From assembly GCA_019873685.1 (NCBI GenBank), contig JAIOAT010000002.1:62001-126000 (forward strand): a stretch of DNA of 64,000 nucleotides, in the 5' to 3' direction. Shown piece by piece: positions 1 through 64,000 of the stretch. Made by a program: the position numbers and the translations under genes. The notes beneath the pieces were generated by a model, which did not search any database, was not told where the DNA came from, and was given only the letters and a program-made list of their open reading frames with translations. Position 1 is the stretch's first letter. Each line of letters opens with the position of its first letter. This DNA is from Chloroflexota bacterium. Lineage in GTDB: Bacteria > Chloroflexota > Anaerolineae > Aggregatilineales > Ch27.

Positions 1-223
1 TCCGTGACAGGGCAAAGCGGGGATTACCAGCAATGCCCAGCGCCACCATGGCCACCCGGTGACTGGCCGGGGTGACCGGACGCCCCTGTTTGTGCGGCGG
101 GTCAGCCGCCGGGACGAACCACACCGCATCCAGTGCCAGCGCTTCCGCGGCTACAGAGGCCAGAATCAGGTGCCCGATGTGGAGCGGATCAAAGGTGCCG
201 CCCAGCAGCCCTAATCGCTCCAT
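1..223 (-). CDS. nadD: nicotinate-nucleotide adenylyltransferase, 3' part outside the window
   Basis: NadD adenylylates nicotinate mononucleotide to deamido-NAD in the cytoplasm, a step of NAD synthesis. The first 74 or so residues are visible and contain the nucleotidyltransferase motif [12 protein letters not shown] at residues 8-19, followed by a [12 protein letters not shown] stretch typical of NadD. The ATG at 223 overlaps the last codons of obg by 13 bases, so the two genes are probably translationally coupled. The gene runs off the left edge of the window, so its C-terminus cannot be judged. Confidence 0.93.
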
Positions 224-1473
224 TCCAGCTCATACTCGCCGATGAACACTGTATCACCCTTCTGGACCCCTGCTTCGATCAGGGCGTCGACCACACCCAG
301 TCGTTCCAGCAGGCGATGAAACCGCAGGATCGCCTCGTCATAGTCCCAGTAGGTCATCGCCGCCGCCCGTTCGATCCGCTCGCCATGCACATGGAACGTC
401 CCGTCTTCATCGCGCGTGATAGTGAAGGGCACTTCTTCTTCCAGGCGGTAGACCGGCATTTCGGCGACTTCCTGGTATGTCTCCACCGGCAGGGTATCCA
501 GCAAAGCAAACAAACGGTTGACCAGGTCTTCCGTGCCCTGCTGGGTGGCCGCTGAGATCGCCAGGGGGGTATAGCCGCGCCTGTTCAGCGCCGCCTGGAC
601 TTCTGGCCAGCGGGCCTGGGCTTCCGGGAGATCCATCTTGTTGAAGACGACGATCTGTGGGCGGTCGCGCAGGCGCTCGTCGAACAGCGCAAGTTCTGCG
701 TTGATCTGGTTGAAATCTGCGAGTGGATCGGCGCTGAGACCGTCCAGCACATGCACCAGCACGCGCGTCCGCTGGACATGGCGCAGGAACGCATGGCCCA
801 GACCAACGCCCAGATGCGCTCCCTCCACCAGGCCAGGGATGTCCGCCGCTACGAAGGTGCGGTGATCGCGCTCAACCACGCCCAGGTTCGGTTCCAGTGT
901 CGTGAAGGGGTAATCAGCGATCTTGGGGCGGGCGTTGCTGATGACTGAGAGCAGGGTGGACTTCCCGGCGTTGGGCACGCCGACAATGCCAACATCGGCG
1001 ATCAGCTTCAGTTCCAGGAGCAGCCAGCGTTCCTCGCCGGGTTCACCGCGTTCAGCGATACGTGGAGCCTGGTTGCGGCTGGTGGCGAAGCGGGCATTGC
1101 CGCGCCCGCCTCTGCCGCCACGGGCTACGACCACGCGCTGCCCCGGACGCACCAGGTCGGCCAGCACCGCGCCTGTCTCAGCGTCGCGCACTACCGTCCC
1201 CGGCGGGACCTTGACCACCAGATCGGCGCCATCCTTGCCGGTCTTGCGGCTGCTGCCGCCCCGCGCGCCATGCTCAGCCTTGAAGTGCGCCTGCCGCTTG
1301 AATTGCGCCAGCGTATTCAGGGTTGGCTCGACCTCCAGGATGACATCACCGCCGCGCCCGCCATCACCGCCCGCCGGGCCGCCGAAGGGGACGAATTTCT
1401 CCCGGCGGAAGGAGACCAGCCCATCGCCGCCGTCGCCGCTACGAACATAGATCTTGGCTTCATCGAAGAACAT
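211..1473 (-). CDS. obgE: Obg family GTPase
   Basis: Obg/CgtA is an essential GTPase linked to late 50S ribosome assembly and stress control. All three domains are present in 420 residues. A glycine-rich Obg fold fills about residues 1-158. The G domain follows with GVPNAGKST (G1), [10 protein letters not shown] (G3), FNKMD (G4) and ISAAT (G5). A C-terminal OCT domain (about 340-420) ends the protein. I chose the ATG at 1473 ([10 protein letters not shown]), where all Obg proteins begin; the frame is open upstream but that extension does not resemble the family. It lies 19 bases after the regulator gene's stop and overlaps nadD, so the three are probably co-transcribed. Confidence 0.96.
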
Positions 1474-1492
1474 GGGTTTACCACCAGGAGGG

Positions 1493-2068
1493 TTATTCCA
1501 GCGTGACTTTGGTGACCTTGCGCACGTCAAAGGTGCCCGCCGCCGCACGCTGCAGGATCGAGGTCAGGATCAACTGGGCGAAACGGAAAAAATCCCCCAG
1601 CCGATCAATGCGCGATACATATAGCTGGGCAAGCTGACGATCGGCTTCATTCATCTCCGGCATCGCTGACCGCAGCGCCTGGGTGTTTTGCTGGAGGATT
1701 TGCAGGGCGTGTTCCAGTTCGCGTAACTCGCGGCTGCTGAGCACGTTGATGGCGATCTTCCAGAAATCGGTCTCTGCCTCATAGAACTTGCGGCGTTCGC
1801 CCCGCACCCAGACTTCACGCACGACTCCCATATGTTCCAGGGTGCGCATGGAGACGCTGACATTGGCCTTGGACTTCTGCAGCGCGTTGGCCAGATCGTC
1901 CAGCGAGAGCGGTTCCGGGCTGAGCAGCAAAGCCCCGTATAGTTGTCCCATTACCTTGTTGAAGCCAAAGTACTCAGCGAGTTTGCCCAGCCCTTCCAGC
2001 ATGCTGTCATTGACGGCATGCAGGCTGTCAGCATCTCCGCTGCTGGCCTGAGGTTTGTGCTCACTCAT
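1493..2068 (-). CDS. GbsR/MarR-like winged-helix transcriptional regulator
   Basis: A 191-residue protein that looks like the GbsR branch of the MarR superfamily. Residues about 35-110 read as a winged helix ([20 protein letters not shown], then [19 protein letters not shown] as recognition region, then a [11 protein letters not shown] wing). A long helical C-terminal part, probably for dimerisation, follows. The ligand and targets cannot be read from sequence. It lies between the efflux operon (its stop is 119 bases upstream) and obg, on the same strand. A GGAACAGGG ribosome-binding site precedes the ATG. It may regulate the efflux genes; that is inference from position only. Confidence 0.85.
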
Positions 2069-2186
2069 CCCTGTTCCTTATGCAATGGCCTGCCCGAAGC
2101 CGCCAGGTCAGGAGGATACACGCCTATCGGCGGCAGGTCCTGCTCGATACCTATACTAGCAGAATACCCCGCTGTTGTGCTATGGC

Positions 2187-3458
2187 TTATTCAAAGCGCA
2201 GGGCATCGATCGGGTTCAGGCGGGAGGCCCGGCGGGCTGGATACAGCCCGAAGAATATCCCGATCAGCGCTGAGATGGTGGTGGCCAGCAGCACGCCGCT
2301 GGCGCTGACTGTGGCCTTGAGATCAGGTAGCAGCGCACCCACCAGAGCTGTGCCCAGCGCGGCTACGGCCAGCCCCGCCGCCCCACCGACCGCCGCCAGC
2401 ATCACGCTCTCCACCAGAAACTGCGCCAGGATATCACGTTGCCGGGCGCCGACAGCTTTGCGCAGTCCGATCTCCCGCGTGCGCTCAGTGACGGTGACCA
2501 GCATGATGTTCATGATGCCGATGCCGCCGACCAGCAGCGAGATACCGGCAATCACCCCCAGGAAGACGGTCAGCAGCGCCGTGATCGCGCCGAAGCTCTG
2601 CAGCAGGTCAGCCTGTGTCAGCACCACGAAGTCATCCTCATCCCGGAAGCTGATCATGTGTTCTTCGCGCAGAGTCTGAGTGATCTGCGCCACCAGGGCA
2701 TCAATGCGCTTGTCACTGGCTGCCTGCACGAAAATCTGCGATACGGGATACTGCCCGCTCAGCGTCCGGCCACTCTGCAGCCGTTGCTGGGCTGTAGTGA
2801 TGGGGATGAAGATCACATCATCTTCATCCCCGAAGGAAGCGCCGCCATAGGCTTCCATGATGCCGATCACCCGGAATGGCACTTCGCCCAGCCGAAAAGT
2901 CTCGCCGATGGGAAGGACGTCCTCCGGGAACAGGTTGCGAACCGTGGTCTGGCCGAGTACAGCTACCCGCGCCCCGGCCAGCATATCGCGATCGTCAAAG
3001 AAGCGGCCCAGGATCACCCGCCGATTGCGGATGGCCAGATATTCCGGCGTGGTAGCGCGGATGCGCCCGCGCGTCTGCAGGTTGGCGTAGGAAGCCGTCC
3101 GGGTGAGCCGTAGTTCGGGGACGACCATGGCCGCCTCAGGTACGCGGAACGGGTCGGAAAGCGCCGCGACGTCTTTCTCGGTCAGCGATGATGCCGTGGT
3201 CAGGCGGCTCATGTCCGGCGGTCCGCCGCTGGCCGCGCCGCCCGTACTGATCACTGACTCCGGCACCACAAAGACCAGGTTCGTACCGATTCCCAGGAAT
3301 TGCTCTTCCACAAACAACTGGACGGCCTGCCCCAGCGACACCAGCACAATGACTGCGGCCACGCCGATGGCGATGCCCAGGGTGGTTAGCCCCGTCCGCA
3401 GACGGTTGGCGGCCAGCCCGCTGAGCGCAATTCGGAGGCTTTCCACAATCTGCTGCAT
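2187..3458 (-). CDS. MacB/FtsX-type ABC transporter permease (second of two)
   Basis: This 423-residue membrane protein has the MacB layout: one N-terminal membrane helix (about 22-42), a long extracytoplasmic MacB_PCD-type domain, then three C-terminal helices forming the FtsX domain. The cytoplasmic coupling stretch VTERTREIGLRKAVGAR is conserved and shared word for word with the upstream permease. It is the fifth gene of an operon with two HlyD adaptors and one ATPase. Such systems export peptides, antibiotics or lipoprotein cargo; the substrate here is unknown. The 12-base gap to the upstream permease supports co-translation. Confidence 0.92.
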   Translation of the reverse strand: MQQIVESLRIALSGLAANRLRTGLTTLGIAIGVAAVIVLVSLGQAVQLFVEEQFLGIGTNLVFVVPESVISTGGAASGGPPDMSRLTTASSLTEKDVAALSDPFRVPEAAMVVPELRLTRTASYANLQTRGRIRATTPEYLAIRNRRVILGRFFDDRDMLAGARVAVLGQTTVRNLFPEDVLPIGETFRLGEVPFRVIGIMEAYGGASFGDEDDVIFIPITTAQQRLQSGRTLSGQYPVSQIFVQAASDKRIDALVAQITQTLREEHMISFRDEDDFVVLTQADLLQSFGAITALLTVFLGVIAGISLLVGGIGIMNIMLVTVTERTREIGLRKAVGARQRDILAQFLVESVMLAAVGGAAGLAVAALGTALVGALLPDLKATVSASGVLLATTISALIGIFFGLYPARRASRLNPIDALRFE

Positions 3459-3470
3459 GGCTGCCCCCAG

Positions 3471-4703
3471 CTATTCGTACCGTAGAGCGTCGATCGGGTT
3501 GAGCGCGGCGGCCCGGCTGGCCGGGTAAATCCCGAAGAACAGCCCGATCATGGTGGACACTGTGGTGGCCAGGAGGATTGCCCCGGCAGTCACGGTCAGC
3601 GTCAGGTCGGGGATCAACGCCGACCCGACTGTTGCCGCCAGGAAGCCAAGCCCGATGCCGATCAGACCGCCGGTTACCGTCAGCACCACGCTTTCGATCA
3701 GAAACTGGAGCAGGATATCGCCGTAACGTGCACCGACGGCTTTGCGTAGCCCGATTTCCCTGGTGCGCTCTGTGACCGTCACCAGCATGATGTTCATGAT
3801 CCCGATCCCGCCTACCAGCAGGGAAACCCCCGCAATGACGGCCAGGAAGATCGTCAGGAGACCCGTGATCTCCCCCACCACCGACAGCAGATCATTCTGC
3901 GAAAGCACGGTGAAGTCTTCCTGATCGCGGTACTGGATGCCGTGTCGTTCCACCAGTATGCGCGAGATTTCGTCAGCGGCTGCGTCCATGCGACCTTCCG
4001 AGACTGCCTGAATCGTGATGAAGGCAACCCGGTAGCTGCCGTCGCGCATCGGCGCCCGTGTCAGGCGAGTCTGGGCGGTGCTGATCGGCACAAAGACGAC
4101 ATCGTTCTCATCGGCGAAGCCGGAACCGGGGCGCTGCTCCATCAGCCCGATCACCCGGAAGGGCAGGGCGTTGATGCGGATAGTCTGCCCGACCGGATCG
4201 ACGCCTGGCCCGAACAGGTCGGTCGCGGTCGAGGTGCCCAGTACAGCTACACGGGCGCTGGTCAGGATATCGGTTTCCTCGATGAAGCGTCCATACTGTG
4301 GATACCAGCCGCGTACATCCTGGTAGACAGGGGTAACACCGGAAACATTCATCGTGCTGTCGTTGCGGCCAGCGGCAACCACCGCGAAGACGTCGTACTG
4401 CGGGGAGACACGCAACACGCTGGGCGCCAGCAGCGGGTTAGCCAGAGCACTGGCGTCAGCCATGGTCAGGGCCTTGACGTCTCCTGGCCCACCCCCCGGT
4501 GGCGTCGAGGAAAAGACAAACAGCAGGTTAGCGCCCAGTGACTGGAATTGCCGCGCGATATACTGCTCCACGCCCTGGCCAAAACTAACCAGGGCAATGA
4601 CCGCGCCAACGCCGATTACGATGCCAAGCATGGTCAGCGCGGAGCGCAGCTTATTGGCCAGCAGGGCTTCTATGGCCAGCCGGACGCTTTCCAGCAGATT
4701 CAT
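3471..4703 (-). CDS. MacB/FtsX-type ABC transporter permease (first of two)
   Basis: A 410-residue homologue of the next permease with the same topology: N-terminal helix in MLGIVIGVGAVIALVSF, a MacB_PCD-like extracytoplasmic domain, and three C-terminal helices around ISLLVGGIGIMNIMLV-like sequence. Two different permeases with a single ATPase gene suggest a heterodimeric channel rather than the MacB homodimer, although each could also form its own complex. The gene begins 3 bases after the ATPase stop. Confidence 0.92.
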   Translation of the reverse strand: MNLLESVRLAIEALLANKLRSALTMLGIVIGVGAVIALVSFGQGVEQYIARQFQSLGANLLFVFSSTPPGGGPGDVKALTMADASALANPLLAPSVLRVSPQYDVFAVVAAGRNDSTMNVSGVTPVYQDVRGWYPQYGRFIEETDILTSARVAVLGTSTATDLFGPGVDPVGQTIRINALPFRVIGLMEQRPGSGFADENDVVFVPISTAQTRLTRAPMRDGSYRVAFITIQAVSEGRMDAAADEISRILVERHGIQYRDQEDFTVLSQNDLLSVVGEITGLLTIFLAVIAGVSLLVGGIGIMNIMLVTVTERTREIGLRKAVGARYGDILLQFLIESVVLTVTGGLIGIGLGFLAATVGSALIPDLTLTVTAGAILLATTVSTMIGLFFGIYPASRAAALNPIDALRYE

Positions 4704-4706
4704 GGC

Positions 4707-5555
<849 letters not shown>

Positions 5556-5578
5556 AGAACCACCCACACCCAAGACTG

Positions 5579-7066
5579 CTAGAAGCCAAAGTTGCTCAGG
5601 CTGTTACGGGGCAGCAGAACAATCTGGTCCCCGACCTGCAGACCACTGACGACCTCGCTAAAGGTCTCGTTACGCCGGCCCAGCGTCACCGGCACATCTT
5701 CCAGCGTACCATTGCTGCGCCTGACGGTGACTGTAGCCTGTCCTGTGCGCCGATCCAGCCGGATGAAACGGTTGCGCAGCCGCAGGACATCGCGTGCTTC
5801 ATCGACAACCACGGCCACTGTCGCGCTCATCCCGGCGCGGACCGGGGCATCGGTCTGGTCGAGCGTGATCTCTACGCCGTAGGTCACCAGACCGGCGGCG
5901 CTGGTCGCCACCCGATCGATCCCGGTCACGCGGCCAGTCAGGATGGTGTCGGGCAACGCATCCACCGTGCTCTCCGCATACTGGCCATCTTCCAGCTGGG
6001 CGACATCCATTTCATCAACGGCCAGGTTGACGGTGAACACAGAGGGATCGATCAGTTCAATCGCCGGCTCACGGCTGGGCGGCGGCTCGCCCGGCGCCAG
6101 GTTCATCTGTGCGACCACGCCGCTGAAAGGCGCCCGCAGGATGGCCTGCTCCAGCTGGTAGCGGGCCAGGTCTACCGCCAGGTAGGCGGCCTGCAATTGC
6201 GCGTCCGCCAGCGCCAGTTCGATCTCGCTGGGGCCTTCCTCTAGGCGGGCAAGCTGCCCCTGCGCGCTGATCAGCGCCGCCTGCGCAGCGGCGATATTGG
6301 CGGCATTGGTCGAAGCGTTCTGGGCCTCCAGCAGTTGCTGGGTGGCAATCGCTACATCGTATTCAGACCGTGTCACGGCGGCTTCGTACTGGCTGGCAGA
6401 AGGCAAACCCGACAGCGACAGCGGCAGATCGCCCGGCGACGGTAGCGCGACCGGGATGCGGCTGAGCAGCTCCTGCAGTTGTTCCTCCTGCTGGCGTGCA
6501 CTGTCGCGCTGCAACTGGTTCTGCCATAGCTGATTCTTGGCCAGTTCCAGTTGCAGGCGCGCGATTTCCACCATGTTGGGGTCGGGCGGGACACTGGCAG
6601 CGGCAAGCTGGGCGCTAGCGGCGGAAACCGCTGCCCGCGCGGCCTCAAGTTCTACCTCGCGCGGTTCTGCGGTCAGGGCGTCAAACGCGATCTGTTGCAA
6701 TTCCAGGGCCAGGCTGGCGTCCTGTAGCGCCAGTTCCAGTTGTTCGGTATCCAAACGGGCCAGTTCCTGGCCGGCTACGACGCTATCCCCTTCGGCGACA
6801 GCAATGGCGCTGACCTTGCCCGGTACCGGGAAGAACAGGTAGAGCTGCTTGATCGGGGCCAGAGTCCCGACGGCGCTGACGGTGACAACGATATCGCCGC
6901 GCTCAACCACTGTGGTTTCCACTGCTGCCGTGGAATCCTGATTGGCCTGCGCGAATGGCAGCACAGGCTGCCCGCGATCCATCTGGTAGCGGGCATAGGC
7001 CGCGGCCAGAATCGCCAGCATGCCGATGATGAACCAGTTGCGCAGACGCCTGTACATGCCTGTCAA
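5579..7066 (-). CDS. HlyD/MacA-family efflux adaptor (second of two)
   Basis: A 495-residue membrane-anchored adaptor. Residues about 10-27 form one membrane helix. A biotinyl-lipoyl-like half follows (PVPGKVSAIAVAEGDSVVAGQELARLD), then a very long Ala/Gln/Leu-rich helical hairpin (about 105-310), the second lipoyl half (ILRAPFSGVVAQMNLAPGE), and beta-barrel and membrane-proximal domains. In MacAB-like pumps this protein stimulates the ATPase and extends the channel outward. Its start overlaps the stop of the upstream adaptor by four bases (ATGA), indicating translational coupling. Confidence 0.92.
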   Translation of the reverse strand: MTGMYRRLRNWFIIGMLAILAAAYARYQMDRGQPVLPFAQANQDSTAAVETTVVERGDIVVTVSAVGTLAPIKQLYLFFPVPGKVSAIAVAEGDSVVAGQELARLDTEQLELALQDASLALELQQIAFDALTAEPREVELEAARAAVSAASAQLAAASVPPDPNMVEIARLQLELAKNQLWQNQLQRDSARQQEEQLQELLSRIPVALPSPGDLPLSLSGLPSASQYEAAVTRSEYDVAIATQQLLEAQNASTNAANIAAAQAALISAQGQLARLEEGPSEIELALADAQLQAAYLAVDLARYQLEQAILRAPFSGVVAQMNLAPGEPPPSREPAIELIDPSVFTVNLAVDEMDVAQLEDGQYAESTVDALPDTILTGRVTGIDRVATSAAGLVTYGVEITLDQTDAPVRAGMSATVAVVVDEARDVLRLRNRFIRLDRRTGQATVTVRRSNGTLEDVPVTLGRRNETFSEVVSGLQVGDQIVLLPRNSLSNFGF

Positions 7067-8430
7067 CTGCCTTCAAAGAACGAGAACACACCGCCGGACA
7101 GGTCAACTGCGACTGTATCGCCTTCCTCCAGCCCGGAGACGACTTCGCTGACGTTATCGTTCTGGGCGCCAAGCTGGATCGCCCGTTCTTCCAGCGTGCC
7201 ATCAGAGAGGAGGACGTTTACGAAAGCCTGGCCTGTAGCGCGGTCAAGACGCACGAACAGGTTGGGGACGACCAGCACGTCGGGTACTTCGTCCAGGATG
7301 ATTGTTGCTGCAGCCGTCATGCCCACCCGCACTTCCTCGGGGGCATCCGGCAGCGTCAGGAGGACATCGTAGCCGATGATTCCGTCACGTTGGGTCGCGG
7401 TGGTGGCCACACGCTCGACGGTTGCCGAGAAGACCCTGCCGGGCAGAGCGTCAAAGGTCAGCTCCACCGGCTGGCCAGCCTGGATGTTCACGACATCGAT
7501 CTCATCGACGCGGACCCGGATGAGCAGTTGCGACAGATCGTAGAGAGCCATGGCTGGCAGCCCTCCCGGTGCGACCAGACTGCCGACCTGAATGGCTAGC
7601 TGTTGCACAACGCCGGCAAAGGGGGCGCGGAGAATGGTATCGTCGTAGGCCTGCCGCGCACGCTGCAGGCGTAATTCCGCCTGACGAACCGCGACTGCTG
7701 CCCGGTCAAGCTGAGCCTGCGGCGGCCCCGCCTCCAGCAGACGCAGCTGGGCTTCGGCCTGGGTCACCCGCGCCAGCGCCGCATTCAGCGATTCCTGCGG
7801 GACACCGCGGCGGAGTTGCTCAAGACGCAGGCGGGCGATTTCCGCAGCAAAGCTGGCCGCGCCGACCTGGGCCAGGCTGGCTTCGCTACGGAGCGCATCC
7901 CGCGAGGCCTGTTCAGCAGCATCCCAGGCGGCCAGCGCCTGCTCATACTGCAGCTCGGCGGCGCGGATATCCGCCTCAGTGACCGAGTTGTCACGCAGAT
8001 CAACATAGGCGGCCCAGGCGCTGCTGACGTTCGCCTGAGCGGCGCTGATGTCCCTGGGGTCAGGCGGCGCTTCAAGCTGCCGCAGGCCCAGCTCCGCGAT
8101 TCGTACGCTCCACTGGGCCTGCTCAATCGCGATGCGCTGGGCGGTATCATCCAGCCGGGCCAGCACCTGCCCGGCCAACACAAACTGCCCTTCTTCCACC
8201 AGCACATCAGCGACTATGCCACCGGTCTCAAAGCTTAACTGGGCCGCGCGTGCGGCTTCCACGACTCCGGTGGCGCGCACTGCTACCACGACGCTGTCGC
8301 GTACAATCTGCGCCGTCTGCAGGCGAGCGGTGGCTGCATTTCCGGTTGAAGCGGTCTGGTTGTTGCGGATCAGCAGATAGATGGCGGCAACCGCGACTAC
8401 CACCAAGACGATCCCCAGAATCCGACGCAT
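7063..8430 (-). CDS. HlyD/MacA-family efflux adaptor (first of two), promoter-proximal gene of the efflux operon
   Basis: A 455-residue adaptor with an N-terminal membrane helix (about 3-22), split lipoyl domain (ETGGIVADVLVEEGQFVLAG and ILRAPFAGVVQQLAI), a long alpha-helical hairpin between them, and a C-terminal barrel. It is homologous to the next gene but clearly diverged, so the pair is an old duplication. It is the first gene of the operon. A TATAGT hexamer on the minus strand near 8476 could be its -10 box, but no convincing -35 box is visible. Having two adaptors and two permeases suggests a hetero-oligomeric pump. Confidence 0.9.
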   Translation of the reverse strand: MRRILGIVLVVVAVAAIYLLIRNNQTASTGNAATARLQTAQIVRDSVVVAVRATGVVEAARAAQLSFETGGIVADVLVEEGQFVLAGQVLARLDDTAQRIAIEQAQWSVRIAELGLRQLEAPPDPRDISAAQANVSSAWAAYVDLRDNSVTEADIRAAELQYEQALAAWDAAEQASRDALRSEASLAQVGAASFAAEIARLRLEQLRRGVPQESLNAALARVTQAEAQLRLLEAGPPQAQLDRAAVAVRQAELRLQRARQAYDDTILRAPFAGVVQQLAIQVGSLVAPGGLPAMALYDLSQLLIRVRVDEIDVVNIQAGQPVELTFDALPGRVFSATVERVATTATQRDGIIGYDVLLTLPDAPEEVRVGMTAAATIILDEVPDVLVVPNLFVRLDRATGQAFVNVLLSDGTLEERAIQLGAQNDNVSEVVSGLEEGDTVAVDLSGGVFSFFEGS

Positions 8431-8591
8431 CTACGGCAAACCTGTGTCCAACATATACTGCCTGAAATCCGACCTACTATAACACGAACGGCCTACACTG
8501 AAGTGAGATGTATATGAGAATAGCGCGGAAGTGGATTCTCATCTTGGACTTGAATAGTCCGATTGTTCTTCTGCGATGATAGTGGTAGGAT

Positions 8592-8609
8592 ATATGAGCT
8601 TTTTCACAA
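8592..8609 (+). promoter_or_regulatory. candidate Rex operator upstream of rex
   Basis: The sequence ATATGA-N6-TCACAA matches the Rex operator pattern TTGTGA-N6-TCACAA with one perfect half-site and four of six positions in the other, at exactly the right spacing. It lies 28 bases before the rex start codon, where an autoregulatory site would be expected. Rex binding itself is inference. Confidence 0.55.
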
Positions 8610-8636
8610 ACACTGCGGCCAGGAGACACCCAGCCC

Positions 8637-9254
8637 ATGACGCCCGAAATTCCTGACATCGTCATTGGTCGTTTGCCCATTTACCTTCGGGAGTTGACTT
8701 TGCTGCGGGAAGAAGGCTACGAAGTCACTTCTTCCCATGAGCTTGGCCAGCGTCTGGGCATCAGTTCGGCCCAGATTCGCAAGGATCTTTCCTGGTTCGG
8801 CCCCTTTGGCAAGCAGGGGACTGGCTACGCGATTGCCTATCTGCAGGAACAACTCAAGAAGATTCTACACCTGGACCGGGAATGGCAGGTGGCGCTGGTC
8901 GGGGCGGGGGACCTTGGCCGGGCGCTGGCGCGTTATGGCGGCTTTGCGCACCGTGGCTTTCGTATCACCCGCATTTTTGACAACGATCCGGCCAAGATCG
9001 GCAGCTACGTGGGCAACATCAAGGTGCTCAGCGTCCGGGTTATGAAGGAAGAGATCGAGCGCATTGGCATCCAGGTGGCCATGGTCGCGGTGCCGGCCGC
9101 CGCCGCCCAGCAGGTGACCGATGCTCTGGTGGAGGCTGGCGTCCGGGCAATCCTCAACTATGCGCCGATCGTCCTGGCCGTCCCGGAGGGTGTACATGTG
9201 CAGCACATCGATCCTGCGGCTCACCTCCAGCACATGACCTATTACCTCGGATGA
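8637..9254 (+). CDS. rex: redox-sensing transcriptional repressor Rex
   Basis: Rex senses the NADH/NAD+ ratio and represses fermentation or respiration genes when NADH is low. The 205-residue protein has the N-terminal winged helix ([16 protein letters not shown], then [22 protein letters not shown]) and a Rossmann domain with [16 protein letters not shown] binding NADH. A C-terminal swapped helix ends the protein. AGGAG stands 11 bases before the ATG. It is transcribed alone, divergently from the efflux operon, with a Rex-like operator in its leader. The neighbouring genes on either side are not obvious Rex targets. Confidence 0.96.
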
Positions 9255-9312
9255 ACCGCCGTCGGAATCTGCCGGGACGCCTGCTCTACTTGTCGTTCGT
9301 CCTCAACTGAGA

Positions 9313-10326
9313 TCAGAATCCCTGGGGCAGGGTCCGCAACAGGGCCAGATTGTTCAGGGCGCGCCCGGCCCCGACGGCAGTTGCCACGATCGGATTCTCA
9401 GCCCGGTACGCCGGTACGCCGGTGTGCTGAGTCAGATACTGATCAATGCCGCGCAACAACGCGCCGCCGCCGGTGAGCATGATTCCCCGGTCAATGATGT
9501 CAGAGGCCAGTTCCGGTGGCGTGCGTTCCAGCACGGTGCGCACTACCTGGGCGATCTCTGTCAGCGGCTCCTGAATAGCCTCAACTACCTCGCCGGTGGA
9601 GACAGTGATGGTACGCGGCAAGCCGCCTACCTGATCCCGCCCCTGGATTTCCATGGTCATTTCCTGGGGCAGGTCTACTGCTGCACCGATCTGGATTTTG
9701 ACCGATTCGGCGGTTGGCGCGCCGATGACCAGGCTGTACTTGCGCCGGATGTAAGCGATGATGGCTTCATCCAGCCGTCCCCCGCCGACCCGGACGCTAT
9801 CGGCGACGACGATGCCGTTCATGGCAATGACGCCCGCCTGGCTGATCCCGCCGCCCAGGCTGAGGACCATGTTCCCGGCTGGCGTGTTGACGGGTAGCCC
9901 GGCGCCAATCGCGGCGGCCAGCGGCTCCGGGATCAGTGTGGCTTCCCGTGCGCCGGCCTGAATCGCGGCTTCATGCACTGCACGGCGCTCGACACTGGTG
10001 ACCCCGTACGGCACGCTGATCCCGACAACCGGCTTGAACAGGCGTACCCGGCCCAGCACCTTATCGAAGAAATAGCGCAGCATGGCTTCAGTGACTTCAT
10101 AGTCGGCGATCACGCCGTCGCGTAGCGGGCGCACGACTTCGATATTTTCCGGCGTACGCCCCCACATATCGCGCGCTTCCTGCCCGATAGCGACCACCAG
10201 CGGCGGCTCTTCCTCCACCGTCAGAGCGACCAGGGACGGCTCCTGCAGCACAATACGCTCGTTCTCGTAAATCAAGACGTTGGTCGTCCCCAGGTCGACG
10301 CCCAGTCGCTTCGCAAACATCGCCAT
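9313..10326 (-). CDS. mreB: rod-shape determining protein MreB
   Basis: MreB is the bacterial actin that guides lateral cell-wall synthesis on the inner face of the membrane. The 337-residue protein has the actin-fold phosphate loops ([13 protein letters not shown] near the start, [16 protein letters not shown] in the middle) and the adenosine motif [12 protein letters not shown]. The length is normal. GGAGG precedes the ATG at 10326. No mreC or mreD follows: the next gene downstream, rex, is on the opposite strand, so mreB stands alone after the ATP synthase genes. Confidence 0.93.
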
Positions 10327-10648
10327 GTTGACCTCCAGCGGTCAGGTCCAATTCATTGCGCCTGCCCGGTTTGGCCGCTGGGTTGGTGCAGGCGCGTACT
10401 CACCATCATCATTGTAAATGAAGAACGTCTTCAGGATGTCTCCACTTGCTAGAGGCGCGGGACTTCCCATCTGAACGAGGGGGCATGATACCGCAAACCT
10501 GGCACAACCTCCATAGCGGATCGCCATGCCAACAGCAAGCACGCCCGGACTGCGTCGTCCAGGCGTGCCGTCGTGTTGTCATGAAACGGCGGTGAAGACA
10601 CCAACCATCCGCAGCCGCGCTGTCGAACAGGTCGCTTGCCGCCTGCGC
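10327..10648. other. gap between atpC and mreB
   Basis: About 320 bases hold no gene that I can support. There is a terminator-like hairpin for the ATP synthase genes at 10539-10568. A second inverted repeat, GCGCCTGC and GCAGGCGC with a 22-base loop, lies at about 10360-10397 and would form in the mreB leader. The mreB promoter must lie here but I see no convincing pair of boxes. Confidence 0.5.
10539..10568 (-). terminator. terminator-like hairpin after atpC
   Basis: GCACGCCCGGAC and GTCCAGGCGTGC pair with one C-A mismatch around the loop TGCGTC. On the minus strand the stem is followed by TTGCTGTT, a weak T-rich tract, about 80 bases after the atpC stop. Confidence 0.55.
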
Positions 10649-11095
10649 TTATTCGCCGCCGTCCGGGCGAAGGGTTACGGTGCCTGCCCGCGACTGGGCG
10701 CGACGGCGCACGCGTAACGCCAGTTCCGCGCGGCGCAGTTCCTGCATGATGATCGCTGCTTCATCCGGGGGCGGGCCTTTGCGCATCATCTCTTGCGCCG
10801 TGCGCCGGGCTTCCTCCGCCTTCTCCAGGTCGACTTCCTCGGCATGTTCGGCCATATCAGCCAGCACCACGACCTTGTCCGGGCGGATCTCGACGATGCC
10901 GCCGTAGACTGCCAGCACGTGCTCGGTGCCATGGGCCTTGATACGCAGTTCGCCGATGTCGAGGGTGGTCAACAGGGGGGTATGGCGCGGCAGGACGCCC
11001 AGGACGCCTTCCTTGCCCGGCAGGATGATCATGTCGGCGGCTTCCTCTTCGAAAACCTTCTTTTCCTGCGTCACAACCTCGATATGGATGGGCAT
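10649..11095 (-). CDS. atpC: F1Fo ATP synthase epsilon subunit
   Basis: Epsilon links the F1 rotor to the c-ring and inhibits ATP hydrolysis. The 148-residue protein has the N-terminal beta-sandwich (ADMIILPGKEGVLGVLPRHTPLLT) and a C-terminal helical pair rich in Arg and Glu. It is the last of the four F1 genes, 12 bases after atpD, with a GAGGAC ribosome-binding site. Confidence 0.95.
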   Translation of the reverse strand: MPIHIEVVTQEKKVFEEEAADMIILPGKEGVLGVLPRHTPLLTTLDIGELRIKAHGTEHVLAVYGGIVEIRPDKVVVLADMAEHAEEVDLEKAEEARRTAQEMMRKGPPPDEAAIIMQELRRAELALRVRRRAQSRAGTVTLRPDGGE

Positions 11096-11107
11096 GCCGT
11101 CCTCACT

Positions 11108-12550
<1,443 letters not shown>

Positions 12551-12563
12551 TCAGTTCCGGACG

Positions 12564-13541
12564 CTAGCGGGCCGCCGCAGCCGTTTTCAAATAGGCTTCT
12601 TGCATATCGCGTACCACGGCTTGCGCCTGTTCGCGGAGAGCTTCCACACCGCCGACGATGTCCAGAATTTCGCTAGTAATGGCCAGCTGGCGCGCTTTGT
12701 TGAAGGTCAGTTGCAGGTCGGCCGCCAGCGCTTCGGCATTCTCCGAGGCGTTGCGCATGGCAATCATACGGGCAGAATGCTCGCTGGCCTGGCTTTCCAG
12801 GATAGCCTGGTAGATCTGGAGTTGGATGAACCGCGGCAGCACTTCGTCCAGAATCTCTTGCGCTGACGGTTCGTAAATATACTCGCGTCCTTCGGTGGTC
12901 ACGGTTGGCTCGCGCTTGATGTACGTGTTCAGCACCGGGTTATCCGTCTGGAACGGGCGTAACGGCAACAGGTTGACCACCACCGGCTCCTGGCTAAGGG
13001 TGTTTTTGAAGTCGGTGAAGGCAATGAACACCTGGTCAGCGCGTCCCTCGAGAAACTCGTCGATGACCGTCCTGGCGATGGGGATGACCTCGGTGATCGT
13101 CAGTTCCGCTGGAAGGTGGCTGAACTGGGCGATGACCGGCTGGCCCATGCGGAGCAGGGCGTCGCGCCCCTTGCGCCCGACGCTAATCCATTGGACTGAG
13201 CAATTCTCCTGGCACAGGTTGCGGGCAAAGGTCGTCGCTACGCGGACGATGTTGGTATTGTAGGCCCCGGCCAGGCCGCGATCGCCGGAAATCAGCAGCA
13301 TGCAAATCCGGGTGGGGTTGGGCCGCACTTCCAGCAGGGGATGCAATGCCCGCCCCGCGCCACCCTGCGAGGCCACGTTGACCAGCACTTCCCAGGCTTT
13401 CTGGGCATAAGCGCGGCTGGCCATGGCCTGTTGCTGGGCTTTGCGGGCGCGAGAGGCTGAGACGGCTTCCAGCGCTCGCGTGACCTGCCCGATATTCCTG
13501 ACGCTCTTGATGCGTTTGCGGATCTCGCGTACGTTTGGCAT
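12564..13541 (-). CDS. atpG: F1Fo ATP synthase gamma subunit
   Basis: Gamma is the central rotor shaft of F1. The N-terminal helix REIRKRIKSVRNIGQVTRALE and the C-terminal helix with ARMIAMRNASENA are the diagnostic conserved segments. The length of 325 residues is slightly above the 285-295 of most bacteria, as in several phyla with an insertion in the globular part. It starts 12 bases after atpA. Confidence 0.95.
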   Translation of the reverse strand: MPNVREIRKRIKSVRNIGQVTRALEAVSASRARKAQQQAMASRAYAQKAWEVLVNVASQGGAGRALHPLLEVRPNPTRICMLLISGDRGLAGAYNTNIVRVATTFARNLCQENCSVQWISVGRKGRDALLRMGQPVIAQFSHLPAELTITEVIPIARTVIDEFLEGRADQVFIAFTDFKNTLSQEPVVVNLLPLRPFQTDNPVLNTYIKREPTVTTEGREYIYEPSAQEILDEVLPRFIQLQIYQAILESQASEHSARMIAMRNASENAEALAADLQLTFNKARQLAITSEILDIVGGVEALREQAQAVVRDMQEAYLKTAAAAR

Positions 13542-13553
13542 ATCCGCGCCCCT

Positions 13554-15059
13554 TTAGGCCCAGGTGGCGTTGAAAGTCTGAATGGCTTCCTTGAGCCGGG
13601 CCTCAATCTCCGGCGTCAGGCGCAGCTCGGTCTCGATGCCGTTCACCACGTCCTGGAACTGCGCCCGCAGGAAGCGGATGAACCCTTCCTCCCATTCCTT
13701 GACCCGCGCCACCTCGATCTGGTCAAGGTAGCCGCGCGTCCCGGCATAGATCAGCACGACCTGGTCAACTAGCGGGGTGGGCTGGTACTGGGGCTGCTTC
13801 AGAATCTCGGTCAGGCGGCGACCACGCTCAAGCTGGCGCTGGGTGTCTTTGTCCAGATCGGAGCCAAACTGGGCGAACGCCGCCAGGGCGCGGAAGTTGG
13901 CCATGTCGATGCGCAGGCCGCCAGCGACCTGGCGCATGGCCCGCACCTGGGCATCACCGCCCACGCGGCTGACGCTGATGCCGGTGTTCATGGCCGGGCG
14001 GATACCGGCGTAGAACAGGTCGCTTTCCAGGTAAATCTGGCCATCTGTGATGGAAATCACGTTGGTGGGGATGTAGGCGGAAATGTCGCCGAGCAGCGTC
14101 TCGATGATCGGCAACGCGGTCAGGCTCCCGCCGCCACGTTCCTTGCTCAGCTGTGCAGCGCGTTCCAGCAGTCGGCTGTGCAGGTAGAACACGTCGCCGG
14201 GGTAGGCTTCGCGGCCCGGTGGACGGCGCAGCAGGAGCGAGACCTGACGGTAGGCCCAGGCGTGCTTGGAGAGATCGTCGTACACCACCAGAGCATCCTG
14301 GCCGTTTTCCATGAAGTACTCACCCATGGCGCAGCCGGAGTAGGGCGCCAGGTACTGCAATGCCGCCGGATCCGAGGCGGAGGCCACGACGATAGTCGTG
14401 TAGTCCATCGCGCCGTACTTCTCCAGCGTCGCCATCGTGTTGGCGATCTCGCCGCGTCGCTTGCCGATAGCGACGTAGATGCAGTACAGGTTCTTGTCCC
14501 GCTGGTTGATAATCGTGTCCAGGGCGAGGGCAGTCTTGCCTGTCTGGCGGTCACCGATAATCAGTTCGCGCTGCCCGCGCCCGATCGGGGTGAGCGCGTC
14601 GATCACGCGGACACCCGTCTGGACAGGGCGGAAGACGTTCTGGCGCTCGATGACGCCGGGGGCGATGCGCTCGATGTTGTAGAATTCGGTCGCTTCAATT
14701 GGCCCCTTACCGTCGATCGGGTTGCCCAGGGCATCGACCACGCGCCCGACCAGGGCGGGGCCAACGGGCACCGAGGCGATCCGGCCGGTGGCCCGCACCT
14801 CGTCGCCTTCCTTGATGTCGGCGTATTCGCCCATGATGATCACGCCGACCGACTCCGCTTCCAGGTTGAAAGCGATGCCCGGCACGCCGTTGCTGAAGCT
14901 GACCAGTTCGTTAGCCCGGACATTCGGCAAGCCGGAGACACGGGCGATGCCATCACCAACTTCCAGCACGTGACCGACTTCAACGGTTTCAACTTCCGGT
15001 TTATACTCTTCGATCTGGGCCAGCAACGACCTGGTGATGTCGCTGGTAAATTCCGTCAT
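13554..15059 (-). CDS. atpA: F1Fo ATP synthase alpha subunit
   Basis: The non-catalytic nucleotide-binding F1 subunit, 501 residues. Walker [10 protein letters not shown] and the [21 protein letters not shown] segment are intact. The ATG at 15059 follows GGGAGGAAG at the right distance; a TTG seven codons upstream is in frame but would contain that site. It is first of atpA-atpG-atpD-atpC. Unusually, atpB, atpE, atpF and atpH are not upstream: proC is. Confidence 0.97.
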
Positions 15060-15284
15060 GCAATCTTCCTCCCGCAATCAGATGGGCTGTTCCAAGAGCG
15101 CCAGCCCTATACTGTCAGCACAAAAGACTCTTTCCGCATAGACCATTCTGGCTACCGAGCCGTGTGGCCGGATACTTTCCCAGCGGGCGTATCCGAGTGA
15201 CCTGTTTGGGAAGTCTGTCACTAAGTCTACACTATAGGAGTGGTTATGTCCACTTCTGGCCGGTCAATGCAAATCACCTGTGCA

Positions 15285-16154
15285 TTACCGGTTATCGCCC
15301 AGATCTTCCGGATCGCGGCCACCCAGCCGGGAGACCTTGCCGCCGCTGCCCAGCGCCACGCTGCGCCGGTAGGCGGCCCAGATCGCCCGCGAGATCACGG
15401 TGCGCAGGCCGCCTTTTTCCAGATGGTAGAGGGCTTCCGCGGAAGTCCCACCGGGGCTGGTGACCTGATTGCGCATGTGCGCCGGATGTTCGTTGGTCGC
15501 CAGCGCAAACTCGACCGAGCCGCGCACAGTCTGGTAGACCAGTTTGGCCGCTACCTGGCGGGAAAAGCCCAGGTGCACTCCGGCGTCGATCATCGCTTCC
15601 ATAAAGAGGAACACATATGCCGGGCCGGTGCCGCTCAGCGCTGTCGCCATGTCCAGGTAGTCCTCGTGATCGACGTAGACCTCCTCGCCCAGGGCAGAGA
15701 GGATAGCCCGCGCCTGGGCGATCTGTGGCTCCGGCACCTCATTCGTGGCGGTCCAGACGGTCACGCCCTGCCTGATCCGCGCTGGCGTGTTGGGCATGGC
15801 CCTGACCACGCGCCGGATGCCCAGCCCGCTCATGATCTGGCGCACCGGGACGCCAGCCAGGATGCTCAGGACGAGCGCCCCCGGCGGCACCTGACCCAGC
15901 AATTCCGCGGCGACTTCCTCAAACACCTGCGGTTTGATCGCCAGGATTAACAGGTCGGCTTCACGCGCTGCTTCGACGTTGCTGGTGGTGATACGAATAC
16001 CGTAGCGGGCGGCAAGTTCTTCGATCCGCTCGACTCGGGGATCGGCGGCCAGAATCTGGTCTGGCCTGAGCATCTCCCCGTAGAGCAGCCCATGAATGAT
16101 GGCTTCGCCCATGGTTCCGGCGCCGATGAAGGCGATGGTGAAATCTTCAAACAC
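15285..16154 (-). CDS. proC: pyrroline-5-carboxylate reductase
   Basis: ProC reduces pyrroline-5-carboxylate to proline with NAD(P)H in the cytoplasm. The 289-residue protein has the Rossmann motif FIGAGTMGEAI at residues 9-19, the RAMPNTPARIRQG segment, and the C-terminal dimerisation signature GTGPAYVFLFMEAMIDAGV with TSPGGTSAEALYHLE. The 225-base gap to atpA has a TATAGT hexamer and an AGTGAC/GTCACT inverted repeat near 15197-15223. Confidence 0.95.
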   Translation of the reverse strand: MFEDFTIAFIGAGTMGEAIIHGLLYGEMLRPDQILAADPRVERIEELAARYGIRITTSNVEAAREADLLILAIKPQVFEEVAAELLGQVPPGALVLSILAGVPVRQIMSGLGIRRVVRAMPNTPARIRQGVTVWTATNEVPEPQIAQARAILSALGEEVYVDHEDYLDMATALSGTGPAYVFLFMEAMIDAGVHLGFSRQVAAKLVYQTVRGSVEFALATNEHPAHMRNQVTSPGGTSAEALYHLEKGGLRTVISRAIWAAYRRSVALGSGGKVSRLGGRDPEDLGDNR

Positions 16155-16197
16155 GGTTGCCCCCTGTCCCCTGGCGCTTGCTGACGCCTGGCTCTAC

Positions 16198-17346
16198 CTA
16201 CATGATATCCGGAAAAGTGGCGTCCCAGGCTGCGCCGAAGGCCGCCAGTCGGTCGGGTTGGATAGTGACGCCGGAGCCAATCCCGCGTGGCACATCGATC
16301 GTGCTGTCCGGGTTCAACACAAAGGGCGGCTCGGTGATGTCCGGCGCATAGTAGCGGTTAGTTGCGGAGAGATCGCTGGGCAGGGTCACTCCCGGCAGAC
16401 TGGCCACCGCAAGGTTTTGCGCCCGGCCAACGCCTGTCTCCAACATCCCGCCAACCCACAGCGGCACACCTTCGTCGTAGCATAGCTTGTGGATGGCGAC
16501 GGCTTCGCTCAGGCCGCCCACACGCGGCGGCTTGAGGTTGATGATCCGGCAGGCGCCCAGTTGCAGCGCCAGCCGCACATCATTGGCGCACAGGATGCTC
16601 TCGTCCAGGCAGATCGGGGTTGCCAGCCGTGGCTGCAGTTTACTGTGCTCATAGATGTCGTCGTGGCTGAGCGGCTGTTCCAGCATCAGTAGGTTGAAGC
16701 GGTCAAGCTTGGCCAGGTGGTCGGCGTCATCAAGCGTGTAGGCGCTGTTGGCGTCCAGCATCAGCATGATGTCCGGGTAGGCAGCGCGTACTGCTGCAGC
16801 CAGTTCGACATCCCAGCCGGGCTTGATCTTGAGCTTGATGCGCCGATAGCCTTCCTTCAGGCGCTTTTCGATAATCGCCAGCGTGTCATCGATGGTTGGC
16901 TGGATGCCGATACTGACGCCAACGGTTACGCGGTCACGGCGAGGAGCCTGCAATGGTTGTGCCGACCAGAGCGTATCCGCCAGCGATTGGCCGGTTGCCT
17001 GCGCCCACAGGTCCCAGAGGGCGCTATCCAGCGCCGCCTTGGTTAACGGGTGGCCGCGTACGCTGGCCATGAGGCGCGTTCCATCCGATGGGTGGTGCAG
17101 GGTCTTCCCCACCAGCGCCGGGATCAGGAACTTGGTCAGGATGTGGTAGGCGGTGCCAACGGTTTCGTAGCAGTAGCCCGGTTCCGCCGCGGCGGTGCAT
17201 TCTCCCCAGGCTACCAGGTCGCCAGTGCGGACCTCCGCCAGCAGTACGGGGCGTACGGCTTCCAGGCCGAAACTGGTGCGCAATGGCTCCACCAGCGGCA
17301 TCACCACCCGGTGCAGGCGAATCTGGTCAATAGTAATGGTGGTCAA
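16198..17346 (-). CDS. N-acylamino acid racemase / o-succinylbenzoate synthase (enolase superfamily)
   Basis: A 382-residue muconate-lactonizing-subgroup enzyme. Catalytic lysines are in RIKLKIKPGWD (K171/K173) and NLKPPRVGG (K272). Metal ligands are D198 (MLDAN), E223 (LEQP) and D248 (LDES). Members of this family either dehydrate SHCHC to o-succinylbenzoate in menaquinone synthesis or racemise N-succinyl amino acids, and many do both, so sequence alone does not decide. No other men genes are near. A GNAT acyltransferase gene ends 23 bases upstream of its start, an arrangement known from N-succinyl amino acid racemases, and I therefore favour that role. Confidence 0.88.
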   Translation of the reverse strand: MTTITIDQIRLHRVVMPLVEPLRTSFGLEAVRPVLLAEVRTGDLVAWGECTAAAEPGYCYETVGTAYHILTKFLIPALVGKTLHHPSDGTRLMASVRGHPLTKAALDSALWDLWAQATGQSLADTLWSAQPLQAPRRDRVTVGVSIGIQPTIDDTLAIIEKRLKEGYRRIKLKIKPGWDVELAAAVRAAYPDIMLMLDANSAYTLDDADHLAKLDRFNLLMLEQPLSHDDIYEHSKLQPRLATPICLDESILCANDVRLALQLGACRIINLKPPRVGGLSEAVAIHKLCYDEGVPLWVGGMLETGVGRAQNLAVASLPGVTLPSDLSATNRYYAPDITEPPFVLNPDSTIDVPRGIGSGVTIQPDRLAAFGAAWDATFPDIM

Positions 17347-17369
17347 GCGAAAGCCTCCTTACAACGGGG

Positions 17370-18272
17370 TTAATTCTGGTTGAAGCTACGGTCAAACTTG
17401 CGCAGCGCCTCCTGGTGACTGCACACGTAGAAGCTGCGCAGAAGTCCCTTGTAGGTCTCGTGCACGAAATCCGTCAGGATGAATCCCTGGCTCATGACCG
17501 TGATGAGCACGGCGCGGATATGCTCCCGCCACGCCTGCGCCAGCCCGGTGTCAGCCTGTTCGATCAGACTCAGGCGGGTGGGAATTTCGATCAGACCCAG
17601 CGCGCCCGGTGGCTGGAGGAAGTCATCCCCCGGCACGGGGAACAGGCGGTCATCAAACGTGGTGGGATTCAAAATGCGCGTCCCCCCATCCAGGTACTGG
17701 GACAGGGTGAGCGGTGCACGGCCTTTCCTGATGCGCTGCAGCGCGCGCTCGCTGGTCAGCCACCAATCCGCCTGGACGCGATCCCTGGAGGCGGGCACGC
17801 CCGCTGCCTGTGGCGGGACCGGGTAGTAGTCCGGGTAGTACTGGTCGATCACCGCGCCCAGCTTACGCACGGTGATGTGGGCGTACTCGCCGTGCAGGGG
17901 ATCGAAAACCCAGGTCATCAGGCGGATGCCGCGCCGGGCGGCAAAGTGATATTCGGCCAGCTTCAGATGGTAACCGATGCCCTGGTGACGGTAGGCCTCC
18001 TGCACGACCACCAGTTCCGAATTGAGCTTCAGGTTCGCCATGGCCGGCCGGTTTTCATCCGCAGAGGCGGCGCCCAGGGTGGCTACGGCGCCGCCGACGA
18101 GCTGATCCCCGTCCCAGGCGCCAAGCACCAGCCCGCCATTGGATGCAATGGAAAGCAGCCAGTGGGGCTGGATGACATACTCCGGGCTGTCTACCCAGAC
18201 CTGCCGCTGCACTTCCGCCAGGGCGACCATCTCCGGCCAGGTGGTCAGTGGTTGAATTTGAATGTTGGTCAT
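17370..18272 (-). CDS. GNAT acyltransferase, probable partner of the N-acylamino acid racemase
   Basis: A 300-residue protein with an N-terminal GNAT fold. Motif A is VVQEAYRHQGIGYHLKLAE near residues 88-106, containing the acyl-CoA loop RHQGIG. A C-terminal half of about 130 residues has no motif I recognise but includes the YDG/RILNP-type segment of the COG3375 group. In Geobacillus a GNAT encoded beside the racemase succinylates D-amino acids. By analogy this enzyme would use succinyl-CoA and a D-amino acid, which is inference. It starts 4 bases after the epimerase gene ends, so the genes are co-transcribed. Confidence 0.8.
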   Translation of the reverse strand: MTNIQIQPLTTWPEMVALAEVQRQVWVDSPEYVIQPHWLLSIASNGGLVLGAWDGDQLVGGAVATLGAASADENRPAMANLKLNSELVVVQEAYRHQGIGYHLKLAEYHFAARRGIRLMTWVFDPLHGEYAHITVRKLGAVIDQYYPDYYPVPPQAAGVPASRDRVQADWWLTSERALQRIRKGRAPLTLSQYLDGGTRILNPTTFDDRLFPVPGDDFLQPPGALGLIEIPTRLSLIEQADTGLAQAWREHIRAVLITVMSQGFILTDFVHETYKGLLRSFYVCSHQEALRKFDRSFNQN

Positions 18273-18276
18273 GATG

Positions 18277-19233
18277 CTAAATCCCTCGTGGCCGCCGGCG
18301 GCGGAACAGAAACCGGAACAACTCCAGCCCGTACCGCCGTCCCGGCATATACGTTAAGAGTGTATCCTCAAAGCGAACTGGGCGAATGCCAAACAGGTCT
18401 CCGATGGTATTCAGAGGCGCTGTCCGGTGGCCGGCCAGAATGTCGAACCACTGGTGGGTAGCCGGCCAGCGCGGGAAGATGCGGCGGGCCACCCGCGTAA
18501 GAAAACGTAACGTGTACGGTGGCAACTGTACGATCATACGCGGGGTGTTGGTCACACGCATGATCGTGCGGACTACTTCGTTGAACGTGATGTACTCTGG
18601 CCCGCCGATCTCCAGCACACGATCGACAGTATCAAGATTGTCCATACTGCCCAGCAGGACGGCGACCAGGTCACGGATGTAGAGCGGGTGCAGCAGGTTC
18701 TCGCCTTCGCCTGGTTGCAGGAAGATCGCGGGGTTAGTCCACAGCAACATAGCGATGTTGTTGGCAAAGCGGTCCTGCTCCCCAAACAGGATGCCGCTGC
18801 GAATGATGGTGTAGGGAACGCCGCTGGATGCTACCAGGCCCTCCAGTTGCCCTTTGATGCGCAGCAACGGATACGCCGAGGTGGAGGCCGCGCCCAGGTG
18901 GCTCATCACCATAAGGCGGCCTATCCGTGCACGGCGAGCCGCCTCAAGCAGGACGGCCGTGCCGCCCAGATCGACCCGCTCGAGATCGCGGGGCCGCCCC
19001 CACCACTGGGCACTGGCCAGGTGAAAGACGGTGTGCACCCCGTTCAAGGCCTCGCTCAGGGCGTCTGGATCGTAGAGGCTGCCGTGGAAAGCTTCTACCG
19101 CCAGGCCGGGCCAGGGCAGTCGAACGCTGCCCGGCGGCGCCTGGATCAGGACGCGAACCGGCCACCCGGCCCCAACCAGCGCAGGAACCAGATGCCGTCC
19201 GATGAATCCGGTTGAGCCTGTAACGAGAATCAT
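18277..19233 (-). CDS. NAD-dependent epimerase / NmrA-like SDR protein
   Basis: An atypical short-chain dehydrogenase of 318 residues. The NAD(P) motif TGSTGFIGRHL is at the N-terminus. A YPLLRIKGQLE segment stands where SDRs carry YxxxK, and here the tyrosine and lysine are spaced YPLLRIK, so catalysis may be lost. The C-terminal part resembles NDUFA9/NmrA-type proteins that act on quinone or carotenoid substrates. I chose the ATG at 19233 because a strong promoter places the transcript start at or next to it; an ATG three codons upstream lies inside the -10 box. It is the first gene of a unit with the GNAT and racemase. Confidence 0.8.
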   Translation of the reverse strand: MILVTGSTGFIGRHLVPALVGAGWPVRVLIQAPPGSVRLPWPGLAVEAFHGSLYDPDALSEALNGVHTVFHLASAQWWGRPRDLERVDLGGTAVLLEAARRARIGRLMVMSHLGAASTSAYPLLRIKGQLEGLVASSGVPYTIIRSGILFGEQDRFANNIAMLLWTNPAIFLQPGEGENLLHPLYIRDLVAVLLGSMDNLDTVDRVLEIGGPEYITFNEVVRTIMRVTNTPRMIVQLPPYTLRFLTRVARRIFPRWPATHQWFDILAGHRTAPLNTIGDLFGIRPVRFEDTLLTYMPGRRYGLELFRFLFRRRRPRGI

Positions 19234-19240
19234 GCGGGGC

Positions 19241-19268
19241 ATTATAACACGCGATCTCGGACAGTCAT
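19241..19268 (-). promoter_or_regulatory. strong promoter giving a leaderless epimerase mRNA
   Basis: On the minus strand ATGACT (19268-19263), a 16-base spacer and an extended -10 TGTTATAAT (TATAAT at 19246-19241) are visible. The expected transcript start is about seven bases past the -10 box, at the ATG at 19233. Confidence 0.7.
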
Positions 19269-19572
19269 CGGGTGATTTGGGGCGTGGGGCACGAAAAAGA
19301 AGAGGCCAGGAGGCCGGGAGACCTGGAGGCCAGCAAAGGCTGTCGGGTGTTGGATAGCAGCACTTGGAGTGCAGCGAGTGAGATGGTTCGAGCATGGTGG
19401 CGGCATAAGGACCGCCAGCAGCGGTGGACGCGACGGGGGCGCGAGGCGCGACTCGCGTAACCGATCGGGGTTATATCTTGATGTATAATCTGGACTTCGA
19501 CTCTGGCTTGCATGGCCGGATGGGCCAGAGCCGGGCTTCCGGCGAGACGATTATTGCGGGAGGAAACATCCT
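19269..19572. other. intergenic region between divergent epimerase and fabF
   Basis: About 300 bases without a gene. It holds a GGAGGCC-rich repeat (19302-19335), a small GCACT-TGG-AGTGC hairpin, a CGCGAG/CTCGCG hairpin near 19440-19457, and a TATAAT hexamer at 19484-19489 that probably serves fabF, although its -35 box is poor. A non-coding RNA is possible but nothing identifies one. Confidence 0.5.
19302..19335. repeat. GGAGGCC-rich intergenic repeat, copy 1
   Basis: GGGAGACCTGGAGGCCAGCA (19316-19335) matches 18 of 20 bases of a sequence at 44511-44530. The preceding GAGGCCAGGAGGCCGGGAG (19302-19320) matches 17 of 19 bases at 44521-44539, so the two copies are the same elements in swapped order. 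Confidence 0.65.
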
Positions 19573-20826
19573 GTGGAAAGACGTCGTGTGGTTGTGACGG
19601 GTATGGGCATCCTCAGCCCGATTGGCAATACGGTCAGTGAGGCGTGGCAGAACGCCGCCAATGGGGTGAGCGGCATCGACTACATCAAGCGCTTCAGTGT
19701 TGACGATCTGCCGGTGAAGTTTGGCGGCGAGGTGCGTAACTTTGATCCGGACGAGATCTTTGGACGGCGCGAGGCCCGCCACATGGATCGCCTGACGCAG
19801 TTTGCGATGGAGATCGCCCGGCAGGCCATTGAGGATTCGGGTCTGCAGGTGACCGATGACAATCGCTATGACATTGGCGTCATCGTCGGCACGGGCATCG
19901 GCGGGATTGAGAGTACCATCGAGAGCGTGTACCGGATCATCGAAAAAGGCTCGCGCAGCATCAGCCCGTTCCTGGTACCGATGATGATCCCGGATAGCGC
20001 TGCTTCCAAGGTGTCCATCACCTGGGGGCTGCGCGGGCCGAGCATGGCGCTTTCTACCGCCTGCGCTACCTCCAACAACGCCATTGGGGAAGCGGCGGAG
20101 ATGATCCGGCGCGGCGCGGTAAAAGTGATGATCGCTGGCAGTTCGGAAGCTGGGCTGGTGCCGCTGGCCATGGCCTCTTTCAATAACATGCAGGCCATCT
20201 CCCGCCGCAATGATGATCCGAAGGGGGCCTCCCGACCGTTCGACCGGGATCGTGATGGCTTCGTGGTCAGCGAAGGCGGGGCCTTGCTTGTGCTCGAAGA
20301 TCTCGAGCACGCCCTGGCGCGCGGCGCGCACATCTACGGTGAGGTGCTGGGCTATGCCACGACTTCCGACGCCTATCATGTCACTGCGCCGCTGGAGAAT
20401 GGCGAGGGCGCGCAGGTGGCCATGCGTAAGGCGATGGCGGATGCTGGCGTGACTATCTACGACATTGACTATATCAACGCGCACGGCACCAGCACGCCAC
20501 TCAACGACCTCAGCGAGACCAACGCGATCAAGGCTGTCTTCGGCGAGCATGCCTACAATGTTCCGATCAGTTCGACCAAGTCGGTGACCGGCCACCTGAT
20601 GGGTTCCGCTGGCGCGGTGGAAGCGGTGTTGTGCCTGGAGGCAATCAACCACAACTTCATCCCGCCGACCATCAATTTGCATAACCCTCAGCCGGAGTGC
20701 GACCTGAACTACACGCCCAATGTGGGCGTTAGCGCCCAGCTTGACGTTGTTATGAGCAACTCCTTCGGCTTCGGGGGGCACAACGCTGTCCTGATCTTTG
20801 GCAGATACACGGGCAATGGCCGCTAA
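19573..20826 (+). CDS. fabF: 3-oxoacyl-ACP synthase II
   Basis: FabF condenses malonyl-ACP with acyl-ACP during fatty-acid elongation. The 417-residue protein has the full Cys-His-His triad: C164 in STACATS, H304 in AHGTSTP and H341 in SVTGHLMG. A GTG start at 19573 follows GGGAGGAAAC. fabH overlaps its last codons. No acyl-carrier protein, fabD or fabG gene is adjacent, so the rest of the pathway is elsewhere. Confidence 0.96.
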   Translation: MERRRVVVTGMGILSPIGNTVSEAWQNAANGVSGIDYIKRFSVDDLPVKFGGEVRNFDPDEIFGRREARHMDRLTQFAMEIARQAIEDSGLQVTDDNRYDIGVIVGTGIGGIESTIESVYRIIEKGSRSISPFLVPMMIPDSAASKVSITWGLRGPSMALSTACATSNNAIGEAAEMIRRGAVKVMIAGSSEAGLVPLAMASFNNMQAISRRNDDPKGASRPFDRDRDGFVVSEGGALLVLEDLEHALARGAHIYGEVLGYATTSDAYHVTAPLENGEGAQVAMRKAMADAGVTIYDIDYINAHGTSTPLNDLSETNAIKAVFGEHAYNVPISSTKSVTGHLMGSAGAVEAVLCLEAINHNFIPPTINLHNPQPECDLNYTPNVGVSAQLDVVMSNSFGFGGHNAVLIFGRYTGNGR

Positions 20827-22027
20827 CTTCGTGCGTGCCCCGCGCTATGCTCACATCGTCGGCTGGGGCAAAGCGCTTCCGGAACGGGTGCTGACCAACT
20901 CCGATCTGGAAGCCATTGTGGATACTTCCGACGCCTGGATCCGGGAGCGCACCGGAATCCGCGAGCGTCGCATCGCTGGCGAGCACGATACCACGGTCTC
21001 GCTGGGATTTGCGGCGGCGCGGCAAGCGCTGGAGGTCGCCGATGTGCTGCCAGCGGAAATCGACCTGATCATCGTGGCGACCTCGACCCCTGAGCATATC
21101 TTCCCCAGCTCGGCCAGCCTGATTCAGGACGCCCTGGGCGCTACCGCAGCGGGGGCGTTTGACCTGAGCGCAGCCTGCACCGGGTTTATCTACGCTCTCA
21201 GTATGGCGGCTCAGGCGATCATCTCAGGCAGCATCACCACGGCGCTGGTCATCGGTTCGGAGACAATGTCGCGGCTGGTGAACTGGCAGGACCGCGGCAC
21301 GTGTATTCTGTTCGGCGATGGCGCCGGGGCGGTGGTGTTGCGAGCCAGCGATATCCCAGGCGGCATCCTGGCCAATGTGCTTCACTCTGACGGCTCTGGC
21401 CGCGACTTGCTCAACGCGCCACTGGTTGGTAGCCCTGATCTCGGTTTACGCGGGAATGGCGAAGCAGCGCCGTTCAAGATGACAATGAACGGTCAGGAGG
21501 TCTTCCGTTTTGCCACACGGGTGATCAAAGAGTCGATCCTGGAGGCGCTGGAGAAGGCGGGCCTGACCCTGGCTGACGTGGACTGGGTGATTCCCCACCA
21601 GGCCAACGAGCGGATTATCGCTCGTGCTGCCAAGAGTCTCGATCTCCCGATGGAACGCTTTATCATGAATCTGGATCAGTACGGCAACACGTCTGCGGCC
21701 TCCATCCCCATTGCTATGGCAGAGGCCGCTGAGCGCGGTGATCTCAGGCCGAATGACACCGTGGTGTTGGTTGCCTTTGGCGCAGGGCTGGCCTGGGGTG
21801 CCACTGTGCTGACCTGGGGCGTCACGCCCCCGCCGGAGCAGACCCGTCTCAATCGTTACCGGCGTGAGATGGCCTACTTCCTGGCTCGCCAGCGGTCGAA
21901 CCTGGTGCGGACTCTGCGACGGTTGCTGTCGCTGTTGCAGCTTTCGCCTCTCCGCAATGTCCTGCGCAGGTTGGATCACGAAGAGCACACACCCACCGGA
22001 GGAAACAATCGGGGGCCTGCCCAGTAG
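20816..22027 (+). CDS. fabH: 3-oxoacyl-ACP synthase III with C-terminal extension
   Basis: FabH starts fatty-acid synthesis by condensing an acyl-CoA with malonyl-ACP. The triad is present: C121 (SAACTGF), H261 (IPHQANER) and N291 (YGNTSAAS). The thiolase fold ends near residue 334, but the protein continues for about 69 residues with an Arg/Leu-rich tail (NRYRREMAYFLARQRSN onward), making it 403 residues against about 320-335 usually. The ATG at 20816 overlaps the fabF stop by 11 bases, so the genes are coupled. The last codons and the stop lie inside the terminator hairpin. Confidence 0.95.
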   Translation: MAANFVRAPRYAHIVGWGKALPERVLTNSDLEAIVDTSDAWIRERTGIRERRIAGEHDTTVSLGFAAARQALEVADVLPAEIDLIIVATSTPEHIFPSSASLIQDALGATAAGAFDLSAACTGFIYALSMAAQAIISGSITTALVIGSETMSRLVNWQDRGTCILFGDGAGAVVLRASDIPGGILANVLHSDGSGRDLLNAPLVGSPDLGLRGNGEAAPFKMTMNGQEVFRFATRVIKESILEALEKAGLTLADVDWVIPHQANERIIARAAKSLDLPMERFIMNLDQYGNTSAASIPIAMAEAAERGDLRPNDTVVLVAFGAGLAWGATVLTWGVTPPPEQTRLNRYRREMAYFLARQRSNLVRTLRRLLSLLQLSPLRNVLRRLDHEEHTPTGGNNRGPAQ

Positions 22028-22047
22028 CGGACAGGCCCCCGGTTGTT
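22004..22047. terminator. bidirectional terminator between fabH and tyrS
   Basis: AACAATCGGGGGCCTG (22004-22019) pairs with CAGGCCCCCGGTTGTT (22032-22047), 15 of 16 positions. T-rich ends occur on both strands, so it can stop transcription from both convergent genes. The fabH stop codon (22025-22027) is in the 12-base loop. Confidence 0.88.
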
Positions 22048-22066
22048 CTCTTCTGGCGGGATTGGC

Positions 22067-23314
22067 TCAGGCCCGTTCCAGGCGGACGAATTTGCGCTTG
22101 CCTACCTGCAATACGACTGGCAGATCGTCCGGCGTGATCTCCACGCTGACATCCTCAACCGCTTCACCGTTGAGGCGGACCCCGCCGTTCTTGATCAGAC
22201 GCTTGGCTTCGCCCTTGGAGGGCGCCATGCCGAGCCGTTCCAGCAGGTCGACAATCCGTTCCGGGGAACCGAGACGCTCCACGGGTAGATCGTCAGGGAT
22301 GCCCCGTTCCTGGAACTTGCGGATGAAGTCCTGTTCCGCGGCCTGCGCTGCCTCTGCGCTGTGGAAGATAGTGACGATCTCCCGCGCCAGCGCCATCTTG
22401 ATGTCACGCGGGTGAACCCGCCCGCTGGTCAGATCGGCTTCAAGCTGACTGATCCGACTGGGCGACCAGCCCAGCACCAGTTTGTGGTAGATCGGCATGG
22501 CGTGATCCGGGACGCTCATGACCTTGCCGTACATGTCCTCCGGCGGGGCCATGATCGGAATGTGGTTGCCCAGGCTCTTGCTCATCTTGATTACGCCATC
22601 AGTGCCCGGCAGGCTCTCCCCCATGATGATCGCTACCTGGGGGCGCTGGCCCAGCGCCTGCTGGAGCTTGCGCCCGGCGACAACGATGTTGAAGAGTTGA
22701 TCCTGCCCGCCAACCTGGACATCAGTCTCCTGCGCCACGGCGTCATAAGCCTGCATCAGCGCGTAGAAGAACTCATGAAGGTGAATGGCCTGACCGGCTT
22801 CATAGCGCAGGCGGAAGTTATCCCGCGCCAGGAATTGCTGCACGGTGAAATTGCTGGCCAGTTGAATGATGTCGGCGAAATTGAGCTTGGACAACCATTC
22901 GTCGTTGTAGCGCACCCGTGTCCTGGCCGGGTCGAGAATCTTGAAGGCCTGCTGGGCGTAAGTCTCCGCGTTCAGGCGCACCGTCTCCGGGGTGAGCTGC
23001 TCGCGGGCGCTATCTTTGTCTGAAGGGTCGCCGATCAGGCTGGTGAACGTCCCGATCAGGAAGGTCACATCATGGCCCAGGTCCTGAAACTGGCGCAGCT
23101 TGCGCATGGTGATGGTGTGACCGAGGTGCAGGTCGGTTGTACGCGGATCGTAGCCACAATAGACGCGCAGCGGCCGCCCGGTCTTTTCCGATTCGATCAG
23201 CCGCTCGCGCAGTTCCTGCGCCATCACGGCTTTGGTGTGTGGGTCGCCGTATTCTGTGCCCTGCATCAGGGTTTCGACTTGCTCGTCTATTGAAGGCCGA
23301 ACCGCTACAGACAT
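22067..23314 (-). CDS. tyrS: tyrosyl-tRNA synthetase
   Basis: A class I synthetase of 415 residues with the HIGH-type motif HLGHT, the KMSKS motif and a C-terminal S4 RNA-binding domain (about 345-410). The sequence around YCGYDPRTTDLHLGHT resembles the TyrZ-like second bacterial type. The start ATG follows CGGAGGAGCG. The -10 box lies only about 40 bases before the start, so there is no room for a T-box leader. Transcription converges with fabFH. Confidence 0.96.
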   Translation of the reverse strand: MSVAVRPSIDEQVETLMQGTEYGDPHTKAVMAQELRERLIESEKTGRPLRVYCGYDPRTTDLHLGHTITMRKLRQFQDLGHDVTFLIGTFTSLIGDPSDKDSAREQLTPETVRLNAETYAQQAFKILDPARTRVRYNDEWLSKLNFADIIQLASNFTVQQFLARDNFRLRYEAGQAIHLHEFFYALMQAYDAVAQETDVQVGGQDQLFNIVVAGRKLQQALGQRPQVAIIMGESLPGTDGVIKMSKSLGNHIPIMAPPEDMYGKVMSVPDHAMPIYHKLVLGWSPSRISQLEADLTSGRVHPRDIKMALAREIVTIFHSAEAAQAAEQDFIRKFQERGIPDDLPVERLGSPERIVDLLERLGMAPSKGEAKRLIKNGGVRLNGEAVEDVSVEITPDDLPVVLQVGKRKFVRLERA

Positions 23315-23354
23315 GACTTTTCGCTCCTCCGATCACTGTTGGCGAAACAGCAGT

Positions 23355-23360
23355 ATTATA
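23355..23360 (-). promoter_or_regulatory. tyrS extended -10 box
   Basis: The minus strand reads TGGTATAAT, an extended -10 element, about 40 bases before the tyrS ATG. No good -35 box is present, as is common with extended -10 promoters. Confidence 0.6.
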
Positions 23361-23470
23361 CCACAGGCCGTCTCTTCCACGATGTGCGAGGGATTCGCGA
23401 TTAGCGGATTCGATCCTGCGATATTGGCCACCTTGCCAAGAAATGGCGGCAGGCCAGGCGAGAAGACTGG

Positions 23471-23508
23471 CTGGCGTTTTCTGGCCAAGGCTGGCAATAT
23501 CTGGCACA
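23471..23508 (+). repeat. four CTGGC direct repeats at exact 10-base spacing
   Basis: CTGGC occurs at 23471, 23481, 23491 and 23501, each followed by five different bases; a fifth copy starts at 23467. The array ends about 55 bases before the solute-binding lipoprotein gene. Spacing of one helical turn is typical of activator-binding iterons. Confidence 0.7.
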
Positions 23509-23559
23509 ATGCAGGTCTTTGTGACCGGAACCTGACTGTGGGTGTGAGGCTGGAAAGTT

Positions 23560-25386
23560 ATGACCAAGGCGAAGGGATTGACTGCCCTGTGGGGTGTCTT
23601 GCTTCTAGTACTCGGGGCCTGTCAGGCTGCACCGATGCAGTCGTCGGCGCCGGCAAACGATGTTGTCGTTGCAGCAACGCCCGCGACGGTCTTGATCGGT
23701 GCTGGCGGCAGCCCGACATCGACGCCGGTTGTTATCGCTCAGGCTGTTCCGACGTTGCCAGTACCGACGCCGGTGCCAGCGAATGTTCTGGTTCAGCCCA
23801 CGCCACGACCTTCGGTCTCGGCGTTGGAGCGCATTCGCGCCGATGGCGTGCTGCGGGTTGGCGTCCTGTACAACAATGCGCCGATGAGCAGTCTGAACGA
23901 GCGGGGGCAGGTGGTCGGCTATGAGGCCGATCTGGCCCGCGCCATCGCCGAGGACTGGGGAGTAGAAGCCACGTTTTTGCAGGTGACACGCCAGACTGCA
24001 ATCGACATGCTGCTGGCCGGTGAGGTGGATATTCTGATGGCCAGTGTGGTGCATCGCCGTGAGGCGGAAGAAGACCTGGCCTTTTCACATACCTACTTTG
24101 CCAGCGGCCAGATGTTCCTGGTGCGCCAGGATTCCCCGATTCAGGACCTGAGCGGCGTGGTCGGGCAGCGGGTTGGGGTGGTGCAGGGCACAGCCAGCGA
24201 ACGCGCGCTGGGGCGCGCCATGAGCGTTGAGCAGTTCACTGTAACGCCGCGCGTTTACCTGACGCTTGACCAGGCTGTGGGGGCGCTGGGCAGCGGCGAG
24301 ATCGACGCGCTGCTGGCTAACCGGGTTGAACTGCTGATGGTCATGCGCACGGTGCAGGAGGTGCGGCTGTTGCCCGACCCGCTGGAGCCGGAGCCGTATG
24401 CCGTGGCGATGCGCCGCCATGATGATGCGCTGCGCTATCTGGTTGATCGTTCGTTGCAGCGAATCTATGCGGCAGGCAAATTGGACGAAATGCGGCGTAC
24501 CTGGTTCCCCAATGTGACGTTTTCGCTGGAAATCCCGGTATGGGAAGGCGTGAACGATGGCACACGCGGGCTGAACGACTTCGATACAGCGCTGGTGGTG
24601 CCGGAATCTTCGGTGATCGACCGGTTGCTGGCGGGTGAGCCGTTGCGCGTGGCCGGGGTGGCTAACGAGGATGCCCGGCTTGGCGGCCTGAACCTGAAGC
24701 TGGATACCTTCTACCGGGCGCTGGTGACTGAAATGGCGGCGCGGTGGGGAGTGCAGGTGAGCCTGGTGCCCGATTCAGCAGCCAATGCCGCTGAACTGGT
24801 GGCCAGCGGTCAGGCCGATCTGGGCGTCGGGGTCAGCCCGAACTGGACCGGGCCGTTTGAAGTCGCTTACACGGCCCCGCTGATCCGGCACGGCGACCGG
24901 ATGATGCGGCTGGTGAACAGCCCGATTGAGGGCTATGCCGACCTGCGCGGCGGGCGCTGGGTGGGCATTTTCGCCAGCGAGCCGGGGACGGCTGACCGGG
25001 TCAACGAGCTGGCGGAAAGCGTCCGGACAGCGGTCAACATCTTCACGATCATCAATGATGAGGACGCTGTCTATTCGCTAACGGTTGACAAGAATGTGGA
25101 TGTCGTCTTTGGCGATAGCCTGCGCCTGATCCCGCAGGTCGAAGCGAACCCGACGCTGGTCGAACTGACTGATCGCTGGTACAGCGTGGAGTACTATGCG
25201 CTGGCCGTGCCACGCCGCGACCCGGACTTCTGGGCGCTGGTTGAAGTCACGCTACAGGCCATGGCCGCTGATGGCACATTTGCCGCCCTCTGGGAGCAGC
25301 ATATGGCGATCGGCGATCCGATCAGCTTCGAGCAATGGCCGGGTGACGCTGACCAGTTTCGGGGTGTACGGATCAGCGGTGGGTAG
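23560..25386 (+). CDS. lipoprotein with two tandem family-3 solute-binding domains
   Basis: A 608-residue protein. Residues 1-20 are a lipoprotein signal with the box VLGAC. A Thr/Pro/Val-rich linker follows to about 85. The first SBP_bac_3 domain runs about 87-325 (begins ALERIRADGVLRVGVLYNN, with the GYEADLARAIA signature). The second, more diverged, runs about 345-590. Such domains bind amino acids for ABC importers or act as sensor modules. No permease, ATPase or kinase gene is adjacent, so its partner is unknown. The fused pair might be a bivalent receptor or a lytic-transglycosylase-like relic, but no catalytic domain is visible. Confidence 0.88.
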   Translation: MTKAKGLTALWGVLLLVLGACQAAPMQSSAPANDVVVAATPATVLIGAGGSPTSTPVVIAQAVPTLPVPTPVPANVLVQPTPRPSVSALERIRADGVLRVGVLYNNAPMSSLNERGQVVGYEADLARAIAEDWGVEATFLQVTRQTAIDMLLAGEVDILMASVVHRREAEEDLAFSHTYFASGQMFLVRQDSPIQDLSGVVGQRVGVVQGTASERALGRAMSVEQFTVTPRVYLTLDQAVGALGSGEIDALLANRVELLMVMRTVQEVRLLPDPLEPEPYAVAMRRHDDALRYLVDRSLQRIYAAGKLDEMRRTWFPNVTFSLEIPVWEGVNDGTRGLNDFDTALVVPESSVIDRLLAGEPLRVAGVANEDARLGGLNLKLDTFYRALVTEMAARWGVQVSLVPDSAANAAELVASGQADLGVGVSPNWTGPFEVAYTAPLIRHGDRMMRLVNSPIEGYADLRGGRWVGIFASEPGTADRVNELAESVRTAVNIFTIINDEDAVYSLTVDKNVDVVFGDSLRLIPQVEANPTLVELTDRWYSVEYYALAVPRRDPDFWALVEVTLQAMAADGTFAALWEQHMAIGDPISFEQWPGDADQFRGVRISGG

Positions 25387-25414
25387 GCGTGACGGCGCGC
25401 GGTCGGTATAGAGG

Positions 25415-26359
25415 TCAGTCCGCCGGGATATCCGGGGAGACGGGTGGGTGGGCAGGCCGGGCGGTTGTTTGCTGGGCCACGAAAACGCCGAGCAGGATCA
25501 GCCCTGCGCCGATGACCTGTAGCGCTGCTGGCGCTTCCCCCAGGAAGATGAACGCCAGGACACTGCTGCCTGCTGGTTCTGCAAGGCTGACCAGGCTGAC
25601 ATAGGCCGCCGGGAGATGCCCCAGCGCGTAGTTGAATGACGAATGGCCGATCAGCTGGGGGATAACCGCCAGCATGAACATCCAGAAGTATGCCGCCGGG
25701 CTGTAGCCCGCCAGCGAGCTTCCTGTCAGGGCGACCGTCAGTAGCAGCACGACGGCCGCCGTGCCATAGACCAGCCAGATATACGCCACCACGCTCAGGT
25801 TGGCCCTCAGGCGGCGTCCGGCGATCAGGTACAGGGCAACGGCAATCGCGCCGGTCAGGGCCAGAATGCTGCCCAGCAACGGCGCAGGTTGCGGGCCGGA
25901 CGTGCTGTTGCCCTCGGCCAGCGTGATCAGTATGCCGCCGCCGAAAGCGACGATGATTCCGAGCAGGGTGCGCCGGTTGAATGCTTCCCGGATCAATAGC
26001 GGGGCCAGCAAGGCCACCCAGAGCGGGCTGGTGGAGACAAGCACCACGCTGATCAGCACAGAGGTGTGCTCCAGCGAAGTGATCCAGCTGGCAAAGTGAA
26101 CTGCTAGGAAGAAGCCGGAAGCCAGCGCCAGGCTATACCCGGCGCCGGAAAGTCGGCGAAGCTCGCCGCGGTGGTTCCGCAGGGCCACTGGGGTCAGTAG
26201 CAGTGCGGCCAGTGACAGGCGGACGGCGGCAATGGTCAGCGAGGGGACGCCTTCCTGCTGGGTATAGCGGATGAACAGCGACGCGGAAGACGCGGCCAGC
26301 ACGCCAATGGCCAGCGCAAGATAAGGGGAAGGTGGCCGAACTCTGCGGAGGGCGCGCAT
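25415..26359 (-). CDS. EamA/DMT-family transporter
   Basis: A 314-residue drug/metabolite-transporter protein with about ten hydrophobic helices in two homologous EamA halves (first half ends near IVAFGGGILITLAEG; second half ends with PAGSSVLAFIFLGEAPAALQVIGAGLILLGV). Family members export amino acids, nucleobases or other metabolites; the substrate cannot be inferred. It is transcribed alone, and its leader overlaps the promoter region of the divergent superoxide dismutase gene. Confidence 0.9.
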   Translation of the reverse strand: MRALRRVRPPSPYLALAIGVLAASSASLFIRYTQQEGVPSLTIAAVRLSLAALLLTPVALRNHRGELRRLSGAGYSLALASGFFLAVHFASWITSLEHTSVLISVVLVSTSPLWVALLAPLLIREAFNRRTLLGIIVAFGGGILITLAEGNSTSGPQPAPLLGSILALTGAIAVALYLIAGRRLRANLSVVAYIWLVYGTAAVVLLLTVALTGSSLAGYSPAAYFWMFMLAVIPQLIGHSSFNYALGHLPAAYVSLVSLAEPAGSSVLAFIFLGEAPAALQVIGAGLILLGVFVAQQTTARPAHPPVSPDIPAD

Positions 26360-26386
26360 TTCTTACGCGTTTCTATCGTTCTATTT

Positions 26387-26416
26387 TTGACACATTTGGG
26401 GTGATTTGGTTAGAAT
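26387..26416 (+). promoter_or_regulatory. sod promoter
   Basis: A perfect TTGACA (26387-26392), an 18-base spacer and TAGAAT (26411-26416) form a near-consensus housekeeping promoter about 60 bases before the sod start. Confidence 0.75.
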
Positions 26417-26446
26417 ATGGCGTGGCAGGATGGTAGCATTGTGCTC

Positions 26447-26464
26447 AACCAATGTCAATTGGTT
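26447..26464. promoter_or_regulatory. palindromic operator candidate in the sod leader
   Basis: AACCAAT-GTCA-ATTGGTT is a perfect inverted repeat with seven-base arms, centred about 40 bases downstream of the -10 box and just before the GAGGAG ribosome-binding region. It could be a repressor roadblock site or an mRNA hairpin; I do not recognise the protein that would bind it. Confidence 0.5.
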
Positions 26465-26482
26465 TAGAGGAGAGCAGAAAGA

Positions 26483-27082
26483 ATGGCTTTTGAACTTCCC
26501 CCGCTTCCTTATGACTATAACGCGCTGGAGCCGTATATCGACGAAGCGACGATGCGGCTGCATCATGACAAGCACCACGCCGCTTACACCAACAATCTCA
26601 ACGCGGCCATTGAGGGCACCGATCTCGCGAATCTGAGCATCGAGGAAATCCTGCGTAAGGGTGTGGCAGTGCTGCCCACAGCAGTGCGCAACCACGGCGG
26701 TGGTTTCTATAACCACAATCTTTTCTGGCGGATGATGAGTCCGCGGGGCGGTGGTACGCCCACGGGTGAGCTGGCAACCGCCATCAACCAGACCTTTGGC
26801 GGTTTTGACACGTTCAAGGAGCAGTTCACCAAGGCGGCAGCGACGCTGTTCGGTTCTGGCTGGGCCTGGCTGGTTTACGCCAACGGCAGGCTGGAAGTCA
26901 GCAGCACGCCTAACCAGGACTGCCCGCTGATGGAAGGCAAGACACCCCTGCTGGCCCTGGATGTCTGGGAGCATGCTTACTACCTGAAGTACCAGAATCG
27001 CCGTCCGGAATACATCGCTGCCTGGTGGAACGTGGTCAACTGGGATTACGTGGCGGAACTGTACGCCGCCGCCAGAGGCTAA
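26483..27082 (+). CDS. sodA: Fe/Mn superoxide dismutase
   Basis: Superoxide dismutase converts superoxide to oxygen and hydrogen peroxide. The 199-residue protein has the metal ligands in [18 protein letters not shown] and the signature DVWEHAYYL. The [19 protein letters not shown] region and the Gly-rich second-sphere residues do not let me decide between Fe and Mn. No signal peptide is seen, so it is cytoplasmic. It has its own promoter and a strong terminator, so it is a single-gene transcript. Confidence 0.95.
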
Positions 27083-27118
27083 CCGGCGGACACTCTGGCT
27101 GATAGTTACCGCAGGGTG

Positions 27119-27153
27119 AAAGTCCCCTTCTCTGACCGGGAAGGGGACTTTTG
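27119..27153 (+). terminator. Rho-independent terminator after sod
   Basis: AAAGTCCCCTTC and GAAGGGGACTTT form a perfect 12-base stem, followed by TTG. The A-tract on the other side makes it usable in both directions. Confidence 0.88.
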
Positions 27154-27188
27154 TCATGACTTTTGGGGAAGTTCGGAGCTTCAACTGC

Positions 27189-27218
27189 TTGCCACCGGGC
27201 GAGGGTTACTGGTATAGT
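27189..27218 (+). promoter_or_regulatory. ferredoxin promoter
   Basis: TTGCCA (27189-27194), an 18-base spacer and TATAGT (27213-27218) lie about 50 bases before the ferredoxin start. Confidence 0.65.
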
Positions 27219-27270
27219 GTTGCTTGAAGCTGAGCAAGCCCTCTTAAGCTAACTGGTGAGGAGAGAGGAA

Positions 27271-27618
27271 ATGACTCACATCATCACGAGTCTGTGCCTG
27301 CGTGATGGCGCTTGCGTCGAGGTGTGCCCGGTCGAGTGCATTGTTCCAGGCTTCCCGGAGTCAGAGTGGCCCTGGTACTTCATTGACCCTGACACCTGCA
27401 TTGACTGCGGTGCCTGTGTCCCGGAATGCCCGTTTGAGGCCATCTTCCCCGAGGAAGAAGTACCGGCCCAGTATACGATGGCTGCTGGCCAGGAACGCTA
27501 TCCTTTTGGCGGGGAGCGCTATGCCGCCAAGGGTGGCGAGGTGGTGGACCTGACCGCGGACATCCAGCATAACTACGACTTCTTCTCGAAAGGCCCTGGT
27601 TACGACTCTGCCCCGTAA
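27271..27618 (+). CDS. two-cluster ferredoxin
   Basis: A 115-residue soluble electron carrier. The N-terminal cluster region reads CLRDGACVEVCPVEC and the second is a regular CIDCGACVPECP, so two iron-sulfur clusters (7Fe or 8Fe type) are expected. An acidic middle and a 50-residue tail follow, as in FdxA-type ferredoxins. I chose the ATG at 27271 with AGAGAGGAA just upstream; the GTG five codons earlier would contain that site. It has its own promoter and terminator. Its position after superoxide dismutase suggests a redox-stress neighbourhood, but they are separate transcripts. Confidence 0.92.
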   Translation: MTHIITSLCLRDGACVEVCPVECIVPGFPESEWPWYFIDPDTCIDCGACVPECPFEAIFPEEEVPAQYTMAAGQERYPFGGERYAAKGGEVVDLTADIQHNYDFFSKGPGYDSAP

Positions 27619-27647
27619 GCGAGGAGAGTCAGATTGCCAGTTGCAGC

Positions 27648-27681
27648 AAGAGACGCCACCCCCTGCGTGGCGTCTCTTTGT
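27648..27681 (+). terminator. Rho-independent terminator after ferredoxin
   Basis: AAGAGACGCCAC and GTGGCGTCTCTT form a perfect 12-base stem with an eight-base loop, followed by TGTT. It lies between the ferredoxin stop and the JAMM protease start. Confidence 0.88.
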
Positions 27682-27706
27682 TATCTGGAAGGGGGCAGGC
27701 GGTGCG

Positions 27707-28114
27707 ATGCTGGCGCTCCCGGCGCAAATGGTGGAAGCGATGATCGCCCATGCTCGCCAGGTCTATCCCGATGAAGCCTGTGGCCTGATCGGCGGCGCTG
27801 GCGCGGAGGGGCGGATGATCTGGCCGATCCACAATGTGGCTGATGACCCCACCGTGCGCTTCCGCATGGCCCCTGACGAGCAGGTGCGCGCTTTCGCCGC
27901 TTTCGAAGGCCGGGGGTGGGAGCTGATCGCCATCTATCACTCGCACCCGGCTGGCCCGCCGCGGCCCTCGGATACCGATATCGCTGAGGCGCAGTATCCT
28001 GCTGCTTTCCACATCATCATTAGCCTGGCGGATCTGGTTCACCCTTCGGTGACGGTCTGGACTATTCGTGATGGGCGGGCGCGGCCCGTCTTGTGGCAGG
28101 TTAAGCCGGACTGA
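27707..28114 (+). CDS. JAB/MPN+ (JAMM) metalloprotease
   Basis: A 135-residue zinc isopeptidase of the bacterial Mec/RadC-like JAMM group. The motif is complete: E23 in DEACGLIGG, H78 and H80 in YHSHP, S88 and D91 in RPSDTD. Relatives remove C-terminal residues from ThiS/MoaD-type sulfur carriers or free cysteine from CysO. No such carrier is encoded nearby. I chose the ATG at 27707 because an upstream in-frame start would place the N-terminus inside the ferredoxin terminator. Convergent with the peptide-binding protein gene, seven bases apart. Confidence 0.9.
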   Translation: MLALPAQMVEAMIAHARQVYPDEACGLIGGAGAEGRMIWPIHNVADDPTVRFRMAPDEQVRAFAAFEGRGWELIAIYHSHPAGPPRPSDTDIAEAQYPAAFHIIISLADLVHPSVTVWTIRDGRARPVLWQVKPD

Positions 28115-28121
28115 TCCAGGC

Positions 28122-29705
28122 TCACGGTCGCCGCGAGAGCGTGTCGTAGCGCAACCAGCTATTGCGCTCCAGCAAGACCCCGTTGATCGCCTCGTCGTAG
28201 ACGATGACATCCTTGCCCTGCCACAGCGGAATCACATCGACGCCGGTCAGGATCTCCTGCTGGATGGCGCCATAGAGCGCGGCTTGCTGCTGTTCGTCTG
28301 TAATCTGGCCCAGTTCCAGTAGCATGCGGTCGATCGTCGCGCTACCGTAACCGGCTCCAGCGGGGATCGGGCTGTCCGAGCGAGCCAGCGGGACAAGGTA
28401 GGCCATTGGGCTGACAAAAGCCGGTCGCCAGCCAATGATGGCGCAGAGGTATTCGCCGCGGTTAATGGCCCCGATGAAGGTCTGCGTCAGGCTGTCGCTG
28501 ACGGCTACGGTGGCAACAATCTCGCTGCTTTCAAGTGCCCGGCGTAGCTCCGCAGCGGCGCTGGCCAGGCGGTCGCCATAGGCGTCAGTGGCGATCAGGA
28601 GAGTGGTGCTGATGGGGCGGCGGCGAGGGCGATATCCCGCTTCACTCAGAATGGCGTCTGCCCGGCGCAGGTCACGGGCGGGAAAGGGCACGCTTGCGGC
28701 CTCCAGTTCTGGCGGGAGGAACGTATACAGCGGCAGGACAGCATCGTGCAGGCCAAGGCTGGCGGAAGCCTCACGATCGACGAGCAGGGCGAAAGCCTGC
28801 CGGACCGCCGGGTCGTCAAAGGACTCCTGCCCGCTGACGGTCATCGGCGTATGGTTGAGCAGCAGATAGTAGGTTTGCAGGTTGGGTTGGTCAAGCCGGA
28901 TCAGTGCCGGGTCCTGCGCCAGATGCGCCAGGTCGGGTTCAGCCAGGGCGCGCCAGGCGATATCTACCTCACGGTTTTCCAGCGCCCGGCGGAGGTCGAT
29001 CGGCATGGCATAGCGGCGCAACACAACCCGATCATTGGCTGGCGCCGGGCCGGGATAGGTGGGATTGGCTACCAGGGTAATGGTTGTGTCAGGTTCAAGG
29101 GCGCCGATTCGGTACGGGCCATTGCCGATCAGCGTCAGCGCGTCCTCCAGCGCCAGCACGCTTTTGTCCGGGTAGACGGCCGGATGCTGGGGGAAGAATT
29201 GCGGCAGCGCCAGCAGCGGCTTGATATCCGGCAGCGGGGTTCGCAGCGTGATGGCCAGGACGTTGCCTTCTTCTGCGGCGACGCTGGCGACATAGCGTCC
29301 GATGACATCCGCGCCTTCCCGACCTAGGTTGAGGACGCGGGTGATCGACCGGGCAAAGGTTGCGGCGGTGATCGGTGTGCCATCGGCGAAGGCGGCGTCG
29401 CTACGGATGATGAAGCGGTGCACCAGACCATCGGCGCTGATGCGATGCTCCGCTGCCAGGGCCAGCTCAAAATCCAGCGTGCCCGGTTGCTGGCGCGTCA
29501 AACCGGTGTAGAGGTGGTTCAGCACTTCCATCGACGGCAGGTCAACAGCGGTGGCGGGGTCCAACGAACGCGGAAAATCGGTTGTGCCGATGGTGATGAT
29601 CACAGGCGGTTGCCCGGTCGCAGAGCCGCTGCTCATCCCCGGCAGGCCGGACAGGATTGCCCAGGTGATGAGCATGGCGGCAGTCATTCGCTTCAGATTG
29701 ATCAA
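28122..29705 (-). CDS. family-5 (oligopeptide-type) solute-binding protein
   Basis: A 527-residue extracytoplasmic binding protein with a signal peptide (hydrophobic stretch about 7-24, no lipobox cysteine). The body has the SBP_bac_5 pattern: SLDPATAVDLPSMEVLNHLYTGLTR near the N-terminus, the DGTPITAATFARSI block, and the IGNGPYRI hinge. Oligopeptides or nickel-type ligands are typical for the family. No ABC permease genes are adjacent, so it is an orphan or uses a transporter encoded elsewhere. Confidence 0.9.
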   Translation of the reverse strand: MINLKRMTAAMLITWAILSGLPGMSSGSATGQPPVIITIGTTDFPRSLDPATAVDLPSMEVLNHLYTGLTRQQPGTLDFELALAAEHRISADGLVHRFIIRSDAAFADGTPITAATFARSITRVLNLGREGADVIGRYVASVAAEEGNVLAITLRTPLPDIKPLLALPQFFPQHPAVYPDKSVLALEDALTLIGNGPYRIGALEPDTTITLVANPTYPGPAPANDRVVLRRYAMPIDLRRALENREVDIAWRALAEPDLAHLAQDPALIRLDQPNLQTYYLLLNHTPMTVSGQESFDDPAVRQAFALLVDREASASLGLHDAVLPLYTFLPPELEAASVPFPARDLRRADAILSEAGYRPRRRPISTTLLIATDAYGDRLASAAAELRRALESSEIVATVAVSDSLTQTFIGAINRGEYLCAIIGWRPAFVSPMAYLVPLARSDSPIPAGAGYGSATIDRMLLELGQITDEQQQAALYGAIQQEILTGVDVIPLWQGKDVIVYDEAINGVLLERNSWLRYDTLSRRP

Positions 29706-29823
29706 GGCTGAACTCCCGGTGGTTGCTGGTAGGCGGTTCTGGCGCTGAGGCCAGAGGCGATTCTACCACGCTGTTGCCCTGAATTCGGCGTATGCGTTGG
29801 CCAGTCATTGTCCGCGCCGGGCG

Positions 29824-29832
29824 TGGTATAAT
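29824..29832 (+). promoter_or_regulatory. extended -10 promoter for the small membrane protein gene
   Basis: TGGTATAAT is an extended -10 element about 40 bases before the GTG start. The -35 region is not convincing. Confidence 0.55.
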
Positions 29833-29867
29833 GGCCCCGCTCGATCGTTGTGGAGGATAGCATTCAC

Positions 29868-30038
29868 GTGGCCAAAAAACGCACTGCCAAGAACAAGCTC
29901 CTGAATTCCCGCTCGCGTCAGCAGCGCATTGCGCTGATCCTCACGGCAGTTATCGCGGTGATCATGATCCTGAGCATGATTATCTCGATGCTTCCGCCGC
30001 CGCCTACAGGACTGCTCCTGCTGGGTCTGGGGCTGTAG
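29868..30038 (+). CDS. small single-pass membrane protein, function unknown
   Basis: A 57-residue protein: about 25 basic, Lys/Arg-rich residues, then a hydrophobic helix (ALILTAVIAVIMILSMIIS), a PPPPTG turn and a short hydrophobic end. I chose the GTG at 29868, with GGAGG 11 bases upstream; an in-frame GTG at 29850 would contain that site. A promoter lies upstream and the peptidase gene starts three bases after its stop, so it is probably translated and co-transcribed. The topology rule predicts the basic N-terminus inside the cell. I recognise no family. Confidence 0.65.
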   Translation: MAKKRTAKNKLLNSRSRQQRIALILTAVIAVIMILSMIISMLPPPPTGLLLLGLGL

Positions 30039-30041
30039 CTG

Positions 30042-30854
30042 ATGCCGATCATCGCGATATTGCTGGGTGGGCTATTCGGCATCCTGGCCGGCGGGATGGC
30101 CAACGCGCTGGCGGATTATCTGCCTGCGGCGCGTCTTGCCGCCACGAGTGAATCGGATTCTGCGGGCAGTCCGCTGCGCCCACATTACCCGGACGGATCG
30201 GTTCGTCATCCGGCATACTGGCTGGCATTACTGGCCTTTGCCGCCGGACGGCGGGCATCGCCGGGTGGGGCGCGGCTGGGCTGGCGGCATCCGTTGGTCG
30301 AAGCCGGGCTGGGGATCGCCTGCGCTCTGATTGTGGGGCGCTATGGTTGGTCCGGGCAAACGCTTTTCAACCTGGTTGTTGTGGCCATCCTGGCGCTGAT
30401 CACGGTTATCGACCTGGAACATCGCTTGATTCTGCTGGCGGTGATTCTGCCAGCGTGCCTGGTGGCACTGCTGAGAAGCCTGTTCGCGCCGCCTCCTACC
30501 TGGCAGGATGCCCTCCTTGGCGGCGGGCTGGGCTTCCTGTTGTTCTTTGTGATGTATCTGGGCGGGCTGGGCTTTTCCCGCCTGATGCGGACCGATACGG
30601 TGGCCTTCGGCTTTGGCGATGTGATGCTGGGGACGCTGAGCGGGATGCTGCTGGGCTGGCGGTTGATCCTCCTGGCGCTGATCCTGACGATCTTCCTGGG
30701 GGCAGCGGGATCGCTCCTGTATCTGCTGGGCCGCCTGATCAGCCGGCGGCGTTACAGCCTGTTCACTGCGTTGCCCTATGGGCCGTACATTGTGCTGGCG
30801 ACCGTCCTGATGATCTTCTGGCGGGATGAAATCCGCGCTCTGTTGATCGGCTGA
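30042..30854 (+). CDS. prepilin peptidase-like A24 aspartic protease
   Basis: A 270-residue polytopic membrane protein with the two catalytic aspartates of type IV prepilin peptidases: D124 in TVIDLEHRLI and D193 in FGFGDVMLG (the GxGD motif). An N-terminal segment corresponds to the methylase half, including RHPLVEAGLG, but the CxxC...CxxC zinc cysteines are absent, so it may cleave without N-methylating. No pilin, pilus ATPase or secretion gene is nearby. It is paired with the small membrane protein upstream; that protein does not show a clear prepilin leader. Confidence 0.88.
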   Translation: MPIIAILLGGLFGILAGGMANALADYLPAARLAATSESDSAGSPLRPHYPDGSVRHPAYWLALLAFAAGRRASPGGARLGWRHPLVEAGLGIACALIVGRYGWSGQTLFNLVVVAILALITVIDLEHRLILLAVILPACLVALLRSLFAPPPTWQDALLGGGLGFLLFFVMYLGGLGFSRLMRTDTVAFGFGDVMLGTLSGMLLGWRLILLALILTIFLGAAGSLLYLLGRLISRRRYSLFTALPYGPYIVLATVLMIFWRDEIRALLIG

Positions 30855-30856
30855 TC

Positions 30857-31960
30857 TCACGATTCATCAAGCGCCTGTTCGATGATTCCGCCGCCCAGGC
30901 AACGATCGCCATCATAGAACACGGCACCCTGGCCGGGGGCGATATCCCGCAGCGGCGCATCAAAACGGACGTGAACGCGATCACCGGGCAGGGGGGTAAC
31001 CGTTGCGGCGGCAGGCCGGGCCTTGTAGCGAATTTTCACTTCTGCTCGCAGGGGTTCTGCTGGCGGTTCCCCGCTGATCCAGTTCACGTCGCGGGCTGCC
31101 AGCGCGGTCTGCCCCAGCTCGGCAATTGTCCCGACGATCAGGGCGTTGCGGGCTGTATCCTTGGCCAGGACGTACAGCGGTTCGGCGTAGCTGATGCCCA
31201 GCCCCTTGCGCTGGCCGATGGTGTAATCTGGCAGGCCGGTGTGCTGACCCAGAATGTCACCGGCGGTTGTCATGATCGGGCCGGGGCGGACGGCATCAGG
31301 GGCATACTGACGCAGAAAACGCCGATAGTTGCCATCCGCCAGGAAGCACAGGTCCTGGCTGTCGTGCTTGCTGGCGACGGGCAGACCAAAGCGTTGCGCC
31401 AGGTCGCGCACTTCTGTTTTGTGGTAGCCCCCGACAGGAAATAACGCATGTCGGAGCTGCTCCTGGCGCAGGACGCTCAGGACATAGCTCTGATCTTTGC
31501 TCTCATCGATTCCTTTGAGCAGTTCGATGCGACCATCGTCCGCGCGTTGCAGGCGGGCGTAGTGGCCGGTAGCCAGATATTCGGCGTCCAGCGCCAGCGC
31601 ATGGTTGAGCAGGTGGGTGAAACGGATGTGCCGGTTGCAGGCCAGGCAGGGATTAGGCGTCAAACCGGAAGCGTAGCCGTCGATGAACCGCTGGACGATC
31701 TGCTGGCGGAAGACCTCGCGCGTGTCGAGCACATAGAAAGGGATGCCCAGCAGGTCAGCTACACGGCGGGCATCACGCAGCTGATCGGGCGTGCAACAGC
31801 GGTTGTGCGTGTCGCAGGCCTGACCTTCGGCGGTGACATCTTCCGCCCACAGCCGCAACATCATGCCGATGACTTCGTAGCCCTGCTCGATCAGCAGGGC
31901 AGCAGCGACGGAGCTATCCACGCCGCCGCTCATCGCAACGACCACGCGCGGGCCAGGCAT
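30857..31960 (-). CDS. mnmA: tRNA-specific 2-thiouridylase
   Basis: MnmA adenylates and thiolates U34 of tRNA-Lys, -Glu and -Gln. The 367-residue protein has the PP-loop SGGVDSS, the catalytic cysteines in NPCLACNRH and DLCFLADG, and the KDQSYVL block. It shares one base with the stop of the upstream cysteine desulfurase gene (TAATG), so its sulfur donor is made from the same mRNA. Convergent with the peptidase gene, two bases apart. Confidence 0.96.
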
Positions 31961-33132
31961 TAGCCAGCGACTCCCAGCTTGCGGACGCGCTCAACTGCAT
32001 CCGGGATGACTTCCAGTGCATAGTCGATGTCCTCGTCTGTGGTGTGGCGGCCAACGGTCAGGCGCAGGCCGCCCAGCGCCCAGGTGCGGTCGAAGCCCAT
32101 GCTGAGCAGGACAGCAGACGGTTCCGGACTGCCGACCTTGCAGGCGCTGCCGCTGCTGGCGGCGATGCCCTTGAGATCGAGGTGCATCAGCAACGCGTTG
32201 CCGTCGACGTGCTGAAACACAAAACTGGCGTTGTTGGGTAGCCGTTCACGCGGGTGGCCGGTCAATTGCGCATCCGGTACGCTGGCCAGAATCCCATCGA
32301 TGAGCCGGTCACGGAGTTGCTGGTAATGGGCGTTGTGCCGGGCGGCTTCCTCGTAGGCGATTTCCAGCGCGCGGGCCAGCCCGACGATGAACGCGACGTT
32401 GTGGGTCCCGGCGCGCCGACCGTTTTCCTGCCCACCGCCGCTCTGGCTGGGGGCCAGGGCGATGCCATTGCGAACGTAAAGGGCGCCGATTCCCTTGGGG
32501 CCGTAGAACTTGTGGGCGGAGATCGCCAGCAGGTCAACACCCAGGGTGCGCACGTCCAGCGGAAGCTGCCCGGCAGCCTGTACGGCATCGGTATGCATCA
32601 GCGCGCCGTGCTGGTGGGCAGCAGCGGCAATGGCCGCCAGGGGCTGGACAGTGCCAACCTCGTTGTTAGCATACATCACGCTGACCAGTGTGGTATCCTC
32701 CCGGCAGGCGCGAGCCACCTCCACCGGGTCGACGCGGGCGTGACGGTCGACAGGGACCTGGGTCACGGCAAAGCCGAGCAGTTCGGCCAGCTGGTGAGCT
32801 GTCTGGGTGACAGCGCTGTGCTCGACCGGAGAAGTCACCAGATGCTGGCCGCGGCCATCCCGCCGAGCTGTGAGCATCGCCCCGCGCAGGGCCAGATTAT
32901 CGCTTTCTGAGCCGCAGCTGGTGAAGACGATCTCACCCGGTGTGCAGCCCAGGATGCGGGCGACGCGCTCCCGCGCATCTTCGACTGCCTGCTCCGCAGC
33001 ACGACCAAAACGGTGAATGGAGGAAGGGTTGCCATACGTTTCAGTGAAGAACGGGAGCATAGCCTCCAGCACCCGTGGGTCTACGGGGGTCGTGGCCGCA
33101 TAATCCAGGTAAACCGTCCGGCTGAGGGACAT
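31960..33132 (-). CDS. cysteine desulfurase (IscS/NifS type)
   Basis: A PLP enzyme of 390 residues that takes sulfur from cysteine and passes it on as persulfide. The PLP lysine is in [12 protein letters not shown], and the active cysteine is in the flexible loop [15 protein letters not shown]. The loop type is IscS-like rather than SufS-like. No iscU, iscA or ferredoxin gene is adjacent. The coupling with mnmA indicates tRNA thiolation as one destination of the sulfur. Confidence 0.94.
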
Positions 33133-33236
33133 GGCTAACTCCAGTAGTTGATCCGGGTAATTATGCTGATTGGCGTCTATTTTACCGCATTGCCCCGCCA
33201 GTGACGATGATCAGCCGACGTTGGTGGCAAGTCGCA

Positions 33237-33265
33237 TTGTGGGGAGCACCGGGGCGCACTATAAT
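33237..33265 (+). promoter_or_regulatory. thioesterase promoter
   Basis: TTGTGG (33237-33242), a 17-base spacer and a perfect TATAAT (33260-33265) lie about 43 bases before the ATG. Confidence 0.68.
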
Positions 33266-33307
33266 CAGCACCGTTTGCAGGCAGCTTGCGCCTGGCGGCG
33301 GAGGGCT

Positions 33308-34204
33308 ATGGCCAGAGTCTACACGTGGCAGTTTCGCGTGCGGTCCTACGAACTGGACGCCCTGCGGCACGTGAACAACGCCGTCTACCAGAACTACTTT
33401 GAGGAAGCCGCCACGCAGGCCAGCGCGGAAGCGGGCTTTCCGTACGACTGGTACTTCCAGCACAAGCGCGCCTGGGTGATTCGCCGGATGCTCATCCGCT
33501 ACATCGCCCCACTACGCTACGGGGATGAGGTTGAACTGCGCACGTGGGTCTCGGATGTGCACCGCATCTACAGCCACAGGGAGTACGATCTGCGCCGGGC
33601 TGACACTGGCGAACCGGTTGCTCGCGGGCGGGCCAAGTGGGTCTATGTGAATCTGGAGACCATGCGCCCGGAACGCATCCCGCCGGAGATGGGAGAGGCT
33701 TTTGAGCCTACCGGCGAGCTGGAAGACCTGCACGTTCACCTGCGTGGCGCGGAGGAATTCCCGGAGAGCTACCGCTACCAGACAGAGCGGAGCGTGCAGC
33801 GGTATGAGCTTGATCCAGTCGGGCATGTGAACAATGCCGTCTACCTGCGCTGGTTTGAGCAGGCGATGTGGGAGGCGTTTGAGCGTGCCGGCTGGCCGCT
33901 GGAGCGGATCATGAGCAGCGGGCTGGGAATGGTGCAGGTCGGCCACGACGTGGACTACTTGCGCCAGGCTCTAGAGGGCATGAGGCTACGGATCGTCAGC
34001 CAGCCAGTCGCCTTGAGCCACACGCGCGGCGTGTGGCAGCACGAGATTGTCGAAGCCAGCACCGGCGAGGTGTTGACGCGGGACTACTCGGTAGGCGCGT
34101 TTCTGGACCTGGCTACCGGGAGACCCTGCACGCTGCCGGATGAGATTCGGAAACCGTTGCTCAATGGCCCGGATGGCAGGGGGCCAGTCGGCAGTACAGA
34201 CTAG
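33308..34204 (+). CDS. acyl-ACP/acyl-CoA thioesterase with two hot-dog domains
   Basis: A 298-residue protein made of two 4HBT/FatA-like hot-dog domains. Each contains the same core, HVNNAVYQNYFEEA near residue 22 and HVNNAVYLRWFEQA near residue 176, with the catalytic Asp/Asn-type residues of the family. Such enzymes release fatty acids or cleave aromatic acyl-CoAs; the ligand is not deducible. I chose the ATG at 33308, preceded by CGGAGGG and a promoter at the right distance; an in-frame upstream start would lie before the promoter. Enolase follows 96 bases downstream. Confidence 0.88.
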   Translation: MARVYTWQFRVRSYELDALRHVNNAVYQNYFEEAATQASAEAGFPYDWYFQHKRAWVIRRMLIRYIAPLRYGDEVELRTWVSDVHRIYSHREYDLRRADTGEPVARGRAKWVYVNLETMRPERIPPEMGEAFEPTGELEDLHVHLRGAEEFPESYRYQTERSVQRYELDPVGHVNNAVYLRWFEQAMWEAFERAGWPLERIMSSGLGMVQVGHDVDYLRQALEGMRLRIVSQPVALSHTRGVWQHEIVEASTGEVLTRDYSVGAFLDLATGRPCTLPDEIRKPLLNGPDGRGPVGSTD

Positions 34205-35590
<1,386 letters not shown>

Positions 35591-35616
35591 GGGCTACTAC
35601 CCACAGCTAAGCAACA

Positions 35617-35650
35617 CGAGGGCGCCACAACCGGCGCCCTCGTTTGCTCT
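35617..35650 (+). terminator. Rho-independent terminator after enolase
   Basis: CGAGGGCGCC and GGCGCCCTCG form a perfect ten-base stem around ACAACC, followed by TTTGCT. It may also serve the convergent zinc-ribbon gene. Confidence 0.85.
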
Positions 35651-35669
35651 CCAGGGGTCTATGGCCTGA

Positions 35670-36263
35670 TCAGCCGCGGTACGGATCGGTATCGACAAAC
35701 TCAAGCGACGGTTCGGCGTGTTCGCGGTAGCTGCCGGGGGTGGCGGCAGGTGTGCGGCTGGCGGACGGATAGCGACCGGCGATACCGCTCGCAGTTTCTG
35801 CGGCGACCGGTTGCGCCGTAGCGCAGTACGGACACTGTGTCCAGGCCAGCTCCAGCATCCGCCCACACTTGACGCAGGACTTGCGCAGCGTAGTGTGACA
35901 GTGCGGGCAGACATGCCACTCCCGATCGGTCGGACGGCTGCAGCCGGGGCAGATCGGCTTTTCTTCGATGCTCTGGAGCAGCGCCTCCTCCTCCAGCGAG
36001 CGCTCATAGGCTTCGGTCAGGGTTTCTTTGGGGCGGAGCAGCAGGTAGATCACCAACCCTGGCAGAAACAGGACAGCTACGAGCAGGGCAGCCGCCAGAG
36101 ACGCCAGGCTATCGCGGGAACGCGCCCGATGATCGCGGTATGTCCAGAAGATCAGCGCCAGCCAGAAGGCGGCAGTATACATGCCCAGCAGGGTGATAAT
36201 GACCAGGGCAGCGTTGCTCAGCGTAGCGGTGTCCACTGTCAACCCGACTCCCTCTCTTGGCAA
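35670..36263 (-). CDS. membrane protein with double zinc ribbon, function unknown
   Basis: A 197-residue protein. Two membrane helices lie at about 18-41 and 52-75. A cytoplasmic double zinc ribbon follows, built from four CxxC pairs: CPGC, CPHC, CVKC and CPYC (about 105-150). A disordered tail ends it. The DZR fold is common in proteins that bind nucleic acids or other proteins. The same-strand FecR-like gene starts upstream, with a 58-base gap. I cannot name a function. Confidence 0.75.
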   Translation of the reverse strand: MPREGVGLTVDTATLSNAALVIITLLGMYTAAFWLALIFWTYRDHRARSRDSLASLAAALLVAVLFLPGLVIYLLLRPKETLTEAYERSLEEEALLQSIEEKPICPGCSRPTDREWHVCPHCHTTLRKSCVKCGRMLELAWTQCPYCATAQPVAAETASGIAGRYPSASRTPAATPGSYREHAEPSLEFVDTDPYRG

Positions 36264-36321
36264 TTCGGCCTGTTGGTCTGGAGTATAGCTGCAGGCAGCG
36301 CTGGCGGCAATCAGCCGCTGC

Positions 36322-37641
36322 TTACCCGGCTGGCGTAACTTCTGGCAGGGTCCCTGCCAGCAACGCGACCTCGCTCAGCAACACCTCGTATTCATGCCCT
36401 GAAGCGTAGAACTTGACGCTGGAGATGGCTACCGGGCGCTGATCCTGCGGCAGGAGTTGCAGCAGATTGCCGGAGGTGTAGGTGTACCAGGTGTCTTTGT
36501 TGAGTTGTTCGTGATCCTGTGCACAGGTATCGCAGCGCAGCGGCCAGCCCACTGCCTGATCGTAGCGGGTGTAAAAGCCATGGATCCACTGCTGCTCCTG
36601 ATCATACTGGTTGCGATAGCTGATCACGATCATGACCGGGCACTCGCTGCCACGCTGGCCGCAGGTGCTGAGCATCAACGGCCGGTCGCGGATCTGCATG
36701 GTCGCCCGTAATTCAAGGTAGTTGTATTGCGTGACTGGCAGCGGTTCATTAATCGTGTTGAGATACTGCAGGCAACCCGTTTCGGCATGATTGTTGGCGG
36801 GTTTGCCTGGCTCTTCGACGCGGACGATGTGCATCACCGAACGGCCGTTGATGATCTCCCGCCGGTAGGAGCCTTCAGCAGCGGTCGTGTCATCGCGCAG
36901 GGTATAACAGCCCCATTCGGAGGATAGGGATGGATCGGCAGGGTTGAAGGTGTCAAAGCTGCCATCCGGGAGGATGTCGACAAGCGGTTGTTCCACCAGA
37001 ATGGCGTTGGTTTCCGGGTCAATACGGCCGGTCATACCTTCGGCGACATCGCGCGCTTCGTGGGTCAGGTTGATGATAACGGCCTGCCCGGAGCGGTTAA
37101 ACACGGAAAAGCGGTTAACCTGGCTGGTCAGGCTGTAACGGCCGGTGTTACCCAGGCGGATCAGCCCGTAAGGGGATCGCACATCAAACAGGATGCGGCG
37201 GGGCAATTCCGGCACAATGTCGACATCGATGTTGCCCTGGAACTGGATGCTGACGATGTAGGGCTGGCTGCTGAATTCAAAGCGCGGGCGGGTGGCGTCC
37301 CCGACAGTGAGGCTGCTCTCCCGGTGCAGCGTGATCGAGGCGACTACTTCGCGGGAATAGGGATCGACAAAGGTGATATATCCCTGTGAGGAACTATCAG
37401 TGACCAGGTAGCTCTCCCGTCCGAGGGTGCTGGACGAGCGCACGGCCTGCAGGCCCTCACCGGGATTGACCCTCACGCTGACGGTGTTGCGGCTTACCTC
37501 CAGCGTGGTGATCAACGAGACGGACGAGTCAAACAGGAACCAGTTGACTCCCAGCAGGAAGGCTGTTGTCAGCAGGCAGAAGATGGCCAGCGAGATGAAC
37601 AACACCGTCCACGCCAGGCGGCCTGGATCTCGAAGCATCAC
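36322..37641 (-). CDS. membrane-anchored FecR-like protein, function unknown
   Basis: A 439-residue protein with a short cytoplasmic N-terminus (about 1-10) and one membrane helix (about 11-35). A beta-rich region (about 40-200) has the rhythm of FecR domains: VRVNPGEGLQAVRSSSTL, GYITFVDPYSREVVASITLH, FSVFNRSGQAVI. The C-terminal half (about 225-430) looks like a beta-sandwich with four cysteines (CYTL, CLQY, STCGQRGSEC and RCDTC regions), perhaps disulfide-bonded outside. No sigma factor or TonB receptor is near, so a FecR-type signalling role is doubtful. It starts 9 bases after the acylphosphatase ends. Confidence 0.65.
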   Translation of the reverse strand: MMLRDPGRLAWTVLFISLAIFCLLTTAFLLGVNWFLFDSSVSLITTLEVSRNTVSVRVNPGEGLQAVRSSSTLGRESYLVTDSSSQGYITFVDPYSREVVASITLHRESSLTVGDATRPRFEFSSQPYIVSIQFQGNIDVDIVPELPRRILFDVRSPYGLIRLGNTGRYSLTSQVNRFSVFNRSGQAVIINLTHEARDVAEGMTGRIDPETNAILVEQPLVDILPDGSFDTFNPADPSLSSEWGCYTLRDDTTAAEGSYRREIINGRSVMHIVRVEEPGKPANNHAETGCLQYLNTINEPLPVTQYNYLELRATMQIRDRPLMLSTCGQRGSECPVMIVISYRNQYDQEQQWIHGFYTRYDQAVGWPLRCDTCAQDHEQLNKDTWYTYTSGNLLQLLPQDQRPVAISSVKFYASGHEYEVLLSEVALLAGTLPEVTPAG

Positions 37642-37650
37642 GCACGCCTC

Positions 37651-37950
37651 TCAGTCCTCATAGCCGTAACGAACTTCAAAGCCTCTGTAGCGATGGGTGG
37701 CCGGTAGCCATTGCACGTCGATCGAAGTGACCTGTGCTGAAGGAGAGCCGCGATACAGGAACCGCAGCAGTTGTTCCAGGCGTTCCCGCGGCCCTTCAGC
37801 GCAGACTTCCACCGTGCGATCCGGGCAGTTGCGCACCCAACCGGTCAGACCAAGCTCCGTGGCTTCCTCGACCGTGTAGGCGCGGAAGTTGACACCCTGA
37901 ACCCGGCCATGAACTACCGCCCGCAATTGCTCGTGTCCTGAATCGCCCAA
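37651..37950 (-). CDS. acyP: acylphosphatase
   Basis: A 99-residue cytosolic enzyme that hydrolyses acyl phosphates. The active-site loop GRVQGVNFRAYT supplies the conserved arginine, and GWVRN supplies the asparagine. The length is normal. A good promoter lies 110 bases upstream. It is the first gene of a unit with the FecR-like protein; the functional connection is unclear. Confidence 0.94.
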   Translation of the reverse strand: MGDSGHEQLRAVVHGRVQGVNFRAYTVEEATELGLTGWVRNCPDRTVEVCAEGPRERLEQLLRFLYRGSPSAQVTSIDVQWLPATHRYRGFEVRYGYED

Positions 37951-38056
37951 CGTTCACCCTCCTGCCGGTCAGCAGTACAGCCCAGGCGGATTGTTGCAGC
38001 CTCCGCTGTAAGAAGGGGAATGCTCCCGCCGGGCGCCAACTGACGGGCCGAAGGGA

Positions 38057-38085
38057 ATTATACTCGTTGCAGCCGTTCTGCCCAA
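38057..38085 (-). promoter_or_regulatory. acylphosphatase promoter
   Basis: On the minus strand TTGGGC (38085-38080), a 17-base spacer and a perfect TATAAT (38062-38057) are visible. The rest of the gap between 37951 and 38181 shows no gene. Confidence 0.68.
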
Positions 38086-38181
38086 CGGGCTTGAGCCAGG
38101 GGAGCCAGGGAAACCGGTCGGCGATTTGTGCAGTTCTGCACGTAGTGTTCCGGATGGCGAATGGTCCTTGCCTGCACAGAC

Positions 38182-38829
38182 TCAGGGGGTAGCGAACAGG
38201 CGCTGGATCTGGTCAGCGATGATTTGCGGGGGCGTGCGGTAGGCGAAGATCATGCGCAATTGCCCTTCCGCATCAACGAGGAAGGTGGACGCGGTGTGGG
38301 CCACCAGATACTCCGCCTGTGTCTCCGGAACATCTTCTAGCTCGTAGTAGACGCCAAAAGCCTCTGTGGCTACCCGTAGCGCGGTCTCATCGCTGGCGGT
38401 CAGCCCGATGAAGGCAGGGTTGAATTGTGGCAGGAAGCTTGCCAGCCGTTCAGGAGTGTCACGGCGAATATCTACGCTGACAAAGACAAAGTGCACCTGC
38501 CGGGCCGATTCGCCCAGGATGCGGGCCACCTGACTCATTTCGGCCAGGGTTAGCGGGCAAACGTCCGGGCAATGGGTGTAACCGAAATAGAAGAGAGCGG
38601 GTTGGCCGGCCAGGTCGCTCAGACGGGTGGGTTCCCCGGCCTGGTTGAGCAGAGTGAAGTTTGCCAGCGGGCGGGGCGGTTCGACTGGCTCACCGCCGGG
38701 CGGCGGCGGAGTCATGGTTGGCCCGGCTACCAGCTGGTCGAGCGCTGAACAACCGCTTAGCACCGCCAGAGCGAGGAAACTGAACAGGATAACCGTCAGG
38801 CCGGGCTGCCGCGCTACTCTGTGCATCAT
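38182..38829 (-). CDS. SCO1/SenC-type copper chaperone lipoprotein
   Basis: SCO proteins deliver copper to, or reduce, the CuA site of cytochrome c oxidase. The 215-residue protein has a lipoprotein signal (VLSGC), a Pro-rich linker, a thioredoxin-fold domain with the copper motif CPDVCP, and the distal ligand histidine in HTAST. It lies 11 bases after the PCuAC gene on the same strand. The oxidase genes themselves are not in the window. Confidence 0.94.
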   Translation of the reverse strand: MMHRVARQPGLTVILFSFLALAVLSGCSALDQLVAGPTMTPPPPGGEPVEPPRPLANFTLLNQAGEPTRLSDLAGQPALFYFGYTHCPDVCPLTLAEMSQVARILGESARQVHFVFVSVDIRRDTPERLASFLPQFNPAFIGLTASDETALRVATEAFGVYYELEDVPETQAEYLVAHTASTFLVDAEGQLRMIFAYRTPPQIIADQIQRLFATP

Positions 38830-38840
38830 CTTCCTCCCTG

Positions 38841-39335
38841 CTACGGAGCACGGACTTCCGCTTCAACGGTCAGTTGCTTCCCGGAAGCGAAGGTCAGCGT
38901 GAGGGGCAGGCGTTCTCCGGCCACAAGATCGCGCTGCAATCCCATGAGCATCAGGTGGTAGCCGCCCGGTTCCAGAACAACCCGTCCGCCGGCGGGAATC
39001 TCCAGGCCGTCAGGCAGGGGGCGCATCCGCATCACGTTGTTTTCCATCTGCGTGGTGTGAATCTCAACGGTACCGGCGGCGTCTGTGGCTGCCCTGAGCA
39101 GGCGATCTGCCGCATTGCCTGTGTTCTCGATGACGAGGTAAGCTGCGCTGACGGCGCCTGAATGGGAGGTGCTGGCGGAATGCTCGCTACTCTGCGCCGG
39201 CGACGCTTCAGCGGCGCGCGCCCAGGCGTCTCGAACAGATAGAACGCTCTGACCGGGGCTACAGGCGGCCAGAAGGAACGCGACCAGCACAGCCAACATT
39301 GGCGACAGGCGGAGCAATAAGCGCAGTACCGGCAT
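38841..39335 (-). CDS. PCuAC-family copper chaperone lipoprotein
   Basis: A 164-residue copper(I) carrier that hands metal to CuA directly or through SCO. It has a lipoprotein signal (LLAAC), a short Ser/His linker, and the PCuAC ligands: H and M in EIHTTQMENN, methionines in RMRPL, and H and M in YHLMLMGL. The pairing with SCO is a known arrangement for CuA assembly. Confidence 0.93.
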   Translation of the reverse strand: MPVLRLLLRLSPMLAVLVAFLLAACSPGQSVLSVRDAWARAAEASPAQSSEHSASTSHSGAVSAAYLVIENTGNAADRLLRAATDAAGTVEIHTTQMENNVMRMRPLPDGLEIPAGGRVVLEPGGYHLMLMGLQRDLVAGERLPLTLTFASGKQLTVEAEVRAP

Positions 39336-39446
39336 GGATCAGACTCTCCTCTTGATAGCGGACAGGCGACATGGCGATGGGTTGCCGCCACCCACTGGTA
39401 TATTGATGCTGTAGCAGGCGAAAAGGTTGCGTGAGAATGACAGGAA

Positions 39447-39484
39447 CGCCCCTGCCGGGCCAGTTCTGGGGGGTGGCAGGGGCG
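39447..39484 (-). terminator. terminator-like hairpin after the L,D-transpeptidase gene
   Basis: CGCCCCTGCC and GGCAGGGGCG form a perfect ten-base stem with an 18-base loop, between the L,D-transpeptidase stop and the PCuAC gene. The following T-rich tract on the minus strand is weak. Confidence 0.55.
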
Positions 39485-39511
39485 GTGGGATCAAGCACGG
39501 GAGACGTCTGG

Positions 39512-40600
39512 CTAGTAGACCACCCGGACGGGCGTCCCGACCTCCGCAAAGTTGAAGAACCAGTAAGCTTCGTCGGTGGGCAGGTTCACGCAGCCGTGAC
39601 TCATTGGCCGGCCAAAGTTGTTGTGCCAGTAGGTGCCGTGGATAGCGTAACCGGCGTAGAAGTACATCACCCACGGGACACCCGGCAGGTAGTAGCCGGG
39701 GCCGGACATCGTCTGGGAGGTGAGCTTCCAGTATACGTTGAAATCGCCGGTGACGGTTGGCGTGCCGGGCAACCCGGTCGAAACGGTGACGGCTCGCATC
39801 AGCTGGCCATCCTGATAGGCATAGATGCGCTGGTCGCTCAGGTCGACGATGATCTGTTTGCCGTTAGCCACGGTTGGGGCGGGGCCGGTAGGCTGACCCA
39901 GAGACGGCTCAAAGTAGGTGCTGGCTGCGGCGCTGCCGCCCGCCGGGATGACCAACGCCTGACCGACCAGGATGTGGTTGGGGTCGACCAGACCGTTAGC
40001 CTGGGCCAGGACGGGCCAGGAGAGACCGTAGCGCCGCGCGATGGCCGATAGATGCTCGCCGGGCTGGACAATATGCGTGCGCGCCTGGCCGCTGTCTGGT
40101 GCGGTGGTGACGGTGGGCGCAGGGGCGGCTGGAGGCGGCGTGGCGCCGGAAGCCACGCCGGCTGCCCCTGTCATGATCAGCAGTTGCTGGCCGACCAGGA
40201 TGCGGTTAGGGTTGGCAATATTGTTGCGGGTGGCGATATCCCGCCAGGAGACGCCATACTGCCGCGCAATGGTACCCAGCGTCTCGCCGGGGCGGACAAT
40301 GTGGTAGATGGGCGCTTCACTGGCAATCGGCAGACCCGGCGCAGCAGCCGGCTCCGCGCCAGCAGCAGGGATGATCAGCGCCTGTCCGGCGTAGATGTGA
40401 TTGGGATTGGCGATGTTGTTGGCACGGGCTAGTGCATCAACGGTGACGCCATAGCGCAGGGCGATCCGGAAGAGAGTTTCCCCCCTCTGGACAATATGCT
40501 GGTTGCCCTGAGCCGCAGCGGGAAAAGCCATGAGGACGAGCAGCGCCGTTAATGAGACCAGCCACCGGCTAAGACGCAGGACAGTTCTATGTGGCATCAT
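39512..40600 (-). CDS. LysM-type L,D-transpeptidase (YkuD)
   Basis: A 362-residue exported enzyme that cross-links or anchors to peptidoglycan. A signal peptide occupies about 1-31. Three LysM modules follow, each starting HIVQRGET-, HIVRPGET- or HIVQPGEH-like, near residues 35, 99 and 175. The YkuD domain (about 245-362) has the catalytic HGTYWHNNFGRPMSHGCVNL segment with its His and Cys. This shows that the organism has, or had, peptidoglycan able to be 3-3 cross-linked. Confidence 0.95.
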   Translation of the reverse strand: MMPHRTVLRLSRWLVSLTALLVLMAFPAAAQGNQHIVQRGETLFRIALRYGVTVDALARANNIANPNHIYAGQALIIPAAGAEPAAAPGLPIASEAPIYHIVRPGETLGTIARQYGVSWRDIATRNNIANPNRILVGQQLLIMTGAAGVASGATPPPAAPAPTVTTAPDSGQARTHIVQPGEHLSAIARRYGLSWPVLAQANGLVDPNHILVGQALVIPAGGSAAASTYFEPSLGQPTGPAPTVANGKQIIVDLSDQRIYAYQDGQLMRAVTVSTGLPGTPTVTGDFNVYWKLTSQTMSGPGYYLPGVPWVMYFYAGYAIHGTYWHNNFGRPMSHGCVNLPTDEAYWFFNFAEVGTPVRVVY

Positions 40601-40701
40601 CCGTTCTCCTCAGGTTCAATCGTGCTTTTGACATTCTAAAGTTACGATCGTCTGATGCACGAGTCAAACAGCAGGTTTTTGCCGGGCCGGGCCAGGCTTA
40701 C

Positions 40702-40707
40702 TATAAT
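40702..40707 (+). promoter_or_regulatory. -10 box upstream of the ABC exporter genes
   Basis: A perfect TATAAT is visible, but the -35 region is poor. A transcript from here would have a leader of about 165 bases before the first ABC gene, with no clear structure. Confidence 0.4.
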
Positions 40708-40877
40708 GAGCCAGTCGCTACTAGGGCCTCCAGTACCGATTGTACGCATTTTCCGCTGCCCGGCTACCCTGGGGATACTTCCTGGCCGGGCAGCCGTTGC
40801 CTTGCTGTAGGGGGCAGCCTGCTGTTGTTGCCTTGTGCGGTGAGGCAGTGCGGGGGCTTGTCGATCAGAGGGACACT

Positions 40878-42650
40878 GTGAAGACACTGCTGCGTATTCT
40901 GCGCTACACACGACCGTACGTGGGGGCGATGATTCTGGCTTACCTGGGAATCATTGCCACAGCCGTGCTGTCGATTCTGGTGCCACGAATCCTCGAAGAT
41001 GTCATTGACATCGGGATCGAGCGTGGCGATCAGGCATTCATGCTGCAGGCAGGTCTGCTGGTGGTGGGACTGGGGGTGTTGCGCGGTATAGCCGGCTTCA
41101 TGATGCGCTACTTCAGCGAGTGGCTGGCTAACAGGGCCGCCTATGACATCCGCAATGATCTCTATGACCACGTGTTGCGCCTTTCGTTCCGGTATCACGA
41201 CACTGCCCAGACCGGGCAATTGATCACCCGCGCCATCAGCGATGTGGACGAAGTCATGCGTTACCTGGCCTACGGGATGATCGACGGCCTGAACATCCTG
41301 TCGCTGACGATAGGGGCCACGGTGATCATGTTCGCGGCGAATGTGCCGTTGGCGCTGGCGGGCCTGGCGCCACTGATCCCGCTGGGGATCACAGCCTGGC
41401 GCCTTGGCTACCTGGTACGCACCCGCTTCCGCACCGTGATGGATCGGCTGTCGGTGCTGGGTGAAATTCTGGAAGAAAACCTGGTGGGCCTGAGTGTGGT
41501 GCGTGCTTTTGCCCGTGAGCCGCATGAGATGCGGCGTTTCGGCACTGCTAACCAGGACCTGTATGACCATCAGCTGCATCTCGTTGGCACCTGGGGAACC
41601 TACCTGCCGGCCATGAGCCTGATCGTGGGGTTGAGCACGGTGCTGGTGCTGTGGCTGGGGAGCTGGCTGGCCGGGCAACCGGCCAGCGGTGTGACCACAG
41701 GGACAGTGGTGGCCTTTAACGCGTATGTGTTGCTGCTGGCCCGGCCGCTGCAGAATGTCGGCTTCGTGATCATGCTGACCACCCAGGCCATCGCCAGCGG
41801 TGACCGGGTGTTTGAGGTGCTGAATGCGCCGGTCGAGATCGCCAGCAAACCAGACGCCCTGAAGCCGCGTCTGGAAGGGCATGTTCGGTTTGAGAATGTT
41901 AGCTTCCGCTATGCAGACAGCACGCCGCTGGTATTACAGGACATCACCCTGGAGGCACACCCGGGCCAGGTGATTGCCTTACTGGGAGCGACCGGATCGG
42001 GTAAGTCCACGCTGGTCAGCCTGATTCCGCGCTTCTACGACGTTTGCGCGGGCCGGTTGTTGATCGACGGGTACGACGTCCGCGATCTTGATCTGGATAC
42101 GTTGCGCCAGCAGATCGGAGTCGTCCTGCAGGAATCGCTGCTCTTCTCGACGACGATCCGGGAGAACATTGCCTTTGGCCGGCCCGACGCCAGTGAGGAG
42201 GAGATTGTGGCGGCGGCCAAAGCTGCTAACGCCCATAACTTCATCATGGAGTTCCCGGAGGGATATGATACGGTTGTGGGTGAACGCGGCGTCACATTGT
42301 CCGGCGGTCAGTGCCAGCGCATCGCCATCGCCCGCGCGCTGGTGCTTAACCCTCGCATTCTCATTCTGGATGATTCCACCAGCAGCGTAGATACCCAGAC
42401 GGAACATTTGATTCAGCAGGCCCTGGCCAAGCTGATGACCGGGCGCACGACCTTTGTGATTGCCCAGCGCCTGACGACCGTTCAGCATGCCGACCAGATC
42501 GTGGTGCTGGATCAGGGCCGGATCGCCGAACAGGGCACGCATCAGGAGTTGCTGGCGGTGGGTGGTCTGTACCGCGACATCTATCATTTGCAGCTGGAAG
42601 ATCAGGAGCGCTTGCGGCGTGAGTTATTGATGCTCGGCCAGGCGGGATAG
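40878..42650 (+). CDS. ABC exporter subunit with degenerate nucleotide-site residues
   Basis: A 590-residue half-transporter: six membrane helices, then an ABC domain. Walker A GATGSGKST (near 370) and signature LSGGQ are normal. The catalytic glutamate after Walker B is aspartate (ILILDDSTSS, near 498), and the switch histidine is glutamine (IAQRL, residue 530). This is the pattern of the degenerate-site subunit of heterodimeric exporters such as TM287/288. The GTG at 40878 follows AGAGGGA; a longer in-frame reading upstream has no family support. The partner gene follows 45 bases downstream. Confidence 0.93.
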   Translation: MKTLLRILRYTRPYVGAMILAYLGIIATAVLSILVPRILEDVIDIGIERGDQAFMLQAGLLVVGLGVLRGIAGFMMRYFSEWLANRAAYDIRNDLYDHVLRLSFRYHDTAQTGQLITRAISDVDEVMRYLAYGMIDGLNILSLTIGATVIMFAANVPLALAGLAPLIPLGITAWRLGYLVRTRFRTVMDRLSVLGEILEENLVGLSVVRAFAREPHEMRRFGTANQDLYDHQLHLVGTWGTYLPAMSLIVGLSTVLVLWLGSWLAGQPASGVTTGTVVAFNAYVLLLARPLQNVGFVIMLTTQAIASGDRVFEVLNAPVEIASKPDALKPRLEGHVRFENVSFRYADSTPLVLQDITLEAHPGQVIALLGATGSGKSTLVSLIPRFYDVCAGRLLIDGYDVRDLDLDTLRQQIGVVLQESLLFSTTIRENIAFGRPDASEEEIVAAAKAANAHNFIMEFPEGYDTVVGERGVTLSGGQCQRIAIARALVLNPRILILDDSTSSVDTQTEHLIQQALAKLMTGRTTFVIAQRLTTVQHADQIVVLDQGRIAEQGTHQELLAVGGLYRDIYHLQLEDQERLRRELLMLGQAG

Positions 42651-42695
42651 CTCTGTCTGCCATCTGCAGCGGCAACGGAACGGGAAAGCAGTAGC

Positions 42696-44492
42696 ATGAG
42701 AGCACGTGATTCGGCGGATAGCGACTTCAGGGGGTTCGACCGCAGTGTCGCCAGTCGCCTGGCTGCCTATCTGAAGCCTTATGGCACTGAGGTAATCAAA
42801 GCCTTTGGCTACATGCTGATGGGGGTGTTCAGCAGCCTGGCCGGCCCGGTGATGATCGGGCGAGCGGTGGATGATGGCGTCCGGCAGGGTGCGCTGGAGG
42901 TGGTGACCCTATACGCGCTGGCCTATCTGGGCATGCTTGGCGTGGGCATGGTGGGCATGCGCGGGATGTTTAACACCATGGCCGCGGTAGGGCAGGGGAT
43001 TATCCGCCAGCTTCGCAATGAGCTGTTTGCTCATATTCAGCGATTGTCGCTGTCATTCTTTGCGGCTTATGAGACAGGCCGGTTGATCTCGCGCGTTATC
43101 GGGGACGTCAATGTGCTTCGGGAGATGATCACCTGGGCGATCATTGGCGTTTTCCGCGATCTGTTTACGCTGGTGGGCATTGTGATTGTGATGCTCACGA
43201 TCAACGCGCGGCTGACCATTGTGGCCGCTGTTGTCATCCCGATTATGCTGGCTATTGCGAATGTCTGGCGAGTCTATGCCCGCAAAGCGTACATCCGGCA
43301 GCGCACGGCTGTGGCTGACGTCAACGCTGAGCTGGCTGAGAGCTTCAACGGGGTGCGGGTTATCCAGGCCTTTGCTCGCGAGGGCTACAACAGCCGTCGC
43401 TTCCGCCAGCAGATCAACCGCGAGAATTTGAACGCCGGGGTCGCTACGGCGGTGATTGCGGGGCTGTTCTTCCCGACGATTGAGATGATCGCCGGGGTGG
43501 CTGTGGGCGTGCTGATCTGGCTGGGTGGTGGGCTGGTGCTGGAGAACGCTCTTACTGCCGGGACGCTGGTCACTTTCGTGCTCTATATCGAGCAGTTCTT
43601 TTTCCCCATCCGGATGCTGGCCCAGCGGTACAACACCTTTCAGGCGACGATGGCCGCCGGACACAAGATCTTTACCCTGCTGGACACACCGGTGGAGATC
43701 AGGGATGCGCCGGATGCTTATGAGTTGCCGCCGATTCAGGGGCATGTCCGCTTTGAAGGCGTCAGCTTCAGCTATGATGACACGGTCGAAGTGTTGCACG
43801 AGGCGACATTCGACGTGCCAGCCGGGACGACTGTCGCCCTGGTGGGACATACCGGCGCCGGCAAGAGCACGATCGTGAACCTGCTGCTGCGGTTCTACGA
43901 GGTCAATCAGGGCCGGCTGTTAATCGACGGGCATGATATCCGGCGGGTGACCCAGCAGTCGCTGCGCCGGCAGATGGGAGTTGTCCTGCAGCAGACTTTT
44001 CTCTTCAGCGGCACGGTGATGGATAACATCCGCTACGGGCGGCTGGAAGCGACCGATGAAGAGGTCATTGCCGCTGCGCAGGCGGTTGGCGCGCATGACT
44101 TCATCATGGCGCTGGAGCATGGCTACCAGACCGAAGTTCAGGAGGGCGGGGCGCTGCTTTCGGTCGGGCAGCGGCAATTGATCGCTTTCGCTCGCGCGCT
44201 GCTGGCTGACCCGCGCATCCTGGTCCTGGATGAGGCAACATCCAGCGTCGACACGCAAACTGAACGGGTGATTCAGGCGGCGCTGGCCCGGCTTCTCAAG
44301 GGGCGGACGGCGTTTGTGATCGCCCATCGCCTGAGCACCATCATCAACGCCGACCAGATCATCGTGCTTGATCACGGGCGGATTGTGGAGCGCGGCACCC
44401 ACGCTGAATTGCTGGCGTTGGGCGGTCTCTACCGCGACCTGTACACCATGGCCTACGCAGACCAGGAAGAGGTAGCCGGGACTCCCGAATGA
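42696..44492 (+). CDS. ABC exporter subunit with degenerate signature motif
   Basis: A 598-residue half-transporter, partner of the gene before it. Walker A GHTGAGKST, Walker B with glutamate (ILVLDEATSS) and switch histidine (IAHRL) are canonical. The signature reads LSVGQ instead of LSGGQ. In the heterodimer, this signature faces the Asp-type Walker B of the partner, so one site is dead or slow and the other complete. Substrates of such pairs are lipids or drugs; not deducible here. Confidence 0.93.
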   Translation: MRARDSADSDFRGFDRSVASRLAAYLKPYGTEVIKAFGYMLMGVFSSLAGPVMIGRAVDDGVRQGALEVVTLYALAYLGMLGVGMVGMRGMFNTMAAVGQGIIRQLRNELFAHIQRLSLSFFAAYETGRLISRVIGDVNVLREMITWAIIGVFRDLFTLVGIVIVMLTINARLTIVAAVVIPIMLAIANVWRVYARKAYIRQRTAVADVNAELAESFNGVRVIQAFAREGYNSRRFRQQINRENLNAGVATAVIAGLFFPTIEMIAGVAVGVLIWLGGGLVLENALTAGTLVTFVLYIEQFFFPIRMLAQRYNTFQATMAAGHKIFTLLDTPVEIRDAPDAYELPPIQGHVRFEGVSFSYDDTVEVLHEATFDVPAGTTVALVGHTGAGKSTIVNLLLRFYEVNQGRLLIDGHDIRRVTQQSLRRQMGVVLQQTFLFSGTVMDNIRYGRLEATDEEVIAAAQAVGAHDFIMALEHGYQTEVQEGGALLSVGQRQLIAFARALLADPRILVLDEATSSVDTQTERVIQAALARLLKGRTAFVIAHRLSTIINADQIIVLDHGRIVERGTHAELLALGGLYRDLYTMAYADQEEVAGTPE

Positions 44493-44510
44493 CCTGCCCG
44501 GCGTATCGTG

Positions 44511-44539
44511 GGGAGACCGGGAGGCCAGGAGGCTCGGAG
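44511..44539. repeat. GGAGGCC-rich intergenic repeat, copy 2
   Basis: GGGAGACCGGGAGGCCAGGA at 44511-44530 matches the sequence at 19316-19335 in 18 of 20 bases. The overlapping segment at 44521-44539 matches 19302-19320 in 17 of 19. Confidence 0.65.
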
Positions 44540-44575
44540 ATCAGGATAGTCCCAGTGTGATCATCGGGGTGTTGT

Positions 44576-44614
44576 GAGGGCAGCAAATGCGTCCTGCAGA
44601 CGCTGCCCTCTTCT
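44576..44614 (+). terminator. terminator-like hairpin after the ABC exporter
   Basis: GAGGGCAGC and GCTGCCCTC form a perfect nine-base stem with a 17-base loop, followed by TTCTGT. It lies about 85 bases after the second exporter gene. Confidence 0.65.
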
Positions 44615-44754
44615 GTGCTCACTGGCGTCCTGTATAGGCGTCAGGTTGCCCGCCGTTCCCCTTTCCAGTACAATCCGTCGCTAGCCATATTTGGGCGTGC
44701 CTGCTGGCGCGAGGCGGGTGATGGCCGGCAGCGCTGAACGGTGAGATCACGACT

Positions 44755-46965
44755 ATGATCGTTCGGGCTTTCCGCCTGACTGACAAACTCGGCAATGCCT
44801 TGCTGAAGGGGCTGATCTGGCTCAGTGAGGCCATTGTCGGCTATGCGTGGTTGCTGGGCAGCAGCCTGGCCGCGCTAGTGATGGCGATTCTGGCAGTCGT
44901 AGCTTTTATCGCTCAGGCGATCCTGACCGTACTGAAGCTTATCGCGGCGGTTCTGCTGGCGTTGTGGCAGATTCTGCTGCGGGTAACCGGCGGCGAAGCG
45001 GGTAGCTGGCCATCCGCCCTGCCGGGGCGCCGCGCTGAAGGCGCCGAGGCGCGGCGGTTGGATAGCATGTTGCGACGGGCGGAAGATCTCAGCGAGACGG
45101 TGGTGCTGGTTGAAGACCCACTGAAGGCCCGCAACCGGACTCTGAGCGCTCTGCTGGTCGTCGCTCTGGCGGCGGTGGTGGGATTGCTGATCTGGGCGAC
45201 ATCACCGCGAGACGAAGCTCCGGTTATCGCACCCGTGATCATTGCGCCGATGGTAGGCGAAGCCAGCCCGGTGCCGGCGTTCACGCCGTTTGCCACGGCG
45301 GTGCCCACGGTGACGCCCCGCCCGGAAGCTCTGCGGATCGGTGGTAGCCTGGCCTACACAGTGCGTGACGGCGGGCAGGATGACATCTGGATGACGGTGA
45401 TCGGCTTTGAGAATCCGGTACGCCTTACCGATCATCCGGATGATGATCGCGATCCGGCCTGGAGTCCGAACGGTCGCTATCTGGCTTTTGCCTCCCATCG
45501 TGATGGCAACTGGGAGCTCTATGTCCAGGATGTACAGACGGGAGCTGTTACCCGCCTGACCTATACGCTGGGTTTCGAAGGCTCCCCGGCCTGGAGTCCG
45601 GATGGGCAGTGGCTGGTGTATGAAGCCTACAACGAGGACAATCTCGACATCTACATCATCCGCGTGGACGGGACGCAGGGGCCAATCCGGCTGACCTACA
45701 ATCCGTCCCCGGATTTCTCGCCAGCCTGGTCACCTGGCGGGCGGGAGATCGCCTACGTCTCCTGGCGGGAGGGCAACAAGGACATCTACATCCTGTCGCT
45801 CGATGATCCTTCCGAGGACCTGGCCCGTAACCTGACGGCGACACCCGACCTGCAGGAAGACTACCCGACCTGGTCGCCGGATGGTCTGAGTGTGGCGTAC
45901 AGCGCCCGCGTAGATGGCCTGGAAGCGGTCTATGTGTTGCCTGCGAACCGGGCGGCGGGGCAGGAGCCGGAACTCATCGACCGGGGACGCATGCCCGCCT
46001 GGGCGCCGGATGGCGGCAGTCTGGTCTACGCGATCGATCAGGGCAGCCGGACGCTAATCGTGGCCGGGATGTATCGATCGGTGGGTATGGTCACGCAGGC
46101 GGTGGCCCTACCCGGTCGAGGCGGCAGCCCGGCCTGGACAAGCTGGCGTCCGCAGATAGCACCGCCCGGCCCACTGCCGACCTCCCAGCCGCCGTATACT
46201 GAGCAAATCACCTATGCGCAGGCTGAGCCGCCTTACTATCGGCTGGTGTTGCTGGGCGACGTGCAGGCGCCAAACCCCTACCTCAGCGACCGGGTCAATG
46301 ATTCGTTTGCAGCGCTGCGGGAGGCCGTGCTGGAAAAGACCGGTGTGGACTACCTGGGAAACCTGGAGGATGCCTTCTGGCCGCTGGATCGGTTGCCAGA
46401 GCCGGGGCAGGAACGCCTGAACTGGCACCTGACCGGGCGCGCCTTTGCCCTGAACCGCAACCTGATCTATGGCTTCCCACCGCCGCTGGAGATCGTCCGC
46501 GAGGATGTAGGGGTCTACACCTACTGGCGCGTCTTTGCCCGTGCGGCGGTACAGGATGGGCAACTGGGAGAACCCCTGCGCGAACTGCCGTGGGATTTCG
46601 CGGCGCGTTCTGGTGGGGATGTCAAGGCTTATGAAGAAGGTGGGCGTTACCGCGGCGCGATTCCGGCGGGCTACTATGTCGACCTGACCCAGTTATTCGC
46701 CGATTACGGGTGGTATCCACTGCCAGCGGATCGCAGCTGGCGCTACAACTTCGGTGGTGTGCTGTACTGGGAAGCCGTCAAGACTGACGGGCTTAGCTGG
46801 GAAGAGGCGATGCTGGAAATCTACGGCAGCGACGAACTCAGTGCCTTCCTGACGGTTCCTACGGCTTTGCCGACACGCACCCTGGCCCCGCCAACGCCTA
46901 CCCCGGCTCCGACCCGTACGCCGACACCTGTGCCGCCTGATCAAGGGGCGGGGGAGTCTGGATAG
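44755..46965 (+). CDS. membrane-anchored TolB-type beta-propeller protein with C-terminal domain of unknown function
   Basis: A 736-residue surface protein. Hydrophobic helices lie at about 34-78, a charged cytoplasmic loop at 80-125 and another helix at 127-148. Thr/Pro linkers lead to a propeller with five PD40/TolB repeats (PAWSPNGRYLAF, PAWSPDGQWLVY, PAWSPGGREIAY, PTWSPDGLSVAY, PAWAPDGGSLVY). A C-terminal domain (about 490-700) contains WHLTGRAFALNRN and SWRYNF, faintly like M15 peptidases but without the zinc aspartate. A Thr-Pro tail ends it. The M23 peptidase gene starts 5 bases later, so a cell-wall role is likely but not shown. Confidence 0.8.
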   Translation: MIVRAFRLTDKLGNALLKGLIWLSEAIVGYAWLLGSSLAALVMAILAVVAFIAQAILTVLKLIAAVLLALWQILLRVTGGEAGSWPSALPGRRAEGAEARRLDSMLRRAEDLSETVVLVEDPLKARNRTLSALLVVALAAVVGLLIWATSPRDEAPVIAPVIIAPMVGEASPVPAFTPFATAVPTVTPRPEALRIGGSLAYTVRDGGQDDIWMTVIGFENPVRLTDHPDDDRDPAWSPNGRYLAFASHRDGNWELYVQDVQTGAVTRLTYTLGFEGSPAWSPDGQWLVYEAYNEDNLDIYIIRVDGTQGPIRLTYNPSPDFSPAWSPGGREIAYVSWREGNKDIYILSLDDPSEDLARNLTATPDLQEDYPTWSPDGLSVAYSARVDGLEAVYVLPANRAAGQEPELIDRGRMPAWAPDGGSLVYAIDQGSRTLIVAGMYRSVGMVTQAVALPGRGGSPAWTSWRPQIAPPGPLPTSQPPYTEQITYAQAEPPYYRLVLLGDVQAPNPYLSDRVNDSFAALREAVLEKTGVDYLGNLEDAFWPLDRLPEPGQERLNWHLTGRAFALNRNLIYGFPPPLEIVREDVGVYTYWRVFARAAVQDGQLGEPLRELPWDFAARSGGDVKAYEEGGRYRGAIPAGYYVDLTQLFADYGWYPLPADRSWRYNFGGVLYWEAVKTDGLSWEEAMLEIYGSDELSAFLTVPTALPTRTLAPPTPTPAPTRTPTPVPPDQGAGESG

Positions 46966-46970
46966 AAACG

Positions 46971-48275
46971 ATGCCGCTGAAGACACGCCAATCCAGCAAC
47001 ATCCAGGGCGCGCTCCTGCTGCTGGCGCTGGTCGGTGGGGTGGTGTATCTAGCGCTGCGGGAGGCGCCGCCTTCCTATGAGGTGGCGATCCCCATAGCGA
47101 ACGGCACGCCGACAGCCTCCCAGCCCTCCTGGCAGGAGGTGCTCCAGCAGCAATTTGTGGCCGGCGCAACAGCATTGCCACAGGCGGCTTTGCCGACGGC
47201 TTCCTATGCGCCGCCGACGCTGGAGCCTACTGATCCGGGGCTGGTTTTCGCGCTGGAGCCGACGCAGCTCTTCGGCACAGTGGTACCGACGAATACACCA
47301 CTGCCCCCTCCGCCCAGTCCGACCTATATCGGGCCTACGCCAATCCCGCTGGCGACAAGCAGTGCGGTAGAGGTGGTGAATGTTGCCGGCGGCGAAAGAC
47401 GCTGGCAGCCGCCTCCATTGCCGCTGCCGATCTCCCGCGATCCGCGGGATCACTACTGGCTGGCTAGGCCGGTCGATTCAAGCGCCGTCAACTATGGTCT
47501 CTTCTACTACTCGTATGGTTCGGATGGCCCTGAAGACGCCTGGCGCGTGCATCACGGTGTGGATATGCCAAACCCGATCGGGGAAAGCGTGCGCGCTGCC
47601 GGACCGGGCACAGTTATCTGGGCGGCAGATGGCTTCCGGGTGGAATTGCCGGACGGCAGCATCGCCGAGACGACCTATTCCTATGGCAATACCGTGCTGA
47701 TCGAGCACGACTTTGGCTACCGGGGACAGCCGATCTACACGCTGTACGCCCATCTTTCGGCCATTCTGGTCACGCGCGGGCAGCGGGTGCAGACGGGTGA
47801 CATCATTGGCCTGGTCGGGGATACGGGCGTTGTGACCGGTTCGCATGTGCACTTTGAGGTGCGGGTTGGGCGGAATAGCTGGTATGCCGTACGCAATCCG
47901 CTGCTGTGGATGGTCCCCTACGTTGGTCATGGTGTGATCGCCGGGCGGATCGTCGGGCCGGATGGGGAACTGCTGGATGATCAGGATATCTCGATCATCG
48001 ACCGCCGTACCGGGCGGGTGGTGCAGACAGCGTCATCGTATGTGCGCGTGGACATCAACAAGGATGGTCTGCCGGATGTGGTGGCTGATGACGCCTGGAA
48101 CGAAAACTTTGTGGCCGGCGATATTCCGGAAGGTCAATATCAGGTTGTCGCCCGTATCGATGGCACGCGGGTAGCCCGCCTCGTGGAGGTCTACGAAGGC
48201 ACCACGACTTTTGTAGAACTGGCGCCGCCAGAGCAAGTTACGCCACAGCCCGCGTCCGATGGGGCAGGCTCCTGA
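46971..48275 (+). CDS. membrane-anchored M23 metallopeptidase
   Basis: A 434-residue cell-wall hydrolase or its regulator. One membrane helix (about 10-25) is followed by a Pro/Thr-rich stalk to about 150. The M23/LytM domain (about 180-320) has VHHGVDMPNPIG, TLYAHLS and SHVHFEVRVG, so all zinc and catalytic residues are present. A C-terminal beta-sandwich resembling a carboxypeptidase regulatory domain follows (about 325-425). M23 enzymes cut peptidoglycan cross-bridges. It is coupled to the propeller protein upstream. Confidence 0.92.
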   Translation: MPLKTRQSSNIQGALLLLALVGGVVYLALREAPPSYEVAIPIANGTPTASQPSWQEVLQQQFVAGATALPQAALPTASYAPPTLEPTDPGLVFALEPTQLFGTVVPTNTPLPPPPSPTYIGPTPIPLATSSAVEVVNVAGGERRWQPPPLPLPISRDPRDHYWLARPVDSSAVNYGLFYYSYGSDGPEDAWRVHHGVDMPNPIGESVRAAGPGTVIWAADGFRVELPDGSIAETTYSYGNTVLIEHDFGYRGQPIYTLYAHLSAILVTRGQRVQTGDIIGLVGDTGVVTGSHVHFEVRVGRNSWYAVRNPLLWMVPYVGHGVIAGRIVGPDGELLDDQDISIIDRRTGRVVQTASSYVRVDINKDGLPDVVADDAWNENFVAGDIPEGQYQVVARIDGTRVARLVEVYEGTTTFVELAPPEQVTPQPASDGAGS

Positions 48276-48433
48276 AAGCGGGAATTCGTCAGGATATTGT
48301 CAGGCGGTTGCCCCGCGCAGCCATGGCGTGACGGGACTTCGCGGGTTACACTCTGGTCGGGGATCGTCTGCTGTAATGAGGTGGAAGATCGCTGAGTTTC
48401 GAGCGAATGTCTGTTTAAGGAGGCTGGTTCTTG

Positions 48434-50509
48434 ATGACTCAGTTGAGACAACCGATCCGCTTGCTGGCGGCTGTGGTGGTTATGGTTGGCATGGTGCTGT
48501 CGATCTCCGGGGTGTCACTGGCCCAGGAGGGGACGCGGCAGCTTACCGCTGGCGTTCCTGTGACCGGGACACTGAGCGGAGAATCGTTTGCTCAGACCTA
48601 TTGGTTTGATGGCGTGGCCGGGCAGACAGTCACGCTGTCCGCCTCGACAGCGGTGGAAGGGCTGGACCTGGCATTGCTACTGACTGACGCCGCCGGGAAT
48701 CCCCTGGCGCAGGACAGCGATCCTGAGACCGCTGGATCAGCGGAGATCGCCGGTGTTTCGCTGGCCGCAAGCGGGCGCTACTACGTCACTGTGCTGCGGA
48801 TGTCCGGCGCTGCGGGCGAGGCAGCGGGCGAATTCTCGCTGACGCTGGCTGCTGAAAGCGAGGAGGCGGCGACGGCTGAGCCTGCGCTGGCCGAACCGAC
48901 CCTGATCACGCTGAGCACAGGTATGCAGATTTCGGTGACCTGGAATAGTACGGCTGACCTGGACCTGGAAGTCCGTGATCCCTACGGCAACAGCATTTAC
49001 TGGGATAACCCGACGGTAGAGAATGCTGTTTTCAACCAGAACGTCAACGCCGGGTGTGTGGCGCCAATCGGAGATGGCCCAACCGAACGGATCGATTGGG
49101 CGCCCGGCGCGGTGCCGACCGGTAGCTACGAGATTATCGTCTACTACATCCAGGGCTGTGAGGGTAACGCGCCGGCGAATATCACGGTGAACGTGACCGT
49201 TGACGGTGCAACCCTGGAACCGGTCAGTGGTACATTGCTGCCGGGACAGGAGTTCCTCTCCAGCTTTGTCCTGACCGCTTCCGGCCAGGCCGAACAGGGG
49301 CTGAGCGGCATCAATCCCGGCACCGTGCTGACCAATGCGTCCGCTTATCTGACCGGCCAGACACCGATTAGCGCGGATGAGAGCGTCAGCGGCATCATCG
49401 ACTCGGATAACGTCTACGCCGCCTACAGTTTCACGGGCAAGACCGGCGATATTGTGACGGTGCGCATGGACGCCACCGCCGGGAACCTGGATGCCCTGCT
49501 ATTCCTGCTGGACCCCAACGGCAATACGGTGGCCTTCAATGATGATGCGTTGAACGCGGATACGACTAACGCCGAGATCGCCAATCAGACGCTGGTGAGC
49601 GACGGCGTCTATACCATCGTGGCAACACGCTATGGCCGCGAATATGGGGGCACCCGGGGCGCCTATACGCTGACGTTGAGCGGTAGCGAGTTCGAAATCC
49701 CGCCGGCGCTGGCGGCGCTTGATCTGCCCGCTGGCAGCATCGAGGTGTCGTTGCTGTGGAATACACGGGCCGACCTGCAGCTGCTGGTGCGCGATCCTTC
49801 CGGTGCAGCAGTCTATGACGACCTGCCGCGCAGCGCCAGCGGCGGCGTGCTGGCGGAGGATGGTAATGTCAACTGCGCTAACCCGACCACCAGCCCGGTG
49901 TCGTACATCTACTGGCCTACGGATCGTCTGCCGCCGGGCACCTACGAGGTTGAGGTCTGGTATCAGAACAGCTGTAACGATACGTCGCCGGTGACGTTCA
50001 ACCTGACTGTGCGTGTGAACGATCGTGTGATCATCGCCTCTAACGCCCAGCCGGTTCAGGGACAGGTGTACCTGACCACCTTCACGGTGGATGTGAACGG
50101 CTTCGCCACCGCCGGAGCAGGGGGATTCATCGGGGATAGCTCGATGATCGATGTGGGCAGTGCGCTGGGCAGCGCCATCCCGATCAGCTATGGCGATACG
50201 GTCTCCGGTACGATCAACCAGACCAACAAATTCGTGTTGTATACCTTTGAGGGTGAAGCGGGCGACCAGGTGCGGATCGGTATGGACGCTACCGCCGGGA
50301 CGCTTGATCCCACGCTGTTCCTGCTGGCTCCGGAAGGCGCTCAGCTGGCCAGCAACGATGACGCGGTGCTGAATGAGACGATGAATTCGCTCATCGACAA
50401 TTTCACGCTGCCGGCGGATGGGACGTATGTCATCGTAGCGACTCACTACGGGGTGCTTTACGGCGGGACAAGCGGGACGTATAATCTGTCCGTTGTCCGG
50501 CTCAATTAG
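48434..50509 (+). CDS. secreted protein with alternating PPC and DUF2135-like domains
   Basis: A 691-residue exported protein with a signal peptide (about 1-31, ending SLAQE). Five beta-rich modules follow. A PPC-type domain at about 40-140 is followed by a DUF2135/YfaP-like module (about 160-255: SVTWNSTADLDLEVRDPYG), a PPC (about 305-425), a second DUF2135-like module (about 435-540: SLLWNTRADLQLLVRDPSG) and a PPC (about 570-690). PPC domains usually accompany secreted proteases but no protease is present. AAGGAGG stands ten bases before the ATG; a TTG one codon earlier is also possible. It could bind glycans or calcium at the surface. Confidence 0.8.
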   Translation: MTQLRQPIRLLAAVVVMVGMVLSISGVSLAQEGTRQLTAGVPVTGTLSGESFAQTYWFDGVAGQTVTLSASTAVEGLDLALLLTDAAGNPLAQDSDPETAGSAEIAGVSLAASGRYYVTVLRMSGAAGEAAGEFSLTLAAESEEAATAEPALAEPTLITLSTGMQISVTWNSTADLDLEVRDPYGNSIYWDNPTVENAVFNQNVNAGCVAPIGDGPTERIDWAPGAVPTGSYEIIVYYIQGCEGNAPANITVNVTVDGATLEPVSGTLLPGQEFLSSFVLTASGQAEQGLSGINPGTVLTNASAYLTGQTPISADESVSGIIDSDNVYAAYSFTGKTGDIVTVRMDATAGNLDALLFLLDPNGNTVAFNDDALNADTTNAEIANQTLVSDGVYTIVATRYGREYGGTRGAYTLTLSGSEFEIPPALAALDLPAGSIEVSLLWNTRADLQLLVRDPSGAAVYDDLPRSASGGVLAEDGNVNCANPTTSPVSYIYWPTDRLPPGTYEVEVWYQNSCNDTSPVTFNLTVRVNDRVIIASNAQPVQGQVYLTTFTVDVNGFATAGAGGFIGDSSMIDVGSALGSAIPISYGDTVSGTINQTNKFVLYTFEGEAGDQVRIGMDATAGTLDPTLFLLAPEGAQLASNDDAVLNETMNSLIDNFTLPADGTYVIVATHYGVLYGGTSGTYNLSVVRLN

Positions 50510-50531
50510 GCCCTGCAGGGGGATGATTGAG

Positions 50532-50561
50532 CGGGGCAGGCTCAAAATCCTGCCCCGTTTG
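50532..50561 (+). terminator. Rho-independent terminator after the PPC protein gene
   Basis: CGGGGCAGG and CCTGCCCCG form a perfect nine-base stem with loop CTCAAAAT, followed by TTTGCTT. Confidence 0.82.
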
Positions 50562-50602
50562 CTTCCGCGCAGAGGTGTGGGGAAGGACCAAAAGGAACGG
50601 GC

Positions 50603-51283
50603 ATGCACGGGACGAGACTACTGCCACTTTTGCTGTTGGGGTTGCTGGTGCTGGGCGCAGGTTGCCTGCCGCAGCCGACACTCCGCTCGGAGTTATTCCT
50701 GGATGATACCAGTGTGGTTACAGGGGAGCCGTGCGCCGCACCCTGCTGGCGGAACATCACGCCGGGCGAGACCAGCTGGGCGGAAGCGATTGAGATCATC
50801 CGGGCTGATGATAGCCTGAGCGATCCGGAGATCAATACTGAGGAACAGGGTGTGGTGCAGGCGCTGTGGCAAAAAGCTGGCAGCAACCAGTATTGCTGCC
50901 GTTTGCTGGCTGACAGCGAGAATGACCCGGTGAGCTATGTCTTCCTGGCGCTATCGCCACGAACGATTGTCGACAGCGTCATCAGCGCCCACGGCGAACC
51001 AACCTATGTGACTACCTTCCAGTTCACCGACGCAGAATCGGTAGTTCAGTTGATTTACCCGGAAGTACCGATGGTCGTCTCTGTGCTGGTAGGCGATGCG
51101 CAATCGTCGTTGCTGGCTAATTCCACGGTCGTTGCTGTGTTGTACATGTCGCCTGAGGAAATGTCGCTGATTCTGGATTCCACAGAGCTGCAGGGGTGGG
51201 CTGGTTACCAGTCCTATAGCGCCTACAGCCAGGCGACGCCCGTAGTGACGCCGCGCGTGACACTCACGCCCCCGCCTCAGTAA
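50603..51283 (+). CDS. lipoprotein of unknown function
   Basis: A 226-residue lipoprotein with signal and lipobox VLGAGC (cysteine at 21). The mature part begins with a Cys-rich segment EPCAAPCWRNITPGETSW, followed by an alpha/beta region without a motif I know, including CCRL near 95. A Thr/Pro tail ends it. The PCWRNITPGxTSW stretch looks like a family-specific signature, possibly of a lineage-expanded group. Genes for other exported proteins flank it. Confidence 0.72.
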   Translation: MHGTRLLPLLLLGLLVLGAGCLPQPTLRSELFLDDTSVVTGEPCAAPCWRNITPGETSWAEAIEIIRADDSLSDPEINTEEQGVVQALWQKAGSNQYCCRLLADSENDPVSYVFLALSPRTIVDSVISAHGEPTYVTTFQFTDAESVVQLIYPEVPMVVSVLVGDAQSSLLANSTVVAVLYMSPEEMSLILDSTELQGWAGYQSYSAYSQATPVVTPRVTLTPPPQ

Positions 51284-51359
51284 GCTCCAGCTGTAGTTGC
51301 TGCCAGTTTTGGGTGGCCTATCTGCTGATTGTTCATTGCTGCAAAGGAGCCCAGACGTC

Positions 51360-52133
51360 ATGATGGAACAGGAACATCAGGCATTGAGGGTGCAGGATCA
51401 GGATCGCGGGGCGTCGCGAGTGGTGATCGTGTTGATCACCGCCGTGCTCTTCTTTGTGCTGGGATATGGGGCCGCCTGGCTGGCGCTGGGGGCGGCGGTT
51501 CAAGAGCAGGTCGGGCTGCGTGAGACAGTGCGCACAGCAGTTGCCGAGTCGTTCGCCGGGCTTGACCTCCGGGCGGAGGCTGCGCCAACAGCTACGCCGA
51601 CGGTTCTGGAAGTCAGCGTCGATGATGATCCGGCGTTTGGCCCGGAGGATGCGCCGATCACGATTGTGGAGTTCTCCGACTTCCGCTGCGGGTTCTGCGG
51701 GCGGTTCCACGCCCAGACGTACGGGCCGTTGATGGAGAAGTACGAGGGCCTGATCCGCTTTGTATACCGCGACTTCCCGGTCGTTGGTGGGGAGCGGGCA
51801 GCCCTGGCCGCCGAGTGTGTGCATGATCAGGGTGAAGACCTGTTCTGGGCGTACCATGATGTCCTGTTTGCCAGCCAGCAGTCGCTGACCAGCGATGATG
51901 CGCTGGTTTCGCTGGCGGCAGACCTGGGCGTGGATACCGAAGCGCTGGCGACATGCCTGGCTGACGAAGTGTACGCTGATGAGGTGCAGAAGGATTTTGC
52001 CGATGGTATGGCGCTGGGCGTACGCGGGACGCCGGCGTTCTTCATCAACGGCCGTGCCGTGATCGGCGCGCAGCCGCTGGCGGTCTTCCAGCAAATCATT
52101 GACGCAGAGCTGGCAGCACAGGAAGCTGGCTAG
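51360..52133 (+). CDS. membrane-anchored DsbA/BdbD-type thiol oxidoreductase
   Basis: A 257-residue protein with one N-terminal helix (about 21-45) and a thioredoxin-fold domain of the DsbA type (about 85-250). The active site is C110-GF-C113, and the cis-proline loop is RGTPAFFING. It should form disulfides in exported proteins and be re-oxidised by the VKOR encoded about 1 kb away. I chose the ATG at 51360, with AAAGGAG ten bases upstream; an in-frame start further upstream would contain that site. It is probably co-transcribed with the lipoprotein gene. Confidence 0.9.
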   Translation: MMEQEHQALRVQDQDRGASRVVIVLITAVLFFVLGYGAAWLALGAAVQEQVGLRETVRTAVAESFAGLDLRAEAAPTATPTVLEVSVDDDPAFGPEDAPITIVEFSDFRCGFCGRFHAQTYGPLMEKYEGLIRFVYRDFPVVGGERAALAAECVHDQGEDLFWAYHDVLFASQQSLTSDDALVSLAADLGVDTEALATCLADEVYADEVQKDFADGMALGVRGTPAFFINGRAVIGAQPLAVFQQIIDAELAAQEAG

Positions 52134-52169
52134 TGACCTTTAACTGTGCGGTCAACTGAAAAAAAAGCA

Positions 52170-52198
52170 TTGCTGCAGGCCCTGCTGGTGAGTATAAT
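52170..52198 (+). promoter_or_regulatory. promoter of the S1-domain gene
   Basis: TTGCTG (52170-52175), a 17-base spacer and a perfect TATAAT (52193-52198) lie about 62 bases before the ATG. Confidence 0.7.
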
Positions 52199-52260
52199 AC
52201 ACGCTCGTCTATCGGGCAGCGCGCACAAGAGAATAACTGAAACGCAAGGAGTTTTCCGCA

Positions 52261-52986
52261 ATGGCTGTGAATAACGGGGACAAGCCGACATCCATCAACG
52301 ATCTGAAGCCCAAGATGGCACTGACTGGCGTTGTCAAGAAGGTTGAACTGTTTGGGGCGTTTGTTGATGTGGGTGTGGGCCAGGATGGTCTCCTCCATAT
52401 TTCGCAGCTCAGCTCCGAGCGTGTGCGTAACGTCACTGACGTGGTGAAAGAGGGCCAGGAAGTCAACGTCTGGGTGATGAACGTTGACCGCGAAAAGGGA
52501 CGCTTTAGCCTGACGATGCTCCCGCCAGCCAGCCTGAGCTGGGATGAGATCCAACCCGGCGCAGTGCTCACCGGCAAGGTCGAACGTGTGGAACGGTTCG
52601 GCGCTTTCGTGAACATCGGCGCGGAACGTCTTGGTCGTATCCATGTCTCTGAGCTGTCGTCGGATTACGTCAGGAACCCTGAAGATGTCGTCAAGGTGGG
52701 CGACGAGGTCACCGTTAAGGTCCTGAAGGTTGATCCCCAGAAGCGTCAGATCGACCTGAGCATCAAGGCGCTGGAGACGCCGACCGCTACGGTGGTTGAG
52801 GAGGCCGAGGCGGAAGACGAGCACATCCCAACGGCGATGGAGCTGGCGCTGCGTCGGGCGATGCAGGGCACTGACCTGGAGAGCGAGCTAGCCCGCCAGC
52901 GCAGCAAGAAGCGCAAGAAGGGTGCCGCGGTTAGCAAGCAGCAGGAAGATATTCTGGCGCGGACGTTGCAGCAGCGTAAGCGCTAG
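52261..52986 (+). CDS. RNA-binding protein with two S1 domains
   Basis: A 241-residue cytoplasmic protein with two S1 OB-folds, at about 20-90 (KKVELFGAFVDVGVGQDGLLH) and 100-170 (ERVERFGAFVNIGAERLGRIH). A basic tail with RSKKRKKG follows. It resembles a short ribosomal protein S1 or the YugI/general-stress type, with two domains rather than the usual four to six. AAGGAG precedes the ATG at good distance. It has its own promoter and terminator. Confidence 0.9.
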   Translation: MAVNNGDKPTSINDLKPKMALTGVVKKVELFGAFVDVGVGQDGLLHISQLSSERVRNVTDVVKEGQEVNVWVMNVDREKGRFSLTMLPPASLSWDEIQPGAVLTGKVERVERFGAFVNIGAERLGRIHVSELSSDYVRNPEDVVKVGDEVTVKVLKVDPQKRQIDLSIKALETPTATVVEEAEAEDEHIPTAMELALRRAMQGTDLESELARQRSKKRKKGAAVSKQQEDILARTLQQRKR

Positions 52987-53041
52987 GCAAAGGCAGGTTC
53001 GGCAAGCGCTGCCCGCCTTAGTCGAACCCCGGGATAACAAT

Positions 53042-53069
53042 AGGCGACGCTCCGAGGCGTCGCCTTTTT
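53042..53069 (+). terminator. Rho-independent terminator after the S1-domain gene
   Basis: GGCGACGC and GCGTCGCC form a perfect eight-base stem with a six-base loop, followed by five Ts. Confidence 0.9.
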
Positions 53070-53092
53070 GATTGACCGGTGTGCGCTGTTCA

Positions 53093-53608
53093 CTAAATGG
53101 CAGGGTTGCGCATGAACAGCACCAGGCGAATGGTGGCAATGACAAACACCAGCGTCATAAGGATGGCCGAAGCCACGCACCAGGTGCAGATGGCGTAGAT
53201 AAGGAAGAGTTCGGCGTAGGTCAGGTACAGCGAGAATAGAAAGCCAAAGAGCGCCAGCCCGAAGATCAGGGCGTGGCTATACTCGCGGAGAAATGCTGCC
53301 CGATCCTGAAAGATCCACAGCAGCAGGATAGCCAGGTAGCCGACAAAGCCCAGGAGTGCTACAGGGATGCCGACTATCCTGGCGTAGGCGCTGTTCTGGA
53401 CGAAGCCACAGTCAATGGCGGGCGCACCCGGCTGGCCGACTGCGCCTTCAGTACCGCCGGGGCAGGAAGTCGGGATGCCGGAGATCTCTGACCAGCTCAT
53501 ATAGGCGGCGACGAGCAGACCCAGAAACGCCACAATGATCCCGGCGATGCGCAGCCAGTGACCGGTAGTCGCGGTGGCAGAGCGTTTGGCGCGAGAGCTA
53601 CGTGTCAT
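53093..53608 (-). CDS. vitamin K epoxide reductase-family disulfide oxidase (VKOR)
   Basis: Bacterial VKOR re-oxidises DsbA-like proteins with quinone. The 171-residue protein has the four-helix core, the loop cysteines C49 and C67 (TSCPGG and DCGFV), a serine in VQNSAYA, and the active CxxC pair C141/C144 (ICTWC). The ATG at 53608 follows GAAGGAT; an in-frame start seven codons upstream is less likely. No fused thioredoxin domain is present, so it should serve the separate DsbA-like protein at 51360-52133. Confidence 0.94.
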   Translation of the reverse strand: MTRSSRAKRSATATTGHWLRIAGIIVAFLGLLVAAYMSWSEISGIPTSCPGGTEGAVGQPGAPAIDCGFVQNSAYARIVGIPVALLGFVGYLAILLLWIFQDRAAFLREYSHALIFGLALFGFLFSLYLTYAELFLIYAICTWCVASAILMTLVFVIATIRLVLFMRNPAI

Positions 53609-53659
53609 CGGTACATCCTTCGAGAGCATGCAGATGGGTACAAGGGTATCGTGGGCGCG

Positions 53660-53668
53660 ATTATAGCA
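53660..53668 (-). promoter_or_regulatory. VKOR extended -10 box
   Basis: The minus strand reads TGCTATAAT, an extended -10 element about 50 bases before the VKOR start, without a clear -35 box. Confidence 0.55.
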
Positions 53669-53775
53669 CGAGTGCCGCTGCAGATGCTCGCTGTATGTTC
53701 GAGATCGTCGACGGGAACACCACCACCAACGGCTGTTTCGACCCGTAACAGGTCAGCTATGATTCCGCCATTCTC

Positions 53776-53804
53776 TTGTGTGCCCTATGTCTGCGCATTA
53801 TACT
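53776..53804 (+). promoter_or_regulatory. rel promoter
   Basis: TTGTGT (53776-53781), a 17-base spacer and TATACT (53799-53804) lie about 40 bases before the rel start. It is divergent from the VKOR promoter. Confidence 0.65.
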
Positions 53805-53845
53805 CTAGCTCAAAGGATCATCCGTCGCTGCCATAGGTGGATGCT

Positions 53846-56185
53846 GTGCCAAGTAATGGCTCTATGGACCTCCAACAATTGCTGAGCAGCCTGTCCAATC
53901 TGACGCCTGCGGAAGTGGCGCTCATTGAGCGCGCCTATCGGCGTGCTGAGAAAGCGCATGAAGGCCAGGTTCGGCGTTCAGGAGAGCCGTATTTTGTTCA
54001 CTGTGTGGCGGTGGCCCAGATTCTGGCGGAACTGAATCTGGATGGCACAACCATCGCTGCGGCGCTCCTGCACGACACGGTTGAAGACACTGGCCTAACG
54101 CTGGAAGACATTGAGCGTGAATTCGGGGCGGATGTAGCGCGCCTGGTCGACGGCGTGACCAAGATGGAGAACCTCCCGACGCAGGTTTCCGGCAAGGACC
54201 GTGACCGCGAAGCGGAATTCCTGCGCAAGACGATGCTGGCAATGAATGACGATGTGCGCATCGTGCTCATCAAGCTAGCCGATCGGCTCCACAACATGCG
54301 CACCCTGGGATACCTCGATCCAGAGCGACAAAAAGAGGTGGCCCAGGAAACGATGGATATCTTTGCCCCGCTGGCCAACCGGCTGGGCATCTGGCGCATG
54401 AAGTGGGAACTGGAAGACCTGGCCTTCCGCTACCTGAATCCCAAGGCCTACCGTGAGATCGCTACCCGGCTCGATGAACGGCGGGCTGACCGGGATAAAG
54501 ACCTGCAGCGGATCATTGAACATCTCTCCCGCAAGCTGGAAGAAGCCAACATCAAGGCCAAGGTTACGGGGCGGCCCAAGCACATCTACAGCATCTATCG
54601 CAAGATGCAGCGCAAAGATGTCTCCTACGAGCAGGTCTATGACATCCGGGCGGTGCGCGTGCTGGTGGATGATATCCCGACCTGTTACCAGGTGCTGGGG
54701 CTGGTGCATTCGATCTGGCGCCCGATCGCCGGTCAGTTTGACGATTATATTGCCGCGCCCAAAGACAACTTCTACCAGAGCCTGCACACCACGGTGCATG
54801 ACGAACAGGGCCGATCGCTGGAAGTGCAGATCCGCACCTGGGAAATGCACCGCAACGCCGAATACGGGATCGCCGCTCACTGGCGCTACAAGGAAGGCAG
54901 CAAGCGAGAAAGCGAAGCCTTTGAACGGCACATCAACTACCTGCGCTACCTGATGGCCTTCAAGGATGAGGATGAGGAGATCAAGGACGCGACCGAATTC
55001 ATGAATACCCTCAAGTCGGAGGTATTCCAGGATCGCGTCTATGCCTTCACGCCCAAGGGCGATATCGTCGATCTGCCCGCCGGGGCGACGCCGGTGGATT
55101 TCGCCTATTACATCCATACCGAGATTGGCAACCGTTGCCGGGGCGCTAAAGTCAATGGTGCGCTGGTTGGGCTGGACTATAAGCTGCGGACAGGCGACCG
55201 GGTGGAGATTCTGACGGCCAAGCGTGGCGGCCCCAGCCTGGACTGGCTCAGCCCGCACATGGGCTATACCGCCACTACCCGCGCCCGATCCAAGATCCGC
55301 CAGTGGTTCCGCAAGCAGAATCGCGACAACAACATTGCCGCAGGCCGCGTCGCGCTGGATCGTGAGCTTAAGCGGCTGGGCCGGGCGGATATGTCCTATG
55401 ATGATGTTGCCGCGCTGTTCAAGATGCGGCCCGATGATCTGCTGGCGGCGATTGGCCATGGGGACATCAACAGTGGCCAGATCGCATCGCGTATTCTGGA
55501 GGCCGAACGCCGTATTGGGCGGGAAACGCTGGAGCGCGAGTTGCGGCTGCTTGGCCGGACGGACATGAGCTATGAGGAGGTAGCCGCCCTCTTTGGCTTC
55601 CAGCAGGCGGAAGATTTGCTTTCCGCGATTGGCTACGGCGATATCACCGGCGAGCAGATCAATGAGCGCATTCGCGCGCATGAGCAGCTCAAGGCGCTGG
55701 AACGCCCCGATCAGGAAGTCCCGCTGGATGCCTCCGATGGGGTAGAGATCGAGGGGAGTGGTGGCGGCCTGCTGATCAACCTGGCGCGCTGCTGTAATCC
55801 GACACCGGGCGATATGATCATCGGGTATATCACGCGCGGGCGGGGGATCACGGTTCACCGCAGCGACTGTAAGAATGTGCTCAATACCACGGAACCTGAC
55901 CGACTGATCACTGTGAACTGGCGTCGCACGGAGCAACGCGCTCGCGCCTACCCGGTACCGGTGATGATCGTGGCCTTCGACCGGGAGGGCCTGATGCGCG
56001 ATATCGGGGCTGTGATCGCCGACGAAAAGATCAATATGTCTAACGTCAGCATCACAACCAAACAGAACATCGCCACCTTCCTGGTCACCATGGAGATCGC
56101 GGATGTTGATCAGTTGACACGGGTGCTGACCAAGATTGAGCGCCTGCCAAATGTGGTCAAAGCGCATCGCCGCACGGCTGTATGA
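53846..56185 (+). CDS. rel: RelA/SpoT-type (p)ppGpp synthetase/hydrolase with duplicated helical domain
   Basis: The long RSH enzyme controlling the stringent response. The hydrolase HD domain has H52, HD 76-77, ED 80-81, D146 and N150, so ppGpp hydrolysis should work. The synthetase domain (about 230-350) has QFDDYIA at 297-303 and EVQIRT. TGS is at about 397-457, a helical region at 500-610, the RCCNP zinc-finger motif near 648 and ACT at about 704-777. The helical region holds two copies of one module (about 500-552 and 559-610), which explains 779 residues. GTG at 53846 follows AGGTGG; a GTG at 53837 and an ATG at 53864 are alternatives. Confidence 0.94.
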   Translation: MPSNGSMDLQQLLSSLSNLTPAEVALIERAYRRAEKAHEGQVRRSGEPYFVHCVAVAQILAELNLDGTTIAAALLHDTVEDTGLTLEDIEREFGADVARLVDGVTKMENLPTQVSGKDRDREAEFLRKTMLAMNDDVRIVLIKLADRLHNMRTLGYLDPERQKEVAQETMDIFAPLANRLGIWRMKWELEDLAFRYLNPKAYREIATRLDERRADRDKDLQRIIEHLSRKLEEANIKAKVTGRPKHIYSIYRKMQRKDVSYEQVYDIRAVRVLVDDIPTCYQVLGLVHSIWRPIAGQFDDYIAAPKDNFYQSLHTTVHDEQGRSLEVQIRTWEMHRNAEYGIAAHWRYKEGSKRESEAFERHINYLRYLMAFKDEDEEIKDATEFMNTLKSEVFQDRVYAFTPKGDIVDLPAGATPVDFAYYIHTEIGNRCRGAKVNGALVGLDYKLRTGDRVEILTAKRGGPSLDWLSPHMGYTATTRARSKIRQWFRKQNRDNNIAAGRVALDRELKRLGRADMSYDDVAALFKMRPDDLLAAIGHGDINSGQIASRILEAERRIGRETLERELRLLGRTDMSYEEVAALFGFQQAEDLLSAIGYGDITGEQINERIRAHEQLKALERPDQEVPLDASDGVEIEGSGGGLLINLARCCNPTPGDMIIGYITRGRGITVHRSDCKNVLNTTEPDRLITVNWRRTEQRARAYPVPVMIVAFDREGLMRDIGAVIADEKINMSNVSITTKQNIATFLVTMEIADVDQLTRVLTKIERLPNVVKAHRRTAV

Positions 56186-56907
56186 GGTGCTTTCCGGAGA
56201 AGAGGTCTGTGGGGCAGGCGAGCATACGCATTCACCCGGCGTTCTGGTTGCTGATGGCCGCGGTGATGCTCTTTCCCCTGAGTCTGTTGTCGAGTGGTGA
56301 AGCGAGGCTACTGGCTCAGCCGGTGACGACGGCGCAGCCGCCGTTCCGCCCGTTGCCCACGCCACTGGCGACGCAGGCCGCCGGCCAGGAGTTACACGCG
56401 TTAATCGCCGAGGTCACGCAGGCCAACCTAGCAGGAGGCGCGACGACGTTCTGGGCAGGCGGCAGACTCGGCGTGGATGCGTCCCTCGATCTGGCGGTGA
56501 CGATAGGCGAGAAGCTGCCAGCTTTCGGGTTGATGACGCGGAATGGGCAACCATTCGAGCTGGACCTGGTCGGGGAGCCGCTGCTACTCAACTTCTGGGC
56601 GTCCTGGTGTGAGCCATGCAAGGTAGAATTCCCGCTGCTGGTGACGGCTGATGCCGACTCGACCTCGCCTTTTCGGGTGGTCTTTGCCAATGTCTGGGAC
56701 GAAGCGGGTTCCTACGAAGACTTCCTGGCAGGGTATCCGGAAGATATTCTGGTAGTGATTGACTCTGGCGGTATGTTGCCGGGGCTGTACGATCTGCACT
56801 ACATTCCGGTATCTATACTGGTGGATGAGCAGGGCGCTGTACAGCTTATTCAACGCGGGCCGGTCAATCGTGCGGTGCTGATGCTGGCTGCGGTACTGGC
56901 ATCTTAG
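56182..56907 (+). CDS. TlpA-like membrane-anchored thioredoxin-fold protein
   Basis: A 241-residue protein with one N-terminal helix (about 20-37), a Pro/Ala linker to about 105 and a TlpA/ResA-type thioredoxin domain. The active site is C143-EP-C146 in FWASWCEPC, and the cis-proline is in YIPVSILVDE. TlpA/ResA proteins reduce cysteines for cytochrome c or CuA maturation. The start overlaps the rel stop by four bases (ATGA), so translation is coupled. Copper chaperones encoded at 38182-39335 would fit as partners. Confidence 0.9.
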   Translation: MRCFPEKRSVGQASIRIHPAFWLLMAAVMLFPLSLLSSGEARLLAQPVTTAQPPFRPLPTPLATQAAGQELHALIAEVTQANLAGGATTFWAGGRLGVDASLDLAVTIGEKLPAFGLMTRNGQPFELDLVGEPLLLNFWASWCEPCKVEFPLLVTADADSTSPFRVVFANVWDEAGSYEDFLAGYPEDILVVIDSGGMLPGLYDLHYIPVSILVDEQGAVQLIQRGPVNRAVLMLAAVLAS

Positions 56908-56976
56908 ACAGGGTCTGTCCGAGTAAGTGTAGCACTGACCTCAACTTATCAAAACTACTACATTTCACAATACGGT

Positions 56977-57007
56977 ATTTGGCCAAATTATACTATTCTG
57001 TTATACT
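56977..57007 (+). promoter_or_regulatory. promoter with overlapping perfect palindrome, upstream of the BTAD regulator
   Basis: ATTTGGCCAAAT (56977-56988) is a perfect 12-base palindrome. It contains TTGGCC (56979-56984), which stands 17 bases before TATACT (57002-57007). A second TATACT directly follows the palindrome. A repressor bound there would cover the -35 box; autoregulation is inference. Confidence 0.58.
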
Positions 57008-57087
57008 GTGCACAGGAATGGTGTGCTGGTTCAGGCTTCTGCTGTGGCGAGCAATGTGCTCGTCTATGGGGGTATAGGAATAGGACG

Positions 57088-58344
57088 ATGTCTTACCTCA
57101 GGTTGGTCCAGGCAGCGCAGATGACCCTTCCACAGACGCTGGCGCGCTGCAATGTGTTGATCTTGCATCCTCAGTTCCGGTATCACAATCCGTTCATCGA
57201 TGTTCTGCTTGCCGGGAGCCAGGCTAAAGCGCTGCATCTGACCCTGTCTGAACCGGGGACTACGGCGCTGAAGCTCTGGGGGAGCCTGGCTCGTGAACTT
57301 GAGCGGGTGTATGGTGTCGCGCTCTCGCCGCTGACAGATGTGGAGATGGCCGCGCGGGCGCTCGGGGATGCGATCCGTCCGCTGCAGCGGTTGTTGATCA
57401 TCCTGAGCGCGTATGATTACGCCGCTGATGACGTGCACCTGCTGGTGGCGCGGCTGGCTTCTGCGCTGCCGGACGAGGTCGTATTTGTGCTGGACGGTCG
57501 CGCGTGGCCAAACGCCCTGATTGCCAGCCTGGATTCGCCGCAGCGGGCAGCGCTGGTGCCGGTCTCGCCGCAGGATATGCTGCTGGACTACCTGAACCGC
57601 GACCCGAATCGCGTGCTTCTGGAAGTGCACGCCCTCGGTTCCGGGCAGGTGCTGGTCAATGGCCGCCATATCGCCCAGTGGGATGGCGCGCTGCCGCGGG
57701 CATTGTTCTTCTACTTTGTGGATCGCGGTCTGGCCACCCGTGATGATATCTTCTCGACGTTCTGGCCGGAGCTTTCCACCCGCGAGGCGACCAACGTTTT
57801 CCACGTCACCAAGCGCAAGATCAGCGAGATTCTGCAGGTTGACCTGACGGTCTATTCATCGGGCTTTTACCGCCTAGCGCCAAACATCGACCTGCATTAC
57901 GATGTGGTGTCATTTGTAGAAGCCGTGCAGGAGAGTGCGATTGCCGAGCCGGACGAAGCGGAGGAACTGCTCCGGCGTGCTATCCGGTTGCATGAGCGCG
58001 ATTTCCTGACCGATTTCGTTCAGCCCTGGGCGGTGCGGCGGCGAGAGGAGCTGCGGAGTACCTATGTGGACGCCCTGGCCGGGCTGGCCCGGTTGCTGGA
58101 GGACCGGGGGGAGATCGACGAGGCGCTGGGGCTGTATAGCCGCGCCTTTGGCGTATCGCCACAGCGCGAGGACCTGGCCCGCCAGCAGATGCGGTTGTAT
58201 GGACAGGCCGGGCAACCTGACCGCGCGCTGGGAGTCTATCACCGTCTGGTGACCGAACTGAAGACCTCGTTGGGGGTGACGCCCAGCCCGGAGACAGTTG
58301 CGCTGGCCGAGGAGGTGCAGCGGATGGCTCCGGCGGCCTGCTAA
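57088..58344 (+). CDS. BTAD-type transcriptional regulator with degenerate N-terminal module
   Basis: A 418-residue regulator. The C-terminal part reads as a winged helix (about 175-280: LLEVHALGSGQVLVNGRHI, then WPELSTREATNVFHVTKRKI) followed by a BTAD helical domain (about 285-415, with TPR-like repeats). This is the SARP/AfsR arrangement. The N-terminal 170 residues have LLIILSAYDYA and FVLDGRAWP segments in an order recalling the later part of MalT-type STAND ATPases, but no Walker A is present, so it probably does not bind ATP. Target genes are unknown; the glycosyltransferase gene downstream is a candidate. Confidence 0.82.
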   Translation: MSYLRLVQAAQMTLPQTLARCNVLILHPQFRYHNPFIDVLLAGSQAKALHLTLSEPGTTALKLWGSLARELERVYGVALSPLTDVEMAARALGDAIRPLQRLLIILSAYDYAADDVHLLVARLASALPDEVVFVLDGRAWPNALIASLDSPQRAALVPVSPQDMLLDYLNRDPNRVLLEVHALGSGQVLVNGRHIAQWDGALPRALFFYFVDRGLATRDDIFSTFWPELSTREATNVFHVTKRKISEILQVDLTVYSSGFYRLAPNIDLHYDVVSFVEAVQESAIAEPDEAEELLRRAIRLHERDFLTDFVQPWAVRRREELRSTYVDALAGLARLLEDRGEIDEALGLYSRAFGVSPQREDLARQQMRLYGQAGQPDRALGVYHRLVTELKTSLGVTPSPETVALAEEVQRMAPAAC

Positions 58345-58502
58345 CCGCGCTGGTATCGTGGCCGGGGAGCCGCATGAGCTGCAGGCTGCAGAGGCTCTCC
58401 GCCAGGGGGCGGCGCTATCGTTGAGGACTATAGCCACATCATTCGTCTCGTAGTTGGGAGGCGTGATGATGTGGCTCTGTGTTGCTGGACAGAGGTTAAA
58501 CG

Positions 58503-59591
58503 GTGCACGTCCTGCTTATCGAGCCGTATGGTGGTGGTTCCCATGCGGCCTGGATGGAGGGTTACCGGGCGCACAGCCGCCACACGGTCACGCTGCTGAG
58601 TCTGCCGGGGCAATACTGGAAGTGGCGGATGCAGGGTGGGGCGGCTACGCTGGCCCGTATGTTCCTGGCCTCTGATCTACAGCCGGATGTGATTCTGGCC
58701 AGCGATATGCTCAATCTGCCAGCTTTCCTGGGACTGACGCGGGCCAGAACCGCCCACGTGCCCTGTGCTCTGTACTTCCACGAGAACCAGATCACCTATC
58801 CCATGGCAGCGGGCCAGCGCAAAGAGGTGCACTTTCAGCTGGGGTTGATCAACTATCTGAGTGCGCTGGCTGCTGACGCGCTGTTCTTCAATAGCCAGTA
58901 TCATCTGGAGAGCTTCTTTGAGGGACTCCCCCGGGAACTGAAGCACTACCCGGATTTCAACGAACTGGACTCGATTCACTCGCTGCGTCAGAAATCCGCG
59001 GTATTGCCCCTGGGCCTTGACCTGCGCCGCTTTGACGCTTACCGGCCTTCAAGCCGGCGAAGCGGGCCGCCGTTGATCCTCTGGAACCACCGCTGGGAAT
59101 ATGACAAGAATCCACAACCATTTCTGAACGCGCTGATCCGGATGGCCGAAGCAGGGCTGGCATTTGAGGTGGCGCTGACCGGCGAGAACATCCGCCAGGT
59201 TCCGGAGGAATTTGAGGCGGCGCGCAGGCGGCTGGGCGAGCGGGTCGTGCAATACGGCTATGTGGAAGACTTTGCCCAATACGCTCGCCTGCTGTGGGCG
59301 GCGGACATTCAGGTCAGCACGGCGTACCATGACTTCTTCGGGGCCAGTACCTGCGAAGCCATCTATTGCGGGTGCCTGCCGCTGCTGCCGAAGCGGCTCA
59401 ACTATCCGGCGCTGATCCCGCCAGCCTTTCATGATCTGTGCCTGTATCTGGAAGGGCAGGTGAGCCAGCGCCTGGCTGAGCTGGTGGCGAGGCCCGTCGC
59501 GGCGCCGGCGGCGCTGCGCGAACACGTCAGCCAGTTTGACTGGTCGGTTCAGGCCCCGCGCTATGACGCGGCACTGGAGGCCCTGGTCTGA
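58503..59591 (+). CDS. DUF3524-type glycosyltransferase, homologue of tRNA-queuosine mannosyltransferase
   Basis: A 362-residue GT4/GT-B enzyme. The N-terminal domain has the family marks LLIEPYGGGSHAAWMEG and YFHENQITYP, found in the DUF3524 group that includes vertebrate GTDC1 (QTMAN), which mannosylates queuosine in tRNA-Asp. The C-terminal half has the donor-site segment HDFFGASTCEAIYCGCLPLLP. No other queuosine gene is in the window. The GTG start follows AGAGG. It is convergent with gyrA, with a one-base gap. A tRNA role is inferred from homology; activity on another acceptor is possible. Confidence 0.87.
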   Translation: MHVLLIEPYGGGSHAAWMEGYRAHSRHTVTLLSLPGQYWKWRMQGGAATLARMFLASDLQPDVILASDMLNLPAFLGLTRARTAHVPCALYFHENQITYPMAAGQRKEVHFQLGLINYLSALAADALFFNSQYHLESFFEGLPRELKHYPDFNELDSIHSLRQKSAVLPLGLDLRRFDAYRPSSRRSGPPLILWNHRWEYDKNPQPFLNALIRMAEAGLAFEVALTGENIRQVPEEFEAARRRLGERVVQYGYVEDFAQYARLLWAADIQVSTAYHDFFGASTCEAIYCGCLPLLPKRLNYPALIPPAFHDLCLYLEGQVSQRLAELVARPVAAPAALREHVSQFDWSVQAPRYDAALEALV

Positions 59592-59592
59592 T

Positions 59593-62058
59593 TCAGGTGG
59601 CTTCTGGCCTGGTTGCAGGCGTTTCCAGCCGCGGCTGGTAGACGACCACGCTCCTGACCGTTTCTTTGGCGCGGAGAGAGATCACGAAGTCGCCGCGGGT
59701 GCTGCGCCCGCCCTTCGGCGCCAGGCTGAGCCGCATGTATTTGGTCTTGTCCTTGCTGGTGATTACCACCAGATTGTCGTCACGGCGACCGATCACGCCA
59801 GCGGCCACCTCCAGCGCATCCTCCGGTAGCTTCATGGTGATCACACCGCTTCCGGCCCGGCCCTGCGTCGGGTATTCGGTCACCGGCGTATACTTGGCGA
59901 TGCCGGTATCGGTGATGACCCAGACAAACTGGCGCTCGTCGGCGATGCCAGCGCCAACCACACGATCCCGCTGACCGAGCAGCTTGACACCGCGCATCCC
60001 TCCGGCGGGCAGACCGGTCGGGCGCACAGAGTCGACAGGGAAGCGAATGGCCTGACCCTGCGCCGTGATCAGAATCACCTCGGTTTCCTCCCGCACCGGA
60101 AAAACCCATCCCAGACGCGAATCGCCCACGTTCATGACCTTGAACACGTTGGCGGTGGGACCGGGCAGGTCTTCCATGCGGATACGCTTGACATTGCCAT
60201 CAGCGGCCACCAGAAACAGGAAGCCCTCCGTCAGGGAGGTGGGCAGGCTGAGGGCGGCAGTAACCTTGCCGCGATCCTCTTCCGGCAGGGCGCAGAGTGC
60301 GTTTACTGGCGTGCCCTGCTCGGGGTCTTCCGCCTGCGGGATCTGGTGCACGGGAAGGGTGGCGGCTTCCCCTTTTTCGGTAAAGAGGTACAGGACGTGG
60401 GCAGTGTTACTGGCCAGCAGGACACGGGGCACCACGGGCGAGGTCGCGGTGATTCGCGGGGGGGTATCGGAATAGGTCCGGCTGATCAGACCGTCGGCAG
60501 TCAGGGCGACCCAGGTATCCTCATTGGGAATCTGCAGGTCGCCCGCGGAGACATCGCTGGCCAACCCGCCCATGATCACCGTCCGGCGGGGGTCGCCGTA
60601 GCGGGCTTTGACTTCCTTCAGTTCCTCTGCGATGGCCGCCCGCATGAGTTTGGGGCTGGCCAGCAGTTTCTCCAGGTGCTTGATGAGCTGGAGCTTCTCC
60701 TTGTATTCGTCCTGAATCTTCTTGCGTTCCAGGGCAGCTAACCGGCGGAGTTGCATATCCAGGATGGCCTGCGCCTGGACCTCGGTCAGATGGAATGCCT
60801 GGCGGAGGTTCTGGCGGGCGGTCTCGACGGTGCGCGAGCGGCGAATGATGTCGATCGCCTGATCGAGGTGATCCAGGGCGGTGAGCAGTCCTTCCAGGAT
60901 ATGCGCGCGCTCGCGGGCACGCTCCAGATCGTACTGACTGCGCCGTCGCACGACCGACAGCCGGTGATCCAGATAGACGCGCAGCGCCTGCTTGAGGCTG
61001 AGCGTGCGCGGCTCACCGTCCACCAGCGCCAGCATGATGATGCCAAAAGTGGTCTGTAGCGGGGTGAGCTTGAACAACTCAGCCAGCACCTGCGCCGGGT
61101 CAGCGGTGCGGCTGAGTTCGACTACCACACGCAGCCCCTGCCGGTCAGATTCATCGCGCAGATCGCTCATCCCTTCGATCTTGCCGGTCTGGGCCAGTTC
61201 CGCGATACGCTCAATAAGGCTGACTTTGTTGACCTGGTAGGGCAGTTCGGTGATGATGATCCGGCTCCGGCCTCGGCCCATGTCTTCCAGGTGGACTTTG
61301 GCCCGCACGATGATCTTGCCCCGCCCGACGGCGTAAGCAGCCTGTAGCGAGTCTTCGTCCGGCGTCGCGCCTTCGGCGCGGTAGACGATGCCGCCGGTGG
61401 GAAAGTCCGGCCCCTTGATGAAACGCATCAGTTCCGGGACGCCGATTTCGTCCAGCTTCTCCCAGTTCTCCAGCATGAAGACCAGTGCGTCGCACACTTC
61501 GCCCAGGTTATGCGGCGGGATATTGGTGGACATGCCCACGGCGATCCCGGAAGTGCCGTTGACCAGCAGGTTAGGCACACTGGCAGGCAGCACCAGCGGT
61601 TCCTCCAGGGTGCCGTCGAAGTTCTGAGCAAAGTCGACGGTGTTCTTGGCGATGTCCGCCAGCATGTCCTGGCCCATCGGCGCCATCCGCGCTTCGGTAT
61701 AGCGCATGGCGGCGGCGCCATCGCCATCGATGCTGCCGAAGTTACCCTGGCCATCGATGAGGGGATAGCGCATGGAAAAGTCCTGCGCCATGCGGACCAT
61801 GGCCTCGTAGACGGCCATGTCGCCATGGGGGTGATACTTGCCCAGTACCTCGCCAACGATGCGCGCGCTCTTCTTGTGGGCGCTTTCTGGCCCCAGGCCC
61901 ATGTCGTGCATCGCGTACAGGATGCGCCGGTGAACGGGCTTGAGGCCGTCGCGGGCATCCGGCAGGGCGCGGGACACGATCACACTCATGGCGTAATCAA
62001 GATACGCCTGGCGCATCTCTTCGTCGATTTTGACCGGTCGAACAACGCCGATTTCCAT
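59593..62058 (-). CDS. gyrA: DNA gyrase subunit A
   Basis: Gyrase A cuts and rejoins DNA to add negative supercoils. The 821-residue protein has the breakage domain with the active tyrosine Y120 ([10 protein letters not shown]), the coiled-coil gate, and a C-terminal beta-pinwheel. The quinolone region reads [14 protein letters not shown]81 and E85 stand where E. coli has S83 and D87. The canonical GyrA box (QRRGGRG-like) is missing from blade one, where [10 protein letters not shown] occurs (about 531-540); a weaker QGRAGSG lies in a later blade. A topoisomerase IV-like role is possible, but later blades ([17 protein letters not shown]) are gyrase-like. It has its own promoter. Confidence 0.9.
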
Positions 62059-62101
62059 GCGGGCATTCCTTACTGGTAACGCTCAGGAATTGTTGCGGAT
62101 T

Positions 62102-62130
62102 ATGATATGAAATGGCAGGCCGTCTGTCAA
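62102..62130 (-). promoter_or_regulatory. gyrA promoter
   Basis: On the minus strand a perfect TTGACA (62130-62125), a 17-base spacer and TATCAT (62107-62102) lie about 45 bases before the gyrA start. Confidence 0.75.
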
Positions 62131-62162
62131 ATAAAGAAAAACAAACGTTCTAATGAATTTGC

Positions 62163-62206
62163 AAAAAAAGCGCGGAGGGCGGCGCTATCACTAAACCGCC
62201 CTCCGC
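62163..62206 (-). terminator. Rho-independent terminator after rpoC
   Basis: On the minus strand GCGGAGGGCGG and CCGCCCTCCGC form a perfect 11-base stem followed by GC and a run of Ts (A-run at 62163-62169 on the plus strand). It separates rpoC from gyrA. Confidence 0.92.
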
Positions 62207-62222
62207 GTCAGTGCGCTGATGC

Positions 62223-64000
62223 TTACATTGTGTTGACGTCGCTCAGATCGCTCTCGGTCTCGTCGTAAAGCTCTTCTTCCTCGTCTTCGTCTTCGTCATA
62301 CTCGTTGACGAAGGTACGATGTTCCAGCGTGGTTTTCACGGCTTCGCTGGCCCGGTTCTGGTAGGCGTTGAAGCTGGTGCCAGCCGGGATGAGCTTGCCG
62401 ATGATCACGTTCTCTTTGAGGCCGTAGAGCGGGTCTTCCTTACCCTCGATGGCGGCGCCAGCCAGCACCTTGATGGTGTGCTGGAAGCTGGCTGCGCTGA
62501 GGAAGCTATCCGTGCTGAGCGCAGCCTTGGTGACGCCCAGGAGCACCGGCACGCCGACGGCAGGCTCACCACCCTTGGCCAGGACTTCCTCGTTGATCTT
62601 GAGCAGTTGCAGCTTGTCGACCAGCTCGCCGGGCAGCAGGTGAGTATCGCCGCTGCGAGTGATCTGCGCTTTGGAGAGCATCTTGCGGATGATGACCTCA
62701 AAGTGCTTGTCGTTGATGGGCACGCCCTGGCTGCGGTAGACCTTCTGCACCTCGCTTAGCAGGTAGAGCTGGGTTGCCTCAGCGCCAAGGATGCGCAGGA
62801 TGCGGTGCGGGTTCTTGGCGCCTTCGGTCAGTTGCTGGCCGGCGGTGACCCGCGCACCGTCATAGATGTCCGGCATCAGGCGGGCGCTGGAGGGGATTTC
62901 GTACTCCCGCTCTTCCCGGCGCTCGTAGCGCAGATAGATCCGGCCATCTTCCAGGTGCACCTGGCCATCCATCCCGGCGGTGATGACGTCTTCACCATCC
63001 GCCTGGCGGGCCAGCTCCTGCCCGGCTTTGACCTGCTGCTCATCTTCCACCAGCAGGACGTAGCCTGCCGGGATGTCGTACTGCTCGCTGACGACTTCGC
63101 TGTCGATGACCGTAGCGATACGCACGCCTTCCGGCGTCCTGGACAGCCGCACGATGCCAGCGATGTCGCTCATGACCGCTTCGCCCTTGGGCTTCTTGCG
63201 GGCCTCAAAGAGTTCCTCCACACGCGGCAGACCGCTGGTGATGTCGCCGGAAGCCTGGGCAGTACCGCCGGTATGGAAGGTACGCAGGGTGAGCTGGGTG
63301 CCGGGTTCGCCGATCGACTGCGCGGCGACGATACCGACCGCTGCGCCCACCTGAACGACCTCACCACGGCCCAGGTCACGCCCATAGCACTTGGCGCAGA
63401 TGCCATGCAGCAACTGGCAGGTCATCGGGCTGCGGACGTATACTTCGCGGACGCCAGCATCCACCAGCGCATCAGCCAGGTCTTCATCGATCATCTCATT
63501 GCGGCCAACGATCACCTCGCCCGTCTTGGGGTTGAAGGCCGGGGCTGCGGCGAAACGACCGATGAGCCGTTCCTGCATCTTCTGGCCGGCCACGTCATCA
63601 TCGGCGCGGATCCAGATGCCTGCTTCGGTTTCGCAGTCTTCCGCATTGATGATGACGTCCTGGGCCACGTCAACCAGGCGGCGGGTCAGGTAGCCAGCGT
63701 CAGCGGTACGCAGTGCGGTATCCGCCAGACCCTTGCGCGCGCCGTGCGAGGAGATGAAGTACTCCAGGGCGTCCAGACCCTTGCGGAAGTGGCTGCGGAT
63801 GGGCAGGTCAATGATGCGACCGGAGGGGTCGGCCATCAGACCGCGCATACCGGCCAGCTGGGTGATCGGGCCGAAGCCGCCTTTGGTGGAACCGGACAGC
63901 GCCATGATCGCAATCGGGCCGAATGGATCGAGGCGGTTCTTGATGACTTCGCTCAGGTCGCTCTTGGCCTTGGTCCAGCTGTCGATGGTGATCTGGTAAC
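62223..64000 (-). CDS. rpoC: DNA-directed RNA polymerase beta' subunit, C-terminal part
   Basis: About 592 C-terminal residues of beta' are present; the gene continues past the right edge. Visible marks are the bridge-helix/trigger-loop region ([28 protein letters not shown]), the second zinc site ([18 protein letters not shown]) and [18 protein letters not shown]. The C-terminus is a strongly acidic tail ([20 protein letters not shown]), which is longer than usual and probably disordered. A strong terminator follows the TAA at 62223. Confidence 0.96.

Follow-up and report, generated by a model that had tools for sequence, protein, structure and literature searches.

The described system closest to the locus studied here is an operon of Geobacillus kaustophilus, which reportedly joins an N-succinylamino acid racemase/o-succinylbenzoate synthase (NSAR/OSBS) with a GNAT and an M20 enzyme and is said to turn D-amino acids into L-amino acids through N-succinyl intermediates. 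The Geobacillus desuccinylase is of the carboxypeptidase G2 type. An excerpt of PMC8142540 lists kinetics of GkNSAR/OSBS with an N-succinyl substrate. Which activity of promiscuous OSBS/NSAR enzymes has been selected is a matter of debate, and an excerpt of PMC4215206 recounts that the Amycolatopsis enzyme, first named a racemase, was reassigned to OSBS afterwards. Among the titles and abstract openings of the openly licensed literature, we found no study of a GNAT-racemase pair in Chloroflexota.

Here we describe such a pair in a window of 64,000 nucleotides (the whole stretch of DNA that was analysed) from a Chloroflexota bacterium of the order Aggregatilineales. A first-pass annotation had noted an enolase-superfamily enzyme encoded 23 bases after a GNAT and had suggested an N-succinyl route from D- to L-amino acids. 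We consider it rather probable that the two genes form an N-acylamino acid racemisation module, most likely one that salvages D-amino acids.

The GNAT-racemase pair and its neighbours

The features of the locus are as follows.

18277..19395, minus strand: atypical SDR (NAD(P)-binding epimerase/NmrA-like; PF13460/PF01370/PF05368), gene 1 of the presumed operon
17370..18272, minus strand: GNAT N-acyltransferase (300 aa, ATG start; PF00583), gene 2 of the presumed operon
17354..17360, minus strand: AAGGAGG ribosome-binding site, 7 nt 5' of the racemase TTG, read directly
16198..17346, minus strand: putative enolase-superfamily N-acyl(succinyl)amino acid racemase (382 aa, TTG start; NCBIfam name o-succinylbenzoate synthase, MenC type TIGR01928)
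15285..16154, minus strand: ProC, pyrroline-5-carboxylate reductase (TIGR00112, 268.9 bits against a cut-off of 196.75), gene 4 of the presumed operon
10649..15077, minus strand: F-type ATP synthase genes (alpha, gamma, beta, epsilon; from Pfam and synteny), downstream, part of a conserved neighbourhood and outside the pathway

Both open reading frames of the pair and the 23 bases between them are exactly as first described; the gap is 4 bases between the SDR stop and the GNAT start, and 43 between racemase and ProC. The first-pass annotation was right about the pair and overlooked the larger unit, SDR-GNAT-racemase-ProC, which we presume to be a four-gene operon. The fabF and fabH genes lie divergently upstream of this unit, and the ATP synthase genes follow downstream on the same strand. 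The SDR reading frame probably extends too far at the 5' end, with its MILVTG motif beginning at amino acid 55, about position 19233. Just upstream of this likely true start we observed a promoter-like sequence (19241-19268; ATGACT-16-TATAAT, with a TG before the second hexamer, 10/12), and four such sites were found in the region against 1.4 expected. Elsewhere in the window, positions 23560-25386 encode a 608-aa family-3 solute-binding protein (SBP_bac_3) for which Pfam reports one stretch and which, judging from both length and sequence, could contain two binding domains in tandem.

The racemase carries the N- and C-terminal MR_MLE domains (PF13378/PF02746) and scored 314.1 bits against TIGR01928 (cut-off 200.65) and 108.7 bits against the DgcA profile. 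Its best matches in the PDB are N-acylamino acid racemases, among them 2zc8, 1sja and 1r0m (E 8.4e-95 to 1.1e-84, nearly full length), which we take to come from Thermus, Amycolatopsis and Deinococcus. All catalytic residues, which the first reading had reported to be complete, are indeed present: the KxK lysines K171 and K173, D198, E223, D248 and K272 are each identical in 87-88 of 88 aligned rows, the single exception being a gap. We also considered R275, which matches the second-shell arginine R266 of the Amycolatopsis enzyme, as a marker of NSAR activity. The arginine is present in 88 of 88 rows and therefore does not separate NSAR from OSBS in the alignment. Its sequence places the enzyme in the NSAR/OSBS subfamily of the enolase superfamily, with putative N-succinylamino acid racemase activity. 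No other TIGR01928 match in its genome exceeds the cut-off; the one remaining MR_MLE protein that passes the Pfam cut-off is a separate DgcA-like enzyme (C1:195067; 195.7 bits, below the cut-off of 400).

The GNAT is a marginal match to PF00583 (22.0 bits, cut-off 20.7). In its AlphaFold model (pLDDT 90.4), residues 2-184 form a GNAT fold (Z about 15) and are followed by about 115 more residues on the C-terminal side, and fold searches with residues 2-184 returned general GNATs. PDB sequence matches were weak, with aminoglycoside acetyltransferases first (phmmer and profile searches; E 0.18 and 0.004), so no substrate can be deduced from them. We take the protein to be COG3375-like. By analogy with Geobacillus, as a GNAT-fold protein encoded together with an NSAR-type enzyme, it is a putative D-amino acid N-succinyltransferase.

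Menaquinone genes in the genome and across the order

The automatic name of the racemase implies a step of menaquinone synthesis. We searched for the rest of that pathway in the window's genome (4.12 Mb in 109 contigs, with the window on contig C2), which is 96.75% complete, so that individual genes may have been missed. MenD gave three matches, all below the cut-off, the best of which (66.1 bits against 244.2) we read as an acetolactate synthase ORF. At E<=1e-3 there was no match to MenB, nor to MqnA/D of the futalosine route, for which the same search was positive in 4 of 14 control genomes. The picture is the same in two relatives, one of the same genus (G001, 98% complete) and one of the same family (G003, 91% complete): MenB gave no match, no MenD reached the cut-off, and both keep the GNAT-racemase pair. 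Judged by MenD and MenB, the window racemase thus does not appear to be part of a working menaquinone pathway, and this "MenC" is left without a known menaquinone role here. The first-pass annotation had reported no menaquinone genes close to the pair, which holds for the genome as a whole with MenD below its cut-off and MenB and MqnA/D unmatched; the racemase is therefore not the sole OSBS of a complete menaquinone pathway, the finding that the annotation had named as contrary to its own proposal.

Across 101 genomes of the order, TIGR01928 was over its cut-off in 69, MenD in 44 and MenB in 45; MenD and MenB were both over the cut-off in 43 and agreed in 98. TIGR01927, the one other MenC type searched, was over the cut-off in none of the 101, so the TIGR01928 enzyme is presumably the OSBS in men-positive genomes. 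MenB or MenD was over the cut-off in 44 of the 69 TIGR01928-positive genomes. The GNAT-racemase pair occurs in 19 of these 44, including G087 with its GNAT on the other strand, and in 16 the GNAT-linked copy is the sole TIGR01928 copy, which presumably doubles as OSBS there. That racemase orthologues in men-positive genomes presumably also act as OSBS had been overlooked at first pass. The remaining 25 TIGR01928-positive genomes, of which 17 are at least 90% complete (rounded figures) and 8 under 90%, have neither MenB nor MenD over the cut-off, and in 19 of them a GNAT lies within 1 kb of the racemase.

These counts bear on the reading in which the racemase would be nothing more than the o-succinylbenzoate synthase (MenC) of the menaquinone pathway and the GNAT beside it unrelated. 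Its TIGR01928 score is that of an equivalog above the cut-off, and the 44 genomes with MenB or MenD, the missing TIGR01927 and the 16 sole copies all fit such a role. However, the window's genome and both relatives show no MenB match and no MenD over the cut-off (nor, in the window's genome, MqnA/D), and the GNAT stays adjacent in 19 of the 25 TIGR01928-positive genomes without MenB or MenD over the cut-off. We consider an ordinary MenC here very unlikely.

The association of the two genes recurs across the order. A GNAT lies within 1 kb at 39 of 85 TIGR01928 loci, upstream in 39 of 39 and on the same strand in 38 of 39, so that the pairing is not due to chance. Both genes are present in 67 of the 101 genomes, the GNAT alone in 8, TIGR01928 alone in 2 and neither in 24 (Fisher p 2.6e-14, not corrected for kinship). 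The strongest single case for men-independent pairs is the one-contig genome G068, which has no MenD or MenB over the cut-off and carries two GNAT-racemase pairs, one of them within a peptide-uptake/hydrolase cluster.

The GNAT can also persist without a racemase beside it, as is the case at 32 of 76 untruncated named loci (80 of 262 kept, minus 4 with a contig end less than 800 bases downstream) and in 8 of 75 GNAT-positive genomes. The 75 are the order genomes, of 101, with matches to the GNAT family alignment; the 8 lack TIGR01928 over the cut-off, and G002, counted among them, shows a 188-bit piece where a contig starts. At some named loci with the GNAT alone, the MenC-like gene is elsewhere in the genome, such as in L139/G062, with two copies on other contigs. 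Among the 80 of 262 loci kept, the nearest named-record GNAT matches are from two MAGs, one of Aggregatilineales and one of Ardenticatenia, and after these come further Anaerolineae/Chloroflexi MAGs.

A separate observation concerns genus g28 of family f2 (including G062, G084 and G095), in which we found, per genome, up to 19 TIGR01928 proteins among the matches listed and up to 40 MR_MLE-type candidates. These numbers amount to an enolase-superfamily expansion like that of the Chloroflexota clade SAR202, for which an excerpt of PMC6946804 reports such expansions, proposed to handle chiral organic matter.

Gene contexts, second GNAT loci and deacylase candidates

We compared the surroundings of 86 racemase loci, comprising 83 loci of the order (up to 7 kb on each side), the window, G001 and G003. 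They fell into context A (35 loci), context B (19) and two further contexts (12 and 5), with 15 assigned to none. Context A is the SDR-GNAT-racemase-ProC neighbourhood of the window; 18 of its 35 loci are in genomes without MenD over the cut-off, of which one, G077, has MenB. This gene order, SDR-GNAT-(racemase)-ProC with ATP synthase and fabF/fabH close by, is conserved across Anaerolineae: the 80 named GNAT loci (80 of 262) have the SDR cluster in 75, FabF in 59, FabH in 55 and ProC in 52. Given how widely context A is conserved, its synteny may be a poor guide to function.

In context B, the racemase lies among family-5 solute-binding proteins (SBP_bac_5), permeases, beta-lactamase-fold hydrolases, M81 (MlrC-like) metallopeptidases and RpiR regulators; the representative of protein cluster 8 in our context maps is an M81 metallopeptidase. 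Individual context-B clusters add an S9 peptidase and an Amidohydro_3 enzyme, the latter found in two (G068 and G059) and presumably, from its sequence, of the N-acyl-D-amino acid deacylase type. Judged by their families, the context-B enzymes would suit imported peptides with D-residues. The GNAT is adjacent at 2 of the 19 context-B loci and 4-7.6 kb away at 9, and a piece of it lies 1.6 kb off at a contig end in 1 (G058); the context labels omit GNAT copies missed by automatic gene picking, such as the adjacent GNAT of L222. One G068 locus (L201, 957-14862) encodes an S9 peptidase, Amidohydro_3, beta-lactamase folds, racemase, GNAT, a peptide-binding protein and a peptidase of the M81 (MlrC-like) cluster.

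On a quick tree of the racemases, in which both reference rows (2zc8 and 1sja) are on long branches and the root is unsure, the contexts clustered (11 changes, where shuffling gave 44.9 on average), and context A fell into several separate parts. The menD label changed at least 19 times on this tree, so that gain or loss looks frequent. We looked for an OSBS clade tied to men genes, apart from one tied to the GNAT, and found no clean split, since context A mixes men-positive and men-negative genomes and the menD label changes so often. Apart from these, four loci of family f8 (L233-L236, in G032, G047, G037 and G017) hold a GNAT-MenC-like pair that is divergent, sits on a long branch and has a different neighbourhood.

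The repeated changes of the menD label, together with the OSBS role that we infer for orthologues in men-positive genomes, would also fit a relic, that is, a former OSBS that has outlived its men pathway and is decaying or is held only by its operon position. However, every catalytic residue is kept, separate racemase copies occur in transporter/hydrolase clusters, and between the window and G001 the dN/dS of the racemase (0.041) is close to that of ProC (0.040) and AtpA (0.026), with 0.034 for the GNAT and 0.097 for the SDR. Against G003, where synonymous sites are near saturation, the values were 0.219 for the GNAT, 0.118 for the racemase, 0.111 for ProC, 0.057 for AtpA and 0.128 for the SDR. 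By dN/dS, neither GNAT nor racemase looks like a relic, and we regard this reading as highly improbable.

Returning to the window's genome and to a racemisation module for D-amino acid salvage, we found three GNATs of the family, on contigs C2 (the window), C14 and C1. The C14 GNAT is flanked by two class-C beta-lactamase-like proteins, with a peptide-binding protein alongside; this cassette (L029, 7429-12970) is homologous to context-B genes of G068 and G053 (644, 335, 287 and 554 bits) and has no MenC-like gene. With the sole TIGR01928 copy of the genome in the window, a D-amino acid route split over the C14 cassette and the window operon is plausible. In the C1 locus (L028, 6058-11185), the GNAT lies directly upstream of ABC transporter genes (SBP, permease and ATPase by sequence), which look like an amino acid importer, and also next to an eIF-2B/ribose-bisphosphate-isomerase-like gene.

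The lack of an M20 deacylase noted at first pass for the window extends to its whole contig, which gave no PF01546 match. When we searched for an M20 partner beyond it, linkage was seen at 1 of 86 order loci, a context-B cluster of G088 (with six M20 enzymes of the window's genome as queries, and with many loci clipped by contig ends), and the 80 named GNAT loci (80 of 262) gave one weak match of 40.6 bits. Unlinked candidates are at hand among the 12 PF01546 matches of the window's genome, including an M20D amidohydrolase (C5:31663; TIGR01891, 394.5 bits), a carboxypeptidase G2-like protein (C11:20424) and a carbamoylase-like protein (C22:8107). An Amidohydro_3 enzyme of the G068 type was also sought there, with a best match of only E=5e-4.

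The deacylases bear on a different version of the pathway, in which the N-acylamino acid racemase works with another acyl group or for another purpose: N-acetyl or N-carbamoyl substrates, L-to-D supply, or a proline-like compound coupled to ProC and the SDR. According to an excerpt of PMC7431475, the promiscuity of NSARs extends to N-acetyl-, N-carbamoyl- and N-formyl-amino acids. The Amidohydro_3 enzymes in the context-B clusters of G068 and G059 fit deacylation on the D-side, the window's genome has the carbamoylase-like and M20D candidates, and ProC and the SDR flank the pair in context A. However, the Amidohydro_3 match in the window's genome does not go beyond the value given above, the direction would be set by a deacylase that is itself a candidate only, and the operon may be positional only. 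We therefore regard such a variant as somewhat unlikely.

A proposed D-amino acid route and known systems

In the salvage route that we favour, the GNAT would acylate D-amino acids, most likely with a succinyl group from succinyl-CoA. The metal-dependent racemase, with K171/K173 on one side and K272 on the other, would then take off the alpha-proton and put it back, interconverting N-acyl-D- and N-acyl-L-amino acids. An unlinked deacylase, probably an M20 enzyme of the genome, would release the L-amino acid and so draw the flux in the D-to-L direction. Imported peptides, for instance fragments of peptidoglycan, may be the source of the D-amino acids, and the C14 cassette, without a racemase of its own, could be served by the racemase of the window. 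In men-positive genomes the same enzyme is probably also the OSBS, a job that would be gone in the window's genome. As a possible history, which we put forward tentatively, an ancestral bifunctional OSBS and N-acylamino acid racemase of Anaerolineae, with a linked GNAT, may have been left by repeated loss of menaquinone synthesis as a dedicated racemase, selected solely for D-amino acid salvage. In the window's lineage the route may be split between the C14 cassette for peptide uptake, D-hydrolysis and acylation and the window operon, with ProC and the SDR perhaps channelling its product.

The N-succinyl D-to-L route put forward at first pass thus holds in part. The pair is conserved, its racemase belongs to the NSAR/OSBS subfamily, its genome gave no MenB or MqnA/D match and no MenD over the cut-off, and relatives link the pair to D-peptide-type hydrolases and peptide uptake. 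The three-gene Geobacillus arrangement is not reproduced, since an M20 gene is linked at a single locus, and the proposed succinyl specificity is taken over from the Geobacillus case.

If the module works as proposed, uncultured Chloroflexota gain a testable D-amino acid salvage route. The order offers a natural experiment in the form of matched racemase orthologues, some from men-positive and some from men-negative genomes. The automatic name 'o-succinylbenzoate synthase' would credit a menaquinone step to 25 of the 101 genomes although they have neither MenB nor MenD over the cut-off.

Among known enzymes, the dipeptide epimerases (L-Ala-D/L-Glu) and the N-acetyl-D-Glu racemase DgcA have their superfamily in common with the window racemase. 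The MenC/o-succinylbenzoate synthases of the TIGR01928 type are of the same sequence family, and the window racemase scores above their curated cut-off, whereas its genome lacks MenB and an over-cut-off MenD. The N-acylamino acid racemases 2zc8 and 1sja have the catalytic residues in common with the Chloroflexota racemase, although long branches part them from the order's enzymes on the tree. Compared with the Geobacillus kaustophilus operon, the window has an SDR and ProC in place of a linked M20 gene, and is thus not a full Geobacillus-type operon; without MenB or an over-cut-off MenD, its genome also leaves no OSBS role to the racemase. In both, a GNAT adjoins a racemase of the same subfamily and D-to-L conversion through N-acyl intermediates is proposed, and the pair fits a putative working counterpart of the N-succinylamino acid route in Geobacillus, set in a different operon.

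Follow-up and report, generated by a model that had tools for sequence, protein, structure and literature searches.

The window, a 64,000-nucleotide stretch of a contig from a Chloroflexota genome, carries a gene whose product is predicted to be a GT-B glycosyltransferase of the QTMAN/GTDC1 family that glycosylates queuosine (Q) at position 34 of tRNA (Q34), a reading to which we give a probability of roughly 0.7. The homology to the queuosine mannosyltransferase is already known, as Pfam names the family QTMAN with its bacterial members included; what is new here is a gene-level test of the acceptor, whose outcome could have gone against this reading but did not.

Reading frame, domains and predicted fold

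The reading frame of the gene is unbroken, its start position is consistent with the alignment of relatives, and the opposite strand across the same bases reads as stop-interrupted (Table 1). Compared with a relative from the same genus (L004), the protein is 95% identical and the gene carries 109 nucleotide differences, with third codon positions accounting for 85; dN is 0.027, dS 0.426 and dN/dS ∼0.06. The third-position bias and this ratio indicate a gene under purifying selection, and rule out both a pseudogene and a chance open reading frame.

Table 1. Features of the QTMAN-family gene and of selected neighbouring genes in the window.
Feature	Position	Strand	Remarks
QTMAN-family glycosyltransferase gene	58503..59591 (stop included; coding 58503-59588)	+	GTG start, 362 aa + stop
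Shine-Dalgarno-like AGAGG	58491..58495	+	7 nt 5′ of GTG; consensus match only
QTMAN_N domain, residues 3-172	58509..59018	+	PF12038, E 7.7e-57; acceptor-side half of the GT-B fold, a role inferred from GT-B enzymes
Motif EPYGGGSH, residues 7-14	58521..58544	+	G12, S13, H14 invariant in 18 aligned relatives
Motif HENQITYP, residues 93-100	58779..58802	+	H93, E94, N95, Q96, Y99, P100 invariant
Motif FNS, residues 129-131	58887..58895	+	N130, S131 invariant
GT1/GT4 nucleotide-sugar domain, residues 183-295	59049..59387	+	PF00534; R197, K202, F279-G280, E285 invariant
gyrA/parC-like gene	59593-62058	-	adjoins QTMAN
VKOR-family protein	53093-53629	-	adjoins RelA gene
DsbA-like thioredoxin-fold protein	51297-52133	+	upstream

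Family membership was tested by the match to PF12038 (QTMAN_N, formerly DUF3524), which scores 192 bits (cut-off 25) and spans profile positions 2-168 of 168. The invariance of the motif residues was read from an 18-row alignment, in which QTMAN_N is found in 18 of 18 relatives and Glycos_transf_1 in 17 of 18. In the window protein the Glycos_transf_1 match (PF00534) has a score of 27.4 bits that lies barely over the cut-off of 26.4, and a search of NCBIfam returned no informative family, the best weak match being a polysaccharide glycosyltransferase. A human GTDC1 sequence, used as a lead only, aligns over both halves of the protein (178 aa at 32% identity and 169 aa at 37%), carrying the same motifs and with the C-terminal half better conserved; relative to it, the window protein is ∼95 aa shorter and is without the long linker insert of the human protein. 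The reading frame described in the earlier note, the two DUF3524 motifs that it picked out and its placement of the protein with GTDC1/QTMAN are all borne out, the last by the PF12038 match as well as by the alignment to the human GTDC1 sequence.

The predicted model (mean pLDDT 86.5, pTM 0.87) has a GT-B fold and gave 334 PDB matches at E ≤ 0.001 in Foldseek, the best listed of which are retaining GT-B enzymes (GlgM, glycogen synthase, MshA, sucrose-phosphate synthase, PimA, PimB′, HepE and tetrahydrobiopterin glucosyltransferases). At the sequence level, phmmer with the single protein gave only weak matches in the PDB, whereas a profile built from the QTMAN alignment reached GT4 enzymes, with PimA at E ∼1e-5 over the C-terminal half; neither search of the PDB found a solved QTMAN structure. 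PimA and PimB′ are GDP-mannose enzymes, and the GT-B matches as a whole span many donors and include enzymes with small-molecule acceptors. The model thus supports assignment of the protein as a putative retaining GT4-like GT-B enzyme, but the fold does not support any specific donor. It is quite conceivable, if somewhat below even odds, that the enzyme acts on Q34 of tRNA with a sugar, hydroxyl or tRNA other than in vertebrates (e.g. forming glucosyl- or GlcNAc-Q, or manQ on tRNA-Tyr), an alternative that is a sub-case of our best explanation and overlaps with it. A different sugar would be in keeping with the readiness with which GT4 enzymes switch donors, with the closest solved structures, which include UDP-glucose, UDP-GlcNAc and GDP-mannose enzymes, and with the marginal GT1 domain score, although PimA, a GDP-mannose enzyme, is among the best profile matches and the half of the protein that is better conserved relative to human GTDC1 is the C-terminal one.

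Queuosine genes, distribution and gene neighbourhood

The host genome (4.1 Mb in 109 contigs, 97% complete) encodes one TGT together with QueA and QueG, the latter ∼5 kb from TGT with both on one 23.5-kb contig. The pocket of the host TGT is of the preQ1 type, with Cys158 (DEC) and Val233 (GGLAVGE). QueH was not found in the host genome, QueG carrying out that step, nor was Qng1 (PF10343). As TGT, QueA and QueG are encoded, the host would be able to make Q; judged from its genes, the tRNA-level part of Q synthesis is wholly encoded. The earlier note had proposed looking for tgt, queA and queG and held that its reading would fall if the tRNA of this organism had no queuosine: all three genes are present and, at the gene level, queuosine is within reach of the host.

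Homologues of the window protein are widespread. A pattern scan gave 505 confirmed relatives, the best 80 of which belong to Chloroflexota, Desulfuromonadales, Desulfobacterales, KSB1, Calditrichota, Neomarinimicrobiota (Fidelibacterota), Bacteroidota, Acidobacteriota, Planctomycetota and Myxococcota, and carriers include the culturable Geomonas and Geothermobacter. In the tree, the window QTMAN groups with Anaerolineae relatives (23 rows, SH-aLRT 97). Divergent QTMAN_N matches of 43-48 bits over positions 1-140 occur in one genus (G212:C1:876504-876962 and G280:C3:323592-324050) and possibly belong to a different glycosyltransferase.

In the phylum, 400 genomes were surveyed, of which 43 have QTMAN_N, 238 QueA and 313 TGT. 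QTMAN is present in none of the 80 genomes that are without both TGT and QueA as against 43 of the 320 others (Fisher 6e-5), counts that treat genomes as independent and are uncorrected for kinship. TGT accompanies QTMAN in 42 of the 43 carriers, and all 43 have TGT or QueA. QueA is found in just 14 of the 43, and the link to Q seems at first sight to fail. Among the 162 genomes without QueA, TGT is present in all 29 QTMAN carriers and in 53 of the 133 non-carriers (Fisher 1.9e-10, likewise uncorrected), these carriers representing about three lineages (families f26 and f62 from other classes, and f5 and f7 from the same class). A second set of 50 QTMAN carriers, obtained by a different route and mostly from outside Chloroflexota, has TGT in 48, 3 of them as only partial matches at contig ends, and of the 18 TGT pockets that could be read there 17 show DEC/GGLxVGE and one DQC. 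Three QTMAN carriers are without TGT, one of which has QueA and QueG (G360), the others being drafts of unstated completeness (G405, G411). The co-occurrence with TGT in both the phylum and the second set makes Q-tRNA a more probable acceptor than a molecule that is not tRNA.

The gene order of the window over 53837-63998 is RelA, redoxin, BTAD, QTMAN, gyrA and rpoC, and several of these neighbours recur at the Anaerolineae loci (gyrA in 25, rpoC in 24 and RelA in 23). When the ORFs around the loci were searched by BLAST with the host TGT, QueA and QueG and with QueH of relatives, none of tgt, queA, queG and queH turned up within ∼8-10 kb of the QTMAN gene at any of 100 loci; genomic context is thus neutral, supporting neither a role in Q nor a different one. 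A GT4 enzyme of a polysaccharide cluster was considered and rejected, as the flanks of QTMAN are gyrA/rpoC and the BTAD, redoxin and RelA genes.

The same neighbourhood bears on an alternative in which queuosine plays no part: the enzyme would glycosylate, for example, a lipid, a precursor of exopolysaccharide or a metabolite resembling a pterin, and the link to TGT would stem from shared ancestry alone. We regard this as unlikely. It would agree with the separation of QTMAN from the que genes, with the tetrahydrobiopterin glucosyltransferases and polysaccharide enzymes among the Foldseek matches, with the weak match to a polysaccharide glycosyltransferase in NCBIfam and with co-occurrence counts made without tree correction. 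It is at odds, however, with the complete lack of QTMAN in genomes that have neither TGT nor QueA (80 of 80), with the retention of QTMAN alongside TGT in lineages that are without QueA, a pattern repeated in the second set, and with neighbours that are housekeeping genes (gyrA, rpoC, relA) rather than a surface-polysaccharide cluster. Elsewhere in the window, the VKOR-family and DsbA-like genes (Table 1) possibly form a disulphide-bond pathway.

Proposed reaction and related systems

On our preferred reading of a Q34 glycosyltransferase, TGT, QueA and QueG, present at the gene level, would put preQ1 into tRNAs with GUN anticodons and convert it to queuosine. The C-terminal half of QTMAN would bind the nucleotide sugar via R197 and K202, in the manner generally known for GT4 enzymes, with E285 as what we take to be the usual GT4 carboxylate; the donor is probably GDP-mannose. 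The conserved motifs of the N-terminal half may line a cleft that accommodates the Q34-bearing anticodon of one Q-tRNA. By a retaining mechanism, one sugar would then be attached to one of the cyclopentenediol hydroxyls, so that the wobble base would become mannosyl-Q or a different hexosyl-Q, which could tune the decoding of the matching NAC/NAU codons. Hexosyl-Q of some kind is the likely product, and mannose is the sugar that we would name first, though at only a little better than even odds; sugar donor and target tRNA are not readable from sequence. In vertebrates, manQ is found in tRNA-Asp. The characterised QTMAN transfers mannose to the allylic hydroxyl of tRNA-bound Q, leaving the other hydroxyl unused (PMC12518689). 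Since manQ occurs on tRNA-Tyr rather than tRNA-Asp in Aedes (PMC11705514), tRNA-Asp is not to be assumed as the target here, in line with the possibility raised above of a different tRNA.

The sugar might also be added to epoxyqueuosine-tRNA or another earlier intermediate, or to free queuine or queuosine during salvage, given that carriers span synthesis and putative salvage lineages and that glycosylating free queuine could help to store or retain it. This we hold to be very improbable, as Q-tRNA is the substrate of the characterised relative (PMC12518689) and carriers that synthesise Q would have no need to trap queuine.

The animal QTMAN/GTDC1 enzymes have the same N-terminal domain, a GT-B/GT4 C-terminal domain and EPYGGGSH-, HENQ- and FNS-type motifs, and act in cells where Q-tRNA can be made; the window protein differs from these in being bacterial, in that its activity is predicted, and in that its host would make Q itself instead of taking it up. 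GluQRS, the glutamyl-Q tRNA-Asp synthetase, is known to modify Q34 further in bacterial tRNA, where it likewise attaches a group to the cyclopentenediol, but it is a paralogue of aminoacyl-tRNA synthetases and the group is glutamate, not a sugar. PimA, PimB′ and other GT4 mannosyltransferases have the GT-B fold, the retaining reaction and the GDP-mannose donor predicted for the window QTMAN, whereas their acceptors are lipids, they have no QTMAN_N domain and the resemblance is recognisable in sequence only over the C-terminal half. Both manQ and galQ have been described in animals, and the literature searched, which leaves out most subscription papers, contained no account of glycosyl-Q in bacteria. 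The vertebrate Q-tRNA galactosyltransferase QTGAL (B3GNTL1) catalyses an analogous reaction on Q34 (PMC12518689), yet it is a separate enzyme that targets the second hydroxyl of the ring to form galQ, and it was not among the relatives of the window QTMAN in any search made. The purpose of manQ and galQ is still called unknown (PMC12518689).

Carriers without QueA and variants of TGT

Two of the carriers without QueA (G092 and G132) have Qng1, a queuosine nucleotide salvage enzyme whose homologue in Sphaerobacter has been the subject of structural work (PMC11592518). As a general explanation of QueA-less carriers, salvage by Qng1 was rejected, since it fits only these two genomes and not families f26 and f62, whose tested members have none of QueA, QueG, QueH and Qng1 apart from a weaker QueA match in G313. 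The TGT of f26/f62 (L052-L064) has ∼30 extra residues, Leu in place of Cys158 (DEL for DEC) and GG-SLG for GGLSVGE. The changes Cys158Val and Val233Gly are held to set the queuine-type TGT of eukaryotes apart from the preQ1 type (PMC3660597), and from the altered pocket at these two deciding sites we infer that f26/f62 salvage queuine directly; their TGTs are candidate queuine-inserting bacterial TGTs. If f26/f62 are read in this way, QTMAN would be kept wherever Q reaches tRNA, whether via synthesis or salvage.

On balance, we favour the wider view that glycosyl-Q is not an animal invention, in which many bacterial phyla (Chloroflexota, Desulfuromonadales, KSB1, Calditrichota, Fidelibacterota, Bacteroidota, Acidobacteriota and others) would make hexosyl-Q by QTMAN homologues and some lineages without Q synthesis would keep the glycosylation by salvaging queuine with a re-tuned TGT. 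If so, bacterial glycosyl-Q would be a wobble modification unreported in bacteria in the literature searched, its role in decoding would be directly testable in the culturable carriers Geomonas and Geothermobacter, and the question would arise of whether animal QTMAN was inherited from bacteria, the same source as queuine.

Further variation in TGT is seen among the carriers. G313, with its weaker QueA match (E 2e-75), no QueG and a TGT that is not of the preQ1 type (L060), is not a clean fit to either the synthesis or the salvage pattern. Several QTMAN carriers have a second, more distant TGT paralogue of 370-400 aa scoring ∼300-320 bits (G122:C1:3804630-3805700, G170:C1:2468342-2469415, G376:C1:3351293-3352366 and others). 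Finally, most QTMAN carriers of the Desulfuromonadales type have two full-length TGT genes each (G404, G407, G409, G417, G422, G427, G429, G435, G436 and G439).
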